Source: an uncultured Ardenticatenia bacterium (GTDB lineage Bacteria > Chloroflexota > Anaerolineae > 4572-78 > NAK82). Taken from it: 64,000 nucleotides of DNA. Made by a program: the position numbers and the translations under genes. The notes below the pieces were generated by a model. It made no database searches and was not told the DNA's origin. It saw nothing but the letters and a program-made list of their open reading frames with translations. Position 1 is the stretch's first letter; each line of letters opens with the position of its first letter. Below are positions 1-64,000 of this stretch, piece after piece. The stretch covers positions 143,257 through 207,256 of the forward strand of contig CAKZLO010000034.1 in the NCBI GenBank assembly GCA_937127125.1. The letters run 5' to 3'.

Positions 1-65
1 ATCCACACCAGAAAGAGTGACTGGAGCCCGCGGCGGATAATATAGCGAGCAAGCCCCTGCCTCAC
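1..65 (-). CDS. Peptide ABC transporter permease, N-terminal fragment (DppB/OppB type)
   Basis: Only the first 21 codons are in the window. A GTG at 65-63 overlaps the TGA of the solute-binding protein gene (GTGA, 4 bases). Reading on gives the residues ARYIIRRGLQSLFLVW, which resemble the usual start of DppB/OppB inner-membrane permeases: a short basic cytoplasmic tail followed by the first membrane helix. Its position directly behind a peptide-type binding protein on the same strand supports the call. The rest of the gene, and presumably the second permease and ATPases, lie outside the window. Confidence 0.6.
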   Translation of the reverse strand, partial: MRQGLARYIIRRGLQSLFLVW

Positions 66-1909
66 GGCGTTGGCGCCTCCTCGATATACCAGTCCTCCAT
101 ATTCCAGCCAATGCCCAGCGCGGTGGGAATGATCCCCTTAATGCGCTTGTTTTGACCGCTCCACGACTTGTTGTAGAAGAGGAAGATGTACGGTGCATCC
201 TCCGCGATAATTTTTTGAATCTGCTGGTATTTCTGTTTGCGAAACTCGAAATCGCAGTTTGCACCCGCTTCTTCGAACAGCTTCTCCACTTCCTTGTTGA
301 TGTAGGCGACGGAGTTGAGCTCTGGGATGTTCTCCTCAGCCCAGATCGTGTACATGATGTGCGGCTCGATGGTAGCCTGCCATGCGCCGATGTACACATC
401 CCAGTCCGGTTCCTTGGAGTGGAGCGCTTCCAGGAAGGTGGACCACTCCATGGCCTGAATATTGGCTTCTACTCCGATGCGGCGCCAGTAGTCCTGGAGC
501 GTCACAGCAATCAGTTCACGCGTCTTGCTGGTATTTGGGCCAAAGACCAGCTTCAGCCGCAGCTGCTTGCCATTTTGATCCAGCATCTTGCCGTCCTGGA
601 ATGAATAACCTGCTTGCTTGAACTCCTCGATAGCCTTCTCTGGATTGTAATCGTAGCAGGGTACATCCGGATTGTAGACCCACGAGGTCTCCGGATAAAC
701 GGAGCACAAGCGTTTGGCCTGCCCTTGCATTACCTGCTCTGTCAACAGGTCTTTATCAATGGCGTAAGCGAGCCCGCGACGCACGTGGAGGTCGTGTGTC
801 GGGAATCCCGGGCGCATATTGAGGCCGACATAGCTCCACAGCGCTGCTGCCGGCCACCACTCGTAGACGGTGATGTTGGGCAGTTGGCGTGCCTCCTTCA
901 GCTTGTCGGGGGTGATGGGGCCTGTGTCAGTTTCACCTGTTTTCATCTTCTGGTAGGCAACGTCCTGATCGGGTACGATCTCAATCACATAGCGGCTAAT
1001 ATTCGGGGCGCCGTGATACCAGTAGTTTTCGTTGGCCTCGAAGATGGCATACTGATCCCGCTTCCATTCCACCAGCTTGTATGGTCCTGAGACAACCGAA
1101 GGCTTATTCATCTCCGGGTTCTTCTCCGGATCATTCCATGGCAGCTTCTCCCAGACGTGTTTCGGCAGGGGTGTGATCAATCCGGACATCTGGCCCAGAC
1201 TCGGGCAATACACCTTCTCAATCTTGATTTCCAGAGTGTAATCGTCCAGCGCTTTATAGGACTTTATGAACTCAAGTTGTGACAGATAGGGAAACTCGTT
1301 CGCTGGATTCGTGACTTGCTGGTAAGTCCACTCAAAGTCTCGCGCAGTGATAGGCTGACCATCGCTCCAGAGCATACCTTTGCGCAGCCGAAACGTAAAG
1401 GTAAGCCCGTCCTCCGATATAGAATAGCTCTCTGCCATATTGGGGATGTACTGCAACGTGTTCTCGTCAAGACGCAGCAATCCTCCCGTGTAGACCATCC
1501 CTTGGTAGCTGCTCGACGCGGTATCGGTGGTTAGATAGGGGTGGAGGCTGACCGCGTCGGAGGTGGCGACGTCCTTATATTCGCCACCGCGCTTGGTACG
1601 CGGGCTGGTGACCTCTTCATCGCTCACGACAGTGATTCCCTTCTTGGGTTCACGAGCTTTGGCCGCTTCGGACTCCTCAACCACTTGAGTGATGACCTGC
1701 TGTGACACCTCCAGAGTGGCGGCAACAGTTGGTACCTCTCCTGTGGCCGGTGCGACTATCTCAGTGGGAGAAGGCGCAGTGGTCGCTGTGGCTGGCGGCG
1801 TAATCTGCGCTTCAGGAGAGGGTGTTGCAGGCGGTGCACATTGTGTCGTGCCCAACGTAAACGCCACAATAATCATCAACCAATACAATGGATTCTTGCC
1901 TCTTTTCAT
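62..1909 (-). CDS. Peptide/oligopeptide ABC transporter solute-binding lipoprotein (family 5)
   Basis: This is a 615-residue extracytoplasmic binding protein of the DppA/OppA (SBP_bac_5) family, which delivers peptides or similar solutes to an ABC importer. The N-terminus is a lipoprotein-type signal with the acylated Cys near residue 24 (GTTQC; Gln at -1 is unusual). A Pro/Thr/Ala-rich linker of about 80 residues follows, then the family-5 fold (LRKGMLWSDGQPITARDF near residue 180). The start is set at the ATG at 1909 because AGGGGG lies 8 bases upstream; an in-frame ATG six codons earlier sits before that ribosome site. A good promoter lies about 75 bases upstream. The stop overlaps the permease start, so binding protein and permease are translationally coupled. 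Confidence 0.9.
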   Translation of the reverse strand: MKRGKNPLYWLMIIVAFTLGTTQCAPPATPSPEAQITPPATATTAPSPTEIVAPATGEVPTVAATLEVSQQVITQVVEESEAAKAREPKKGITVVSDEEVTSPRTKRGGEYKDVATSDAVSLHPYLTTDTASSSYQGMVYTGGLLRLDENTLQYIPNMAESYSISEDGLTFTFRLRKGMLWSDGQPITARDFEWTYQQVTNPANEFPYLSQLEFIKSYKALDDYTLEIKIEKVYCPSLGQMSGLITPLPKHVWEKLPWNDPEKNPEMNKPSVVSGPYKLVEWKRDQYAIFEANENYWYHGAPNISRYVIEIVPDQDVAYQKMKTGETDTGPITPDKLKEARQLPNITVYEWWPAAALWSYVGLNMRPGFPTHDLHVRRGLAYAIDKDLLTEQVMQGQAKRLCSVYPETSWVYNPDVPCYDYNPEKAIEEFKQAGYSFQDGKMLDQNGKQLRLKLVFGPNTSKTRELIAVTLQDYWRRIGVEANIQAMEWSTFLEALHSKEPDWDVYIGAWQATIEPHIMYTIWAEENIPELNSVAYINKEVEKLFEEAGANCDFEFRKQKYQQIQKIIAEDAPYIFLFYNKSWSGQNKRIKGIIPTALGIGWNMEDWYIEEAPTP

Positions 1910-2253
1910 AGTACATCCCCCTGACATAACAGATCAGATGTATTTTCAACCGGCAGGTCGTAACGATGTCACCTTAAGATATAGTATAGCATACTTTATC
2001 TATGCTCACAACGGGGGAGGTCCCAGGAGCCTTGATAAGAATCGGCATGCGGTGGCTGATCTTCTCAGCCTCTCCCGATCGGTGCGCTCTAGGCGAGCTG
2101 CCATTTGACCGGTTGTGGTTAACCGGTTATCATCCCGACTGTGGACAGATTGCTGCGTACAGAAGGGGCAATTGACCTCGTATGAGCAGTTGTTGCTCAT
2201 CTGACCACAATAATGTTGTAGGAAAACGGTGTTTTCTTTTGTCGAGCACAGGT
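1910..2253. other. Divergent intergenic region with a 7-base inverted repeat
   Basis: This 344-base gap separates the minus-strand binding protein gene from the plus-strand lipoprotein gene. It holds the minus-strand promoter at 1983-2011. It also has a perfect inverted repeat, ATGAGCA-gttgt-TGCTCAT, at 2182-2200, about 55 bases before the chosen lipoprotein start. The repeat could be an operator or an mRNA hairpin. I see no convincing plus-strand promoter, although TTGACC occurs at 2172. An in-frame ATG at 2182 would start a longer protein but puts 24 unlikely residues before the signal peptide. Confidence 0.4.
1983..2011 (-). promoter_or_regulatory. sigma70-type promoter of the peptide-binding protein gene
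   Basis: On the minus strand TTGTGA (2011-2006), a 17-base spacer and TATACT (1988-1983) are seen. The -10 box is preceded by TGC, making it an extended -10. The predicted transcript would start near 1976, giving a leader of about 67 bases. Confidence 0.6.
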
Positions 2254-3486
2254 ATGATTGGATTTGGGAAGCTCCTGGCTTCATGCGCGATGGGGTTGCT
2301 TGCATTGGTCATCTTCTCCGGTTGTAGTGGGGCTCCTCTGCTTTACGATGTATCGGTGCGACCGGCCTTGATTACACCCAACGCCGATGGGGTAAACGAT
2401 GTGGCACGCATTGCCTACAAGCTAGGGGACAATGCCAATCTTTCCATCTATTTGGTGGACGGGGAAGGTCAAAGGCATTACTTCCGCCAGGAACGTCGTC
2501 GTTCATCTGGCGCTTATCAGGTGGATTTCAGCGGTGTGATAGGTGGCCGCATGTTGCCCGACGGTACCTACACGTGGGTCGTCGAAGCGATCACGGATGC
2601 AGGGGTGATTCAGCGGGCACAGGGAGAAATGGTGATCCAGGATGCTGACACCGAGCTGCCCCAGCTCCAAGGTTTCAGCGTTTATCCCAAGGTTTTCACA
2701 CCCAACCAAGACGGTAAGCATGATCGTGTGACTATCAATTATTATCTAAACAAGCCAGCAGAGGTGACCGTTTATCTTATTGGAGCAGACGGCACCAAAT
2801 ATCCGGTTGCTGAAAAGGAACGCGACGTGAAACCGGGTTCGCCCGGACTGCATATGTACGACTACGACGGAGGTGTCGATTTGGGCGCCGATCCACCGCC
2901 GGATGGCGATTACATCGTGCGCGCTGAGGCGGTGGACCGCGTTGGTAATCGCACTACGGTGACCTCCACATTAACTATTCAGGATGGCGGTCGCCCGCGC
3001 GCTGACATTGTGCAGGCTCATGTGGACTTCTACAACCCTGTCACGGGTGATAAGGTGGTGCCCCTGGGTGGCACGCTCGCGTTCACATTGACAGTAGAGA
3101 ATTTTGGACAGGTGCCGATCCGCACGATCGGGCCGGACTCTGGAACGCACTACCGCAGTGATGAGAACTTCAATACCAAAGGTTTCTACCAGTCGCCGGG
3201 CGCGTGGCGGGTAGGGATTGACTACGAGGGTAATCCGGGCTATGCATATCCTTTCCGTTGGGCACTAGGCCGTCTTGATCAGTTGCAACCGCGCGTCATA
3301 GACGGTCAGACGTTCTATTACCTGATGCCCGGCCAGCGTGCTGTGGTCACTGGAAGCATTCAGATTGTAGATGTGCCGGCTAAGAAAGATGTGATCTACT
3401 TCTGGGCTGGGCTTATTCACGAGGAGGTGAGCATAGAACCCTTTAATCATTACGTGGATCCTCAGCAAATTGCCATCGGATTCTAG
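2254..3486 (+). CDS. Lipoprotein with two FlgD/gliding-type Ig-like repeats
   Basis: A 410-residue secreted lipoprotein. Residues 1-24 form a lipoprotein signal (FSGC, Cys24). Two tandem Ig-like modules follow, each opening with the TPNxDGxxD signature (TPNADGVND near residue 38 and TPNQDGKHD near residue 146). This signature is typical of FlgD_ig/CHU_C-like domains that form beta-sandwiches on the cell surface. The C-terminal 150 residues look like a further CARDB-like beta domain. No enzymatic motif is visible, so a structural or adhesive surface role is inferred. The start at 2254 is chosen because it places the signal peptide at the N-terminus; the Shine-Dalgarno there is weak. The NYN-domain gene begins 13 bases downstream. 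Confidence 0.7.
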   Translation: MIGFGKLLASCAMGLLALVIFSGCSGAPLLYDVSVRPALITPNADGVNDVARIAYKLGDNANLSIYLVDGEGQRHYFRQERRRSSGAYQVDFSGVIGGRMLPDGTYTWVVEAITDAGVIQRAQGEMVIQDADTELPQLQGFSVYPKVFTPNQDGKHDRVTINYYLNKPAEVTVYLIGADGTKYPVAEKERDVKPGSPGLHMYDYDGGVDLGADPPPDGDYIVRAEAVDRVGNRTTVTSTLTIQDGGRPRADIVQAHVDFYNPVTGDKVVPLGGTLAFTLTVENFGQVPIRTIGPDSGTHYRSDENFNTKGFYQSPGAWRVGIDYEGNPGYAYPFRWALGRLDQLQPRVIDGQTFYYLMPGQRAVVTGSIQIVDVPAKKDVIYFWAGLIHEEVSIEPFNHYVDPQQIAIGF

Positions 3487-3499
3487 GCAGTATATAAAA

Positions 3500-4018
3500 A
3501 TGCTCCTGTTAATTGACGGACACAATCTTATTGGCCAGATGCCCGATCTCAGGCTTGACGACCCCAATGACGAGGAAGAATTGCTGAGTCGTTTGCGTGC
3601 CTACCATGCCTCTACAGGTTTTGAACTTGCAGTGTATTTTGATCCTGGACTATCCTACCGTCCGCCAGTGCGCCGATCTGAGGCGGGCATCACAGTGTAT
3701 TGTGCTCCTCAAGGTCACCAGGCGGATGAACTCATCCTTCACGAGATTCAACATCGACAGGATCCACGCCAGCTGACTGTGGTGACTTCAGATCGTGTCG
3801 TGCAACAGGCTGCTCGTGCACGTGGTTGTCGCGTGATCGACTCACGAGCTTTTGCGGCAGAGCTGGCTCACCCTGTACGACGCCGGCGTCCGCGCACGCG
3901 GGTCAGGCCGCAAGTACTCGATGTGCCACCGCTGCCAGAAAAGGAAATTGACGAGTGGTTACGCATTTTTGAACAGGGAGGCAGCCAACCCAATCCTCGC
4001 TTGCGGCAACGACGTTAA
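3500..4018 (+). CDS. NYN-domain ribonuclease-like protein (YacP/Rae1 type)
   Basis: A 172-residue protein of the NYN/PIN-like family related to YacP (Rae1), an endoribonuclease acting on ribosome-associated mRNA in Bacillus. Family features seen are the N-terminal LLLIDGHNLIG with the first acidic metal ligand, the acidic DDPNDEEELL helix, and LTVVTSDRVVQQAARARGC, which holds the second acidic site near residue 92. The C-terminal 50 residues are basic (RRRRPRTRVRP) and may bind RNA. The ATG at 3500 is preferred over an in-frame ATG at 3470 that lies inside the upstream gene. That the protein is an active nuclease is inferred from family only. Confidence 0.75.
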   Translation: MLLLIDGHNLIGQMPDLRLDDPNDEEELLSRLRAYHASTGFELAVYFDPGLSYRPPVRRSEAGITVYCAPQGHQADELILHEIQHRQDPRQLTVVTSDRVVQQAARARGCRVIDSRAFAAELAHPVRRRRPRTRVRPQVLDVPPLPEKEIDEWLRIFEQGGSQPNPRLRQRR

Positions 4019-4087
4019 GGCCTAACCTGTTAGTATGCCACACCCGACTTGATTACACTCTCATTTTTGCGGAGGAACGCTGAACTC

Positions 4088-6601
4088 GTGACGCAGACCC
4101 GAACAAACCGATTTCTTTACGTTGGCGTCTTTATGATCAGCATGGCGGTGCTGACCTTGGAGATCGCCCTTACTCGTATTTTTTCTGTAACGATGTGGTA
4201 TCATCTGGCCTTTATGGTGATCAGCACAGCACTGCTTGGGTTCGGTGCTAGCGGAGCATACCTGACTGTACGGCGTGCTGAGCGAGATGAACGCCTGGAA
4301 CATAATCTCCCCACGTTTGCTGGCCTCACCGCTTTGAGCATTGTGATCTCCTTTGCGCTAATAACCCGCCTGCCTCTGGACCCGTTGGCGCCGTTGTTGC
4401 CTGGCCTTACCTCGAGCGAACGGGTTTGGCAGACAATCCTTCTCATCGTATTACTACTGGCTGAGTATGTGCTGGTCGTAGTGCCCTTCTTCTTCGCCGG
4501 ATTGACGTTGGGTGGGGCATTTGCAGCGTTTTCGAAGCGCATCAGCACTCTGTATTTCGCCGATCTTGTCGGTGGCGGATTGGGCTGCTTGTTGGTGGTC
4601 ACGCTCTTATGGGTGTTGTCTGGACAAGGTGTTGTGTTGGTCGCTGCCGGGCTTGCCGGGGTGGCAACCTTTTTCTTTAGCTTGCAATCGAACATAGGGA
4701 TGCTCATACCTGTCCGTCGGCAAGGCGCCCTTGCATATAGTGCTCTGGTAGGGGCCGTTATCCTGTTTAGTTTGTCGTTTCTTGCTGACCGGCTTCTCCC
4801 TTTGCACATACCGCCGAGCAAACCTCTTTATCAGGCCTACGCTGATCCAACCATCAAGCTTGTTTATACTGGTCACACACCTTTCGCGCGCGTAGACGTC
4901 ATGTATCGTGAAGGTGCTAGCTTGGGTGCGTGGGGGCTTAGCTCGCGATGTCCTGCGGCACCTCCGCCTGAGCAGATGTTCGTTACCATCGATGCTGCGG
5001 CTATCACGGCGATCACGCGCTTCAACGGCGATCAGGAGAGCGTCGCATTTGTGAACTGTGCGCCGAGTGGTTTGGCTTTCCAGGTGGGGGCGAAGCCACC
5101 CCAAAGCGCCTTGATTATAGGGCCAGGCGGTGGTATTGATGTCCTCACTGCACTATACAATCGGGTGCCTCGTATTGTGGGAGTGGAAATTAACCCTCTT
5201 ATTGTCAACTTAGTCACCGATAAGGCATTGTATCGCGACTTTGCGGGGGGCATCTATACAGACTACCCCAACGTAGAAATCCACCTGGCCGAAGGTCGTA
5301 ATTTTATTGCACGCACCCAAGAGAAATTCGACCTGATCCAGTTCTCGCAGGTTGACACATGGGCAGCTGCAGCTTCAGGGGCATACAGTCTGAGCGAGAA
5401 CTTTCTTTACACGGTGGAAGCGTTCCTGGACTATTACGACCATCTGACCGAGGATGGAGTACTCACGGTAGGTCGTTGGTATTTCGATCCACCACAGCAA
5501 GCCTTCCGTCTGGTCACCATCGGTACAGCTGCACTGGAAGCACGTGGTGTTGCCAACCCTGCACAGCATTTCGTCGTCGTACGTGCTGGTGACACCTCGA
5601 CCTTTATTATGAAAAAGTCTCCCTTCACTTCGGAGGAGATCGCGCGTCTGCGACATCTCGTGGGTCAGCTTGAGTTCGCCATCCTGTACGCGCCTGATGA
5701 AACCGATCCAAGCAATTGGTTTGTCCGTTTCTTCAATGCACCTGACCGGTCTCGTTTCTTCCGTGAGTATCCGCTTGATGTCACTCCGACTACAGATGAT
5801 CGACCTTTCTTCTTTGAATACTACGGTTGGAGCAACCTGGGTGACTTTAGATCCGGAAAGGTGACATTGATTATCCTACTAGCACAAGCTCTGCTGTTAG
5901 CGACGTGGTTCATCCTGTGGCCGCTGTGGCGTTTTCAACGGCATGGTTTGGCGACGCGGGGAGCGGGATATTTTCTGGTTTACTTTGCTGCGCTGGGGAT
6001 GGGGTTCATTCTGATTGAGATAGGCCTGATGCAACGTTTTGTGTTGTTCCTTGGACATCCTGTCTATGCTACTTCGGTGGTGCTGTTTGCAATTCTGTTC
6101 TTCTCGGGCATAGGTAGCTTCTTGTCGGGTCGTTTGCTCAACGAAGGAGATCCTCGCTCTGTGCAGGTGAGAGTGATACCCGCATTGGCATTGATTGCCC
6201 TATTGTATATCTTTCTTTTACCTTCTCTATTTCAAACGTTTATTGGGTTTGATCTCGCTTATCGGGTGGCTGTTTCCATTTTGCTGTTAGCTCCCTTGGG
6301 GATGTTGATGGGTATGCCGTTTCCATTGGGCATTCGGCTGGTTGATCGCGTGAATCCGGCCTTAGTGGCGTGGGCGTGGGGAGTCAACGGTTTTAGCTCG
6401 GTTGTCGGTTCGATCCTCACAATCATGATTGCTCAAAGCTATGGCTTTTCGCTGGCAATCGGTGTTGCCATAGTTATATATATGCTCGGTTTGGCGGCTA
6501 TCCGGGCGGTCAGTATGCAAACTGTGGAGGCGCCACTGCTGTCACCTGTTGGGGTTACCTCCATCTCCAACCCAACAGAGAGGATCAGCTCGGATGGATG
6601 A
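4088..6601 (+). CDS. Large membrane protein with spermidine-synthase-like domain
   Basis: About 837 residues. The first 200 residues hold about six hydrophobic helices. A Rossmann methyltransferase/aminopropyltransferase-like domain lies in the middle: ALIIGPGGGIDVLTAL is the nucleotide loop, VGVEINP the acidic strand end, and a long conserved segment follows from DLIQFSQVDTW. The C-terminal third is again membrane-embedded. The layout matches the membrane-fused spermine/spermidine synthase-like proteins common in Chloroflexota and Deltaproteobacteria; their substrate is unknown. True aminopropyltransferases have a D-T/S-D pair at the active site, whereas here the segment reads FSQVDTWAA. A GTG start at 4088 follows GGAGGA at 4071; an upstream TTG at 4049 also keeps the frame. 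The stop overlaps the next start by 4 bases. Confidence 0.7.
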   Translation: MTQTRTNRFLYVGVFMISMAVLTLEIALTRIFSVTMWYHLAFMVISTALLGFGASGAYLTVRRAERDERLEHNLPTFAGLTALSIVISFALITRLPLDPLAPLLPGLTSSERVWQTILLIVLLLAEYVLVVVPFFFAGLTLGGAFAAFSKRISTLYFADLVGGGLGCLLVVTLLWVLSGQGVVLVAAGLAGVATFFFSLQSNIGMLIPVRRQGALAYSALVGAVILFSLSFLADRLLPLHIPPSKPLYQAYADPTIKLVYTGHTPFARVDVMYREGASLGAWGLSSRCPAAPPPEQMFVTIDAAAITAITRFNGDQESVAFVNCAPSGLAFQVGAKPPQSALIIGPGGGIDVLTALYNRVPRIVGVEINPLIVNLVTDKALYRDFAGGIYTDYPNVEIHLAEGRNFIARTQEKFDLIQFSQVDTWAAAASGAYSLSENFLYTVEAFLDYYDHLTEDGVLTVGRWYFDPPQQAFRLVTIGTAALEARGVANPAQHFVVVRAGDTSTFIMKKSPFTSEEIARLRHLVGQLEFAILYAPDETDPSNWFVRFFNAPDRSRFFREYPLDVTPTTDDRPFFFEYYGWSNLGDFRSGKVTLIILLAQALLLATWFILWPLWRFQRHGLATRGAGYFLVYFAALGMGFILIEIGLMQRFVLFLGHPVYATSVVLFAILFFSGIGSFLSGRLLNEGDPRSVQVRVIPALALIALLYIFLLPSLFQTFIGFDLAYRVAVSILLLAPLGMLMGMPFPLGIRLVDRVNPALVAWAWGVNGFSSVVGSILTIMIAQSYGFSLAIGVAIVIYMLGLAAIRAVSMQTVEAPLLSPVGVTSISNPTERISSDG

Positions 6602-7401
6602 TCGTAGGGAAACTAGTGGAAATAAGAGACTGGTATGCTCAGCTAGGTGAACCCAGACGGACGGTCTACACGCTGCTGTTTGCAGTCATTTTGCTCACTA
6701 TGCCCTGTTATTGTGTCGGCTTGATTGCATTGAGCCGGGCACCGGTTGCTCCATTGCTGACGGTAACGCCTTTGGCTATCCCGCCACCAAGACCATCACC
6801 ACTTTTCACCGAATCCGTCCCTACAACGGTAATAGTGACAACGGTGCCGTTGCGTTTGCCTACGACTGTACTTGAGCCAACACCGACACAGTCTTTCCCA
6901 ACTGTAGTTGTGCCGTTTGCTCCTGAGACTTCGCTACCGTTGGTACAAACACTACCTGTTTCTCCGTCGCCAACGTTTGTCTTGTCTATACCGAGTACAA
7001 CACCACTGCCTCCTAGCAGCTTGCCTGCCTCTATGCCGACAGCCACAACAATGCGCAAGCCGGAGCATCCAGTTCCAGCTCCCACCTATAGCCCTACTCC
7101 GATGGAGGAGGTGCTACCTCCGGCGACGATCCCAGTGATTGTGCTGACACCTATTGAGTTGCCAAATGTGCCATCCGACACTCCTGTGTCCACCTCTGTC
7201 CCAGAGGATACTGCTCCACCCACGCCTATCCCAACCGCAATACCAGGCTCTGCCTCGCCTGTTGTCACAGAGGCGGTTCCCATCGCGACCTCAATGGAGC
7301 AGCCGACAGCACCTACAGGTGGGGAAGGCGTGTCACCTGAGGCTATTCCCTCTGCAGAACCGTCGGAATCACTGGGGGGATTTTCGCAGCAGAACAGCTA
7401 G
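6598..7401 (+). CDS. Single-pass membrane protein with long Pro/Thr-rich tail
   Basis: 267 residues with no recognised family. A short cytoplasmic start (residues 1-22) precedes one membrane helix (about 23-47). About 210 residues of low-complexity Pro/Thr/Ser/Val sequence follow, full of PTP, PSP and TPL motifs and almost without aromatic residues or Lys. It is built like a wall-spanning or O-glycosylated stalk. Its ATG overlaps the TGA of the spermidine-synthase-like gene (ATGA), so the two are very likely made together and may work in the same membrane complex. The low-complexity tail looks functional rather than frameshifted, since codon choice stays like its neighbours. Function unknown. 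Confidence 0.6.
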   Translation: MIVGKLVEIRDWYAQLGEPRRTVYTLLFAVILLTMPCYCVGLIALSRAPVAPLLTVTPLAIPPPRPSPLFTESVPTTVIVTTVPLRLPTTVLEPTPTQSFPTVVVPFAPETSLPLVQTLPVSPSPTFVLSIPSTTPLPPSSLPASMPTATTMRKPEHPVPAPTYSPTPMEEVLPPATIPVIVLTPIELPNVPSDTPVSTSVPEDTAPPTPIPTAIPGSASPVVTEAVPIATSMEQPTAPTGGEGVSPEAIPSAEPSESLGGFSQQNS

Positions 7402-7416
7402 CAGGAGAGTGTGCTC

Positions 7417-8169
7417 ATGGGGGCAATACTTCAGGCCATTCACGTCAGCAAGGAATACTTCACCAATCGGGGTGTGTTGTCAGCAGTCGAAGACATCACT
7501 TTTGATGTGGCGTCAGGTGAGTTCGTGTGCATTGTGGGGCCCTCCGGTTGCGGCAAGTCCACATTACTGCGTCTGCTGGCTGGGCTCCTACTGCCGGATC
7601 GTGGTCAAGTATGTCTCCATGGCCATCCGTTGACTGGCCCATCGCGCAAGATCGGTCTTGTGTTTCAGAAAGCGAACCTCATGCCTTGGCGTACTGTGTT
7701 TGACAACGTGCTGCTACCCCTAGAGATACAGCGCGTGAACCATTTGGAAGCACAGCAGCGTGTTGAGGAAGTGCTTCGCCTCGTAGATTTGACTGCATTT
7801 GCGAATTGCTATCCACGTGAGCTTTCGGGCGGTATGGAGCAACGTGTCGCAATCGCACGTGCGTTGGCATATGAGCCGGAGATCCTGCTCCTTGATGAAC
7901 CATTCGGAGCTCTGGATGCCTTGACGCGTGAGAGGTTAAACCTGGAGCTGATGCGCATTTGGGAAGCCAGTCACAGGACGATAGTGATGGTCACCCACGA
8001 CATTCGAGAAGCAGTGTTCCTGGCCGATCGTGTATTGGTGATCAGTCAACGGCCTGGTCGCATCACGGTTGAGGTACCTGTCACACTGCCACGACCGCGC
8101 TCAACCGATTTGTTCTACAGTGACGCCTTCAACTCCTTGGCCCATCGTGTGCGCCTGGCCATCCGATGA
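7417..8169 (+). CDS. ABC transporter ATP-binding protein, nitrate/sulfonate/taurine type (orphan)
   Basis: A 250-residue ATPase of the SsuB/TauB/NrtD class. Walker A is GPSGCGKST (near residue 44), the signature LSGGMEQR (near 137) and Walker B LLLDEPFGALD (near 160). The H-loop lies in VMVTHDIREAV. The C-terminal QRPGRI is typical of this class. AGGAG ends 10 bases before the ATG at 7417; a GTG at 7411 is the alternative start. No permease or binding protein lies beside it on this strand. A permease of the matching class lies at 12779-13522 and has its own ATPase. This one either works with partners elsewhere or shares that permease. Confidence 0.85.
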   Translation: MGAILQAIHVSKEYFTNRGVLSAVEDITFDVASGEFVCIVGPSGCGKSTLLRLLAGLLLPDRGQVCLHGHPLTGPSRKIGLVFQKANLMPWRTVFDNVLLPLEIQRVNHLEAQQRVEEVLRLVDLTAFANCYPRELSGGMEQRVAIARALAYEPEILLLDEPFGALDALTRERLNLELMRIWEASHRTIVMVTHDIREAVFLADRVLVISQRPGRITVEVPVTLPRPRSTDLFYSDAFNSLAHRVRLAIR

Positions 8170-8281
8170 CGTTACTTAGCACACAGAGATTGTTCCTCGC
8201 ATCAACGAGTGATTTCCACTTTAATCTCTGCAACTTACACCGATGTCACAAGATTACGGACAGCTGCGACGCGGGGAAGAA

Positions 8282-10993
8282 TCACTTGATCTTAGCGGAT
8301 AGTGAACGGAGAAATGCGGTGGTGGTGCGTAAGTGAGCTGTAGCGCGTTTTTGATAGCTGCTGGCAAGCTCAGTTTGACCTAGCATAGCGTATACCTGCC
8401 CCAGAGTCTGATAGCTGGCAGCCAAGCTGACGTGCTCAGGAGTGCCTTCCAAAATGGCAGCAGCTTCTCTCGCCCAGAGCTCAGCGCGCTGACGATTACC
8501 CATGCGCCATTCAATCTGGGCGCAATCGGCAAAGACACGACCACGCAAAGGAGATGTAGCAGGTACCTCGCCTTCAGATAGCTCCTCGAGTGCTGCCTCG
8601 AGGCTTTCCCAAGCCTTTGGGAGGTCATTCCGAGCCAGGTAAGCGTGAGCAATAGCTTGACGCAACGTTATGCGTTTTCCCAGGTCATTGCACAGCTCTA
8701 ATGCACTCTGGTAGTGAGAGATAGCTTCGGCGTATTCTTGGGCTTGCAAATAAGCATCGGCCAAACCTATTTCTATTTCCAGGCGTTCCTCGTGGTAGCG
8801 TGGGCTGTACTCTACGGCCATCAAAGCGGCAGTGTAATGTTCAATAGCCAGTTTGCTAGCAGCCTGTCTCAGTGCTCGCTGACCAGCTTGCATCAAGTAG
8901 CGCAAAGATCTAGCTGGCAGTCCCGCCTGGATAAAATGTTCAGCGACTAGTTCAACATTGGCAGTGGGTTCCTCCTCTAGAGCTTTTTCCATCTCCTCGG
9001 CAATCACTTCGTGCAACATTTGGCGTTGATAGGATGAAAGACGGGTGTAGACACTTTCATGCACAATGGGGTAACGGAAAACGAGCATATTAGGATCTTG
9101 TGTCGACACTTCCAGGAGGCCGTACCGCTTAAGCTCCTGGATGCGGTTGTCCAGGTTGGCAGATTTGTTCTGGCGGGCTAGCACACGGCGCAACAGACTC
9201 AGTGGAAAAGTAGAGCCGATTACGGCGGCACAATATAGAACTTCCCGCAACTCTTCCGGCAGGCGATCAAGGTTTGCTGTGGTCATGTCTAAAAGGTTGG
9301 GCGGGAAACGTAGTGAGGAAAATGGATATGCTTCCCTTAGCTTCCACCATTTCCCAACGCGCTCGATTATTTTTTGGGTAGCCAAAGATGACATAATCTC
9401 CCTAAGGAAGTATGGATTGCCTTGAGTCCAACCGAGGATCACGGAAAGTGCCGTTTGGTCCAGCTCACCCTCTGCAAATATGGAGGTGATCAGTTGCTCT
9501 ACTTCTTTGTCTGTAAGTGGGGCCAGCCTGATGTGGTGGTAGTTCTGAATCGCTCGAAATTTCACCTCGCGGGATATGTCGTGTTCCTGTCCAGTCACAG
9601 GGCGTGATAGGATGCAAAACAGGATCGGGTGCTGGTCGGCCAAAGGCAGAAGTGATAATAGAAGGTGGCGAGATAAATCGTCAGCCCACTGCCAATTGTC
9701 AATAGCGAGCACCAAAGGGGTTGTCTCGATCTGGGTGATCAGCACTTGCCGTATTGCTTGAAATATCTGGAGGCGAGTCTCTTCAGCTTCTCCTTTTGTG
9801 GTCAGTTGTTCCAGCTGGCTCAAGGCAAGCGTTAGCAGTGTAGAAGGGAGCGGGATAGAGCGAGCAGAGGTGGGAGCAGCGCCTCTTGATTCTACCGGGT
9901 CGCCAGAGACGCTTGTACTCCATTGGGAAAGATTACGCCACACGCTGTAGCCTGTGCGACTCTGTACCATGTGTGCAGTGCTGGTCCATACCTTGACGGC
10001 GGGGGGGGTATGCCTGGCGAGCCATTCGCGCACAAGGCGAGTCTTGCCTGTGCCAGGCTCACCCTCGACAAGTACAACACTACCTTCGCCCAGGGTAAGG
10101 CGTTCCATCAGCTGTCTGAGCTGTTCCATTTCGCGCTGACGGCCTGTCCACGGGAAGTGTTCCTCGAAGTAGGGCTCTGGCGCTGTCCGCTGCTGGAGGC
10201 GATTTTCCAGAATAAACACGGGGACTTTGCCCTGAAAACCTTTGATCTCCAGATCTCTGTAGTAACGATACCGGAAGAGGTGCTGTGTGGCTTGCTGCAC
10301 AGACTGGCTCACCAGAATCATCCCTGGTTCAGCCACCTCTTGCAGCCGGAATGCGAGATTGACTGTCTTGCCCACAACCGTATAGGATTGCTGCTCATCC
10401 ACACCCACATTGCCGGCGATCACTTCTCCGCAGCTAATGCCGATGTGGAGCTGAAGGGTTTCACCCAGCCGGGGGCGCAAACGACAGCTTAGCTCTCGCA
10501 TTTCTACGTCCATATCCAGAGCAGCTTGCACGGCACGCACGGGGTCATCCTCATGGGCTTCTGGTGCTCCGAACACAGCCATAATGCCGTCGCCGAGGAA
10601 TTTATCCACCTCGCCCCCATATTTATAGATGTGAGCGACCAGTTGTCGGAAGCAGGTGTTCAAAAGATCAAAAATGTCCTCAGGATCTAGACGCGAGGAG
10701 ATGAGAGTGAAGTCCGCCAAGTCAGCAAACAGCACGGTCACATAACGTCTTTGGCCACCGGTTAAACTGCCCCCTTCGCCCACCCGGATGCGCTCGCGCA
10801 AACCACCCGGCAGATATTTCGCCATACGTTTTTGTACAGCATAAACTCTGGCCAGATCGCGCGCATACTCCATCAACTGGGCCTGTGCGAGCGCCATGCC
10901 TTCGCTCACAGGCTCTGGGAAGACCTGAGTTGTTAGTGGTCCGGTAGACTCGGTAATGGGACGTCCGCAATGAGGGCAGAGTATCTGAGACAT
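8282..10993 (-). CDS. Adenylate/guanylate cyclase-AAA ATPase-TPR signalling protein
   Basis: 903 residues in four parts. The N-terminus carries a half zinc-ribbon (CPHCGRPI). A class III nucleotide cyclase domain follows (about 80-265), with metal-site motifs LFADLADFT and FLGDGIMAVFG. Next is an AAA_16/STAND-like ATPase: Walker A GEPGTGKTRLV near 308 and Walker B LVLAIDNWQWAD. The C-terminal third is TPR-like helical repeats. The architecture is common in Chloroflexota and Actinobacteria and is thought to couple ligand or partner sensing to cyclic nucleotide production; the signal is unknown. It starts 9 bases after menG and is the last gene of the menaquinone operon. A cNMP-binding phospholipase at 51375-53063 is a possible responder within this window, but that link is speculative. 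Confidence 0.85.
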   Translation of the reverse strand: MSQILCPHCGRPITESTGPLTTQVFPEPVSEGMALAQAQLMEYARDLARVYAVQKRMAKYLPGGLRERIRVGEGGSLTGGQRRYVTVLFADLADFTLISSRLDPEDIFDLLNTCFRQLVAHIYKYGGEVDKFLGDGIMAVFGAPEAHEDDPVRAVQAALDMDVEMRELSCRLRPRLGETLQLHIGISCGEVIAGNVGVDEQQSYTVVGKTVNLAFRLQEVAEPGMILVSQSVQQATQHLFRYRYYRDLEIKGFQGKVPVFILENRLQQRTAPEPYFEEHFPWTGRQREMEQLRQLMERLTLGEGSVVLVEGEPGTGKTRLVREWLARHTPPAVKVWTSTAHMVQSRTGYSVWRNLSQWSTSVSGDPVESRGAAPTSARSIPLPSTLLTLALSQLEQLTTKGEAEETRLQIFQAIRQVLITQIETTPLVLAIDNWQWADDLSRHLLLSLLPLADQHPILFCILSRPVTGQEHDISREVKFRAIQNYHHIRLAPLTDKEVEQLITSIFAEGELDQTALSVILGWTQGNPYFLREIMSSLATQKIIERVGKWWKLREAYPFSSLRFPPNLLDMTTANLDRLPEELREVLYCAAVIGSTFPLSLLRRVLARQNKSANLDNRIQELKRYGLLEVSTQDPNMLVFRYPIVHESVYTRLSSYQRQMLHEVIAEEMEKALEEEPTANVELVAEHFIQAGLPARSLRYLMQAGQRALRQAASKLAIEHYTAALMAVEYSPRYHEERLEIEIGLADAYLQAQEYAEAISHYQSALELCNDLGKRITLRQAIAHAYLARNDLPKAWESLEAALEELSEGEVPATSPLRGRVFADCAQIEWRMGNRQRAELWAREAAAILEGTPEHVSLAASYQTLGQVYAMLGQTELASSYQKRATAHLRTTTAFLRSLSAKIK

Positions 10994-11002
10994 CGGCGGA
11001 TC

Positions 11003-11737
11003 TCACGTGCCTTTATGAGGTTTAATCGCCACATGTACCGCGACGGAATCAAACATAAAGGAATAATGGTACAATTCACCTAACCCTATACTTTTCATAA
11101 TACTTTGCAACTGGCCGACCGTCAAGAAGGTTTCCGCGGATGCGGGTAAGTACTTGTACGCATTTTTGTCACCTGTGATAAGCCATCCAAGCACAGGCAC
11201 GATCCAATGAAAATAGAGGCGAAACAGACGATTACCGAATGTTCTGCCGTCGGGTCTTGGCACCTCGAGAATCAGCACGCGCCCACCGGGACGTGTGACG
11301 CGCACTTGCTCGCGCAATGCTGCGACCACATCGGTTACGTTGCGCATCAGAAAGGCGGAGGCTACAGCATCAAACGTGTCCGAAGCGAAAGGCAGACACA
11401 TGGTGTCACCAATCATCCACACAGGTTCACGGTGGCACACTCTTTTCTTGGCACGTTTGTGTGCCAGATGTACCATCTTAGGGACAAGGTCGATGCCTAC
11501 GATAAGATCGGGCTGATCAGTGCCCTCCGCTGCGATGAAAGCGACATCTCCCGTGCCTGTGGCGACGTCGAGAAACCGTCCAGCACGAGGCAGGTTGGCT
11601 TCTCGCACCAGCACGCGTCGCCAACGCAGGTCTTGGCCAAAGGTCATGAGGCGGTTCATCAGGTCATAACGCAGAGCGATGCGCTCGAACATTTTCTGTA
11701 CGTATTGGCGTTTCTGTCCCCCGCTGGCTATTCTCAT
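11003..11737 (-). CDS. menG: Demethylmenaquinone methyltransferase (UbiE/MenG family)
   Basis: A 244-residue SAM-dependent C-methyltransferase that converts demethylmenaquinone to menaquinone. Family signatures are visible: YDLMNRLMTFGQDLRWRR near the N-terminus, the SAM loop DVATGTGDVAF near residue 57, and the closing motif RNVTDVVAALRE. The ATG at 11737 overlaps the stop of the preceding flavin-reductase-like gene (ATGA). Its company with UbiA, UbiD and UbiX homologues on one transcript points to quinone rather than ubiquinone work; no other ubi genes are seen. Confidence 0.9.
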   Translation of the reverse strand: MRIASGGQKRQYVQKMFERIALRYDLMNRLMTFGQDLRWRRVLVREANLPRAGRFLDVATGTGDVAFIAAEGTDQPDLIVGIDLVPKMVHLAHKRAKKRVCHREPVWMIGDTMCLPFASDTFDAVASAFLMRNVTDVVAALREQVRVTRPGGRVLILEVPRPDGRTFGNRLFRLYFHWIVPVLGWLITGDKNAYKYLPASAETFLTVGQLQSIMKSIGLGELYHYSFMFDSVAVHVAIKPHKGT

Positions 11738-12186
11738 AGCTCAAACTCTACCTTGTGGCCTAGCTGAACCGAGTTATCGATCCAACGTAACCAGTGTGGG
11801 GTAATAGAGTAGATCTGCACCCCCTTCAGAGCTTCTCGCAGTTGTGCATCCTTCAGCACGAAGGGGAAGCGAATGGTGTAGCGTGCCCACGCCTTCATTC
11901 CTTCTAGATGGGTTAATGGGGCACAAGTCCCTTCTATCTGGACACCGCGAATATCACGCCACTCTATTGCGACAGTATGAACGGTACAGGCCACGCGTGG
12001 GTTACGCTGGATATTGGCAATGTGGCGGCTGGAGGTAGTGGAGATGAAGCATATTCTCAGGTCATCCAGAACTACATAATACAGATCGGCCGCTTGGGGT
12101 TCACCATGGATACCAATTGTGGCTAGCGTCAGGATATGGTGTGCATTCAGGAAGTCGCGCACCTGTCTCAGCTCGGCCTTTTTCAT
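11734..12186 (-). CDS. Pyridoxamine 5'-phosphate oxidase-like flavin/F420-binding protein
   Basis: 150 residues of the split-barrel PNPOx-like family. The typical opening is seen: RDFLNAHHILTLATIGIHGEPQAADLYYV. It is followed by the ICFISTTSSRHIANIQRNPRVACTV strand-helix used to bind flavin or deazaflavin phosphate. Members act as FMN or F420 reductases/oxidases or heme-binding proteins, and the cofactor cannot be told here. The start at 12186 is chosen because it forms an ATGA overlap with ubiX; an upstream TTG (12225) is less likely. Lying between ubiX and menG, it may serve flavin handling or quinone redox steps, which is an inference. Confidence 0.7.
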   Translation of the reverse strand: MKKAELRQVRDFLNAHHILTLATIGIHGEPQAADLYYVVLDDLRICFISTTSSRHIANIQRNPRVACTVHTVAIEWRDIRGVQIEGTCAPLTHLEGMKAWARYTIRFPFVLKDAQLREALKGVQIYSITPHWLRWIDNSVQLGHKVEFEL

Positions 12187-12782
12187 GCGCTGGGCTGTGA
12201 ATCTCCTCCTGTAATACCCTTCCAAGGGGTGTAGAGCTCGTTAGGAAAGCCCAAGTGTGCCAGCACACGTCCTACAATGTTGTCCACAATGTCCTCTATC
12301 GAGCGAGGGCATGTGTAAAAAGCCGGCACTGGTGGGTATATGGTGGCGCCCAGCTTCGCCGCTTGAACCATCAGGCGTAGATGACCAAGGTGCAACGGGC
12401 TCTCGCGTACGACTAACACGAGTGGACGTTTTTCCTTTAGCGTGACGTCCGCAGCGCGTGAGACGAGGTTATCTGCATAGGAGTGTGCTACAGCACTAAG
12501 TGTCTTGATGCTGCACGGGATGATCACCATACCACGTGTGTGAAAGGATCCGCTGGCGATGGAAGCACCGATATCATTTGGGGCATAGACGACGTCGGCC
12601 AGCCCTTCAATTTCTGGGACAGTGTATTTTGTTTCGGATCGAATGGTAAGCTGAGCTGCTTTACTAATGATCAAATGGGTTTCCACACCCCCTTGCTGCG
12701 CCAGCACTTCTAGCAGGCGCACACCCAGAATGGCGCCACTTGCGCCAGTGATGCCGACAACCAGTCGATCAGGGAGTTTCAT
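12183..12782 (-). CDS. ubiX: UbiX-type flavin prenyltransferase
   Basis: A 199-residue UbiX/Pad1-family enzyme that makes prenylated FMN, the cofactor of the UbiD decarboxylase. Motifs seen are VVGITGASGAILGVRLLEVL at the N-terminus, IIPCSIKTLSAVAHSYADNL (the flavin and prenyl-phosphate region) and REKRPL-like KEKRPLVLVVRESPL. The reading frame is open further upstream into the permease gene, but the ATG at 12782 gives the usual family length and an ATGA overlap with the permease stop. In futalosine-type menaquinone synthesis the UbiX homologue is called MqnM. UbiD (15864-17330) lies upstream on the same transcript. Confidence 0.9.
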   Translation of the reverse strand: MKLPDRLVVGITGASGAILGVRLLEVLAQQGGVETHLIISKAAQLTIRSETKYTVPEIEGLADVVYAPNDIGASIASGSFHTRGMVIIPCSIKTLSAVAHSYADNLVSRAADVTLKEKRPLVLVVRESPLHLGHLRLMVQAAKLGATIYPPVPAFYTCPRSIEDIVDNIVGRVLAHLGFPNELYTPWKGITGGDSQPSA

Positions 12783-13522
12783 ATAGTGGTTTCCCGCCAT
12801 GGGCAAAGTCGGCGGTCCAACCAATCCACTAGGAAGTACAACGCCAAACCAAGCAGGCTCATCGCGAGTACCCCAGCATACATATCTGCGTAGCGCAACG
12901 CTCCCCAGCTCTCGACCACAATATAATATCCCAACCCTGTATTGGTCGCATAGGTTTCCGCAATAAACAACACTGCAATCGCAGTGCCAATGCTGACGCG
13001 CAGGGCGGTAATCACGGCAGGCACGCACGCTGGCAGATATACGAAACGGAATAATGCGCGTCGTCCAGCTCCCATGGATCGCACTGAAGCGATGGTCTCA
13101 GGTCGCAACTGGGCGGCTTGATCACGCACTACCACCAGCATCTGGAAAAAAAGGATGAGCCCCACAAGTAATACCTTACTGCCATCACCAGAACCAATCA
13201 GTACCAGAATGACGGGTAGAAAGACGATTTTGGGGATGGGATAGACGATGTAGATTAAAGGAGAGAAGAAACGATCGAGAGTGCGGATCTGTCCTAGGCC
13301 CAGACCAGCAGGTACCGCGATCAACATTGAAACAACGATAGCCGCTATCACACGCACAGTGCTGATCAGCAAATGAACACCCAGCTCACTGCTGAGCTTT
13401 TGGAAAAAGACAGGCAACACGTGCACAGGCGAAGGAAAGACTGGTCGGTTGACCAACCATGCGAGAATTTGCCAGATGATCATAGCGGCAAGTGTGCCAA
13501 TCCCAATGTCACGCCATTTCAC
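12779..13522 (-). CDS. ABC transporter permease (SsuC/TauC/ThiX type)
   Basis: A 247-residue inner-membrane permease of the nitrate/sulfonate/taurine/pyrimidine-precursor class with about six helices. The EAA loop reads SVRSMGAGRRALFRFVYLPACVPAV near residue 145. The start is GTG at 13522, preceded by GGGAGAG; it overlaps the ATPase gene by 14 bases, and the stop overlaps ubiX by 4. No solute-binding protein is encoded in the operon. The substrate is unknown. Because the pair is embedded in a quinone gene set, a precursor or aromatic acid is conceivable, but nothing in the sequence proves it. Confidence 0.85.
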   Translation of the reverse strand: MKWRDIGIGTLAAMIIWQILAWLVNRPVFPSPVHVLPVFFQKLSSELGVHLLISTVRVIAAIVVSMLIAVPAGLGLGQIRTLDRFFSPLIYIVYPIPKIVFLPVILVLIGSGDGSKVLLVGLILFFQMLVVVRDQAAQLRPETIASVRSMGAGRRALFRFVYLPACVPAVITALRVSIGTAIAVLFIAETYATNTGLGYYIVVESWGALRYADMYAGVLAMSLLGLALYFLVDWLDRRLCPWRETTI

Positions 13523-14294
13523 GCGTATTCTCTCCCATCAACTGTTGTAGTTGACGACATAGATCCAAAAACGTCTCATCGGAGCGACAGGAAGGGTTGC
13601 CGAAATAAGGATTGGGCACAATGGTGGGCATCCGATGCGCTGGTTTATCGAGGACGAGAACGTACTCCCCCAGGAACAGAGCTTCTTCGATATTGTGGGT
13701 CACAATCACCATGGTCAATCTGTGCTCTCGGCGCAATTGTATAGTGAGCTGCATTAAATCTTGGCGTGTGACCGCATCCAATGCACCGAATGGCTCATCC
13801 ATAAGCAGCAGATCAGGTTTGAGAGCCAGCGTACGGGCAATAGCTGTGCGCTGACGTTGTCCACCGCTGACCTGATGTGGGTAGTGATTTGCCAGGTGAT
13901 GGATACCCAGCCGCTTGAGCCAGTACTCAATTCGTTCTTCCTTGTCACTCAGTGTCTCGTCTGATGGGGAATGGATGCCATCCGGCCCGTAGAAAGCACG
14001 AATCTCTAGACCCAAGGCAACATTGGCTCGAATAGTGGCCCACGGCAGCAGCCCGTAATCCTGCAGGATCAAGCCAGTGCGGGGACGTGGACGCTGCAAA
14101 AGATGTCCGTCGATCAGTATTCGGCCGCTAAGCGGATGGGATAACCCGGCCAGCAAGTTCAACAGCGTGGTCTTGCCACAGCCACTGGGTCCGATAACCG
14201 ACCAAGCTTCACCGCGTTCAACGTGCCAAGAAAAGTGGTCGAATATTTGAGTACCATCTGGATAAGCGAATGTCAGATCTTGAACAAGGATCAT
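13509..14294 (-). CDS. ABC transporter ATP-binding protein (SsuB/TauB type)
   Basis: A 261-residue ATPase. Walker A is GPSGCGKTT near residue 39, the signature VSGGQRQR near 142 and Walker B LLLMDEPFGALDA near 163. The H-loop follows in VIVTHNIEEAL. It starts 22 bases after ubiA and overlaps the permease by 14 bases, so the two surely form one importer. It is about 35-40% like the orphan ATPase at 7417-8169 by eye. The ATG at 14294 has only a weak ribosome site. Confidence 0.85.
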   Translation of the reverse strand: MILVQDLTFAYPDGTQIFDHFSWHVERGEAWSVIGPSGCGKTTLLNLLAGLSHPLSGRILIDGHLLQRPRPRTGLILQDYGLLPWATIRANVALGLEIRAFYGPDGIHSPSDETLSDKEERIEYWLKRLGIHHLANHYPHQVSGGQRQRTAIARTLALKPDLLLMDEPFGALDAVTRQDLMQLTIQLRREHRLTMVIVTHNIEEALFLGEYVLVLDKPAHRMPTIVPNPYFGNPSCRSDETFLDLCRQLQQLMGENTREMA

Positions 14295-14316
14295 CGATTC
14301 TCAACCCAGCACAACG

Positions 14317-15207
14317 CTATCCTATCCACAGAGCCATCCAAGTAGCAAAGCACATAATAAGTGCAATATACCCGTTTACGTTGAAGAAGGCAACGTTTAT
14401 GCGTGAGAGATCATCGGGTGACACCAGCAAGTGTTCGTACACTAACAGTGCTCCGACTGTGGCCAGACCAGCCCAATACATCCATGAGAACTTCATGAGT
14501 AGACCGAGAGCTACCAAAAGCCCCCACATGGAGATATGGTTGATCTGTGCCAGCAGCAAGGCGATTCTGTTCCCAAAACGGGCTGGCACCGAGTACAAAC
14601 CCTCAGCGCGATCGAACGCAGTATCTTGGCATGCATAAATCAAATCGAAACCGGCGATCCATAGGGTAATGGCAAGCCATAGCAGCCATGCTGGCGGATC
14701 AATATGAGCGCGCACTGCCACCCAGGCGCCGGCGGGCGCCAGTCCGTCGGTGGCTCCTAGCACCCAATGGCTCAGCCAAGTGAAGCGCTTAGTGTACGAG
14801 TAGCCGACCAGTAGAATAAGCGCGCCCGGCAACAGCAGCAAGGTTAGCTCGTTGAGTTGCCACGCTGCGATCACGAGAACGATCAACGCGATGCCGGCAT
14901 AAGCTAGTGTCGCTTTCGCAGACAATCTACCGCTGGGAATTGGTCGCCCTGCAGTGCGAGGATTACGAGCATCATAAACACGATCAGCGTACCGATTGAT
15001 GGCGAATCCGATGGTTCGGGCTGCCACCATGGCTATAGTTATCCAAAATACCTGGGCGAGCGTTGGCAACATCATGGTGCTTCCAGGCGAGCGAGGCCAG
15101 TTAGCAGCCAGGAGCATACCTAAGTAAGCGAAGGGGAGTGCGAAGATGGTGTGCTCGAAGCGCACTGTTTCCAGGAAGAGGCGCAGATGGCTCGCTCGCA
15201 TCATACC
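14317..15207 (-). CDS. ubiA: UbiA-family prenyltransferase (menaquinone, MqnP-like)
   Basis: A 296-residue integral membrane prenyltransferase with about nine helices. The two Asp-rich prenyl-diphosphate/Mg sites are present: NRYADRVYDARNPRTAGRP near residue 75 and YACQDTAFDRAEGLYSVP near 195. The opening LRLFLETVRFEHTIFALPFA matches UbiA proteins of menaquinone pathways. The ATG at 15207 fits homologues; an in-frame ATG at 15273 overlaps the previous gene. With UbiD and UbiX on the same transcript, it probably prenylates a carboxylated naphthol (1,4-dihydroxy-6-naphthoate) in the futalosine route. The early mqnA-D genes are not in the window, so this is inferred. Confidence 0.85.
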   Translation of the reverse strand, partial: GMMRASHLRLFLETVRFEHTIFALPFAYLGMLLAANWPRSPGSTMMLPTLAQVFWITIAMVAARTIGFAINRYADRVYDARNPRTAGRPIPSGRLSAKATLAYAGIALIVLVIAAWQLNELTLLLLPGALILLVGYSYTKRFTWLSHWVLGATDGLAPAGAWVAVRAHIDPPAWLLWLAITLWIAGFDLIYACQDTAFDRAEGLYSVPARFGNRIALLLAQINHISMWGLLVALGLLMKFSWMYWAGLATVGALLVYEHLLVSPDDLSRINVAFFNVNGYIALIMCFATWMALWIG

Positions 15208-15247
15208 GTCTCTCGTCAATGTTCTTCGTAACCACGAAGGAGATCGC

Positions 15248-15847
15248 TCATTGGATGGAGTGGATGAACTCATCTATCTCGGATGAATCCCAATTATTCT
15301 CCACGCCAGTGACAAATAAGAAGACAGGGCCATTGGGGCCGGAGAACACTCCGCTGATCTGACGCAACGTCTGCCCTCCCGAGACGGTACCTCTGCGCAC
15401 AGTCAATGTGACCTCCTGTCCGCGGATAACGGTCCGTTGCGTGTTTACCACCTGCATATCTGCATTTCCCGTTCCTGCTTGCTGAACAAGGGCCCTTTCC
15501 AGCTGCTTGCGTAACTCTTCCTCATCCATGTCCACCACATCGGGCAACTGTAGAAGCACAATAACAGGGAGCTCTGCTCTCGGGTCAGTCGGGCCAATAG
15601 CCACCATCTTAAACCCCAGCAGGTCGGAGGCGAACATCTCCTTGAACCCCTTAGGTAGCTGGTAGCGGACAATCTGCTGGCCTATCGCTGCCACGCGCGT
15701 AGGATTTGTGATAATCGTTCTGCCCACTAAACGTGCACCTAGCAGCGTGGCTCCCAATGTAGCCACACAGCATAGGAACAGAATGGCAGCAAATATGCTT
15801 AGTAAAATGCGGACTGGCCGGCTGATACCCACCCTTCCGACCGACAA
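15248..15847 (-). CDS. Membrane-anchored protein of unknown function
   Basis: About 199 residues. One membrane helix (about 8-35, ILLSIFAAILFLCC) is followed by an extracytoplasmic domain of mixed alpha/beta character, with no family I recognise. The domain contains ELPVIVLLQLPDVVDMDEEELRKQLERAL and ends ...NNWDSSEIDEFIHSIQ, which loosely resembles small lipoprotein/anchored domains found next to quinone genes. A TTG at 15847 preceded by AAAGGG (9-base gap) is taken as start; a GTG at 15832 is possible. It sits between ubiD and ubiA, so a role in quinone assembly at the membrane can be proposed but not shown. Confidence 0.5.
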   Translation of the reverse strand: MSVGRVGISRPVRILLSIFAAILFLCCVATLGATLLGARLVGRTIITNPTRVAAIGQQIVRYQLPKGFKEMFASDLLGFKMVAIGPTDPRAELPVIVLLQLPDVVDMDEEELRKQLERALVQQAGTGNADMQVVNTQRTVIRGQEVTLTVRRGTVSGGQTLRQISGVFSGPNGPVFLFVTGVENNWDSSEIDEFIHSIQ

Positions 15848-15863
15848 ATCTATACACCCTTTC

Positions 15864-17330
15864 TCACAAACCGAGTTGTTGCCACAAGGTGTCAATGCGC
15901 ATCTTGACCTCGGGAACCATTTCAACACGCTTCGGCCACGGACGCGTATACCCTTCCTCTGGCCATTTACGCGTCGCATCTATACCGATTTTGCCCCCGA
16001 AGGCGGGACGGTAGCTGGCGTGGTCCAAAGCGTCCGTAGGGCCCTGCTGGATAATCACATCCTGTGCCCAGTCGGCATTGCTCAACGCGTAGAACATCGC
16101 TCTAGAGGTGTCTTGTACGTCTACGTCTGCATCAAAGACGATAATGCAACGGGTCAATGCCATTAGCCCCAATCCCCACAAACCGTTAATAACCTTTCGG
16201 GCATGTCCGGGATATCTCTTGCGTATGCTCACCAGGACCAGATTGTGAAAGACTCCCTCTGGTGGCATAGCGATATCTACCACTTCGCTCATAAACAACC
16301 GGATGAGAGGAAGGAAAAGCCGTTCCGTGGCCTTACCCATCCAGTAGTCTTCCATGGGGGGAAGACCTACTACAGTGGTCGGATAGATTGGGCGGGCGCG
16401 ATGAGTAATGGCAGTGACGTGCAGCACGGGGTAGTTCTCTATTGGTGTATAGTGACCTGTGTGATCTCCGAAAGGACCTTCTGGAGCCAGCTCATTTGGA
16501 TTGACATAACCTTCGATGACGATCTCGGCATTGGCGGGTACCTCCAGTGGTTGGCTGACGCAAGGAACTAGCTCGACCGGCTTGCCTCTTAACCAGCCCG
16601 CAAGCAGGAATTCATCTATGCCAGGGGGTAGTGGCGCCGAGCCACACCACATGATTGCCGGGTCACCGCCCAGGCTCACTGCTACTGGGATGAGGTCGCT
16701 ACCTGACTCGATCGCCACACGGGCGTGTTCGGCACCACCCTTGTGCAGCTGCCAGTGTACGCTTAGGGTGCGTCGGTCGCGCACTTGCAATCGGTACATG
16801 CCCACATTGCGCGACCGAGTGACCGGATCACGTGTGATAACTGTCGGCAATGTGATAAAACGTCCGCCATCTTCGGGCCAGCACTTGAGAATAGGCAGAA
16901 TAGTCAGATCGACTTCGTCGCCCGTGTATATCACCTCCTGCACAGGTGCCTTCTTGACGATGCTGGGTCTCAGACCGATAGCATGAAGAGATCTCGCCAG
17001 CTGTCCAACACGGGTCAAGGTGCCACCCAGACCTTGTGGAAGTCGCAAGTCAAGCAAGGTGGTGAGTTTCTCAGTGAGATCGTCCAAGCTGTCAACGCCC
17101 AATGCCCAGGCCATGCGCTGCGGATGTCCCAAAGTGTTGATCAGCACCGGGAAGTTCGACCCGGAAACGTTCTCAAATAGCAGGGCAACATTTTTGTCGA
17201 GCGGCCCCTTGCTGACACGATCGACTATCTCTGTGATCTCCAGCTCGGGGCTGACCTCGATGCGGGTGCGTCTAAGGTGGCCTCGCTGCTCAAGGAAGGT
17301 GATGAACTCGGACAGGCTACTATAGGCCAT
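15864..17330 (-). CDS. ubiD: UbiD-family prenyl-FMN decarboxylase (MqnL-like)
   Basis: A 488-residue UbiD-type reversible decarboxylase that uses prenylated FMN. The family core is clear: PVLINTLGHPQRMAWALGV at about residue 65, the metal/prFMN region TVITRDPVTRSRNVGMYRLQ near 170, and the hallmark LAPEGPFGDHTGHY near 285. It should remove the carboxyl group from a prenylated naphthoate during menaquinone synthesis, with cofactor from ubiX downstream. GAGG sits 8 bases before the ATG at 17330. It is the first gene of the operon that runs to 8282. Confidence 0.9.
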   Translation of the reverse strand: MAYSSLSEFITFLEQRGHLRRTRIEVSPELEITEIVDRVSKGPLDKNVALLFENVSGSNFPVLINTLGHPQRMAWALGVDSLDDLTEKLTTLLDLRLPQGLGGTLTRVGQLARSLHAIGLRPSIVKKAPVQEVIYTGDEVDLTILPILKCWPEDGGRFITLPTVITRDPVTRSRNVGMYRLQVRDRRTLSVHWQLHKGGAEHARVAIESGSDLIPVAVSLGGDPAIMWCGSAPLPPGIDEFLLAGWLRGKPVELVPCVSQPLEVPANAEIVIEGYVNPNELAPEGPFGDHTGHYTPIENYPVLHVTAITHRARPIYPTTVVGLPPMEDYWMGKATERLFLPLIRLFMSEVVDIAMPPEGVFHNLVLVSIRKRYPGHARKVINGLWGLGLMALTRCIIVFDADVDVQDTSRAMFYALSNADWAQDVIIQQGPTDALDHASYRPAFGGKIGIDATRKWPEEGYTRPWPKRVEMVPEVKMRIDTLWQQLGL

Positions 17331-17368
17331 TGAGTGCCTCAAACAAGAGAGTTGGTTACTCAGATCTT

Positions 17369-17396
17369 ATTCTATCTGACGCTGTAGAGCGTGCAA
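17369..17396 (-). promoter_or_regulatory. Possible promoter of the ubiD-ubiA-ABC-ubiX-menG operon
   Basis: On the minus strand TTGCAC (17396-17391), a 16-base spacer and TAGAAT (17374-17369) lie about 40 bases before the ubiD start. The match to the -35 consensus is weak, but position and orientation fit. Confidence 0.4.
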
Positions 17397-17557
17397 ACCG
17401 TGTTCGAAGAGGGGAAAAGAATTTTGATATTAGGATATTTGGGCCTATTTTTATCATATTCACATGAGAGACAGCTCTTATCATCTCGGCTGGAGACAAC
17501 ACGTTCTCCTCTTATGGGCTCCGGCGACGACGGGAAAACGCAAAGAGGGGCAGATGC

Positions 17558-18925
17558 TCAGTCCAGCAGCAGGTATGGTTCTTCGATCAATCGGGCTAGG
17601 CTCTCCAGAAAACGAGCCCCTTGGGCGCCATCCACTAGGCGATGGTCCAGCGATAGAGTGAGATAAAGGGTTGGGCGTATCAGCACGGTTCCGCTGACGG
17701 CTACCGGTCGCTCGCGCACACGTCCTACTGCCAGGATAGCGGCCTGGGGCGAGTTGATGATCGCCTGAAAGTGATCCACGCCGAACATTCCCAGATTGGT
17801 GAGAGTGAAGGTACCCCCTTCCAGATCAGACAGGTTCAACTTTCCCACACGTGCTCGTTCAACTACCTCTGCGCGTTTTGAAGCGATTTCTGCCAGAGTC
17901 AGACAGTCTGCTTGACGGATGACTGGGACCACCAAGCCATCATCGAGTGCTACAGCAATGCCTACGTTCACCTCCGTTTGACGGATCAATCCGGGGCCAT
18001 CTGGAGTTTCGGCATATGTGACGTTCACTTCGGGGTGTTCGCGGAGTGCCCGCGCGCACACTTTTACCAGAATGTCTGTGATGGTCAAACGTGTGCCGGT
18101 GGTCGCTTCGATCCTGGGCAACAACCCGTCGCGCATGCGGGTTAGCGCGCTGGCATCCACTTCTGCAGTGAGATAGAAGTGGGGCGTACTGGTAAAGTTG
18201 CGCGTCATACGCTCTGCTACAAGCCGACGCACACCACTTAGCACTTCGATCGGACCGGCTGGTGTGAGAACAGGAGGTGTGACCGGCGGTGCCGCAGCGG
18301 CTTTGCGGGCGGCAGCAGCCCGCTCGATGTCCTCTCTTCGAATGCGACCACCTTCGCCTGTGCCTTGTACCGTGCTCAGATCAACTCCCAGCTCGGCGGC
18401 GAGACGTCTTGCAACAGGAGACACCCGCGGCATCTCTTTTGATTGAGCGCTCATTTGATCGGCAAACCATCGCACATCCGCTTCTACGATACGTCCACCA
18501 GGACCACTGGCTGGCACCTGTGTCAGATCTACTCCTAGCTCGTGAGCTTTACGGCGTGCACGTGGTGTGGCAAAGATCTCCTCTCCGGTTCGGGGAGGGG
18601 CTTGTACTTGCTCGGCGGCTCCGGGTACAGGTTGCGAAGTCACAGGGGCGACAGTTCTGGATATTTGGGCTTCCTCGAGGGTTTCGCCCTCAGCCAACAC
18701 ATAACTCAGTGTGCCTCCGATGGGTGCCTTCTCCCCTTCTTTTACCAATATAGGGCCCAGCACTCCATCGGCGGGTGCCTCAATTTCAGTGGTGACCTTG
18801 TCCGTCTCAATTTCGACGACTGGTTCGCCACGTTTCACTTTCTCCCCTGTAGTCTTGAGCCAACGCGTGACAGTACCCTCTGTCATGGTGAGGCCCAGCT
18901 GAGGCAAGTAAATCTCAGTCGCCAT
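17558..18925 (-). CDS. pdhC: 2-oxo acid dehydrogenase E2, dihydrolipoamide acyltransferase
   Basis: A 455-residue E2 core. An N-terminal lipoyl domain carries the acceptor Lys43 in ETDKVT. Two successive peripheral-subunit-binding domains follow, not the usual one: TPRARRKAHELGVDL... at about 122-158 and SPVARRLAAELGVDL... at about 167-203. The catalytic domain ends with the active-site LSLDHRLVDG. It transfers acyl groups to CoA in a pyruvate or acetoin/branched-chain dehydrogenase complex. GGAGG lies 10 bases before the ATG, and the gene starts 4 bases after E1beta. No E3 (lipoamide dehydrogenase) gene follows in the window. Confidence 0.9.
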   Translation of the reverse strand: MATEIYLPQLGLTMTEGTVTRWLKTTGEKVKRGEPVVEIETDKVTTEIEAPADGVLGPILVKEGEKAPIGGTLSYVLAEGETLEEAQISRTVAPVTSQPVPGAAEQVQAPPRTGEEIFATPRARRKAHELGVDLTQVPASGPGGRIVEADVRWFADQMSAQSKEMPRVSPVARRLAAELGVDLSTVQGTGEGGRIRREDIERAAAARKAAAAPPVTPPVLTPAGPIEVLSGVRRLVAERMTRNFTSTPHFYLTAEVDASALTRMRDGLLPRIEATTGTRLTITDILVKVCARALREHPEVNVTYAETPDGPGLIRQTEVNVGIAVALDDGLVVPVIRQADCLTLAEIASKRAEVVERARVGKLNLSDLEGGTFTLTNLGMFGVDHFQAIINSPQAAILAVGRVRERPVAVSGTVLIRPTLYLTLSLDHRLVDGAQGARFLESLARLIEEPYLLLD

Positions 18926-18929
18926 AGAA

Positions 18930-19922
18930 TCAATACCTCCGCCCGAAGAGACTCCGTGCCGTTGTCACCAGTTGCTCCGCATTAGGTACGGTGGCTTGCT
19001 CGAGCACAGGCACCATTGGTACAGGCACATCCATCGCTCCCAGACGCTTTACCGGTGCGTCCAGATAGTCGAAAGCCTCGTCGGCAATGATAGCGGCAAT
19101 CTCGGCGGTGACGCCATAGCTCAGATACCCCTCGTCGATTATCACCACACGTCCGGTTTTTTTCACCGACTCCAAGATGGTCTCCTTGTCGAGTGGCTTG
19201 AGAGTACGAGGATCTACTACCTCTGCACTAATACCCTCCTGAGCCAACATCTCCGCTGCCGCCAGTGCTACCTGAACCATACTGGAGGTCGCTATGAAAG
19301 TCACATCTCCGCCAACTCGTTTGACATCAGCAACACCAAGGGGGATGGTATACTCCCCGACAGGGACCAAGCCCTTAACCTGATAACTCATTTTGTCCTC
19401 GAAGAACACTACTGGGTTGTCATCGCGGATGGCTGACTTGAGCAACCCCTTGGCGTCATAGGGCGTAGAGGGCATCACGACCTTCAGACCAGGAATGTGC
19501 GCAACCCAAGCGTGCAAGCTCTGGGAATGTTGGGCAGCAGCACCACGCCCCGCTCCCATCAGTGTGCGAATAACCAGGGGGACTTTGGCTTGTCCACCCG
19601 TCATGTAATGTAGCTTGGCTGCCTGGTTGACGATCTGATCCATTGCCAAGGTCATGAAGTCACAGAACAGAATCTCTATGACGGGGCGCATCCCAGTCAG
19701 TGCAGCACCAACACCCATGCCTGTGAAGCCTGCCTCGGATATAGGGGTATCGATCACTCGTTCCTTGCCGAACTCGTCCTGCAGGCCGGCAGTGACGTTG
19801 AAAACCCCATTTGCGCGTCCGATGTCCTCGCCCATCAAGAAGACTGTCGGGTCCCGACTCATCTCCTCAGCAAGCGCCTCGCGCAGTGCCTCGACAATGG
19901 TAATCTCTCGCATCTCAGGCAT
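18930..19922 (-). CDS. pdhB: 2-oxo acid dehydrogenase E1 component, beta subunit
   Basis: A 330-residue transketolase-like E1beta. Family motifs are GEDIGRANGVFNVTAGL near residue 32, DTPISEAGFTGMGVGAA near 58, and VIRTLMGAGRGAAAQHSQSLHAW near 120, whose His acts in the ThDP active site. Substrate choice between pyruvate, acetoin and branched-chain acids cannot be fixed from the sequence; it is most like PdhB/AcoB. It overlaps the end of E1alpha by 8 bases. Confidence 0.9.
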   Translation of the reverse strand: MPEMREITIVEALREALAEEMSRDPTVFLMGEDIGRANGVFNVTAGLQDEFGKERVIDTPISEAGFTGMGVGAALTGMRPVIEILFCDFMTLAMDQIVNQAAKLHYMTGGQAKVPLVIRTLMGAGRGAAAQHSQSLHAWVAHIPGLKVVMPSTPYDAKGLLKSAIRDDNPVVFFEDKMSYQVKGLVPVGEYTIPLGVADVKRVGGDVTFIATSSMVQVALAAAEMLAQEGISAEVVDPRTLKPLDKETILESVKKTGRVVIIDEGYLSYGVTAEIAAIIADEAFDYLDAPVKRLGAMDVPVPMVPVLEQATVPNAEQLVTTARSLFGRRY

Positions 19923-20886
19923 AGATGTGCTCCATTATCTCGCTGACGTCTGGTACGGGTGAACTGTTGACGAACTCGATTGCTTCTTGCAACTCTGTCT
20001 CTATGCGCGCTTCTAATTCTTCTATCTCCGCTTCGGTGAGCAGCTGCTGTTCAAGCAGCCAGCGGTGGAAACGACCGACTGGTTCCTGTTTTAAGTGTTC
20101 TTCTAATTCCTCTTTGGTGCGGTAGCGACGCGCGAAACCGACATCGCCCATGTGGTGACCGCGCAAGCGGTAGGTGCGTGCTTCGATAAAGCTAGGTCCT
20201 TCGCCGGCACGGGCGCTTTGCACTGCTTGAATAGCGGCTTGGTAGACAGCAATGACATCGTTGCCGTCCACCTGAGCTGTGGGCAAGCCGAATGCTGCAG
20301 CCCGTGCACCAATTGGTTGATCGGTGACTGTCGCCTCCTCGTAACGCGTATACTGTCCGAAGCCGTTGTTCTCGCAGACATAGATGACTGGCAGTTTCCA
20401 AATAGCTGCCATATTCAACACTTCCATGAAGAGACCTTGGTTCGCTGCACCATCTCCAAAGAAGCAGGCGACGACTTGCCCCGAACGGCGCATCTTGGCA
20501 GACAAAGCGGCGCCAGTGGCAATGCCAAAACCGCCACCTACAACACCATTGGCACCCAGGATGCCCAGGCTCAAGTCTGCGGCGTGCATGCTTCCACCTT
20601 TGCCGCGACAATAACCGCCCACGCGTCCACATAGCTCAGCCAGTAAGCGCTTAGGGTCACCACCCTTTGCCAGCAGGTGGCCATGGCCACGATGTGTGCT
20701 GGTGATGTAATCGTCATCACGTAGTGCCAGACAAACCCCTGTCGCGACTGCCTCCTCGCCTATGTATAAGTGAAGCAACCCGACCACCGTGCCCCGCTTG
20801 TACAATTCTTCTGCAGTCTCCTCGAAGCGCCGAATGCGGCGCATATGATAGTACATCTCACGCAGCAATTGCCTATCTATCTCCAT
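19915..20886 (-). CDS. pdhA: 2-oxo acid dehydrogenase E1 component, alpha subunit
   Basis: A 323-residue ThDP-binding E1alpha. The ThDP motif is FFGDGAANQGLFMEVLNMAA...YVCENN (about 160-200), and the phosphorylation-loop-like region is RTYRLRGHHMGD. The reading frame continues upstream but without a plausible start. GGAGGA at 20898-20903 precedes two candidate ATGs, at 20895 (gap 2-3) and 20886 (gap 11); the second is used here with doubt. With E1beta and E2 it forms a three-gene operon under a strong promoter at 21004-21032. Confidence 0.88.
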   Translation of the reverse strand: MEIDRQLLREMYYHMRRIRRFEETAEELYKRGTVVGLLHLYIGEEAVATGVCLALRDDDYITSTHRGHGHLLAKGGDPKRLLAELCGRVGGYCRGKGGSMHAADLSLGILGANGVVGGGFGIATGAALSAKMRRSGQVVACFFGDGAANQGLFMEVLNMAAIWKLPVIYVCENNGFGQYTRYEEATVTDQPIGARAAAFGLPTAQVDGNDVIAVYQAAIQAVQSARAGEGPSFIEARTYRLRGHHMGDVGFARRYRTKEELEEHLKQEPVGRFHRWLLEQQLLTEAEIEELEARIETELQEAIEFVNSSPVPDVSEIMEHIYA

Positions 20887-21003
20887 CGTGTTCATATTCC
20901 TCCATTGAGCTTTACCGTACCGCAATCTTTCTTGGTTTTGTGGAGGGGTGTGAAATCGAGAATGCCTCACCCTATCCAAAGAGGTCATCATACCTGTAAG
21001 ACC

Positions 21004-21032
21004 ATTATAGCACAAGGGGTCTATTCCGTCAA
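21004..21032 (-). promoter_or_regulatory. Strong sigma70 promoter of the pdhABC operon
   Basis: Minus strand: TTGACG (21032-21027), a 17-base spacer and TATAAT (21009-21004) preceded by TGC. The predicted start point is near 20997, giving a leader of about 110 bases in which I see no riboswitch. Confidence 0.75.
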
Positions 21033-21150
21033 GGAATCTCAGTTTATCGTTGGTGGTCGTGTGGCCTTGCCAACATTGTGCCTCGGTGGTGTGTCCAGGT
21101 GATGCACATGACACGCCCGCATGCTTTCTTTCCTTAAATCTCTTCGCCCA

Positions 21151-21163
21151 TGCTATAATAGCA
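21151..21163 (+). promoter_or_regulatory. Extended -10 promoter of the tgt-uppP operon within a palindrome
   Basis: TGC-TATAAT at 21151-21159 is an extended -10 box, with no good -35. The same bases form a perfect palindrome TGCTAT-A-ATAGCA (21151-21163). The start point would be near 21166, about 35 bases before the tgt GTG. The region 20887-21200 otherwise holds only this and the divergent pdh promoter. Confidence 0.5.
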
Positions 21164-21200
21164 TACCTTATCATGGGATAAACGGAAATACGGGCTGAGC

Positions 21201-22400
21201 GTGACTGCCTTTAGCTTCGAACTCATCAAAGAGGACGCGCAGTGCGCTGCACGCGCTGGCATTATTCATACTCCTCACGGTGATATCCCCACTCCGGTCT
21301 TCGCCCCGGTGGGTACGCAGGCGGCGGTTAAGACAATGACACCACGCGATCTCCGCGCGCTTGGTGCCACGCTTATCCTGAGCAATACCTATCACCTTTA
21401 CCTGCGGCCGGGTGCTGAATTGATAGCACAGTTGGGCGGTTTGCATCGCTTTATGGGGTGGGAGGGTCCTATTTTGACCGACTCGGGGGGGTATCAGATT
21501 TTCAGCTTGCAAACATTGCGTCGCGTTAGGGACGATGGGGTGACCTTTCGATCACATGTCGACGGTTCGACTCACTTTTTCACCCCAGAGAAAGTGATCA
21601 CCATTCAAGAGCAGCTGGGGGCTGACATTATTATGCCGCTTGATGAATGCGCCACCCCTCATGACTACACCTACAATGTGCAAGCGCTGGCACGTACCCA
21701 TCGTTGGGCAGAGCGTTGCCTGGCGGTGAAACGGCGTACCGACCAAGCTTTGTATGGTATTGTGCAGGGAGGTATCTTCCAGGACCTGCGTGTTCAGAGC
21801 GCGCAATTTCTCCGAGCACTCGATTTGCCCGGTTATGCCATCGGCGGGCTCAGCGTTGGAGAGACCAAGGCGGAAATGCATCAAGTGTTGGAGTGGTTGC
21901 ATCTCGAGCTGCCGCGTGACCGGCCACGTTACCTGATGGGGGTAGGCAGCCCGGACGATCTGTTTGAGTGTGTGGCACGTGGTGTGGATCAGTTTGACTG
22001 TGTGCTGCCAACCCGTATGGCGCGCAATGGTGCAGTGTTGACGCATTGCGGGCGGCTCAATCTGCGCAACGCTCGGTATGCCGCTGACCCCAACCCAATT
22101 GAAGAGGATTGTACATGTTATGCATGCCAGACTTTCAGCCGTGCCTACCTGCGCCACCTCATAATGGCGGACGAGATCACAGGCCTGTATCTGACCACGT
22201 TGCACAACTTGCACTTTGTGCTCAACCTGATGCGGCGCATCCGGCAATCCATTTTGGAGGGCACCTTTATGGAGTTCAAGCGTGAGTTCTTGTCCCATTA
22301 TCGCATTGCTGAGGATGGACAAGGGATTGCAAGTGAGGAGCTCAAAGACGAGGCGAATGATAGCCGTTACGAGAGTCGGAAGGCAACAATATGTCGTTGA
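21201..22400 (+). CDS. tgt: Queuine tRNA-guanine transglycosylase
   Basis: A 399-residue Tgt that exchanges guanine-34 for preQ1 in tRNAs with GUN anticodons. The catalytic Asp lies in ILTDSGGYQIFS (Asp94) and the nucleophile Asp in FDCVLPTRMARNG near 266. The zinc site is CTCYAC followed by a His about 26-30 residues later in TLHN. The GTG at 21201 gives a normal N-terminus. The C-terminal 25 residues (ELKDEANDSRYESRKATICR) go past the usual end and overlap uppP by 10 bases. Confidence 0.92.
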   Translation: MTAFSFELIKEDAQCAARAGIIHTPHGDIPTPVFAPVGTQAAVKTMTPRDLRALGATLILSNTYHLYLRPGAELIAQLGGLHRFMGWEGPILTDSGGYQIFSLQTLRRVRDDGVTFRSHVDGSTHFFTPEKVITIQEQLGADIIMPLDECATPHDYTYNVQALARTHRWAERCLAVKRRTDQALYGIVQGGIFQDLRVQSAQFLRALDLPGYAIGGLSVGETKAEMHQVLEWLHLELPRDRPRYLMGVGSPDDLFECVARGVDQFDCVLPTRMARNGAVLTHCGRLNLRNARYAADPNPIEEDCTCYACQTFSRAYLRHLIMADEITGLYLTTLHNLHFVLNLMRRIRQSILEGTFMEFKREFLSHYRIAEDGQGIASEELKDEANDSRYESRKATICR

Positions 22401-23209
22401 TACAGGCGCTTGTTTTGGGTCTTCTTCAGGGAGCCACCGAGTACGTACCAGTATCCAGCTCAGCACATTTGGTTTTATTTCCATGGCTGCTGGGCTGGTC
22501 GGATCCCCCTTTCACCTTTGACGTGTTGGTGCAGTGGGGGACGTTGGTGGGAGTGGTCATCTATTTCTGGCGCGACTTGTGGATGATTGCGCGCGCCGTT
22601 TTACAAGGGCTTTTTCAGTGGCGCCCGTTCGAGTCCCTTGAAGCACGTCTGGGTTGGTACATTGTTGTAGCTACTTTGCCAGCGGTGGTATTCGGTTTCT
22701 GGCTCAAGCGCACATTTGAGGTGGTATATGGTCAGCCCATTGCCGCAGCTGCTCTCCTGTTCGGCACTGCCCTGATGTTGTTGCTGGCAGAGTATCGTGG
22801 GCGACAACGACGCAGCTTGAGTCAGATGACCTGGTGGGATGCGCTGGATGTGGGGTTGTGGCAGGTTGCTGCACTGCTGCCTGGTATCAGTCGTAGTGGG
22901 GCTACCATCAGCGGTGCCATGTTGCGCGATCTTGAGCGTCGTTCTGCAGCGCGTTTCAGTTTTCTGTTGTCCATCCCTGCTTTGCTGGGCGCCGGTTTAG
23001 TAGCTACCATAGACCTGGTTAAGACAGGGACGCTGGGCAGCGAGCTGCCCACCTTGGCGCTTGGGTTTGGCGCGGCAACGATAAGCGGTTATCTCTGCAT
23101 CAGGTGGCTGTTGCGTTACCTGCAAAGCCATCGGTTGACCGTCTTCGCTGCTTACTGCATGCTTCTAGGCGGTTTGTGCTTGGCGATTGCATTGTGGCGG
23201 AGTGGGTGA
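22391..23209 (+). CDS. uppP: Undecaprenyl-diphosphatase
   Basis: A 272-residue BacA/UppP membrane phosphatase that recycles the undecaprenyl carrier for peptidoglycan. Both motifs are present: GATEYVPVSSSAH (Glu17 and the Ser/His patch at 22-26) and PGISRSGAT near residue 170. About eight membrane helices are seen. GGAAGG precedes the ATG, which overlaps the end of tgt. An expected antisense partner gene is absent. Confidence 0.92.
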   Translation: MSLIQALVLGLLQGATEYVPVSSSAHLVLFPWLLGWSDPPFTFDVLVQWGTLVGVVIYFWRDLWMIARAVLQGLFQWRPFESLEARLGWYIVVATLPAVVFGFWLKRTFEVVYGQPIAAAALLFGTALMLLLAEYRGRQRRSLSQMTWWDALDVGLWQVAALLPGISRSGATISGAMLRDLERRSAARFSFLLSIPALLGAGLVATIDLVKTGTLGSELPTLALGFGAATISGYLCIRWLLRYLQSHRLTVFAAYCMLLGGLCLAIALWRSG

Positions 23210-23214
23210 TATCG

Positions 23215-24237
23215 ATGACCCATCGTGGACATGCTCAGCGCTCATGGGTGGTTCGCTTACTGAGAGCTTGGGGCACGCTAGCACTGTGGGACTTTGCGCT
23301 CACGATAATACTGTGGAATCTAGCACGGATATATCCCGGAGACCGCTGGCTACCAGTACGTGTAGGGAACTATTTTGCGCCCTGGCTGATGATTGGCACG
23401 TTCGTCGCACTAGCGATTGCCCTACTAGGGCACTGGCGCTGGCTCGGGCGTGTGCTGACCGTGTTGTGCCTGATCTTCTTGGTGCGTTTCTGGCCTGTGT
23501 TAACGCCTCACTTGGATCAGAGCAGTGCTGCAGCCGATGCGCCAGAAGTTCAGCTGCGAGTTATGACTTTCAATGTGCACTATGCCAATGACGACGTAAC
23601 AGGAGTGGCGCGTGTAGTTCGTGCTGAGAGGCCTGACATAATCGCCTTCCAGGAGTTCACTGAACCTTTTGCTGGAAAACTGCTTTCTGAGCTGAGGTTC
23701 GAGTATCGCTATGTGTTGCTAGACGATGCCAAGTGGCCGCGATTAGCTCTGCTCAGTCGCTATCCACTTACCATGCTACCCACACCATCGGGTGCATGGC
23801 GCACTCAGGTGGCTGGCTTGAGCACACCAGAGGGGACAATTGTGGTATGGAACGTGCATTCCTCTCCCTCGGTTAGCCAGCGTGGCTGGGAACGACAGCG
23901 TCAGACATTCTTGGCGATTGCGCGTTCTGTGGCAACGCACCCAGGGCCGGTCATTGTGCTGGGAGACTTTAACACTACCGATCAGGCACAGAACTATCAG
24001 CTGTTGGCTGAACACTTGACAGATGTGCACCGCGCGGTGGGGTGGGGTTTTGGTTTCACTTTTCCGGGTCGCTGGCGGGATGAGTTACCTCTCCATGGTG
24101 TTCCGCTTCTGCCGATGTTGCGCATCGATTACGTTTTCGTTAACCAGTACTGGACGCCCGAAGAGATTCGCGTGCTACCTGAAGGTCCTGGCTCGGATCA
24201 TCTACCAGTTGTTGCCACTTTGCGCCGTGCCTGGTAA
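23215..24237 (+). CDS. Membrane-anchored endonuclease/exonuclease/phosphatase-family protein
   Basis: 340 residues. Three hydrophobic helices in the first 100 residues are followed by an EEP-fold domain: LRVMTFNVHYAND near 118, DIIAFQEFTEP (Glu, metal ligand), VVWNVHSSPS, VIVLGDFNTTDQ and the final GSDHLPVVATL His. This layout is shared with phosphodiesterases/DNases such as the YafD-like group. Substrate unknown. The ATG at 23215 lies 5 bases after the uppP stop. It converges on the hydrolase gene with an 8-base gap. Confidence 0.8.
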   Translation: MTHRGHAQRSWVVRLLRAWGTLALWDFALTIILWNLARIYPGDRWLPVRVGNYFAPWLMIGTFVALAIALLGHWRWLGRVLTVLCLIFLVRFWPVLTPHLDQSSAAADAPEVQLRVMTFNVHYANDDVTGVARVVRAERPDIIAFQEFTEPFAGKLLSELRFEYRYVLLDDAKWPRLALLSRYPLTMLPTPSGAWRTQVAGLSTPEGTIVVWNVHSSPSVSQRGWERQRQTFLAIARSVATHPGPVIVLGDFNTTDQAQNYQLLAEHLTDVHRAVGWGFGFTFPGRWRDELPLHGVPLLPMLRIDYVFVNQYWTPEEIRVLPEGPGSDHLPVVATLRRAW

Positions 24238-24245
24238 CAATCTCA

Positions 24246-25022
24246 TCACGCGCCTAGGAAACGACTGACCGCGGCAGCTACCTCTGCCGGTTTCTCGACA
24301 ATTACTAGATGGCCAGCACCTTGAATTATCTCCAACTGAGCGCTGGGAATGCGTTGCGCCAAAGAACAGCTCTCTTCTGGCGGGGTCAGGCGATCTTCGC
24401 TGGCGCAAATAATCAGTGCTGGCAGCGTAATGTTTCCAACCGTGTTGGAAATGTCGAATTGTGCACACGCCAAATAGTCGGCATACATCACAGATGATGG
24501 CACCGTGCGCAGCAGCTGACGTCCTCGCCGCACCATCTCGCGACTCACCCTCGGGCCATATGCCTGCTGGCAGATTAGATCAAGCGCTTTTTCGAACCCA
24601 TCTGTGCCCGCCTGTGGATTCAAGTATTCCAGGATAAGTGGTTGCACATGCAGCCGAGCACTACTGCCCACAATGATAACCTTTTCGAGCCACCTGGGTT
24701 GCCGCAGTGCCAACAATTGTGCAATGGCCCCACCCATAGAGTGGCCCAACACTGAAGCGCGTTGCAACCCTATTGTCAACACAAAAAGGTGCACTGTGTC
24801 GGCATATGATTGTAGTGAGGTACGCGCTCGTCCTCTGGAGCGTCCGTGGGCAGGTAAATCCAACGCGTATACGTTAACGCCAGCAAGGCGACGCAGTTCG
24901 GCTGGCCAATGAATGTGACTGCCACCTGCTCCATGCACCAGCACAAGGTTGTACTGACCGGTGATATCACCAGAATATAGGGAGTAAAAGAGGGGTTCGC
25001 CAGCAACATTCACCGTGGGCAT
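24246..25022 (-). CDS. Alpha/beta hydrolase
   Basis: A 258-residue alpha/beta-hydrolase fold enzyme. The oxyanion HGAGGSHIHW lies near residue 30, nucleophile Ser95 in GHSMGG, the acid in CASEDRLTPPE near 207, and the catalytic His in GAGHLVIVEKP near 238. The cap region spans about 120-185. No pathway-specific feature identifies the ester or C-C bond it cuts. It is last in the operon that begins with the phosphosugar mutase. Confidence 0.8.
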   Translation of the reverse strand: MPTVNVAGEPLFYSLYSGDITGQYNLVLVHGAGGSHIHWPAELRRLAGVNVYALDLPAHGRSRGRARTSLQSYADTVHLFVLTIGLQRASVLGHSMGGAIAQLLALRQPRWLEKVIIVGSSARLHVQPLILEYLNPQAGTDGFEKALDLICQQAYGPRVSREMVRRGRQLLRTVPSSVMYADYLACAQFDISNTVGNITLPALIICASEDRLTPPEESCSLAQRIPSAQLEIIQGAGHLVIVEKPAEVAAAVSRFLGA

Positions 25023-25037
25023 AGAGATCCCGCACGA

Positions 25038-25427
25038 TCAGCGAGGCAACTGGGGTGGTGTAAAGGCATTGGGAAACAGCTCGTGCAACGTTAGGGTATG
25101 GTGGTTGCCCTCTAGGTCGGCAATAATGACAGTGATGTTGGGCGCGAACTCCATCATAACTTGCCGACAGACGCCACAAGGCGGTATGCCGTTCGAGGTA
25201 ACAATAGCGATGGCCAGGAAGTCACGCTCGCCCTCGGAGACCGCCTTGAAGATAGCAGTGCGCTCGGCACATACTGAGGGGGAGAAAGCCACATTCTCAA
25301 TGTTGCAGCCGGTGTAGACACGACCCGAGGCTGTCAACAGGGCTGCCCCTACTTTGAAGTGAGAGTATGGAGCGTAAGCCTTCTCACGCGCTTGGGCGGC
25401 AAGATCGATCAGCTGGGTGTAGTTCAT
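25038..25427 (-). CDS. cdd: Cytidine deaminase
   Basis: A 129-residue tetrameric-type cytidine deaminase that turns (deoxy)cytidine into (deoxy)uridine. The zinc site is CAE (Cys53, with the proton-shuttling Glu55) and PCGVC (Cys84, Cys87). YSHFKVGAALLT and NIENVAFSPSVCAER are diagnostic. Its ATG overlaps the end of the CorC-like gene by 4 bases. Confidence 0.93.
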   Translation of the reverse strand: MNYTQLIDLAAQAREKAYAPYSHFKVGAALLTASGRVYTGCNIENVAFSPSVCAERTAIFKAVSEGERDFLAIAIVTSNGIPPCGVCRQVMMEFAPNITVIIADLEGNHHTLTLHELFPNAFTPPQLPR

Positions 25428-26830
25428 CCGGCGATGCTCTGGCTTTCTGATGGCAAGGGTCCCACTGGCGTTACCTTGCCAGTAGCAACACCTTTATCAT
25501 CGCACGACGTCTCTGTGTCTGGGACACGGCCCGGTGGAATTCGCCGCACTCTAACCTTCTTGATACGTCGTCCCACTACTGTGAGCACACTCAACTCCAA
25601 GTCGCCAAAGCGCACTTGATCTCCTGCTGCTGCGACACGTCCTAGGCAGCTGTAGATCAGCCCGCCCAACGTATCGCTTATGTCGGTGGGCAGATTGGCG
25701 TGCATCGCTTCGTTGATCTCATCCAGATTGGTCCTTCCTTCACAGATTACCTCGTCTGGACCGAGGACAACCAATGAAGGTTCCTCCCAGTCGTATTCAT
25801 CTTGAATCTCGCCTACGATTTCCTCGAGGATATCCTCGATGGTGACCAAACCTGCCACCCCACCATATTCGTCCACGACGATAGCCATATGTACCTTGCG
25901 TTGCTGTAGCTCCTGGAGGAGCTCATCCACCGGCTTGGTTTCAGGGATGAAGTAGGCATCGCGTAGAATGTCGCGCAGACGTAACGTTTCGAAATGGGGC
26001 CAGCTTTTCAATATGTCTTTGGCATAGAGGATGCCCACAATGTTGTCAACAGTTTCTTCGTAGACCGGGATACGCGAGTGCCCAGCCTGTACGATGACGT
26101 GCAACGCTTCCTCAATGCTTGTGTTGACCTCGAGTGCTACCATGTCGATGCGCGGCACCATCACTTCACGTACTAATGTGTCGCCCAGCTCGAAGATGGA
26201 GTAGATCATCTCCTTCTCTTCTTCCTCGATCACGCCACCTTCCTCGCCGGCATCCACTAAGGTTTTGATCTGCTCTTCAGTGATCGGCGGGAGGCAAGCT
26301 CCTCTGAAGCCGGCAGGGCTGCCGGTCAACCACATGCTAAGGGCGGTTACACTGCGCGCTATAGGCGCCGCGATGAATGACAGCAACGTCAGGGGATAGA
26401 TTGTCAACATTGCCACCGATTCCGGGTATCGCGCCGCGAGGGCACGTGGCACTAGCTCGCCCAACACCAATAGCACCAGGACCAATGCCAATGTGATGAG
26501 ACCGATGGCTATGGATTGGAGTGTGACAGCAGGCCAGTCCGGGACAAGCAGCGCCAGCCAGCTAGACAGAGGAGCACTATACTGCGTGATCGCTGACACC
26601 ACGGCTAGAAAGCTTAGCGACTTGGTGGCCAATTGCGTGGTTGCCAGCAGCCGCATCGTATCACGTGAAAGACGTTCGACTAGATGCGCCGAACGACGTC
26701 CTTGCTCCGCTAGTGAATTGAGGCGAGATTTGTCCGCAGAGACAACGGCGACTTCCGCCGACGCGAAGAAGGCATGCAACACTATTAGCAAAGCGAGAAC
26801 CAACAGCGACACTCCCGCGTCCGACTCCAC
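25424..26830 (-). CDS. CNNM/CBS/CorC-domain membrane protein (HlyC/CorC family)
   Basis: A 468-residue protein with an N-terminal DUF21/CNNM domain of four helices (to about residue 185) and a central CBS pair (MVPRIDMVALEVNTSIEEAL ... VDEYGGVAGLVTIEDILEEIVGEI). The C-terminal CorC_HlyC transporter-associated domain follows. Family members handle Mg or Co efflux; the haemolysin label is historical. The start is GTG at 26830 with GAGG 8 bases ahead. It lies 10 bases after the left-handed beta-helix gene. Confidence 0.88.
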   Translation of the reverse strand: MESDAGVSLLVLALLIVLHAFFASAEVAVVSADKSRLNSLAEQGRRSAHLVERLSRDTMRLLATTQLATKSLSFLAVVSAITQYSAPLSSWLALLVPDWPAVTLQSIAIGLITLALVLVLLVLGELVPRALAARYPESVAMLTIYPLTLLSFIAAPIARSVTALSMWLTGSPAGFRGACLPPITEEQIKTLVDAGEEGGVIEEEEKEMIYSIFELGDTLVREVMVPRIDMVALEVNTSIEEALHVIVQAGHSRIPVYEETVDNIVGILYAKDILKSWPHFETLRLRDILRDAYFIPETKPVDELLQELQQRKVHMAIVVDEYGGVAGLVTIEDILEEIVGEIQDEYDWEEPSLVVLGPDEVICEGRTNLDEINEAMHANLPTDISDTLGGLIYSCLGRVAAAGDQVRFGDLELSVLTVVGRRIKKVRVRRIPPGRVPDTETSCDDKGVATGKVTPVGPLPSESQSIAG

Positions 26831-26840
26831 TGAATGGACC

Positions 26841-27551
26841 TCATTCTTTCAGGTTGGACGGCCGTTCCGTCCTCACTACTTCTACTTCTATCCCGCTGCT
26901 GGGCCGGATGATACTGCCTGGTGGGTAGTAGCCACGCGGTGATGTTAGGGCGTACACACGGCAATCCGGTCCTAACAGAGTGCCCGGGTTCGTCACCGTG
27001 TTGCAACCGGTCTGCACTCGATCGCCTAGAATGGCACCCAACTTGCGCATACCGGTATCCAATATTTCGTTGTTGATGCGTATACGGACGTTTGAGCCGT
27101 CTAGCTTCAGGTTCGCCAGTCGAGTGCCAGCGCCCAGATTAACATGGTTGCCTACAATGCTGTCGCCGAGATAGGCAAAGTGTGCTGCATGGGCATTATC
27201 CAGCAAAATTGTGTCTTTGATCTCTGTGGCATGTCCGATTACGCAATTATCCCCGACTAAGACGCGCTCTCGTACATAGGCGCCGTGGCGCACCTGAGTG
27301 TTGCGGCCGATGTAAGCTGGCCCTTTGATCAGTGCTCCTGGTTCTACCACTGAGCCGGGGCCGATGAAGATTTGTTCACCCACAATATATGCTCCTGGCA
27401 TAACCTCTCCGTGGATTTCTGGTCGAATAATGTGTTCCAGATACTCTTTGAGCAGCTTGAGCACATCCCAGACATATGTAACACGCCTGTCCCGAAACAA
27501 CTCGTGATGAGCGTAACGTGAAAGATCGAAAAAATCTTCTGGTGCAAGCAT
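26841..27551 (-). CDS. Left-handed beta-helix acetyltransferase, stand-alone GlmU C-domain-like
   Basis: 236 residues. After about 55 helical residues, a run of hexapeptide turns (IGPGSVVEPGALIKGPAYIGRNTQV...) forms a left-handed beta-helix. The segment AAHFAYLGDSIVGNHVNLGAGT aligns by eye with the GlmU acetyltransferase site ([22 protein letters not shown] in E. coli), keeping the His and Tyr. The GlmU C-terminal Arg/Lys-rich tail is replaced by PRGYYPPGSIIRPSSG. It lies 10 bases downstream of a GlmU-type uridylyltransferase, so the two together probably replace a fused GlmU. An alternative is another sugar-1-phosphate acyltransferase. Confidence 0.72.
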   Translation of the reverse strand: MLAPEDFFDLSRYAHHELFRDRRVTYVWDVLKLLKEYLEHIIRPEIHGEVMPGAYIVGEQIFIGPGSVVEPGALIKGPAYIGRNTQVRHGAYVRERVLVGDNCVIGHATEIKDTILLDNAHAAHFAYLGDSIVGNHVNLGAGTRLANLKLDGSNVRIRINNEILDTGMRKLGAILGDRVQTGCNTVTNPGTLLGPDCRVYALTSPRGYYPPGSIIRPSSGIEVEVVRTERPSNLKE

Positions 27552-27561
27552 TTGTGGGTGC

Positions 27562-28323
27562 TTAAGCCTCCCTCTCTTTGAGACGGCGTACCAGGATAGC
27601 CTCTGCCTCGACCAAATGTTCTGGCGTGTTGATGCCGATTGCCTCCGAGGGATCCAAAATAAGAGTATCGCGCACTATGTGTCCTTCTGCAACAGCGGTG
27701 GAGACCAAGTCGGTAAGGAAGTACTCTCCGTCGTCTCCTTTTCCACGGTGCAACGGGAGCTGAGGCAGGTGAGACCACAGCCAGTCGGCGTCGAAGCAGT
27801 AGACACCTGGGTTAAACTCCTGGATCGTCAGTTGATCAGGTGTGCATTCTGCTTCCTCAATAATTGCGCTCACTCGACCCATACCATCGCGAACGATGCG
27901 GCCGAAGCCGCGTGAGACGTTCCCGCGCACCACCAACATCGCTAACGGCCCCTTGCCACTACGGTAGGACTGATAGAGTGTGGATAGTGTTTCTGCACGC
28001 AGCAGTGGCATGTCCCCATATAGTACCAGCACTGTTTTGCAATTGTTCGTGGCCTCACGCGCTTGTAACACTGCGTGCCCGGTGCCGAGGCGTTCGCGTT
28101 GCTCAGCGTAGAGAACCCCATCGCCGAGCGCGGCACGCACTTGATCGCCTTTATGTCCTACCACTACTACCAGGCGCTCTGGCTCCAAGGCGCGCGCGGC
28201 ATCTAACACGTATGCGATCATCGGTCGCCCACACAGTGGATGCAACACCTTAGGCAGATCCGAGCGCATGCGTTTGCCCTCGCCGGCTGCCAGAATCACA
28301 ACTGCCAACGCTTCTCCGGACAA
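27562..28323 (-). CDS. GlmU-type N-acetylglucosamine-1-phosphate uridylyltransferase domain, stand-alone
   Basis: 253 residues, only the nucleotidyltransferase half of GlmU. Motifs are LAAGEGKRMRSDLPKVLHPL, LGTGHAVLQA, LYGDMPLL, RGFGRIVRDGMG, EFNPGVYCFDA, EYFLTDLV and INTPEHLVEAE. The frame is open upstream into the mutase gene, but a TTG at 28323 with AGAGG 7 bases before it and 2 bases after the mutase stop is the best start. It should make UDP-GlcNAc for peptidoglycan. No acetyltransferase domain is fused; that part is the next gene. Confidence 0.8.
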   Translation of the reverse strand: MSGEALAVVILAAGEGKRMRSDLPKVLHPLCGRPMIAYVLDAARALEPERLVVVVGHKGDQVRAALGDGVLYAEQRERLGTGHAVLQAREATNNCKTVLVLYGDMPLLRAETLSTLYQSYRSGKGPLAMLVVRGNVSRGFGRIVRDGMGRVSAIIEEAECTPDQLTIQEFNPGVYCFDADWLWSHLPQLPLHRGKGDDGEYFLTDLVSTAVAEGHIVRDTLILDPSEAIGINTPEHLVEAEAILVRRLKEREA

Positions 28324-28325
28324 TA

Positions 28326-29732
28326 CTACACCTCTACCATAGCAGACTCTACCTGTTTCATCACCAGATTCGTGATCTTGGCCAAACGCTCCTCCGAACA
28401 CGCCTCAAAGCGCAATACCAACGCTGGCTGTGTGTTGGAAGCGCGTACCAACGCCCAGCCATCTCGAAAGTCGATATGCACACCATCCAGTTCGTCCACT
28501 GGCCAGTAATGTGCGAAATAATCCCGCACCCGCGCCACTACTTGTGCCTTAACAGCGTCCGGGCAGGCGATCCGCACTGGTGGCGAAGAATAATAGGCTG
28601 GCAATGCCTGTACCATCTCCGAGAGTGGCTCTGTGGCCCGGGACAGGATGCTGAGCAATCGTAGCGCTCCCAGTATAGCATCATCGAACCGGAAATCTGG
28701 CAGGTTGAAGAAAAGATGACCGGACATCTCTCCCCCAAGTGCTGCTCCATTGGATTGCACAGCATGGTGTACATAGGCGTACCCGGTAGGTGTGACCACG
28801 GGTGTGCCTCCATGCGCAAGCACGTCATCGCGCAAAGCGCGGGTGCAGAGGACTTCGAACACAATGGAGGCCCCCTGCTGTTGGCGCAGAATATCACGTG
28901 CCAGTAACATCATAATCTGGTCACCTAGGATGCGTCTCCCTCTTTCGTCCACTATTACCAATCGGTCGCCATCCCCATCGAACGCCAGGCCTACATCCGC
29001 TGCCTCACGGCGTACTGTTGCCGCTAATGTGTCCAACGCGCCGGGTGTAGTTGGATCAGGGTCGCGGTCGGGAAAGTGTCCATCCGGCATGCAATTGAGC
29101 TCGACCACTTGGCAGCCCAATGAACGCAACAGCGGAGCAACCACTGGTCCGTTGGTGCCGTGTCCACCGTCGAGCACCACTCTGAGCGGGCGGCGTAGGT
29201 TACAGTGATCGCGCACGCGTTCCAGATAGACAGGCAGTATGTCCACGCGGGTCAGACGCGTGGATGCATTAGACGGCGGTAAAGCGGCACCAAGCCTTGG
29301 TTTGAAGGAAGATGCGAGGGTGGCGATTTCGTGTAGCTCCTGAGCGTTCAGGGTTCGCTCGTGGCGCAACTTGAGGCCGTTGTACTCCGGTGGATTGTGG
29401 CTGGCAGTTACCATAATACCGACGGCTGAGCTGTACAGATCGGTGGCAAAATTGTGCACCGGCGTTGGTACCAGCCCTACGTCGATCACCCGAATACCTG
29501 CACTGAGCAGACCGGAGACGAGCGCTATGGTGAGACGTGGAGAACTGAGACGGGCATCTCGTCCAACGACTACTGCATCCTTGTGCAAGCGCGAAAAATA
29601 AATACCCGCTGCATAGCCGATACGGGTAACCACTTCGTCGAGCAGGTCCCGATCGGCCAGTCCGCGGATGCTGTAGCCGCGGAACAGATGCGGGTTGATG
29701 CAAAGTTTGTCAGATGAATCCGTATCAGACAT
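28326..29732 (-). CDS. Phosphomannomutase/phosphoglucomutase family phosphohexomutase
   Basis: A 468-residue alpha-D-phosphohexomutase with four domains. The phosphoserine loop is TASHNPPEYNG near residue 100, the Mg loop DGDGDR near 238, the sugar loop GGEMSGHLFF near 325, and the phosphate loop RASNTQPALVLRFE near 440. GEMSGH points to the PMM/PGM (AlgC-like) group rather than GlmM, which normally has GEQSGH. The ATG at 29732 is used; GGAGG lies a rather distant 16 bases upstream. As the first gene before the split GlmU it may supply a sugar-1-phosphate to it, including glucosamine-1-phosphate if its specificity is broad. Confidence 0.85.
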   Translation of the reverse strand: MSDTDSSDKLCINPHLFRGYSIRGLADRDLLDEVVTRIGYAAGIYFSRLHKDAVVVGRDARLSSPRLTIALVSGLLSAGIRVIDVGLVPTPVHNFATDLYSSAVGIMVTASHNPPEYNGLKLRHERTLNAQELHEIATLASSFKPRLGAALPPSNASTRLTRVDILPVYLERVRDHCNLRRPLRVVLDGGHGTNGPVVAPLLRSLGCQVVELNCMPDGHFPDRDPDPTTPGALDTLAATVRREAADVGLAFDGDGDRLVIVDERGRRILGDQIMMLLARDILRQQQGASIVFEVLCTRALRDDVLAHGGTPVVTPTGYAYVHHAVQSNGAALGGEMSGHLFFNLPDFRFDDAILGALRLLSILSRATEPLSEMVQALPAYYSSPPVRIACPDAVKAQVVARVRDYFAHYWPVDELDGVHIDFRDGWALVRASNTQPALVLRFEACSEERLAKITNLVMKQVESAMVEV

Positions 29733-29837
29733 TAAGCCAGGTGATGGTCCTCCAGAGGTCGCACGCTTTGCATTCGCATTAATCCGCAAAACCCGTTTGT
29801 CTTACGATCTGCTACCTCAGCCGACCCATCCACCTTT

Positions 29838-29866
29838 ATCTATTGTAATACACCCTAGGCTGTCAA
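29838..29866 (-). promoter_or_regulatory. Possible promoter of the phosphohexomutase operon
   Basis: A perfect TTGACA on the minus strand (29866-29861) lies about 130 bases before the mutase start. The -10 position 17 bases on is poor (ATAGAT), with TACAAT nearby at too short a spacing. Weak support. Confidence 0.3.
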
Positions 29867-30200
29867 GCAAAGGAGGTAGGAATCAGAAACACCAATTGTC
29901 AACCTGCATGGGTTTGGATGTCCCTAAGAGCGATTCCTCGTGGTGACTCTGATAGAAGCTCTCTGAGGCTTTTTGTCGGCCACCACGTGACATAGCCTCG
30001 CGCTGAGGCTGCAGTAGTTGACATCTCCGAAACAACAATGTACTGGTTGCCAGACTAAACGACTTGCTGTCAGCTCTCGGTGACTCAAGAGCGTCAAGAG
30101 AGGGTGTTTTTCCGAACATCTATGTACAGGACAGCACGGCCGTGCGCCAGTTTCGCATGGCGAGTCTTGTATAATGGATCGGTTGCCTGCAGTGGTGACT
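29867..30200. other. Intergenic region without a supported gene
   Basis: About 330 bases. Open frames here (for example 29883-30119, minus) have unnatural composition and no ribosome site. A short hairpin AGCCTC-gcgct-GAGGCT is at 29994-30010. A plus-strand TATAAT at 30170-30175 has no good -35 and no plus-strand gene behind it. Nothing else was seen. Confidence 0.4.
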
Positions 30201-30494
30201 CTACGGCAGCCTCTTCAGGACCGCCGCGAACTCGTCCCTAGTAAAGGCTCTCAATGTGTTCGTTCTGACGTTACCTTGCATTCCGAGGGCTAACAATTGC
30301 GCCAGAGCAACTTCCTCGCTGGGTGCTTCCACAACGGCCACATAGTCGTAAGCGCCCATCACTGTGTAGAATGCCAGCATTCTACCTCCTGCTGCCTCGA
30401 GGGCTTTGGCGGCCATCTCGATTCGCGCAGGAGCTTCCTTGATTTCCCTGACACCATGGTCGGTCAGGTTCATGAGAATTACATATGTTGCCAT
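30201..30494 (-). CDS. GYD-domain protein
   Basis: A 97-residue single-domain GYD family protein (YVILMNLTDHGVREIKEAPARI ... VMGAYDYVAVVEAPSEEVALAQ). The Gly-Tyr/Ala-Tyr-Asp loop that names the family is present as GAYDYV. It is a ferredoxin-like small dimer of unknown biochemical role. AAGGAG lies 8 bases before the ATG at 30494. The frame continues 45 codons upstream, but that part overlaps leader hairpins and lacks a ribosome site. Confidence 0.8.
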   Translation of the reverse strand: MATYVILMNLTDHGVREIKEAPARIEMAAKALEAAGGRMLAFYTVMGAYDYVAVVEAPSEEVALAQLLALGMQGNVRTNTLRAFTRDEFAAVLKRLP

Positions 30495-30750
30495 TGCATT
30501 TCTCCTTTTGTGGGCACTCAGAACGTACTTGAAGCATTTGGGACCTTTCACTACACAAGAGAGGCAATGTGCCTCCTGCGAGGGCAGAATACCACCCTCA
30601 GCACTATGATTCCTTATTCCTTGTGTCACCTGGGAACCAAGACAAAGATGTTAGGCCTGAGATCGTAGGCGAGGTTCGCGGTGATTTAGAGATACACCTG
30701 CTTTACTTCTACTATAAAAGTATATCACGTATTTAATAAATATGCAAGCT
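30495..30750 (-). promoter_or_regulatory. Promoter and structured leader of the GYD gene
   Basis: On the minus strand TTGCAT (30747-30742), a 17-base spacer and TATACT (30724-30719) predict a start near 30712 and a leader of about 218 bases. Two adjacent hairpins lie in the leader near 30565-30610 (GAGGG..CCCTC and GAGGCA-cat-TGCCTC). They lack the T-box core (GGTGG followed by ACCGCG), and no known riboswitch is recognised. Confidence 0.35.
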
Positions 30751-30928
30751 AGAAATTCTAAAAAAGCTTTTTAAATTCTCTTTGATAGGCCTGGCGTATT
30801 ACAGTATCCTCTTGGGAAGATTTCACACATAAAATGACTTTTCCATAAGGATAACACAAGTGCAGGTGCTGAGGCAGCGATGCACACGGAGCCCGCAGCA
30901 TGGGAATCAGTGCCAGGTGTAGGCAGCT

Positions 30929-30958
30929 TTGACAAACAAGCCCTTCTAGCACTATAAT
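30929..30958 (+). promoter_or_regulatory. Consensus promoter of tRNA-Leu
   Basis: TTGACA (30929-30934), an 18-base spacer and TATAAT (30953-30958), both perfect consensus. The tRNA begins 15 bases after the -10 box, so the 5' leader is only about 8 bases. Confidence 0.85.
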
Positions 30959-30972
30959 AAAGTCGAAGACAT

Positions 30973-31055
30973 GCCCCGGTGGCGGAATTGGCATACGCGG
31001 CAGGTTGAGGGCCTGTGCCCGAACGGGCGTGGTGGTTCGAGTCCACTCCGGGGCA
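30973..31055 (+). tRNA. tRNA-Leu (GAG)
   Basis: 83 bases, class II tRNA. The acceptor stem GCCCCGG pairs with CCGGGGC (31048-31054), with discriminator A. The anticodon stem GCAGG/CCTGT encloses loop TTGAGGG with anticodon GAG at 31007-31009. The long variable arm is GCCC-gaac-GGGC, and the T arm GGTGG/CCACT carries TTCGAGT. The 3' CCA is not encoded. Confidence 0.96.
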
Positions 31056-31076
31056 TGATTTGTTTCAACGATCGAC

Positions 31077-31103
31077 AAAGCTACGCTTTGTGCGTAGCTT
31101 TTT
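31077..31103 (+). terminator. Intrinsic terminator after tRNA-Leu
   Basis: A perfect 10-base stem AAAGCTACGC / GCGTAGCTTT with loop TTTGT (31087-31091) ends in a T5 tract at 31099-31103. It lies 22 bases after the tRNA. The T-tract runs almost directly into a TATAAT box (31107-31112) placed 24 bases before the transcarbamylase start. Confidence 0.85.
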
Positions 31104-31135
31104 CTCTATAATGCCACACAAGGAGGATCAATCTT

Positions 31136-32209
31136 ATGAGGACTGATAGCTTCAAAGGTAAGGACTTCATCACGTTGCTCGAGTGGAGCAAAGAAGAGGT
31201 TGAGACAATCCTCGATTGCGCACGCGATCTCAAGAGACGCTATGCGATGGGCGAGCTGCATGATCACCTCTTGCGTGCTAAAACCCTATTTATGATTTTC
31301 TACAACCAGAGCTTGCGCACGCGCAACAGCTTCGAGGCTGGCATGACCCAGCTGGGTGGTCACGCACATTATCTCGATCCTGAGAAAATTTACACACCAG
31401 CGCTGGAGGGTAAGGAAGTAGCCTATTCCACTGAACGTGTCTCGGATGTAGCCCGCGTGTTGAGCCGCATGGGAGACGGTATCGCGATTCGTTGTTATGG
31501 CGATCCGGTGGATTGGGTCTATGGCGCTGCCAACATGCTGATTCGTGAGTTTGCCCGCTGGGCTGACATTCCGGTTTTGAACATGGAGGATGACAAGTAT
31601 CATCCCTTCCAGGCATTGGCTGACATCTTGACCACGTGGGAGCGCTTTGGCACTTTTAGAGGTGTTAAGTTCGTGATGAGCTGGGCTTATTCCCCCAGCA
31701 TTCATAAGCCGCGCGCTGTGCCACAGAGTGCTATCATTGCCGCTTCGATGATGGGCTGTGAGACAGTACTATGCCACCCTCCCGAGTTTGAGCTCGACCC
31801 AGAGGTAATTGCGGCGTGCCAAGCCAATGCAAGGATGAACAATGCCTCCTTCACAATCACGCATGACTTCGAGAGTGCCTTCAAGGACGCGCATGTGGTC
31901 TACCCCAAGGCCTGGGCGCCCAAGTGCTTCTTTAAACCGCCAGTGGGCGAAGGGGACGAGCAAAAGGCAAAAACGATCAACGAACGTTATAAGGGCTGGA
32001 AGATGACGCGTCGTTTAATGGAGACCGCTGATCACGAGGCAATCTACCTCCATTGCCTACCTGCTGACCGCGGCTGGGAGGTCGATAACGAGGTTATTGA
32101 CAATACTGATGTACAGCGCGGGTGGCGTTCCGCGGTGTATGAGCAGGCTGAGAATCGGCTGCACGTGCAAAAAGCGGTGATGACCTTGACAATGGGAGGG
32201 CGACTCTAG
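31136..32209 (+). CDS. Knotted carbamoyltransferase, YgeW/acetylornithine-type (paralogue 1)
   Basis: 357 residues of the aspartate/ornithine carbamoyltransferase superfamily. The carbamoyl-phosphate loop is SLRTR (59-63; STRTR in classical enzymes), then HPFQALAD near 158 and HCLPADRG near 306. SWAYSPSIHKPRAVPQ and VVYPKAWAP are strongly YgeW-like, and the ending AENRLHVQKAVM is like N-acetylornithine carbamoyltransferase. These features indicate the knotted subgroup, whose substrates are unusual carbamoyl acceptors. AGGAGG lies 9 bases before the ATG. The next paralogue starts one base after its stop. The acceptor cannot be named from sequence. Confidence 0.85.
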   Translation: MRTDSFKGKDFITLLEWSKEEVETILDCARDLKRRYAMGELHDHLLRAKTLFMIFYNQSLRTRNSFEAGMTQLGGHAHYLDPEKIYTPALEGKEVAYSTERVSDVARVLSRMGDGIAIRCYGDPVDWVYGAANMLIREFARWADIPVLNMEDDKYHPFQALADILTTWERFGTFRGVKFVMSWAYSPSIHKPRAVPQSAIIAASMMGCETVLCHPPEFELDPEVIAACQANARMNNASFTITHDFESAFKDAHVVYPKAWAPKCFFKPPVGEGDEQKAKTINERYKGWKMTRRLMETADHEAIYLHCLPADRGWEVDNEVIDNTDVQRGWRSAVYEQAENRLHVQKAVMTLTMGGRL

Positions 32210-32210
32210 T

Positions 32211-33248
32211 ATGGACCTCTATGGACGCGACCTGATTACCACTCAGGAATGGAGCAAGCAAGAGCTGGATGAGGTGCTTGAGCTGGCTGCACGGATGAAG
32301 CGTGATCGCTTCTCCGAGCGCTGGACGAAGGTGCTGGCGCATAAGACGTTTTTCATGTTCTTCTATAATCCTTCCGTGCGTACGCGGCAATCCTTCGAGT
32401 GCGCTGCGACCGAGCTGGGCGGTCATGCTCAATTCCTGGTGCCAGAGAGCATGCGCCTCAAGACGGCAACCACAGCTGGTGAAACGGTAGAGGATGCTGC
32501 CAAAGTAATGTCGCGCTATGCATGTGGCATTGGTATCCGCATTCTAGAAGACAAGGTTCCCTATTACGGTGCCGGCAACGAGCTCCTGCGCGAATATGCC
32601 TGTTGGGCGGATGTGCCCGTCGTTAATATGGCTGACGATCGCTTCCATCCCTTTCAAGGATTGGCGGATGTAATGGGGTGGGCAGAATGGTTTGGCGGCG
32701 GGCCAGGCCGACCAGACTATACACGGCTGGAGGGTAAGAAATTTGTGCTGACTTGGGCACAAGGTGCTCTGGCGCGCAGCTGGTGCAGTGTGCAGGAAGC
32801 AATCCTGGTCGCCAGCCGTTTCGGTATGCATGTCACTATTGCGCGGCCGGATGGTTATGATCTTGATCCTGAGGTGTTCGCATGGGTCAAGAAGAACTGT
32901 GAGGCTTGGAACACTTCACTCGAGGTCACCAATGATCCGGTGCGCTGCATGGATGGAGCCCACGTTGTCTATGCACGCAACTGGATGAGCCCAAATGCTT
33001 ACCAGGATGGTCAGTTCAGGAAGCAAGAGGAAATCGCCAAAGCGCTCTCCTATCAAGGCTGGACGTTAGACGCTGCGAAGATGGCGCGCACAGATAACGC
33101 CATTTTCACGCATCCTATGCCAGTGGATCGAGGCAACGAGGTGACCGATGAAGTGGCCAGTGGGCCCAATTCCGTTATTTACACAGTGGCTGAGAATCGT
33201 CTCCACGTGCAAAAGGCGGTGATGGCACTGACTATGGGCAGCCTGTGA
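32211..33248 (+). CDS. Knotted carbamoyltransferase, YgeW/acetylornithine-type (paralogue 2)
   Basis: 345 residues, clearly related to the preceding gene and separated from it by one base. The phosphate loop is SVRTR (55-59) and HPFQGLAD is kept. The acceptor-side motif HCLP of ornithine enzymes is HPMPVDRGNEVTDEV, closer to the HPLP of aspartate carbamoyltransferase. The end AENRLHVQKAVMALTM is shared with paralogue 1. The pair may be a heteromeric enzyme or two enzymes with different acceptors. Carbamate kinase follows 79 bases later, which argues for a catabolic direction. Confidence 0.85.
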   Translation: MDLYGRDLITTQEWSKQELDEVLELAARMKRDRFSERWTKVLAHKTFFMFFYNPSVRTRQSFECAATELGGHAQFLVPESMRLKTATTAGETVEDAAKVMSRYACGIGIRILEDKVPYYGAGNELLREYACWADVPVVNMADDRFHPFQGLADVMGWAEWFGGGPGRPDYTRLEGKKFVLTWAQGALARSWCSVQEAILVASRFGMHVTIARPDGYDLDPEVFAWVKKNCEAWNTSLEVTNDPVRCMDGAHVVYARNWMSPNAYQDGQFRKQEEIAKALSYQGWTLDAAKMARTDNAIFTHPMPVDRGNEVTDEVASGPNSVIYTVAENRLHVQKAVMALTMGSL

Positions 33249-33327
33249 CTCGGTTGAGCCAGCGAACTTCTGCGACTGAGGACCCCGTCGCCCAAGTGCA
33301 CGCCCAAAGCGTGCAGGAGAGAAAGCT

Positions 33328-34287
33328 ATGAGTATTGCAGGACGCAAAGTTGCGGTTGTGGCGATTGGCGGCAACTCTCTCATCAAGAATTCGGCGCATC
33401 AAACGGTAGAGGACCAATATGCAGCCGCCAGTGAAACGACCTATCACATCGCGCAGATGATCAGAATGGGGTGGGAAATTGCCCTCACCCATGGAAATGG
33501 CCCTCAGGTAGGCTTCATTCTGCGACGTTCCGAGCTGGCGCGGCATGAATTGCACGAAGTTCCTCTCGATGTGTGTGGCGCCGATACACAGGGTGCCATC
33601 GGATACGCCTTGCAACAAACCCTCCGCAATCATCTCCTGGACATGCGCATCACTAAACCGGTGGTGACAGTCGTGACTCAAGTGGAAGTAGGCCGTGACG
33701 ATCCTGCTTGGCAGAATCCCTCGAAACCTATTGGCTCCTTTATGACCGAAGCTCTGGCCAAGGAACGGCGGGAGAAAGATGGCTGGAACGTGATTGAAGA
33801 TGCTGGTCGTGGGTGGCGTCGTGTCATTGCGTCCCCGTTGCCCAAACGTGTGATCGAGCTGGACGCTGTGAAGCTGCTGTTGGACGCCGGCGTAGTGGTT
33901 ATCACCGTAGGAGGGGGTGGCATCCCAGTGGTGGCTGATGAGCAGGGCCATCTCAAGGGAGTAGCTGCCGTTATTGACAAAGATTACGCCTCGGGACTGC
34001 TTGCTTCATCTCTCGACGCTGATCTACTGCTCATCAGCACTGCGGTTGAAAAGGTTGCTCTCTATTTCGGTACACCTGAGCAACGTTGGTTGGACCGTAT
34101 CACTCTGAGCGAAGCAAAAAGGTATCTGGCTGAGGGGATACATTTCAAAAAGGGTAGTATGGCGCCCAAGATAGAAGCAATCATAGGTTTCTTGGAGCGG
34201 GGCGGTCGCTACGCTATCATCACCAATCCGGAAAACATCGAGCGTGCCCTAAACGGCGAAACAGGCACACACATTGTTCCTGACTGA
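33328..34287 (+). CDS. arcC: Carbamate kinase
   Basis: A 319-residue amino-acid-kinase fold enzyme of the ArcC type, which makes ATP from carbamoyl phosphate and ADP. Seen are VVAIGGNSLI at the start, LTHGNGPQVG near 53, the carbamate-kinase insertion around 120-170, VITVGGGGIPV, and VIDKDYASGLLA near 215. AGGAGAG precedes the ATG. Its position behind two transcarbamylases is the arrangement of fermentative carbamoyl-acid breakdown (as for arginine, agmatine, oxamate or allantoin), but no deiminase or ureidohydrolase is nearby. Confidence 0.92.
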   Translation: MSIAGRKVAVVAIGGNSLIKNSAHQTVEDQYAAASETTYHIAQMIRMGWEIALTHGNGPQVGFILRRSELARHELHEVPLDVCGADTQGAIGYALQQTLRNHLLDMRITKPVVTVVTQVEVGRDDPAWQNPSKPIGSFMTEALAKERREKDGWNVIEDAGRGWRRVIASPLPKRVIELDAVKLLLDAGVVVITVGGGGIPVVADEQGHLKGVAAVIDKDYASGLLASSLDADLLLISTAVEKVALYFGTPEQRWLDRITLSEAKRYLAEGIHFKKGSMAPKIEAIIGFLERGGRYAIITNPENIERALNGETGTHIVPD

Positions 34288-34404
34288 GGGAGTCCAACTC
34301 GGTCGCATCTTCCTATCTGCTCGGTTATCTCTCAGCTGATAGCTTTGTGCGTCTAAGAGGGAACAGGATAGGCCATCTTCATTCTCGGACTTGCGGAGGA
34401 AATC

Positions 34405-35091
34405 ATGGTCAGGTATCTAGTGTATATCGAGACTCGAGGCGACCCTATCACCTTGGAAGGTCCAGTAGCGCATGTGCCGGCACTCCCCGGTGCCTCTGCT
34501 CGTGGACAGACCATCGAGGAAGCTAAAGAGAACATTCGTGTCGCGATCGAACAATACCTCTCGCTGCTACGCAATGTAGGCGAGCCAGTTCCAAAGGCGA
34601 GCGAACCCATCCAGCTGGATTTCGAAGAGACAGAGGAAACTACCTTCGTGACTGACTATGATCCAGTATTGCCCAATGAACTGGAAGTCCTTCTTCGCTG
34701 GATGGCTGTCTCGCGTCAGGAACTGATGGATTTGCTGCGCTGTATGCCGCAAGAGATGTGGGACTGGAAACCCTCTGAGGATGCATGGTCGGTTGCTCAG
34801 ATCGTATGCCACATGGCCGAGTCCGACCTGTGGTATACCGATCGCCTTAAGCAATGGCCGGATGCGCCACTCTATCGTTTAGTGGCAACGCGTGGGGTTG
34901 CGCTCGAGCGATTGCGTGCTGTGCCCGAAACGGGGCGAGGGCGCGTTGTCCGTTACCAAGGCGAAGACTGGACGATGCGCAAGGTGATCCGACGTATGCT
35001 GGAACATGAGCGTGAACATATTGCTCAGTTGCGCACCATGATCGATGAGTATCATCGGCAGTCTCAGCCGAATACCAACACCTTGGCATAA
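34405..35091 (+). CDS. HicB-like domain fused to DinB domain
   Basis: 228 residues. The first 70 residues match the HicB-like partial RNase H fold (YIETRGDPITLEGPVAHVPALPGASARGQTIEEAKENIRVAIEQYL). The rest is a DinB/YfiT four-helix domain with possible metal His residues in ICHMAES (near 136) and LEHEREHIAQL (near 203-207). DinB proteins are metal-dependent enzymes such as thiol transferases; HicB-like domains occur in antitoxins. No HicA toxin gene lies beside it, so this is not a toxin-antitoxin pair. GGAGG precedes the ATG. Confidence 0.75.
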   Translation: MVRYLVYIETRGDPITLEGPVAHVPALPGASARGQTIEEAKENIRVAIEQYLSLLRNVGEPVPKASEPIQLDFEETEETTFVTDYDPVLPNELEVLLRWMAVSRQELMDLLRCMPQEMWDWKPSEDAWSVAQIVCHMAESDLWYTDRLKQWPDAPLYRLVATRGVALERLRAVPETGRGRVVRYQGEDWTMRKVIRRMLEHEREHIAQLRTMIDEYHRQSQPNTNTLA

Positions 35092-35225
35092 CTCGACGTC
35101 AGCCAGATGTTACGTGCTTCTCTTCGATCCAATTGCTTCCCCACTTGCACGGGTGATCTTTTTCAGCTCGGTTCCCGCGTTCCATTTAGGTCAGATCGGT
35201 TTCATACATGCAAAGGAAGGATGTG

Positions 35226-36539
35226 ATGGGGCTGCAAAAGGCAAGCTATGAACATGTTCTCAGCTTAAAATGCCTTGTCTGTGGCAAAGAATATCGGCCT
35301 GATGACGTGGACTATGTTTGCCCATATCATGGTAGTGAAGGCATACTCGACGTCCAGTATGACTATGAGCTAATTGGTCGTCGTCTTAGTCAAGGAGACT
35401 TGTTGCATTGCACGGATTACTCGATGTGGCGTTACAGAGCGTTGTTGCCTCTACGTGCTGATGCATCGTTGCCCCCATTAACCGTAGGGTGGACACCGCT
35501 TATGCGGGCAAATCGCCTTGCGGCGGATTGGGGGCTCAAACATCTGTGGGTTAAGGATGATAGCAGACAGCCCACTGGCTCGCTCAAAGATCGTGCGAGC
35601 GCTCTCGCCGTCGTCAAAGCTTGGGAGAAGGGAGCTAACGTCATCACAACAGCCAGCACAGGCAATGCTGCAGCTGCCCTTGCTGGCCTGTGTGCCAGCG
35701 TACGACAGCCCAACGTGATCTTTGTGCCACAGAGTGCGCCGTCTGCCAAGATTGCCCAGCTGCTTGTGTTCGGATCACAAGTTCTACTGGTGCAGGGCAG
35801 TTACGATGACGCCTTTGAGCTATGTCTCCTTGCTGCGCGAGAGTACGGATGGTACAATCGCAACACAGCCTATAATCCTTATATGACTGAGGGCAAGAAA
35901 ACTGTTGCTCTCGAGATATGCGAGCAGATGGGGTGGCAGGCACCTGATGCTATCTTCGTCAGCGTGGGAGACGGTTGCATCATTGGTGGACTGCACAAGG
36001 GATTGAAGGATCTCCACACCCTAGGCTGGATTGAGCACATGCCACGCTTAATAGGTGTGCAGGCTCAAGGCTCCGCTTACCTCTATGAGGCATGGATCAA
36101 CCACGAAGACGTGTTAACTAAACCACCTATTGAAGCTCATACCATCGCCGATAGCATCCGTGCTGGTCTGCCGCGTGATCGCTTGAAAGCAATGGCGGCG
36201 GTGCGCGAGACGAAAGGTGCTTTTGTATGTGTGAGCGACGAGGAGATCCTGGAGGCGATACCGGCATTGGCGCGCGGCTGTGGTATCTTCGCTGAGCCGG
36301 CTGGCGCTGCTGCTTATGCTGGGTTGCTGAAAGCGTTGCACAATGGGCTGGTGCACGCTGACGAACGTATTGTCATATTAATTACTGGCACAGGGCTTAA
36401 GGATGTGCCTAGCGCAATGAAAGCGATCGAACAGGCTGGTACACGCGCGCAAGTAGTGGAGAAGACAATCGAAGATGTTAGGAGAGCAGTAGGACAAATG
36501 AATTCTGCGTTGCGGAGATCATCCCCTTCTCCACCCTGA
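35226..36539 (+). CDS. Threonine synthase-like fold-type II PLP enzyme with N-terminal zinc ribbon
   Basis: 437 residues. Cys16, Cys19, Cys32 and His35 form a possible metal ribbon (CLVCG ... CPYHG). The PLP Lys is Lys121 in TGSLKDRAS, and the phosphate-binding GTGLK-type loop lies near the end ([12 protein letters not shown]). This is the ThrC architecture found in archaea and many Chloroflexota; some members act on other phospho-homoserine-like or diamino acids. Placed 3' of transcarbamylases and carbamate kinase, it could serve threonine synthesis or a neighbouring catabolic step. The ATG at 35226 follows GGAAGG; an ATG at 35208 is also possible. Confidence 0.8.
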
Positions 36540-36601
36540 CACATCCGGAAGAGACTACACAGCTTTTGGTAGCAAGTGTAAGAGTACGGAGAAATACAGC
36601 G

Positions 36602-37576
36602 ATGGAGCGACCACGTTATTCGATTGTTGCCCCTTGCTACAATGAGGAAGGGGTGCTGCATGAGCTCTACAGGCGCATCAGCGCTGTAATGGACAGCATC
36701 GGCGAGCCATGGGAGCTGGTGTTAGTAAATGATGGCAGCCACGACCGCACTCCTGAGATCATGCGCGAGCTCCATCGGCGTGATCCACGAGTCAAGGTGG
36801 TGGATTTCGCACGGAATTTTGGTCACCAGATTGCCGTGACAGCTGGTCTGGACTTTGCCCAAGGTGATGCAGTGGTGATCATCGATGCCGATTTACAGGA
36901 CCCTCCGCAAGTGATCTCAGACATGGTCAACAAGTGGAAGGAGGGTTATGAAGTGGTTTACGCTGTGCGCACCCATCGCAAGGGAGAAACATGGTTTAAG
37001 AGGTTTACTGCCTCCCTCTTCTACCGCCTGATCTATCGGATCACCGACGTGAAGATCCCTCTAGATACAGGTGACTTTCGCCTGATGGATCGCAAAGTAG
37101 TGGATGCTCTCAAACAGATGCGTGAGCGCCACCGTTTTATTCGCGGCATGACCAGCTGGGTGGGGTTTCGTCAGACAGGTGTTTACTACGTACGCGAGGA
37201 ACGTTTTGCTGGCCAGACTCATTACCCCTTCCGCAAGATGTTCAAATTTGCTCTGGACGCCATCACTGGTTTCAGTTATCTCCCTTTGCAACTAGCTACT
37301 TATCTTGGCTTTGCCATCGCTGGGTTGAGTGCCCTTGCCGCAGTGATTGTTATCATCGCACGTCTCTTTATAGGGGCAGCTCCCTTCTATGGACAGGCAA
37401 CTACCCTTGTGTGCGTGTTGTTCATCGGGGGAGTGCAGCTGATCACCTTGGGAATTATCGGTGAGTACCTCGGGCGCATCTACGATGAGGTAAAAGGGCG
37501 TCCGTTGTACGTGCTACGCGAAGCGATTGGTTTTGGGGGATCAGAAGCGCTGTCGACGAGGCGAGAAGTTGAGTAG
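36602..37576 (+). CDS. GT2-family polyprenyl-phosphate sugar transferase (DPM1/GtrB-like)
   Basis: A 324-residue glycosyltransferase. A GT-A domain shows [30 protein letters not shown] (DxD) and the [10 protein letters not shown] helix; two C-terminal membrane helices follow (about 232-258 and 268-292). These proteins move a sugar from a nucleotide donor to polyprenyl phosphate for wall or glycan building. The ATG at 36602 has GGAG 11 bases upstream. It seems unrelated in function to its PLP-enzyme neighbours. Confidence 0.85.
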
Positions 37577-37605
37577 AAGATACAGCTATTCCGTGGAGAG
37601 ACTTC

Positions 37606-39075
37606 ATGATTGACTTGACCATCTACGAAGATCGCCTGGCTAGGGCGGTGCAGCGTGCGCGTGAGCGCGGCATAATCATCCCAACCTTCGCTCAACAGCG
37701 CGATCCGACCACTGTACCAGATGCGATCAAGTATAAGTTGGCGCACATTGGGCTGTGGGATATCAATCCTCTTAACCTGTTTCGCATCACGTGGAAGAAT
37801 GAACCGGTGGTCAGTGGGGGTGGCTTTGGCGGGGTGAACTATCTTGAATTCCCCCCCTCCTTGACTGGCGTCGAGGCGCGCATTATTGCGCTGGTGGGTA
37901 AATGGTTTCCGACCGGCGCGCACAAGGTGGGTGCAGCGTTTGGATGCCTGGTACCACGTCTTGTCACTGGCCAGTTCGACCCGACTACCCAGAAGGCGGT
38001 GTGGCCGTCGACGGGCAATTATTGTCGAGGTGGTGCATATGATTCTGCCCTGTTGGGATGTGAATCTATCGCTATTCTGCCGGAGGGAATGAGTCAAGAG
38101 CGCTTTGCATGGCTCTCCTCTGTGGCTGGAGAGGTGATTAAAACACCTGGCACAGAGAGCAATGTCAAGGAAATCTTCGATAAGTGTTGGGAGCTGCGTC
38201 GTTCTGGTGAGGATGTGGTCATTTTCAACCAGTTCGACGAAATGGGCAACTACCTGTGGCATTATTATATCACCGGTCACGCAATGGAAGAGGTGCTCCA
38301 GCAGGAGCTGCGACCGAATGATGTCTTCCGCGGTGTCGTGTTGACTACTGGTTCAGCAGGCACGATTGGGTGTGGCGATTACATGAAACAGCTGTTCCCT
38401 GCCAGCAAAGTTGCAGCCAGTGAGGCGCTGCAATGCCCTACATTGATGTATAACGGCTTCGGCGCCCATCGCATCGAGGGCATCGGTGACAAGCACGTGC
38501 CGTGGATTCACAACATCAAGAACACTGACCTTGTTATGGCTATCGACGATGAAGCTACTATGCAGCTCATCCGCCTGTTCAACGAACCAGCTGGACGGGC
38601 GTATCTGGCTTCGCGCGGGGTCCCTATGCGGACGATCACCGACTTGCCTTTGCTTGGCATCTCTGGGGTTGCTAATTTGCTCTCTTGTATCAAGTTTTCT
38701 CGCTACTATGAGCTAGGTGCCTCTGATGTGGTGCTGACAGTGCTCACTGACTCGATGGAAATGTATGTCAGTCGTCTGCGCGAACTGAATGAGGAACGCG
38801 GGGAGTTCACGCAGGAAGATGCCGTTGTAGCGTTTCATCGCTACCTGCTTGGTCAGGGGATTGAAAATGTGGAAGAGTTGAACTACTACGGTCGCAAGCG
38901 CATCCATAATCTGAAGTATTACACATGGGTTGAACAGCAAGGCAAGTCCGCTGAGGAGCTGGAAAAGCAGTGGTATGATCCCAACTACTGGACAGACATC
39001 CAAAATCAAGTCGATCAGATTGACGAATTGATCAAACTCTTCAACGAGCGTACTGGGCTGCTAAAAACACTTTGA
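37606..39075 (+). CDS. Uncharacterised fold-type II PLP-dependent enzyme
   Basis: 489 residues, TrpB/cysteine-synthase superfamily. The internal aldimine Lys is Lys107 in FPTGAHKVGAAF (TrpB has a similar GAHK). The PLP-phosphate loop is TTGSAGTIGCGDYMK near 247. The C-terminal 80 residues are charged and helical (EEQ... LEKQWYDPNYW), longer than in cysteine synthase. Close relatives are annotated only as PLP-dependent beta subunit in databases I know. Chemistry is likely beta-elimination or replacement on an amino acid. GGAGAG precedes the ATG. It may belong to the same catabolic set as the transcarbamylases. Confidence 0.8.
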   Translation: MIDLTIYEDRLARAVQRARERGIIIPTFAQQRDPTTVPDAIKYKLAHIGLWDINPLNLFRITWKNEPVVSGGGFGGVNYLEFPPSLTGVEARIIALVGKWFPTGAHKVGAAFGCLVPRLVTGQFDPTTQKAVWPSTGNYCRGGAYDSALLGCESIAILPEGMSQERFAWLSSVAGEVIKTPGTESNVKEIFDKCWELRRSGEDVVIFNQFDEMGNYLWHYYITGHAMEEVLQQELRPNDVFRGVVLTTGSAGTIGCGDYMKQLFPASKVAASEALQCPTLMYNGFGAHRIEGIGDKHVPWIHNIKNTDLVMAIDDEATMQLIRLFNEPAGRAYLASRGVPMRTITDLPLLGISGVANLLSCIKFSRYYELGASDVVLTVLTDSMEMYVSRLRELNEERGEFTQEDAVVAFHRYLLGQGIENVEELNYYGRKRIHNLKYYTWVEQQGKSAEELEKQWYDPNYWTDIQNQVDQIDELIKLFNERTGLLKTL

Positions 39076-39164
39076 TGGCTTGGTTGCTATAACGCGTTTC
39101 AGTCCTCTGGTGTGCAGAGTATGCAACACCGATAATCCCTGAGCTTTTTTCGGAGTTGTTGTAG

Positions 39165-40316
39165 ATGAATGGGCTTCCAGAAATCAGGATCGGTCTGATT
39201 GGCTATGGCTTTATCGGTAAGGTGCACACGTTGGCCTATCGATCGTTGCCGCTCATATACGATCCGATGCCGGCCTATGTGAAACTGGTGGGTGTTAGCG
39301 CAGCCAGCCGCGAGTCAGTGCAGAAAGCCGTCGATCAGGCAGGTTATGAGTTTGGTACTACGGATTGGCGGGAGTTGATCGCACGCGAGGATATCGAGGT
39401 AATCGACTGCTGTGTACCCAATCATCTACACTATGAGGTGGTAATGGCCGCGCTGCGGGCGGGCAAGCATGTCTATTGCGACAAACCGCTTGCAGCGAAC
39501 CTGACTCAGGCACGAGAAATGTTGATAGAGGCACAGCGCTCCGGTGTGCAACATCGTATGACCTTCCATTTGCGGTTTGTGCCTGCATTGATGCGCGCTA
39601 AGCAGCTGGTCGAGGAGGGTTTCTTGGGGCGCGTTTTTAGCTTCCGCGCCTGCTATCTGCACTCGGGGTATATCGATCCCAACCGGCCGATGTCTTGGCG
39701 TCTAGAGGCAGCTGCTGGCGGTGGTGCACTAGTTGATATGGGCTCTCACGTACTCGATTTGTTGCGCTACTTGCTGGGCGAGTTCGCAGAGGTCTTTGCC
39801 GTTACTGAGACCTTCATCAAGGAGCGTCCACTCCCCGGACAACCCAATCAACGTGCCAGGGTGATGGTGGATGATTTGGCTGTGCTAACCTTGCGCACCG
39901 TGAGTGGTGCGTTCGGTACAGTGGAAGCTAGTCGGTTGGCGACGGGCACAAACGATGAGATGCGTATTGAGATCCATGGTGAGCTGGGGGCGTTGCGTTT
40001 TAACCTGATGGATCCTAACTGGCTATATGTTTTTGACGCACGCGAGCCAGAAGCACCACTAGGGGGCAACCGCGGATTCAAGGCGATCGAGAGTGTGCAG
40101 CGCTATCCAGCACCAGCAGTGCTGCCCGGGCCTAAATTTGCGGTTGGCTGGCTGCGCTACCATATTGCCAGTCAGTTCGATTTCATCGCGAGCTTGGCGA
40201 AGGGGCAACCTAGTCCACCTGATTTCGAGGACGGCGTACGGGTGCAAGAGGTGATGGAAGCTGCTTACATCTCCGCGCGCGAAAGGCGCTGGGTCTCGCT
40301 GCCATTGCCGACATAG
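39165..40316 (+). CDS. Gfo/Idh/MocA-family oxidoreductase
   Basis: A 383-residue NAD(P)-dependent dehydrogenase. The Rossmann loop is GLIGYGFIGKVH near residue 13, the catalytic Lys lies in VYCDKPLAAN (EKP/DKP motif) near 107, and a C-terminal alpha/beta domain carries GGGALVDMGSHVLDLLRYLLG, with the His of the second motif near 191. The substrate, probably a sugar, inositol or sugar acid, cannot be told. It converges with thrS, leaving a 39-base gap with a small hairpin TGACC-ttggg-GGTCA. Confidence 0.85.
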   Translation: MNGLPEIRIGLIGYGFIGKVHTLAYRSLPLIYDPMPAYVKLVGVSAASRESVQKAVDQAGYEFGTTDWRELIAREDIEVIDCCVPNHLHYEVVMAALRAGKHVYCDKPLAANLTQAREMLIEAQRSGVQHRMTFHLRFVPALMRAKQLVEEGFLGRVFSFRACYLHSGYIDPNRPMSWRLEAAAGGGALVDMGSHVLDLLRYLLGEFAEVFAVTETFIKERPLPGQPNQRARVMVDDLAVLTLRTVSGAFGTVEASRLATGTNDEMRIEIHGELGALRFNLMDPNWLYVFDAREPEAPLGGNRGFKAIESVQRYPAPAVLPGPKFAVGWLRYHIASQFDFIASLAKGQPSPPDFEDGVRVQEVMEAAYISARERRWVSLPLPT

Positions 40317-40355
40317 GCAAGCTACCCAGCAGTGACCTTGGGGGTCAGTTGCGTT

Positions 40356-42155
40356 TCACACACTTCCTCTACTAGCGACAGCCTCCCGCACCATTGCAAT
40401 CAGCTCATCTATTGGTTTAGGTCCGAGGTCCTGTCCGCTGCGCAAACGGACGGCAACAGCGCCTGCCTGTACTTCTCTGTCGCCTACTACCAACATATAG
40501 GGGATCTTCTGCTCTTGGGCTTTGCGAATTTTGTTAGCCATACGGTCGCTGCCATCGTCCACCAGGGCGCGCAGGCCAGCAGCTTTCATTTGCGCGGCAA
40601 CCTCGCGGGCATACGTAACATGTCGGTCGGCAATGGGGATAAGAATCGCCTGAACGGGTGCCAGCCAGACGGGAAATGCTCCACCATAGTGCTCAATCAG
40701 GATGCCAAAGAAGCGTTCCATACTGCCCAAAAGTGCACGATGCACCATATACGGGCGGTGTGGTTGCCCGTCTTCGCCCATGTAGGTCAAGTCAAAGCGC
40801 TCCGGCAGATTAAAGTCGAACTGAATGGTGGTCAGCTGCCACTCACGATTGATCGCATCCTTTACCTTTAGGTCGATCTTAGGACCGTAGAAAGCGCCGC
40901 CGCCTTCGTCTATCTCGTAGGGAATGCCAGTGCGCTTGAGAGCCTCTTCCAGTGCTCCCTCGGCAGCACGCCACTGCTGTACATCACCCACTGCCTTACG
41001 TTCCCCCGGACGGGTGCTCAAATAGGCGCTGAACTCATCAAAGCCGAAAGAGCGCAGCAGGTGGAGTGAAAAGTTGAGCACAAAGTCGATTTCCGAGGGC
41101 ATTTGATCGGGCCGGCAAAAGTGGTGTGCATCATCTTGGGTGAACCCGCGCACGCGCAGCAACCCATGTAGCACGCCACTCCGCTCGTAACGGTACACGG
41201 TACCCCACTCGGCGAAACGCAAAGGCAGATCCCGATAGCTGCGTAATGCACTCTTGTAGATAAGGATGTGGAACGGGCAATTCATCGGTTTCAGGTAATA
41301 TTGTTGCCCTTCGATCTCCATAGGCGCGTACATATTCTCACGATAGTAGCCCAGATGCCCACTCGTTTCCCAGAGAGCACTGCGGCCGATATGGGGGGAG
41401 TAGACCAGCTCATATCCATTTGCCAAGTGTTCACGTTTACAAAAGTCTTCGACTAGATGACGGATCAGAGCCCCTTTTGGATGCCACAGGATCAACCCGC
41501 CTCCTAGCTGGTCCGGGTGAATGCTGAATAGGTCCAGCTGGGTCCCCAGACGACGGTGATCACGCTTCTCCGCTTCAGCTAGGCGCTTGAGATAATCCTC
41601 CAGGTCTTCAGCTGTCTCCCAAGCGGTGCCATAAATGCGCTGCAACATCGGGTTGCGCTCGTCGCCGCGCCAGTAGGCACCAGCAATTCTCAGCAGCTTG
41701 ACGCCATCTGGGTTGATTTGCCCCGTGCTATCCAGGTGGGGACCGCGGCATAGGTCTTCGAAATTGTCGTGGCGATAAGTGGTCAGCGTCGGCTGAGCTT
41801 CACCAGCGGACGACTCGCCATCCTCATCCAGACTGCCAGACACCAATCCCTCTATCAGCTCTAACTTATAGGGTTGATCGGCGAAAATCCGACATGCCTC
41901 CTCGGCTGTGACCTCACGGCGCATGAACTTATGATCAGCGGCAATGATCTCGCGCATACGTTTCTCAATGGCCACTAGGTCATCCGGAGTCAGTGACCGA
42001 GGGAGGTCAAAGTCATAGTAGAAGCCATCCTCAATTGCGGGTCCGATGGCCAGCTTGCCTCCCGGGAACATCTCCAAAACTGCCTGAGCCATCACATGAG
42101 CTGCCGAGTGGCGCAGGCGATACAAGTGACTTTCTGCGTAGTCAGAACGACTCAT
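40356..42155 (-). CDS. thrS: Threonyl-tRNA synthetase lacking the TGS domain
   Basis: 599 residues. The protein begins directly at the editing domain (RHSAAHVMAQAV with HxxxH near residues 16-20, and CRGPH near 136), so the N-terminal TGS domain of about 60 residues in most ThrRS is missing. The class II core is complete: motif 2 in FAEWGTVYRYERSG, the zinc-site Cys in MNCPFHILIYK, and motif 3 in PVWLAPVQ. The HGP-type anticodon domain ends the protein. The ATG at 42155 has AGGAG 7 bases before it, and no in-frame start precedes it. It follows aroF by 86 bases and may be on the same attenuated transcript. Confidence 0.92.
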   Translation of the reverse strand: MSRSDYAESHLYRLRHSAAHVMAQAVLEMFPGGKLAIGPAIEDGFYYDFDLPRSLTPDDLVAIEKRMREIIAADHKFMRREVTAEEACRIFADQPYKLELIEGLVSGSLDEDGESSAGEAQPTLTTYRHDNFEDLCRGPHLDSTGQINPDGVKLLRIAGAYWRGDERNPMLQRIYGTAWETAEDLEDYLKRLAEAEKRDHRRLGTQLDLFSIHPDQLGGGLILWHPKGALIRHLVEDFCKREHLANGYELVYSPHIGRSALWETSGHLGYYRENMYAPMEIEGQQYYLKPMNCPFHILIYKSALRSYRDLPLRFAEWGTVYRYERSGVLHGLLRVRGFTQDDAHHFCRPDQMPSEIDFVLNFSLHLLRSFGFDEFSAYLSTRPGERKAVGDVQQWRAAEGALEEALKRTGIPYEIDEGGGAFYGPKIDLKVKDAINREWQLTTIQFDFNLPERFDLTYMGEDGQPHRPYMVHRALLGSMERFFGILIEHYGGAFPVWLAPVQAILIPIADRHVTYAREVAAQMKAAGLRALVDDGSDRMANKIRKAQEQKIPYMLVVGDREVQAGAVAVRLRSGQDLGPKPIDELIAMVREAVASRGSV

Positions 42156-42241
42156 AACAAATCTCCTGGCAACAAAGGTGTCTTGGTGTCATCATCCACC
42201 TGGAATTGCGACGTGAACACCCCCTAATGATATAGACCGTA

Positions 42242-43255
42242 TTATATAGTCCGTTCGACCGCTTCGGCCACGCGCTCCAGTTGTTTCATCAGTTCACTGA
42301 AACGTGTCGCTCGCAAAGACTGACCACCGTCCGAGAGGGCTTTCTCCGGGTGTGGATGCACTTCAATGATCAGACCATCTGCACCGGCCGCTATTGAGGC
42401 GCGCGAGACAGCACTGACCAGATTCCACTTGCCAGTGGCATGGCTGGGGTCCACAATGATGGGCAAGTGGGTTAACTCCTTAATCACTGGTACAGCATTA
42501 ATGTCCAACGTGTTGCGAGTGTAAGTCTCAAATGTACGAATACCTCGTTCGCACAGAATCACTCTCCGGTTGCCGTGCGATAGGATGTACTCAGCGCTCA
42601 TCAACAGCTCCTCAATGGTGGACATCATACCCCGCTTGAGCAGCACAGGGAACCCTGCCTCGCCGATAGCATGTAACAACGCATAGTTCTGCATATTGCG
42701 TGTGCCGATCTGAAGCACGTCGGCATATTTGGCGACCAATGGTACCTGGTCCGGTGACATCACTTCGGTTACGATGGGCAGGCCGGTGAGCTCTCTGGCT
42801 TCGGCTAAATAAACAAGTGCCTCCTCACCTAGTCCCTGAAAACTATAGGGAGAAGTACGTGGCTTGAAAGCACCACCGCGGAGCATGTGGGCGCCTGCTT
42901 CTTTGACAAGATGGGCTGTTTCCAGGATCTGTTCGCGACTTTCCACAGCGCATGGACCGGCTATGATGGTGAGACGTTTACCGCCCACAGGATGGCCAGC
43001 AATTTCAATAACGGTATCGTGCGGCTGGAAATCGCGGCTGGCCAGCTTGAATGGCCGCAAGATGGGCACAATGCGCTCTACACCTTGCATACGCGCCAAG
43101 CTGTCTTTGTCCACTGGCCGCTCATCGCCAATAACCCCAATGATAGTTCGCTCCTCGCCTCGCGACAGGTGGGTGCGAAACCCCAATTCGTTCACACGCG
43201 CAACAACATTATCGATCTCTTCTTGGGTCGCGCCCATGCGCATTACGATGATCAT
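42242..43255 (-). CDS. aroF: 3-deoxy-7-phosphoheptulonate (DAHP) synthase
   Basis: A 337-residue DAHP synthase of the type I-beta class, joining PEP and erythrose 4-phosphate as the first step of aromatic synthesis. The N-terminal ferredoxin-like regulatory domain covers residues 1-65. The barrel shows [51 protein letters not shown] and [17 protein letters not shown]. The ferredoxin-like domain gives Tyr/Phe feedback in the Thermotoga enzyme. Its ATG overlaps the chorismate mutase stop by 4 bases, and the two share a leader with an amino-acid attenuator. Confidence 0.94.
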
Positions 43256-43704
43256 TTTCTCACCTCTTTATCGTCACTCTCGGCCGCTGGTTCAAGCGCA
43301 ACATTGTCCATATCTCGCCACAGACGCATCGCTTTGCCCTCTTCCAACCAGTCGGGGCGCAAATGTACCGCTCCGTGCAGGTAGACATGGTGAATTTCTT
43401 CAGGTCGTTTCTCTGTATTCCAGTGTATCATGACCCGGATACAGTAGCGCAGTCCGTGGGGTACGTCCATCTCATGGGCGCACAACATCGCCACATGGTT
43501 CCACCCCAACTCACGAGCTGCCACTGCTGGAAATTCTGCTGTGAGGTCAGAGCTGGTAGTAAAGAACACGCTGGCAATGTCATCTATGACGATCCCATTG
43601 CGCTCAATTATCTGTGTTAGCAACTCACGCGTCGCTGTTAGGATAGCTTCACGAGTATTCCCCTCACATGTGGTGGCACCTCGTACGCCTCGACAAGCTA
43701 CCAT
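43252..43704 (-). CDS. aroH: Chorismate mutase, AroH type
   Basis: A 150-residue AroH-fold chorismate mutase, chorismate to prephenate for Phe and Tyr. The start [21 protein letters not shown] is diagnostic, with the active-site Arg near residue 7. [18 protein letters not shown] and [16 protein letters not shown] add the second Arg and neighbours. The C-terminal 25 residues beyond the family core are acidic. GGGAGAG and GAGG lie before the ATG at 43704. It is the first structural gene after the leader peptide and terminator at 43789-43964, so both aromatic genes are likely regulated by Tyr/Phe supply. Confidence 0.92.
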
Positions 43705-43788
43705 TGTGCCTCTTCTCTCCCGTCAGCTGGTTTCTTGCGCTCCACTTGGTTACTTGAAACAGGTCTCCGAGTACACTACAAGCTCGAT

Positions 43789-43823
43789 AAAACATAAAGG
43801 CGTGGATTCTGCTGCTCCACGCC
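43789..43823 (-). terminator. Attenuator terminator (arms 3:4) before aroH
   Basis: On the minus strand GGCGTGGA (43823-43816) pairs perfectly with TCCACGCC (43806-43799) round a 9-base loop. It is followed by UUUAUGUUUU (43798-43789). No minus-strand gene lies upstream that needs a terminator, so it acts inside the aroH-aroF leader. The 5' arm with part of the loop can instead pair with arm 2 (43866-43882). Confidence 0.75.
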
Positions 43824-43859
43824 CTCAAATTCTCTTCCCAGTGAAAAACGGGTTTGATG

Positions 43860-43964
43860 CTATTTGGGTGGAAGCAGCACCTGAGCACTCACTCGGCAAA
43901 AGTGGTAATAGGTGCTGCTATACCCTTCGGTGATTCGTAGTGTCCATATTGTGAGAACACGCAT
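43860..43964 (-). CDS. Aromatic leader peptide of the aroH-aroF attenuator (34 aa)
   Basis: A 34-codon frame starting at ATG 43964 with GGAG 8 bases upstream (GGAGTGCACATATG). The peptide reads MRVLTIWTLR, then ITEGYSSTYYHF, then CRVSAQVLLPPK. Tyr15, Tyr19, Tyr20, His21 and Phe22 are close together, and Trp7 is present. Codons 16-19 hold arm 1 of the attenuator and the stop codon lies just beyond arm 2. A ribosome waiting at Tyr19-Phe22 would cover arm 1 and free arm 2 to pair with arm 3. A ribosome reaching the stop would cover arm 2 and let the terminator form. This is the logic of the pheA and trp leaders of enteric bacteria. Confidence 0.75.
   Translation of the reverse strand: MRVLTIWTLRITEGYSSTYYHFCRVSAQVLLPPK
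43866..43918 (-). promoter_or_regulatory. Attenuator arms 1 and 2 (pause and antiterminator)
   Basis: Arm 1 GCAGCACCT (43918-43910) and arm 2 AGGTGCTGC (43882-43874) are perfect complements. Arm 2 extended to AGGTGCTGCTTCCACC can pair with GTGGAGCAGCA of the terminator (11 pairs with one bulged U), which destroys the terminator. All three pairings are mutually exclusive in the right order. Confidence 0.75.
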
Positions 43965-44038
43965 ATGTGCACTCCACGAGGGAATCCCGAGCGATCAACA
44001 ACCCAGTAATAAGGTCGCACGTTGGCTAAACTATTTCT

Positions 44039-44067
44039 TATATAGCATATGAGTTGTCGAATGTCAA
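44039..44067 (-). promoter_or_regulatory. Promoter of the leader-aroH-aroF operon
   Basis: Minus strand TTGACA (44067-44062), a 17-base spacer and TATATA (44044-44039) preceded by TGC. The start point would be near 44032, about 68 bases before the leader peptide and 330 bases before aroH. Confidence 0.65.
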
Positions 44068-44180
44068 AATACCTTCGCGAGGGACATCAAGACCCGCTGA
44101 GTCTATGACATTATCAGTTCATTTTCCTAGGTAAATCTATGTGGATGGGGAATTTCTCAATACCTTAACAACGGCGTGGT

Positions 44181-44209
44181 TTGGCCCCTGTGGTCAAAGG
44201 TGGTAAAAT
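44181..44209 (+). promoter_or_regulatory. Promoter of gyrB
   Basis: TTGGCC (44181-44186), a 17-base spacer and TAAAAT (44204-44209). The start would be near 44216, giving a 34-base leader without an evident Shine-Dalgarno sequence. Confidence 0.5.
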
Positions 44210-44246
44210 GGATAAGATGACACATCTCTTGTTTTATGACTTGTAA

Positions 44247-46184
<1,938 letters not shown>

Positions 46185-46286
46185 TGATGCTTGAATGAGC
46201 GACAAAAATTGGTCCTTTGTGTTAGGGAGCAGCCTATCGCAAATGGAACGGGGTTCTATCAGTTCTCTTGAGTTACATGGTTGAGC

Positions 46287-46316
46287 ATCCCCCCTGCCGT
46301 GCACGCCAGGGGGGAT
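46287..46316. terminator. Intrinsic terminator between gyrB and metK
   Basis: A perfect 10-base stem ATCCCCCCTG / CAGGGGGGAT around a 10-base loop lies between two convergent genes. On the plus strand the following bases (TATCATTCT) are moderately T-rich; on the minus strand there is no T-run, so it mainly serves gyrB. Confidence 0.6.
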
Positions 46317-46334
46317 TATCATTCTGCTCGAGTG

Positions 46335-47552
46335 CTACGCCAGGCCTGCGGCGCGACGCAACATGTCTGCTTTGTCTGTCAATTCCCAAGGCGCATCAAT
46401 ATCATCACGCCCAAAGTGTCCGTATGCTGCAGTGGCTTTGTAGATGGGCCGTCGCAGGCGCAGATCTCGAATGATTGCTGCCGGGCGCATGTCAAAGTGC
46501 TCGCGGACTAGCGCTACAATGCATTCGTCAGGAATCCTTCCCGTGCCATAGGTTTCTACCATCAAGGACAACGGACGTGCTACTCCGATGGCATAGCTCA
46601 CCTGAAGCTCAAGTCGGTCGGCAATACCTGCAGCCACCAGATTCTTAGCGATGTAGCGAGCCATATAAGCTGCAGAGCGATCCACCTTGGTCGGGTCCTT
46701 GCCCGAAAAGGCGCCTCCACCGTGACGCGCGGCGCCACCATAGGTATCCACAATGATCTTCCGTCCGGTGAGCCCGGCGTCTCCCATCGGACCACCGGTC
46801 ACAAAACGGCCGGTAGGGTTGATGAAGACTTTCGTTTTGGCATCCAGCATAGCATCCGGCACAACTGGTTTGATGACATGTTCACGCACATCGGCATAGA
46901 TGGTGGACTGATCCACCTCGGGTGCGTGTTGTGTCGAGACAACAATGGTGTCTACGCGTTTGGGCTTGCCGTAAGCATATTCTACTGTCACCTGACTCTT
47001 TCCGTCGGGGCGCAAGTAAGGCAGGACGCCTGCCTTACGTACATAAGCAAGGCGCTTGGTCAGCTTATGTGCCAGCACGATAGGCATTGGCATCAGTTCG
47101 GGTGTCTCGTTGCATGCAAAGCCGATCATCATGCCTTGGTCACCCGCGCCGATTGTTTCTATTTCATCCTCTGACATCTCACCCATTCGTGCCTCGTAGG
47201 CACAATCTACGCCCATCGCGATGTCGGCACTTTGCTCTTTTATGGAGACGATGACACCGCAGGTCTTATAGTCAAAACCATATGTTGCCTCTGTATAACC
47301 TATGTCACGCACCGTGTCGCGCACGACAGTGGTAATGTCCACATAAGCATTGGTGGTAATCTCTCCCATCACCACGATCAAACCTGTTGTGGTGGCACAC
47401 TCGCATGCCACACGAGCACAGACGTCCTGAGCGATGATGGCGTCCAGCACGGCATCGCTGATTTGATCGCACATCTTGTCCGGATGCCCCTCTGTCACTG
47501 ACTCGGAAGTCAGGAAGACCTGAGGCGAGCTCATAAATGTAAGATTGCTCAT
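46335..47552 (-). CDS. metK: S-adenosylmethionine synthetase
   Basis: A 405-residue MetK forming SAM from methionine and ATP. Signatures are [35 protein letters not shown] near 122, [22 protein letters not shown] near 242 and [19 protein letters not shown] near 276. AAGGAG lies 12 bases before the ATG at 47552; a second ATG six codons on is possible. It follows ahcY by 146 bases. I looked for SAM riboswitch cores in that gap and found none. Confidence 0.95.
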
Positions 47553-47698
47553 CCGCGTGATGTCTCCTTAGTCTATGATATGAAATGATATCTCTTTCTC
47601 GCTTTCGCAGGAAAAAAGATGAAAGAGGAAATATGGTACGCCTGTTTCGATCGGACTGTTCGCCGGCTGAGATTTTGCGACCATTTATCTCTTAATTA

Positions 47699-49986
<2,288 letters not shown>

Positions 49987-50014
49987 AGGAAAACCTCTAT
50001 TCAGCCTATTTCAG

Positions 50015-50026
50015 ATAGCATGCTAT
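50015..50026. promoter_or_regulatory. 12-base palindrome upstream of the methyl-cycle operon
   Basis: ATAGCATGCTAT is a perfect palindrome 29 bases before the kinase start. It overlaps the likely promoter region (minus-strand TTGTAC, 17 bases, TAGCAT). It could be an operator; no regulator gene is adjacent. Confidence 0.3.
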
Positions 50027-50081
50027 GCATCCATAAACGAATGTACAATACAAAATGGAAAGGTAGTGACAGATACCCATA

Positions 50082-51378
50082 CTATGTCGGATGGGAAAGT
50101 GGAGCAGACTCAGCTGGCGCTGCAAGATTGGGCGCCAGTGGTAATCGCAGCTTCACCTCGGTGCCTCCCCCGGGACGCGAGTGGATGGTCAAGTTGCCCT
50201 GCAAGCTGAGCGCGCGCTCTTGCATCGTCAGGATCCCTAGACTCGCTCTTTCCTCCCAAGCTTTGGAGATAGTACTGGGGTCAAAACCCACGCCGTCGTC
50301 TCTGACGACGACCTCCAGGTAACCATCTTCTGTAACCGTCAAACGGATCACCGCGTTGCTGGCATCTGCATGTTTTCTTATGTTGCTCAATGCCTCCTGG
50401 ATCACAGCGAAGACGGCCAATTCGGCTTCGCGGTTCAGCCTGCCGATTTCACCCTCGATCTGCAGCGCCACCGAGAAGCGTTCGTTCTGCTGCAGCATAT
50501 TTGCGTAAATTTCTAGTGCAGGAATGAGCCCTTTCATCTCCAGTGTTACTGGCCGCAAATTGAAGAGGAGGGTGCGGATTTGACGCAAAGCTTTCTCTGC
50601 CAGTGATAACACTTCATCCATCTCTCGCAGCGCCATATTGATGTCCTCATGAGCCAGTGCTTCACGCACAAAGTAGGCGTTCATAATCGCGGAAGCCAAT
50701 ATTTGCGCGGGGCCATCATGAATATCGCGCGCCAAACGATGCCGCACCTCTTCTTCAACGGCCATCAGGCGGTTATGTTCCTCACGCAGATTCTGGTAAA
50801 GCCGGGCATTCTCAATGGCAACTGCAGACTGCGCGGCCAGAATCGTCAACAGGTCGCGATCCTCTGTGGTGAACCGGGCGTTGTCCACCTTATTTAACAC
50901 CTCTAATACGCCGATGACGCGGCCGCGCACGAGCAATGGCACACATAAGATTGAATAAGCAGGAAAGCTGAACTCTAGCGAAATGCGCGGGTAGAAGCGT
51001 TTATCCTGGGTGACATCGTGGACAATCAGTGGCTTGCCATGCGTGGCCACCCATCCCGCGATACCCTTGTCTGCTGGCATTCTGGCTTTCTCCAGAGGCG
51101 GGCCTGCCCCTCCCTCGATGACCTCAAATATGAGCTCGTTGGTAGTTCGGTCCAGCAACAGGAGTGCTCCGGCTGAAGCACTGACTACTTGCACCCCGGA
51201 ACGGAGAATCTCTTTGAGCAGCTCGTCCAGACTGACATCGGAGACCAATGAATGCGCGATTCGCTGGACTACTTCCAAATGTAGAAAGGCGATGGTTGGC
51301 GCTCAGATTCTCCTGCTGCAAGCGCTCCATCTCACGCCGCAGAGCATCGATGTCATGACCCTTGCAAGGGGGAATCAT
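50082..51378 (-). CDS. GAF-domain sensor histidine kinase (NarL/HisKA_3 type), frame broken near 51286
   Basis: About 430 residues if the frame is joined. An ATG at 51378 overlaps the patatin stop (ATGA) and opens a coiled-coil (DIDALRREMERLQQENLSANHRL). The frame then shifts by one base at the AAA of 51285-51287 (TTT on the coding strand). Downstream the frame reads HLEVVQRIAHSLVSDVSLDELL, continuing the helix into a GAF domain (to about 160), HisKA_3 with the phospho-His in RLARDIHDGPAQI, and HATPase_c (VIQEALSNIRKHADA, DDGVGFD, GLGIL-like SLGILTMQERA). Removing one T gives a smooth protein. The downstream part lacks its own ribosome site. No response regulator follows. Confidence 0.75.
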
Positions 51379-53063
51379 AGTTTCACCCTCACCCTTTGGA
51401 CTTGGGGAGACAACTGTGCTCTGATCGTCGGGAGAGCGCGTTCGGTCGCCTCTTCACCCAAACGGATCAGCTCGGCGGCACGTCGATAGTCTGTGGGACG
51501 ATACGCTGCAACTCGTGGGGTAATCATCACGTTCACGCAGTCTTGCCGATGCTGGATAATCTCGCGCTCCATGATGCTCTGAAAATTGCTCACCAAAGCG
51601 ATCAAAGCCATCTGGCCACTGCCGCGCGAGCCACGTCGGTATTCCTTCTCTTCTTCCATAGTGGGAATGACCCGTGAGGCGATAATCACATTAGCACCTC
51701 GTTCTGCCAACACGCTGGCTGGCAGCGGGTTCACGGCGCCTCCGTCTATCAGGTAGCGGTTGCCGATCTGATGGGGTATCAGCACACCCACCATGGAGGT
51801 ACTGGCCCGCACTGCGTCGGCCAGTGACCCCGAGTCAAGCACAATTTCTTCGCCGGTCAGTACGTCGGCGGCTACAGCGTAGAAAGGTATGTCCATCTGC
51901 TCTATTGTGACGCCTTCATACAAGTCCTGTAAATACCTCAGGAAACGTTGGCCGCGTATTAGTCCGGTCCGTGGTGGCACTGCTAGGTCCAACAGATTCC
52001 ATATGCTCAGCTGTTTGTGAAAGTTTAGCGCAAAGTCTACAATCGCTTCAATGGGGCGTCCCGCGGCGAACATACCGCCAAACAAAGCGCCTGCACTGGT
52101 GCCAGCGAGCATGTCGACCGGGATGCCTTCACGGTGTAACACTTTGAGCACACCGACGTGAGCAAGTCCGCGCGCACCACCACTCGAGAGCGCAAGCCCC
52201 ACCACTCGGCGCGCAAGACGCCGCGCAATTCGCTCAATCTCGGGTAGAGTCTGCGTGACATACCACACTGGCTTGGGGGCAAGCTGACTAATCCATCCAT
52301 ATGCTTGGGTGTCGATCAGGACGATAGCTTCGCACAGCTGAGCAGCTTTCACACAAGCTTCAAACCCCTCGGGCGGTAACCAGACAAACACCCGATCGTG
52401 GGCATCTGCCAGCTGGCCCATTTTTTCTGTAACCTCCTGCGCGGTTGCTCGAGGCGACACCGACTCGATCGTCAGCTTGACCGGCAAGTACTTGTCCTGC
52501 TGAGCCAGATTAGCACCAGAGATATCCAACAAGGCGATGCGCTCACCCGTTAGACGCGTCAGCGCTTCAGCCAGTACCCAAGGTTCATCTCCGAAGACGC
52601 CGACAGGAGTGTATGTGTCTTCTTTGACCGGTTCCTGGATCGTATCGGTGAGACGACGCGAGAGCTCTTCCGTGATCTGAAGTGCTATGGCAGGATATTT
52701 GTCTAATAACAGTTCCAAATCCGCTTTGCGTAGTGCCCACAGGTCGGCATCGATCACCACCGTCACCGTGGCCATACGACGCTGGTTTAGCAGTACGGCC
52801 ATCTCGCCGAAGAAATTGCCCGGTCCTAGGTAGTTGAGTATTCGTTCACTGCTGCCCCTTCCGGTTGAGATCTTGACCTGACCTGACTCGATAAAATACA
52901 GAGAGTCGCCCAAGCTTCCTTCGACGAAGACTACCTCGCCCTGACAGTAATGCTCATATCGCAGGCGCGTAGCCAGTTCGGCCACAACGGCAAATGGTAG
53001 GTTTCTGAAGAAAGGAATGCGTCTCAGCCGCTTCAGTTGTGCAGGCAGTGGTGCACCGCTCAT
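51375..53063 (-). CDS. cNMP-binding patatin-like phospholipase (NTE-like)
   Basis: 562 residues. An N-terminal cyclic-nucleotide-binding domain (about 10-135; FGEMAVLLNQRRMATVTV is the phosphate cassette) is joined to a middle nucleotide-like region and a patatin domain from about 280. The patatin domain has oxyanion SSGGARGLAHVG, nucleophile GTSAG and catalytic Asp in DGGAV. This is the bacterial neuropathy-target-esterase layout. The ATG at 53063 with AGGGA upstream is chosen; an ORF start at 53138 lies upstream of the cNMP domain. A promoter (TTGTGT, 16 bases, TATAAT; 53151-53124) gives a start near 53117. Its stop overlaps the kinase start. Confidence 0.88.
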   Translation of the reverse strand: MSGAPLPAQLKRLRRIPFFRNLPFAVVAELATRLRYEHYCQGEVVFVEGSLGDSLYFIESGQVKISTGRGSSERILNYLGPGNFFGEMAVLLNQRRMATVTVVIDADLWALRKADLELLLDKYPAIALQITEELSRRLTDTIQEPVKEDTYTPVGVFGDEPWVLAEALTRLTGERIALLDISGANLAQQDKYLPVKLTIESVSPRATAQEVTEKMGQLADAHDRVFVWLPPEGFEACVKAAQLCEAIVLIDTQAYGWISQLAPKPVWYVTQTLPEIERIARRLARRVVGLALSSGGARGLAHVGVLKVLHREGIPVDMLAGTSAGALFGGMFAAGRPIEAIVDFALNFHKQLSIWNLLDLAVPPRTGLIRGQRFLRYLQDLYEGVTIEQMDIPFYAVAADVLTGEEIVLDSGSLADAVRASTSMVGVLIPHQIGNRYLIDGGAVNPLPASVLAERGANVIIASRVIPTMEEEKEYRRGSRGSGQMALIALVSNFQSIMEREIIQHRQDCVNVMITPRVAAYRPTDYRRAAELIRLGEEATERALPTIRAQLSPQVQRVRVKL

Positions 53064-53123
53064 AGAAGATTTCCCTAAAGAGGTAACAATAAACCTTGGT
53101 CCGCGAAGGGCCCTCGTGGCAAG

Positions 53124-53151
53124 ATTATACCACAGCACGTTGAGAACACAA
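53124..53151 (-). promoter_or_regulatory. Promoter of the patatin-kinase operon
   Basis: Minus strand TTGTGT (53151-53146), a 16-base spacer and a perfect TATAAT (53129-53124). The start would be near 53117, about 54 bases before the ATG. Confidence 0.55.
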
Positions 53152-53180
53152 TAGAATGCAACAAGTCTCGCCGCATATCA

Positions 53181-54656
53181 CTAAGCATCTGCTGCCTGTA
53201 GCCTAGTTGTAGCAGAGTCTCCGGGATTGGAACCAGCTATAAAGAATGCCAGCGTGAAAACTGCCAGTAGGAAGCCCAAGTAGTTCTCATTAAGGAAACG
53301 TGAACCATAGAAAAACCCCATTAGCAAGATTGCATACCCCTGGAGCATTGTGGGAATGGCAGGATTGTGCCACAATCGCCACAGGCCCACTGTTAGCAAA
53401 GGTCCAGCAATTACCGACTCAACCACCCAGAAAGGCCAGTAGGCCAGACGGTTGGGCACCAGCCCAAGGGCCAAGACGAAGTTGCTGAATCCCCAACCAC
53501 GAATCTGATAGGGTGTCTCTGCTGTACCTGCACTCCAGTGCCACACATCGTCTATCATCGCTCCGGGGTGCCAAGCAAACCATGGCCCTGTTACCGCGAG
53601 AAATGTGAGCGCGAGGGGCCATACACACTTAACCGACCTGGCCAGGCCGACGATACCTTGTCTGACGGGATGCACTGTACTCATAGGGTAGGGGAGTGCA
53701 GTACGCCATTGGTAACCTATCAAGAAGGGCACTAAAAACCATGCAGTGGGCTTGCTGGCACACGCAAGTCCAAGCGATGTCATTGACAACGCGTGTAACA
53801 CTTGTCTTCCGCGAACATTACCTATGCGTTCCTCTGATCGTTGCAGCAGCCAGATTCCTAGCACGATCCAGAAAAGCACGAAGGGGTCATTCTGGCCGAA
53901 GATCACATCGCTGGCCAGAATGGGATTAAGACCCAGTACAATCAGGGCGCTCAATTGGTGGCCAGACGATCGGGTCAGATGGCAGGCTAACATCAATGTG
54001 ATGGCAAACAGGAGAAGATAGACTATCCGCTGATCAAACCAGCCGATAGCAGCAGAACTTAAGAGATAAAATGGGGCGGAAAAGAGGAAAGTCCACGGCA
54101 GGTAGGGATAGTGATCCAAAGCGGTACGATATTCAGTGCCCCACTCGGCCATCGGTGTCTCGCGATAGTCTGCCACATAAGGATTGACACCTGCTAACAA
54201 GTAACCGATGGTAGCTTCCGTCTGAACTACTCCACCGTCATGTGCATAGGCGGCGGGAGCAGAGATGTGACGCAACCCGATGAAAAGCACAGTTTGTCCA
54301 AACACAAGAGTGCCAATGATAGCACCCACGAGGAAAAGCTTTATCCAGAAAGTCGTCGAAGGCTGTAGGCGATCGCAAAGCAGGTCTACAGCCAAGTAGA
54401 CGACAAACAGGCCAAAGGCGACGCTGATAAGCAACAACGTAATCGGGTCTGTCGTTTGCCGATCAGACAGAAGGGCCAGGCTGTGTCCGGGTATGACACC
54501 ACTTAATAGGGTTGCCACATCGCGGTGCAACATGGATGTGGGAATAGCTGCCCATTCCGCCAAGGTATCGATGCGTACACGCGCCACCAGCAAGATGAAT
54601 AACAACAGGGCATCGCCGGATGGCCGATACCCAGAAGCATGTTTCTGGCTCATCAT
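53181..54656 (-). CDS. Polytopic membrane protein, GT-C (GT87-like) glycosyltransferase-type
   Basis: 491 residues with about 11 hydrophobic helices. After the second helix an external loop carries HDGGVVQTEATIGYLLAGVNPYVADYR, and a later loop shows FGQNDPFVLFWIVLG; both resemble acidic catalytic loops of GT-C enzymes using polyprenyl-phosphate sugars. I cannot name the family with certainty. Two ATGs (54656, 54653) are in tandem. The predicted transcription start of its promoter coincides with the first, so the mRNA would be leaderless. Confidence 0.6.
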   Translation of the reverse strand: MMSQKHASGYRPSGDALLLFILLVARVRIDTLAEWAAIPTSMLHRDVATLLSGVIPGHSLALLSDRQTTDPITLLLISVAFGLFVVYLAVDLLCDRLQPSTTFWIKLFLVGAIIGTLVFGQTVLFIGLRHISAPAAYAHDGGVVQTEATIGYLLAGVNPYVADYRETPMAEWGTEYRTALDHYPYLPWTFLFSAPFYLLSSAAIGWFDQRIVYLLLFAITLMLACHLTRSSGHQLSALIVLGLNPILASDVIFGQNDPFVLFWIVLGIWLLQRSEERIGNVRGRQVLHALSMTSLGLACASKPTAWFLVPFLIGYQWRTALPYPMSTVHPVRQGIVGLARSVKCVWPLALTFLAVTGPWFAWHPGAMIDDVWHWSAGTAETPYQIRGWGFSNFVLALGLVPNRLAYWPFWVVESVIAGPLLTVGLWRLWHNPAIPTMLQGYAILLMGFFYGSRFLNENYLGFLLAVFTLAFFIAGSNPGDSATTRLQAADA

Positions 54657-54662
54657 AACATC

Positions 54663-54691
54663 AGTCTAGCACACAGCAATGGTAGGGTCAA
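54663..54691 (-). promoter_or_regulatory. Promoter placing the transcription start at the start codon
   Basis: Minus strand TTGACC (54691-54686), a 17-base spacer and TAGACT (54668-54663) preceded by TGC. Seven bases beyond the -10 box falls the A of the ATG at 54656. Confidence 0.5.
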
Positions 54692-55427
54692 CCGCTATTT
54701 CCTCAGTAAAGTATGGTTTTTTGGGTTGCTTGTTCCCAGCTTAATGGCCTACAACTCATCCAGAGATAATATACCAGCTTCTCATATAAATTTGCAGGCG
54801 TTGATCTGTCTGGCCGTGTGGCAAGTGAATCTGGGGGGAGCAAGACTGTGGCTTTGGGAAGGGTTTGCGAGCACTGTTTTTAATGGATAGATGACTTGAC
54901 AAAGGGTGCAAAAGTAGTATTATAGAAAATGAATTGTTATGCGTGGTGCATAGCGTTCGAGTGGAAGAGACTCTGAATAATCTTCCTGTGAAAGCTTGAC
55001 ATCTGATCATTTCGCCGCTTGGTGTAAGTCACCGAAGACCGAGGACACTAATGCAGCCGTTACAAGCGACGTACAATGGCCGGGTCAGGGTTAGACAGCA
55101 CGTCGTGCTGTCTGTTCTCTTCTCCTTCCCAATCCTGTTTTCTAGCATCCATTATCGCCCAGTATCATGCTTGCGACGTTCCTCACCGTTATCTAGATGT
55201 CGCAGGTAGTTTGTCCTTGTGTGTTTGCGGAAAGGGGGTGATGATTGCCAGATTATTGAGAAATGATGAAGAAAGGTTTGAGCATTCTGTTGGGCAGGGT
55301 TGGTCACCCGATTGTTCTTCACGCAACACGTAAAAGGGGCAGGAGGGACTAGCTCTGCTCCGCAGGGGTTCAGGTTCCTAAGGTCTCGCGCTGATTGTAT
55401 CCAATATCACACAAAGGAGGTGTGACC
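54692..55427 (+). promoter_or_regulatory. Promoter and long leader of the sugar ABC operon
   Basis: TTGACA (54896-54901), a 16-base spacer and TATTAT (54918-54923) predict a start near 54930, about 500 bases before the binding-protein gene. The leader has a near-perfect hairpin AGACAGCACG-t-CGTGCTGTCT at 55093-55113, followed by a pyrimidine-rich stretch. Open frames in the leader (55076-55333) look non-coding. No known riboswitch is recognised. The ribosome site before the gene is strong (AAGGAGGTG). Confidence 0.45.
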
Positions 55428-57089
55428 ATGAGCAGCAAGCTACGAAATCTTTTGGGTGTGCTCGCTATGCTTTCGATGCTGTTGGCGCTCGCCGCGCCGG
55501 CACTGGCGCAGGAGCCGACCGAGGAAGCCGGGATGATCAGTGGTTTCCCAACTACTGACCCCAACGAGGCCAAGACTGCGTTGGCGGCATTTGAGAAGGC
55601 GGACAAGGGGCAGCCGGACCCAGCCTGGAAGGGCAAGAAGCTGACGATCGCCGTCTACTCTGGTGGTCAGCGCGGCCCCATCTCCGGTCCGCTTTACTTC
55701 TGGCGCAACAAGTTCGAGGAGCTGACGGGAGCGACCTACGACATCGTTGAAATCCCATTTGCCGAGTTGCGCGAGAAGATCTTCACCGACTTGCAGACCG
55801 GCGCTGGCACTTACGATATCCTTATCAACTGCTCCAACTACTACGGTGACTACATCCTTAATGACTGGATCGTCCCGATCGACCAGTACTTCGATGATCC
55901 GCGCTTCCCCAAGTGGGATCGTGCGTCAATCGCTCCCGCCGTGGCCCGGTTGATGCAATGGGGTGATCGCTGGTACGGTGGCAACAATGACCATGATGCC
56001 CAGGTGCTCTACTATCGCCGGGACATTATCGAGGATCCCAAGTGGCAGGCTGCTTTCAAAGAGGAAATGGGCTACGATATGCCGGTGAAGATGGAGACTT
56101 GGGAAGAGGTGTTGGACATCGCCAAGTTCTTCAACAAGAAGGACTGGAATGGCGATGGTGACCCGGATGATGGCATCACGCTGCACCTGAAGGTTGGTGG
56201 GCAGGGCTTCTTCCACTTTATGGCTCTGTCGGCGCCTTACGTGGTCATCCCTTACCCGGGTGATCCGCCCACCAAGGTCACCAAGTATCACAACGTGTAC
56301 TGGTTCGACCCCGAAACGATGGAGCCACTGATCAACTCACCTGGCCATGTGAGGGCGCTCGAGATGCTGCTCGCACTGTCCAAGGCGGGCCCTCCGGCCA
56401 TGTGGGGCTGGAGCCTAGGTGAGGCGTGGGCCGACTTCCTGTCCGGCAATGCCGTGATGACCTTCTCCTGGGGTGATGTTGGCTCACTGTCGCAGGATCC
56501 GACCCAATCGGTCATCCAGGGCAAGCTGGGTGCGCGTGGTATTCCCGGCACCAAGTCTCCTTACGACCGTGAGAAGGGTCAGTTCCTGAATCTGGAGAAG
56601 CCCAATATGGTGGGCAACCAGGTGGGTTGCTCATGGCATCCTGTCATCTCCAAGTTCAGCAAGGAGCCTGAGCTGGCCTACTACTTCATCGCCTGGCAGT
56701 CCACGCCGGAGATCAACCACTGGAACGTAGCCTACGGCTGGACTGGAGTAGATCCGGGCACCACCTATGACTGGTTCCCGCCCTACGGCACAGCCACGAT
56801 TGAGGAGTATGTAGCTGGTGGCTACCATCCAGACGATGCCAAGGCCTTCATTGGCGCGTACCAGGACAACTTCTACAACTACCCGATCTTCCAGAACTAT
56901 ATGCGTATCCCTGGCACGCCGGAGATGCAGGAGATCTGGGATGTGCACCTGTCCGAGGCCGTCACTGGTCAGGTCTCCCCGCAGGAAGCGCTGGATCGCA
57001 CTTACCAGGACTGGGTACGCATCGTGGAGGACTACGGCAAGGACACGCTGCTGAAGCTCTATCAAGAGTCGATCGGCTACCAGCCGTAA
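55428..57089 (+). CDS. Sugar ABC transporter solute-binding protein (family 1)
   Basis: A 553-residue extracellular sugar-binding protein. A signal peptide ends after APALA (about residue 28) without a lipobox. The SBP_bac_1 fold follows (VEIPFAELREKIFTDLQTGAGTYDI...). It is rich in aromatic and Asp residues (DWNGDGDPDDG looks like a calcium-type DxDxDG loop near 242), and the C-terminus is helical. Third codon positions are mostly G or C and codon choice is much more biased than in neighbours, as in highly expressed genes. A strong hairpin follows, separating it from the permeases, as often seen when binding protein must exceed permease. Confidence 0.9.
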   Translation: MSSKLRNLLGVLAMLSMLLALAAPALAQEPTEEAGMISGFPTTDPNEAKTALAAFEKADKGQPDPAWKGKKLTIAVYSGGQRGPISGPLYFWRNKFEELTGATYDIVEIPFAELREKIFTDLQTGAGTYDILINCSNYYGDYILNDWIVPIDQYFDDPRFPKWDRASIAPAVARLMQWGDRWYGGNNDHDAQVLYYRRDIIEDPKWQAAFKEEMGYDMPVKMETWEEVLDIAKFFNKKDWNGDGDPDDGITLHLKVGGQGFFHFMALSAPYVVIPYPGDPPTKVTKYHNVYWFDPETMEPLINSPGHVRALEMLLALSKAGPPAMWGWSLGEAWADFLSGNAVMTFSWGDVGSLSQDPTQSVIQGKLGARGIPGTKSPYDREKGQFLNLEKPNMVGNQVGCSWHPVISKFSKEPELAYYFIAWQSTPEINHWNVAYGWTGVDPGTTYDWFPPYGTATIEEYVAGGYHPDDAKAFIGAYQDNFYNYPIFQNYMRIPGTPEMQEIWDVHLSEAVTGQVSPQEALDRTYQDWVRIVEDYGKDTLLKLYQESIGYQP

Positions 57090-57110
57090 TCCTGTTGTGC
57101 GGATGAATCG

Positions 57111-57146
57111 TGGGGAGGAACCTCTGCAAACGGGGGTTCCTCCCCA
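57111..57146 (+). terminator. Intercistronic hairpin after the binding-protein gene
   Basis: A perfect 12-base stem TGGGGAGGAACC / GGTTCCTCCCCA with a 12-base loop, then TAATAATTT. It lies 21 bases after the stop and 30 bases before the permease start. It probably causes partial termination or protects the upstream mRNA. Confidence 0.6.
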
Positions 57147-57175
57147 TAATAATTTACGAAGAAAACGGGTGAACC

Positions 57176-58042
57176 ATGCCAGAACGAAGTCGTGTGAAGT
57201 ATGTGTTTGTATTACCCGGCATCATTTGGGTATTGTGTTTCACCATTTTCCCCTTGTTGTATTCATTGCGTTTGGCCTTTTTTCAGGCGCGACTGGGCAA
57301 GCCTGAAACCTTTATCTGGCTGGAGAACTTTCGGCGCGCCCTCTTCGATGATTATCGCTTTTGGAACTCCATGAGTGTGACCGTCTTCTTTGTAGCATGC
57401 AGCGTCGTCTGTACGGTGTCATTAGGGCTTGCCTTAGCGCTTCTGTTCAACCGACCATTACGTGGTCAGCGTCTTTTTCGTGCGTTGTTCACCACGCCAC
57501 TTTTCACCGCGCCGATTGCCTTGGGATACTTAGGATTGACCATCTTCCATGAACAGGTCGGTGCCGTCAATACTGTCTTGCTGGCGCTGGGGGTGGAAAA
57601 TCCTCCGGCGTGGTTCTCCTCCATTTGGCCAGCACGCATTGCCATCGTCTTGGTAGATATCTGGCAATGGACACCTTTCTGCTTCTTGGTCTTACTGGCC
57701 GGGTTGCAATCACTCCCCGACGAGATCTACGAGGCTGCCTGGCTGGATACGTCGTCGAGCTGGGACATCTTTCGTCATATCACGTTGCCGTTACTCACTC
57801 CGGTGCTTTTCACTGTCAGCATCCTGCGCATGGTCGAAGCGTTCAAGGTGCTGGACATCCCATTCAGCATGACGAGCGGCGGCCCGGGTGCCGCAACGCA
57901 GACGTACTCCTTCTACATTTACCTGACTGGCCTGCGCAATTTCAACGCTGGCTACGCGTCAGCATTGGCATATATCCTGCTTATTGTTATGCTGCTTATC
58001 AGTCTGTCGTTCTTCAATCGGCTGCGCCAGATCTACGAATAA
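57176..58042 (+). CDS. Sugar ABC transporter permease, MalF/UgpA type
   Basis: A 288-residue permease with six helices. The EAA loop is EIYEAAWLDTSSSWDIFRHITLPLLTPV near residue 185, and GGPGAATQTYSFYIY is typical of carbohydrate CUT1 permeases. It pairs with the next gene 18 bases on. No ATPase is in the cluster, so a shared MsmX/UgpC-like ATPase elsewhere is expected. Confidence 0.9.
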   Translation: MPERSRVKYVFVLPGIIWVLCFTIFPLLYSLRLAFFQARLGKPETFIWLENFRRALFDDYRFWNSMSVTVFFVACSVVCTVSLGLALALLFNRPLRGQRLFRALFTTPLFTAPIALGYLGLTIFHEQVGAVNTVLLALGVENPPAWFSSIWPARIAIVLVDIWQWTPFCFLVLLAGLQSLPDEIYEAAWLDTSSSWDIFRHITLPLLTPVLFTVSILRMVEAFKVLDIPFSMTSGGPGAATQTYSFYIYLTGLRNFNAGYASALAYILLIVMLLISLSFFNRLRQIYE

Positions 58043-58060
58043 CGGGAAGGCAAGAGGATT

Positions 58061-58915
58061 ATGTATCAAGGCAAGAGCACACTTGGTGGCAAGATCGCCC
58101 TGTGGATTGTTATTCTGATCGCCGTCGCGTGGGCAATCTTCCCATTCTATTGGGCGATTGTTACTTCTTTCAAGCAACCTGGTGTCATTATGACCACGCC
58201 ATCGTTGTTCCCATGGCTGCAATTTACCCCAACTTTGGCCAACTGGAAGGATGAATTCACCCAGCGTTGGCCAGAGATCAGCCGCGCACTCGGCAATAGC
58301 CTGATTGTCTCAGTGGGTGCGACACTTGTCGCTATTACATTGGGAACGATGGCTGGTTACGGGCTGGCGCGTTTTCGCTTTCGGCGCTGGAAGAACAAAG
58401 ATATGACTATGTGGTTTCTCTCACAACGCTTTCTGCCGCCGATGGCCACTGTTATTCCGTTCTTCATGGTGATGAAATTCTTGAACTTATTGGATACCCA
58501 GCTGGCGCTCATTCTCGTAAATGCTACCTTTACTATGCCTTTTGCTGTGCTCACATTGCGCGATGTATTCAAAGAGCTGCCTAAGGAGATGGAAGAATCC
58601 GCCTGGGTAGATGGTGCCTCCCACTTCCAGGCATTTTTCCGGATCGCCTTGCCATTGGCTGCCCCAGCGATTGCAGCGGCGGCAGTGATCTGTTTTGCGT
58701 TCTCTTGGAACGAATTTCTCTTCGCTTTGATCCTCACTTACCGCAATGCTCAGCCGATTACAGTGGTGATTGCAGGCGTGGAACACACCCAGGGCGTACA
58801 ATTTTGGTTTGTCGCGACGCGACTGCTTATTGCTATCCTGCCGCCGGCGTTGCTGGCGCTTACTGCCCAACGTTATATTGTGCGGGGTCTAACCTTCGGC
58901 GCGGTCAAAGGATAA
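58061..58915 (+). CDS. Sugar ABC transporter permease, MalG/UgpE type
   Basis: A 284-residue second permease of the CUT1 class with six helices and the EAA loop EESAWVDGASHFQAFFRIALPLAAPA near residue 180. QRYIVRGLTFGAVKG is the usual C-terminus. A terminator at 58953-59002 closes the operon. Confidence 0.9.
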   Translation: MYQGKSTLGGKIALWIVILIAVAWAIFPFYWAIVTSFKQPGVIMTTPSLFPWLQFTPTLANWKDEFTQRWPEISRALGNSLIVSVGATLVAITLGTMAGYGLARFRFRRWKNKDMTMWFLSQRFLPPMATVIPFFMVMKFLNLLDTQLALILVNATFTMPFAVLTLRDVFKELPKEMEESAWVDGASHFQAFFRIALPLAAPAIAAAAVICFAFSWNEFLFALILTYRNAQPITVVIAGVEHTQGVQFWFVATRLLIAILPPALLALTAQRYIVRGLTFGAVKG

Positions 58916-58952
58916 TATCGCTGCGTACCGTGGGTGACCTGCTTTGGCTTGA

Positions 58953-59002
58953 TGGCCGGCTTCGGGTGGCTCAGTACATGCTTGCCGAGGCCGGCCACTT
59001 TT
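58953..59002 (+). terminator. Terminator of the sugar ABC operon
   Basis: TGGCCGGCTTCGG (58953-58965) pairs with CCGAGGCCGGCCA (58985-58997): 13 pairs with one U-G wobble around a 19-base loop. It is followed by CTTTTTCTT. Confidence 0.75.
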
Positions 59003-59035
59003 TCTTGGTAGAATGTCTCTGCCTTCCTTGCTGTG

Positions 59036-59069
59036 TTGACATGGTCTGTAGGGTGAGCATCTCTATAAT
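59036..59069 (+). promoter_or_regulatory. Promoter-like elements before miaA with unusual spacing
   Basis: A perfect TTGACA (59036-59041) and a perfect TATAAT (59064-59069) are separated by 22 bases, longer than the usual 16-18. The -10 box lies 44 bases before the miaA start. The -10 box is probably real, used either with an activator or with a weak -35. Confidence 0.4.
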
Positions 59070-59112
59070 ACAAGACTGCTAAACCTGGATTTCAGCTGCT
59101 CCCCAGGCAGAT

Positions 59113-60072
59113 ATGAGCGTGAGAGCTCCTTTGATCGTAATCGTGGGGCCGACTGCGGTTGGCAAGACGGCTCTCGCTATACAGTTGTGTCAGCGCTATA
59201 ACGGTGAAATTGTCTCGGCCGATTCGCGTCAGGTCTACCGCGGAATGGACATCGGCACCGCCAAGCCGACACCCGCCGAACAATCTGCTGTGCGTCACCA
59301 CTTGATTGATATCATTGAGCCGGATCGGACACTTGGGATAGCTGAGTATCAATTGTTAGCTTACGCTGCTATCGAGGATGTGTTGCGTCGTGGACTGCTT
59401 CCCTTCCTGGTCGGTGGGAGTGGCCAGTACGTGCGCGCTGTAATTGAAGGCTGGCGTGTGCCGCGCGTGCCCCCTGATTACCAATTGCGTGCCGAGCTTC
59501 AGGTCGAAGCACAGCGCATTGGCGCTCACGGGTTACATGCCAGACTGGCGGTTTTAGATCCGGTAGCGGCTGCCCGAATCGACCCGCGCAACGTGCGGCG
59601 TGTGATTCGCGCTCTCGAAGTATGCCTCAAGACTGGCAAGCCCATTAGTGTGCAGCAGGGCGCCCAGCCGCCTCCCTATCGTATCCTCCAGATCGGCCTG
59701 ACGATGCCCCGTCAACAGCTGTACGCGCGTGTTGACGCGAGAGTGGATCGCATGATGGCAGAGGGACTATTGGATGAGGTGCGCAAACTGGTGGCACAGG
59801 GTTATAATCTCACCCTGCCGGCAATGTCCGGGCTGGGCTATCGCCAGCTGGGGCAGTATCTGACCGGCCACATCAGTCTTGAGGAAGCGGTACGAATGAT
59901 CAAGAAAGAGACGCGCCGCTTCATTCGTCAGCAGTATAACTGGTTTCGGCTGGACGATCCTGCCATCCATTGGGTGGATGTCAGCCGGGATGATGCATTT
60001 GAAACAGCTTGCCAGCTAGTTGGGGATTTCCTTGGTGGGCTCTCCAGAAGTTCTCTTACGCCGTTGAGGTGA
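59113..60072 (+). CDS. miaA: tRNA dimethylallyltransferase
   Basis: A 319-residue MiaA that prenylates A37 of tRNAs reading UNN codons. The P-loop is GPTAVGKT (12-19), with DSRQVYRGMDIGTAKPT near 37 for tRNA and DMAPP binding, VGGSGQYVRAVIEG near 101, and MSGLGYRQLGQYL near 237. The 3' end overlaps the convergent gene on the other strand by 57 bases. Confidence 0.93.
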   Translation: MSVRAPLIVIVGPTAVGKTALAIQLCQRYNGEIVSADSRQVYRGMDIGTAKPTPAEQSAVRHHLIDIIEPDRTLGIAEYQLLAYAAIEDVLRRGLLPFLVGGSGQYVRAVIEGWRVPRVPPDYQLRAELQVEAQRIGAHGLHARLAVLDPVAAARIDPRNVRRVIRALEVCLKTGKPISVQQGAQPPPYRILQIGLTMPRQQLYARVDARVDRMMAEGLLDEVRKLVAQGYNLTLPAMSGLGYRQLGQYLTGHISLEEAVRMIKKETRRFIRQQYNWFRLDDPAIHWVDVSRDDAFETACQLVGDFLGGLSRSSLTPLR

Positions 60073-61209
60073 ACGACGGCGTGATGAGTTATCCATTGCT
60101 TCCTCGCCTGGGGTGGACATCTCAGCCTGAGTAGTTAGTGTCGATGCGACCGTCACGGAAGGCACGTTTTCAGATTGCACTACTGGCTGTATAATGGCTG
60201 GCGACGAGGTCGGATACTGCCGTGTTCCAAGACGGCTGAGCACTATTGCGCCCAATCCAGTTGCAGCTGCGATCAACCATACTACTACTCCGATCAACCA
60301 GAAGAAAAAGCCCAAACAAGGCGTCCTGCCGAGCGCTATCAATATTTGTTGCCCGGCTGTCAGCACCAGTGTGCCTACTAGTGCGGTGACCATTGGTTCC
60401 GGGGAGGCTCTTTTGTTCAGGAGTGGCATCAAATGCTGCCCGAGCCAATAGCCGACCATTGTCCAGCCTAACAGGGTGGCAAGCACGAGAGGAAGGGTAA
60501 GAATCATACCCAGCGGGCTCAAACATACGGTAAGCATCAGCACGGCGATGACGAAGAGACTGATAGACCCGATCAGCAAGCCGACGCCGAAGCTGGCCGC
60601 TGTGGCGTTGCGGATCGAGTGTACAATCGTGGCAGAATGGTGGGGTAGCAGCCGCACTGCCAACAACCCTATGATCGCTACTACCATCGCAGTCACTCCC
60701 ACCCAGAAGAGTCGCCATACTCCAGCCACTACACTTGAACCACTCCACCCAAACATCATCGTTACCGGCAATCCCCATCCGGCAAAGCGCCATACAGACT
60801 GGCCAAGGTTGAGCCCTCCGATCTCTCTTGTCGCTCCCGCTACATGCGCACCCGCTTCTCTTTGTATACGTCCCCCTACAGCAGAGACATTCCCTGTGAC
60901 TTGCGCGGTGGAAGCCAGATAAATGTTGCCTCCCACGACGAATACATTGCCTTGCACTGAGCCATTGAGCACAGCGGATCCCGCCAAAATAGTCAGGTTG
61001 CCAGCAATGCGGCTACCTGCTGCCATGGTGACGTGTCCGCCCAGAACAATCAGATCGCCTTCGAATGTCTGTCCAGATTCTAGCTTCACGTCACGTCCAA
61101 AAACAATCTGTCCTGCCCTGCCAGCTCCTTGGGCATAGGCAGGCATCGCCGTCGCTGCTAGGAGCAGTGCCAGCGTCATCAGTACGCTTATATTCACTAG
61201 GTTCTTCAT
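60016..61209 (-). CDS. Bactofilin-like beta-helix membrane protein
   Basis: 397 residues. A cleavable signal (MPAYAQ, about residue 26) precedes short right-handed/left-handed beta-helix repeats of the polymer-forming (bactofilin) type (LIVLGGHVTMAAGSRIAGNLTILAGSAVLNGSVQGNVFVVGG). About six membrane helices (from about 165 to 330) and a basic C-terminal tail (RRRSPQRRKRTSGEP) follow. This domain order is common in Chloroflexota and Firmicutes but lacks a known role. The final 19 codons lie on the strand opposite miaA. Confidence 0.7.
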   Translation of the reverse strand: MKNLVNISVLMTLALLLAATAMPAYAQGAGRAGQIVFGRDVKLESGQTFEGDLIVLGGHVTMAAGSRIAGNLTILAGSAVLNGSVQGNVFVVGGNIYLASTAQVTGNVSAVGGRIQREAGAHVAGATREIGGLNLGQSVWRFAGWGLPVTMMFGWSGSSVVAGVWRLFWVGVTAMVVAIIGLLAVRLLPHHSATIVHSIRNATAASFGVGLLIGSISLFVIAVLMLTVCLSPLGMILTLPLVLATLLGWTMVGYWLGQHLMPLLNKRASPEPMVTALVGTLVLTAGQQILIALGRTPCLGFFFWLIGVVVWLIAAATGLGAIVLSRLGTRQYPTSSPAIIQPVVQSENVPSVTVASTLTTQAEMSTPGEEAMDNSSRRRSPQRRKRTSGEPTKEIPN

Positions 61210-61330
61210 AGGTGTTCACCTTTGGCCTTTCGTATGATTGGACATTGGGTTTGGACCTTCTCGTTCCGCCTCGATTTGCTATCTTGGAACGAATCCCCTG
61301 CCGATTTCGGTCGTGTAAGTCTGCCATGAG

Positions 61331-62707
61331 TTATGATGGTGCTACTTCGCTCAATGGCCTGTCCTTCGTTTCACGTCCAAGGATCAGTGCAGTGGCTCCG
61401 GCTACAGCAAATGCCACTGCATAGGTGGTGAGCGCCAGCGTCAGGGCTACATCTAACAGCCATGCACCCAACAGCGGCGCCATGATGCCAGCGATGCGTG
61501 CGACACCTCCTGCCCATCCCATGCCGGTGCCGCGCGCGGAAGTAGGATAAAGTTCGGGTGTGTATGCGTATAGTACTCCCCATGCCCCCAAGGCAAAGAA
61601 GCTCATTAAGGCAGAGGCAAGCACAATATCGGTTGCGTTGGATACGACGGCGAAGACATAGGTGGCCGCTGCGCTCCCCAGAAGGTAGAGCCCCAGTGTC
61701 CGTGGTCGTCCCACCACTTCGATCAGCCAAGCTGCACTGAAATAGCCCGGCAGCTGTGCCAGCGCCAAGAGAAATGTATTTTGGTAGACGGGCAGAAGCG
61801 CAAAACCCTGAGCACGGAAGATGCTTGGCAACCACGTGAAGACGCCATAGTAAGCCAGGCTGAGCGAAAACCAGACAAGGGTGGTCATCAGTGTCTGACT
61901 GAGGTACTGTCTCGTGAAGATAGTGCGCAGGGGCACTTGGGTGTGGGCCGCTTCAACTGCTAGCGTACCAATGTAAAGATTGACACCGTTCTCCTGGGCG
62001 ACGCGCTGAAGCACCTGACGTGCGCCGTCTGCGTCTCCCTTGATTAATAGGTAGCGTGGCGACTCTGGCATAGCGCGACGAATCCAAAAAACGATGAGCC
62101 CGGGCAGTGCACTGGCTGCCAACAAGTAGCGCCAACCGATCTCAGGGAACTGGGGTATAATGAGCCATGCCAAGGCTGCCGCGGCCACGGTGCCCAGAGC
62201 CCAGAAGCTTTCCAGATAGACCAGATGGCGGCCACGGTGACGCGTTGGCAGGTACTCGCTAAACATCGCGTAATCCACCGGGAGAGTGCCACCCACTCCA
62301 AAACCGGTGAAGAATCGCAGTACCAACAATACGGGAAAACTGGGGGCCAGTGCACTCAGGAAACCAAAGAAGCTATCAATGCCGATGGTGGTAACGAAGC
62401 TGAAGCGGCGACCGGTGTAATCGCTGAACTGACCCCAAAACCAAGCTCCAAGGAGCATCCCAGCAAACAGCAGCGAGGTGAGCAGTCCACCCTGCTCGCG
62501 GCTGAGGCCCCAGTCAGCCATCAAGCTTGGCACCGCGAAACCGATGAGTAGCACTTCCATCGCATCCGCGGCCCAGCTCGCGCCACAGATCCACATCAGC
62601 CGACGCTGAAAGCGACCAAAACCGATGCGGTCAATCACCTCTCCTACAGTTTCAGAAGCAGCTTGCTGTTTGGTGGATATGTTGTTTTCCGGATACGTGT
62701 GCAACAA
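61331..62707 (-). CDS. MFS transporter, sugar/metabolite symporter type
   Basis: About 458 residues with 12 helices. The A-like motif between helices 2 and 3 is GQFSDYTGRRFSFV, RFFTGFGVGGTLPVDYAMFSEYLPTRHRGRHL lies after helix 4, and ESPRYLL follows helix 6. These match the sugar porter/aromatic acid (SV2-like) branch. The frame extends upstream into the -10 box; a TTG at 62707 with GAGGGGG 5 bases ahead is the plausible start. Substrate unknown. A TATAAT on the minus strand at 62752-62747 marks the promoter. Confidence 0.82.
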   Translation of the reverse strand: MLHTYPENNISTKQQAASETVGEVIDRIGFGRFQRRLMWICGASWAADAMEVLLIGFAVPSLMADWGLSREQGGLLTSLLFAGMLLGAWFWGQFSDYTGRRFSFVTTIGIDSFFGFLSALAPSFPVLLVLRFFTGFGVGGTLPVDYAMFSEYLPTRHRGRHLVYLESFWALGTVAAAALAWLIIPQFPEIGWRYLLAASALPGLIVFWIRRAMPESPRYLLIKGDADGARQVLQRVAQENGVNLYIGTLAVEAAHTQVPLRTIFTRQYLSQTLMTTLVWFSLSLAYYGVFTWLPSIFRAQGFALLPVYQNTFLLALAQLPGYFSAAWLIEVVGRPRTLGLYLLGSAAATYVFAVVSNATDIVLASALMSFFALGAWGVLYAYTPELYPTSARGTGMGWAGGVARIAGIMAPLLGAWLLDVALTLALTTYAVAFAVAGATALILGRETKDRPLSEVAPS

Positions 62708-62746
62708 TGCTACCCCCTCGAAGGCAACGATCAAAGTCTCTGCTCT

Positions 62747-62752
62747 ATTATA
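62747..62752 (-). promoter_or_regulatory. -10 box of the MFS transporter gene
   Basis: A perfect TATAAT on the minus strand, with a start near 62740, 33 bases before the TTG start codon. No good -35 is seen at the usual spacing. Confidence 0.4.
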
Positions 62753-62841
62753 GTGCAATCTGCTGAAATAAGATGCAACCGGCTGGGATGATCTGACTCT
62801 AACAAAACTTTAATTTTGATCTTATCCGACTCCAATACGAG

Positions 62842-62870
62842 TTGTATATCGTAGGGAAGGCTGTTATGAT
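62842..62870 (+). promoter_or_regulatory. Promoter of grpE-dnaJ
   Basis: TTGTAT (62842-62847), a 17-base spacer and TATGAT (62865-62870). The start would be near 62877. No CIRCE inverted repeat was seen, so HrcA control is not evident. Confidence 0.45.
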
Positions 62871-62899
62871 GTTTTAGGTTTCCCTATGGAGATGATAGT

Positions 62900-63454
62900 A
62901 TGATTCGATATCAGGTAAATCCACCCGGGCGTCGGATACCTGTGCGTGCTATGGACGATAACCATGAGGACCAGAGCTTCGCTTCACCTGTTGTGGATAC
63001 CGAGCTGGGCTCAGCAGAGTCTGCTGAGAAGATTGACTGGAAGACGTTGGCTCTTCGTTTGCAGACGGAGATGAGCAATTTCCGTAAGCGTCAAGAACAA
63101 CGGGCCGAGGAGGCGAGTGGACTTGAAAAGGAACGTTTGTTGCGACGTATCCTGCCTGTCGCCGACAATCTTCATCGTGCGCTTGTTGCCGATTTGTCGA
63201 GCCAAGAAAGGGGTGGTCACGTCGCGTTGCGAGAAGGGTTGCAGCTCACATATCATGAATTGAGGCGATTGTTGGAAAGCGAAGGTGTCAGGGAGATCGA
63301 AGCGCTTGGCCATCCTTTTACACCTGAGCTGCACGAGGCAGTTGCGACGGTGGCCGACCCTGTTCGAAGTGGTCTGGTTGTGGAGGTGGTGGAGCCTGGC
63401 TACGTGCTCAATGGTAAGCTTCTGCGACCGGCGCGCGTGGTGGTGGCAGCCTGA
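62900..63454 (+). CDS. grpE: Nucleotide exchange factor GrpE
   Basis: 184 residues. A disordered acidic N-terminus of about 45 residues is followed by the long coiled-coil ([28 protein letters not shown]...) and the C-terminal beta domain ([12 protein letters not shown]...[24 protein letters not shown]), the GrpE signature. It releases ADP from DnaK. GGAG precedes the ATG at 62900. A DnaJ-type gene follows after 20 bases; dnaK is not in the window. Confidence 0.92.
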
Positions 63455-63474
63455 CCGAGAGGTTGGGGAGAGTT

Positions 63475-64000
63475 ATGGAGTACAAGGACTATTACAAGAT
63501 CTTGGGCGTTGACAAGAACGCGACAGAGAAACAGATCAAGGCGGCCTATCGCAAGCTAGCGCGGCAGTATCATCCGGATATGAACCCCAACAATCCGGAG
63601 GCAGAGGCGCGTTTCAAGGAGATCAACGAAGCATACGAGGTGCTCAGCGATCCGGAGAAGCGGGCTAAGTATGATCAGCTGGGAGCTGATTGGCAGCGCT
63701 GGCAGCGAGCAGGTGGCCATCCCAGTGATTTCGACTGGAGCCGCTGGACCACAACGCCTGGTGGCCAGCGTGTCCACGTGCAATATGGCACGCCGGAGGA
63801 CTTTGCCGATCTGTTCAATGATGGCAGCTTGTTCTCCGAGTTTTTCAACAGCATCTTTGGCGGAATGGGTACCCGCACAAGCCGTACAGGGGGCTTTGGC
63901 ACCTATGAGTATCAGGCACGGCCACGGACAGGCCGTGATGTAGAATATGAAGTCGAGATCAGCTTGAGTGAAGCGTATCACGGCACCACGCGGGTGCTGA
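63475..64000 (+). CDS. DnaJ/CbpA-type co-chaperone, 5' part
   Basis: The first 175 codons run off the window end. The J-domain (1-70) has the HPD motif in [11 protein letters not shown]. It is followed by a Trp/Phe/Gly-rich linker ([23 protein letters not shown]) and then directly by the C-terminal substrate domain ([20 protein letters not shown]). No zinc-finger Cys repeats are met before that domain begins, so it resembles CbpA/type B J-proteins. GGGGAG precedes the ATG. Coupled to grpE. Confidence 0.85.

Follow-up and report, generated by a model that had tools for sequence, protein, structure and literature searches.

A trp-type attenuator with a Tyr/Phe-rich leader peptide predicted upstream of aroH-aroF in Chloroflexota

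The stop codon of the E. coli trp leader peptide is situated between arms 1 and 2 of the leader RNA. In the trp leaders of E. coli, Streptomyces and Corynebacterium (PMC1262725), the ribosome is positioned by Trp codons, and its position decides between antiterminator and terminator. Leaders with other aromatic residues have also been described. E. coli pheL, upstream of pheA, and pheM, upstream of pheST, are Phe-rich leaders with alternative terminator and antiterminator structures, and the charging of tRNA-Phe is the signal (PMC11802643). In C. glutamicum, as summarized in the sources available, the aroR leader peptide, which contains Phe-Tyr-Phe, precedes the DAHP synthase gene aroF, and stalling under Phe limitation leads to read-through (Neshat et al. 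2014, via PMC11802643; PMC4046766). The uORFC-13-1 motif, a predicted Phe-sensing upstream frame with at least one Phe codon, followed by a terminator 5′ of aroF, is represented by 24 predicted examples, found only in Acholeplasma and environmental DNA (PMC8632094).

Ribosome-mediated attenuators have been reported mainly from Proteobacteria and Actinobacteria, and later from some Firmicutes (PMC2965389, PMC9413887); before its own Firmicutes case, the first of these papers (2010) knew of leader-peptide systems in Proteobacteria and Actinobacteria only. For the Chloroflexi, among other groups, the genomes available were considered too few for a judgement (PMC4833913). Searches of the openly accessible literature turned up no such attenuator from Chloroflexota.

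The sequence analysed here, referred to as the window, is a stretch of 64,000 nucleotides from an uncultured Ardenticatenia bacterium. On its minus strand, between the divergent gyrB and aroH genes, direct reading reveals a leader region with the following features.

44039..44067, minus strand: sigma-70-type promoter, TTGACA (44067-44062), spacer of 17, TATATA (44044-44039)
43972..43975, minus strand: Shine-Dalgarno-like GGAG, 7 bases 5′ of the leader ATG at 43964
43860..43964, minus strand: leader peptide frame of 34 codons, MRVLTIWTLRITEGYSSTYYHFCRVSAQVLLPPK, with the stop codon TAG at 43862-43860
43899..43922, minus strand: putative sensing codons Y15, Y19, Y20, (H21) and F22, from reading and from the position of the cluster in relatives
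43911..43919, minus strand: arm 1, AGCAGCACC, the protector arm in the window genome, overlapping the sensing codons
about 43865..43881, minus strand: arm 2, GGTGCTGCTTCCACCCA (beginning GGTGCTGCT), within the leader frame and directly 5′ of its stop codon
43807..43827, minus strand: arm 3, TGAGGGCGTGGAGCAGCAGAA, the 5′ side of the terminator plus its loop, from folds and alignment with the genus-mate
43823-43816, minus strand: core of arm 3, GGCGTGGA, read directly
43795..43806, minus strand: arm 4, TCCACGCCTTTA, the 3′ side of the terminator, kept in the genus-mate
43806-43799, minus strand: core of arm 4, TCCACGCC, read directly
43789..43798, minus strand: U-rich tail, TTTATGTTTT, read directly
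43252..43704, minus strand: aroH, monofunctional chorismate mutase (TIGR01796)
42242..43255, minus strand: aroF, DAHP synthase (TIGR01361/PRK08673), overlapping aroH by 4 bases
40356..42155, minus strand: thrS, 86 bases past aroF

All of the elements claimed in an earlier note on this DNA are present, with some of its coordinates off, by 0 to 2 bases overall. The promoter and the 34-codon frame with its Tyr and Tyr-Tyr-His-Phe codons were read as claimed, and the positions of the cores of arms 3 and 4 were exact. The ribosome site stands 7 bases from the ATG, not 8; arm 1 had been placed at 43918-43910, one base away, and arm 2 at 43882-43866. The identification of the genes behind the leader as chorismate mutase and DAHP synthase is borne out by the family matches listed above.

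The arrangement would work like that of E. coli pheL and pheM, and most closely like that of C. glutamicum aroR-aroF. With pheL and pheM it shares a Phe-rich leader, alternative hairpins and tRNA charging as the presumed signal; those systems belong to Proteobacteria and govern other target genes, whereas the Chloroflexota leaders have arm 2 within the frame and lack a conserved protector arm. The trp leader relies on the same choice by ribosome position, with Trp codons; the Chloroflexota frame runs through arm 2, unlike that of E. coli. With aroR-aroF, likened here by its description, the common points are a leader peptide 5′ of a DAHP synthase gene and stalling that leads to read-through. 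That system is actinobacterial, is led by aroF rather than aroH, and has three aromatic codons as described, whereas most Chloroflexota leaders have five to nine per 10 codons. Like the Chloroflexota leaders, uORFC-13-1 combines a predicted upstream frame with a terminator 5′ of a DAHP synthase gene. The earlier note had considered a Tyr/Phe-sensing case on aroH-aroF to be new in such a genome; as far as the literature searched shows, that is upheld for the lineage and the aroH-led operon, but a Phe/Tyr attenuator on a DAHP synthase gene has precedents in C. glutamicum and Acholeplasma.

The terminator is a GC hairpin (43827-43795, -18.4 kcal/mol) with a U-rich tail extending to 43789; its U tract is interrupted (UUUAUGUUUU), and it was not detected by a generic terminator scan of the window. 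Arms 2 and 3 form a duplex of -22.2 kcal/mol, equalled by 8 of 200 shuffles, and the pairing claimed for them was recovered, with about 13 pairs in the nascent-RNA fold. Arm 1 is, as had been claimed, a perfect complement of arm 2 in the window, and their duplex (-20.7) was equalled by one of 300 shuffles. The aromatic density of the frame, 4 per 10 codons, is unremarkable alone and among the weakest in the family; even 5 per 10 codons is attained by shuffles in about 9% of class loci. The case for an attenuator from the window by itself is thus good but not proven, and for that reason relatives were collected.

The leader RNA of 253 nt folds 4.15 standard deviations below its shuffles (z -4.15), with none of 200 equally stable. 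Such structure would also be expected if a riboswitch or T-box sensed aromatic amino acids and the frame were incidental, and T-boxes control aromatic genes transcriptionally in Firmicutes, so that this explanation has a precedent. No Rfam riboswitch or T-box matched the window at gathering score, and none matched in 19 related loci, apart from an unrelated SAM riboswitch; the candidate was rejected on this absence. Moreover, the RNA outside the arms is poorly conserved even within the genus, whereas different families have all retained the aromatic codons. Sensing by the RNA itself is considered extremely unlikely. The SAM riboswitch just mentioned (SAM-I-IV, RF01725; L141:1100-1207, minus strand) lies about 2 kb 3′ of the aroH of its locus and is unrelated to the leader.

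Of 396 genomes from the window's class, 268 were found to have aroH, as were 158 of 301 in the phylum sample. About 150 regions upstream of aroH were read, and the main set comprised 126 loci, 112 from the class and 14 from four further families (f71, f81, f107 and f110). The earlier note had called for a search of related genomes for a small Tyr/Phe-rich frame, and one with at least five aromatic residues (F/Y/W) per 10 codons, ending shortly 5′ of aroH, was found at 115 of the 126 loci: 101 of 112 in the class (shuffles 8.6%) and 14 of 14 in the four families (shuffles 5.4%), the latter figure being a description and no blind test, since those families were chosen after their leaders had been seen. 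At a threshold of at least six per 10 codons, the counts were 93 of 112 (shuffles 0.8%) and 10 of 14 (shuffles 1.4%), as against 4 of 112 and 0 of 14 on the opposite strand. No frame at this threshold was found at the 27 loci from other families of the phylum. Four class members with aroH (L062, L104, L092 and L011) have no recognisable aromatic leader; in L062, aroH-tyrA-aroA stands without an adjoining DAHP synthase gene.

Examples of the leaders are MSTYNGHYYYFQHKAQVLPPPE (genus-mate), ...AFYFWGYFYFW... and MAQRVQSFYRYFYYFTGPHMAWLLRTV. The clusters are made up of 412 Phe, 356 Tyr and 28 Trp residues, mostly the first two, so the sensor would be one of Phe plus Tyr. Every synonymous codon is used (TTT 327, TTC 85, TAT 193, TAC 163 and TGG 28), and this usage, together with the free exchange of Phe and Tyr, points to selection on the aromatic residue. 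In six loci of the family f21 type (L095, L096 and L152-L155), the leaders are mainly Tyr (FRYYYYPNCIDRSG) and their stop codon stands immediately 5′ of the putative arm 2; these are perhaps a Tyr-specialised variant with another geometry.

Stalling could in principle be brought about by the nascent aromatic peptide together with free ligand, as in TnaC, rather than by uncharged tRNA. The aromatic tract is always close 5′ of arm 2, and some subgroups have short motifs in common, e.g. WRGFxF, as an arrest peptide might. Across the family, however, no residues are fixed, Phe and Tyr interchange, and the length and spacing of the tract vary, unlike those of known arrest peptides. An arrest peptide is therefore judged very unlikely, and stalling on uncharged tRNA is preferred.

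The promoter and terminator recur with the frame. TTGACA, 17 bases and TA.... are found in 59 of 118 leader-bearing loci, whereas the opposite strand yields 4. In nearly all leader loci, aroH is preceded by an adjoining GC hairpin and U-rich tail, the terminators being of the type AGCGTGGAGC-loop-GCTCCACGCT. In the alignment with the genus-mate, the conserved blocks are the promoter (TTGACA-n17-TATATAAGAA), arm 2 together with the adjoining stop codon, and each of arms 3 and 4; the first half of the frame and the spacer have drifted, and arm 1 has been replaced.

Alternative pairings were also to be looked for in relatives, and the pairing of arms 2 and 3 surpasses both shuffled and swapped partners. 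Since arm 2 was chosen at each locus for pairing best with arm 3, the raw energies carry no weight as evidence, and only the comparisons with shuffles and swaps do. The mean z of the pairing is -2.3, and 49 of 119 loci rank within the best 1% when set against dinucleotide shuffles of themselves, where about one would be expected. On average, the pairing of arm 2 with the arm 3 of its own locus is favoured by about 4.4 kcal/mol over pairing with foreign terminators that share no 7-mer (Wilcoxon p about 4e-16 and 2e-17, values that are optimistic because related loci were counted separately). Arm 2 co-varies with the terminator, the effect being visible in families with unlike terminators, and there are 89 distinct shared cores, e.g. 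GCGGTCC with GGACCGC. It begins at a median of 14 nt (IQR 11-17) past the last aromatic codon in relatives, and 17-18 nt past it in the window. It is apparent that the leader elements are conserved and that arms 2, 3 and 4 vary together.

These results bear on a further explanation, that the frame encodes a small functional membrane peptide, or is a chance frame, and that the hairpin just ends a short upstream RNA. Strings of Phe and Tyr are hydrophobic, and the window frame alone is insignificant in its aromatic content; against this stand the covariation of the 2:3 and 3:4 pairings, the fixed geometry, the location 5′ of aroH operons and the low values of the opposite-strand and shuffle controls. 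The probability of this explanation is regarded as close to nil. The conservation in relatives argues that the attenuator is raised far above chance.

Arm 1 presents a different picture. Over 97 loci, its pairing with arm 2 was in the top 1% of shuffles in 7 and in the top 5% in 15. The enrichment being weak in both tests, a conserved 1:2 hairpin was rejected as a feature of the family, and arm 1 appears to be a trait of some lineages. The attenuator had been called complete, with four arms, and it is so in the window genome, but not in the family.

The switch was modelled by folding in two ways. When the complete leader of the window was folded to equilibrium, the terminator prevailed despite a stalled ribosome (P about 0.98), and P was below 0.5 on stalling in only 24% of loci (0% after segment shuffling). 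Since the terminator wins in most loci, the window included, the equilibrium fold was rejected as a model of the switch, which must act cotranscriptionally, before arm 4 is made. That the decision in trp attenuation is taken during transcription is generally accepted. A nascent model was also used, with a transcript containing arm 3 and lacking arm 4, masked by the ribosome to 12 nt past the start of the A-site codon. In the window, about 11.5 to 13 pairs between arms 2 and 3 were predicted for any A-site codon from Tyr15 to Ser26, none with the ribosome at the stop codon and 0.06 without a ribosome. The proposed geometry, in which a ribosome on Tyr or Phe codons frees arm 2 and one at the stop covers it, is thus reproduced by this model, with 12.7 pairs on the aromatic codons. 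Averaged over 116 loci, the model gave 11.0 pairs when the ribosome stood on aromatic codons, 0.1 when it had reached the stop and 6.3 without a ribosome, and in 66 of the 116 the antiterminator would form without translation. The modelled window would accordingly behave as a three-state switch like the trp leader; the other loci are mixed.

Actual translation of the leader, stalling, termination and a response to Tyr and Phe are what we infer from the sequences. Transcription would start near 44032, and a ribosome would begin to translate the leader frame. With Tyr-tRNA or Phe-tRNA in short supply, this ribosome would halt at Tyr15-Phe22, leaving arm 2 free to pair with arm 3 once that is made; arm 4 would then be partnerless, no terminator would form, and aroH-aroF would be transcribed. 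If the aromatic tRNAs were charged, the ribosome would pass through arm 2 to the stop codon and cover it, arms 3 and 4 would form the terminator, and transcription would end near 43789. Because the untranslated leader of the window is predicted to fold arm 1 with arm 2, its default would be termination too; in many relatives without arm 1, an untranslated leader would be read through. It is highly probable that this leader is a ribosome-mediated attenuator by which aroH-aroF, and probably thrS, respond to the charging of tRNA-Tyr and tRNA-Phe.

The order aroH-aroF-thrS is the same in the genus-mate; thrS is possibly cotranscribed with aroH-aroF, and it is probably among the targets. Operons behind the leader differ among relatives (aroH-aroF-thrS, aroH-pheA-...-aroF-aroF and aroH-aroF-tyrA-aroA). 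All of their genes but thrS serve Phe, Tyr or the common precursor, which fits the residues sensed. In L054, two DAHP synthase genes and a prephenate dehydratase gene follow aroH in one gene run (aroH-pheA-...-aroF-aroF).

A frame rich in Ile, Leu and Val was found 5′ of ilvB in the window's own genome (MKGSIIPVVCSIIILIVVLLIGSTPMLLGG) and in nine relatives (L185-L194). The own-genome leader (L188, G000:C74) lies about 0.25-0.35 kb 5′ of ilvB at 103713. A terminator of the type CCTCCCA..GGGAGG precedes ilvB in most of these genomes, and the leaders hold segments complementary to its 5′ arm, e.g. GGAGGCGTTTG with CAAACGCCTCC. The lineage thus appears to have a second attenuator, one for branched-chain amino acids. 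A search of the window's genome and close relatives revealed no similar leader 5′ of pheA, trpE, pheS, hisG or the aspartokinase gene.

Taken together, the comparative data suggest that two large groups within the Chloroflexota have a trp-type attenuator in common. Its mechanism would be that of classical attenuation; as far as the literature searched shows, the lineage, the breadth and the aroH-led target are new. It seems rather likely that attenuation by leader peptide is an old and general means of regulating amino-acid genes in much of the Chloroflexota (Phe/Tyr for aroH, Ile/Leu/Val for ilvB), with many of the aroH leaders acting in two states without a protector hairpin. More than 100 covarying examples on an operon at the entry to the pathway would add another phylum to those in which the mechanism occurs, and they offer a ready comparative set for the evolution of the arms. 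A short, unannotated leader frame can now be named, and the attenuator would explain how the Chloroflexota that carry it match the synthesis of aromatic amino acids to their supply.
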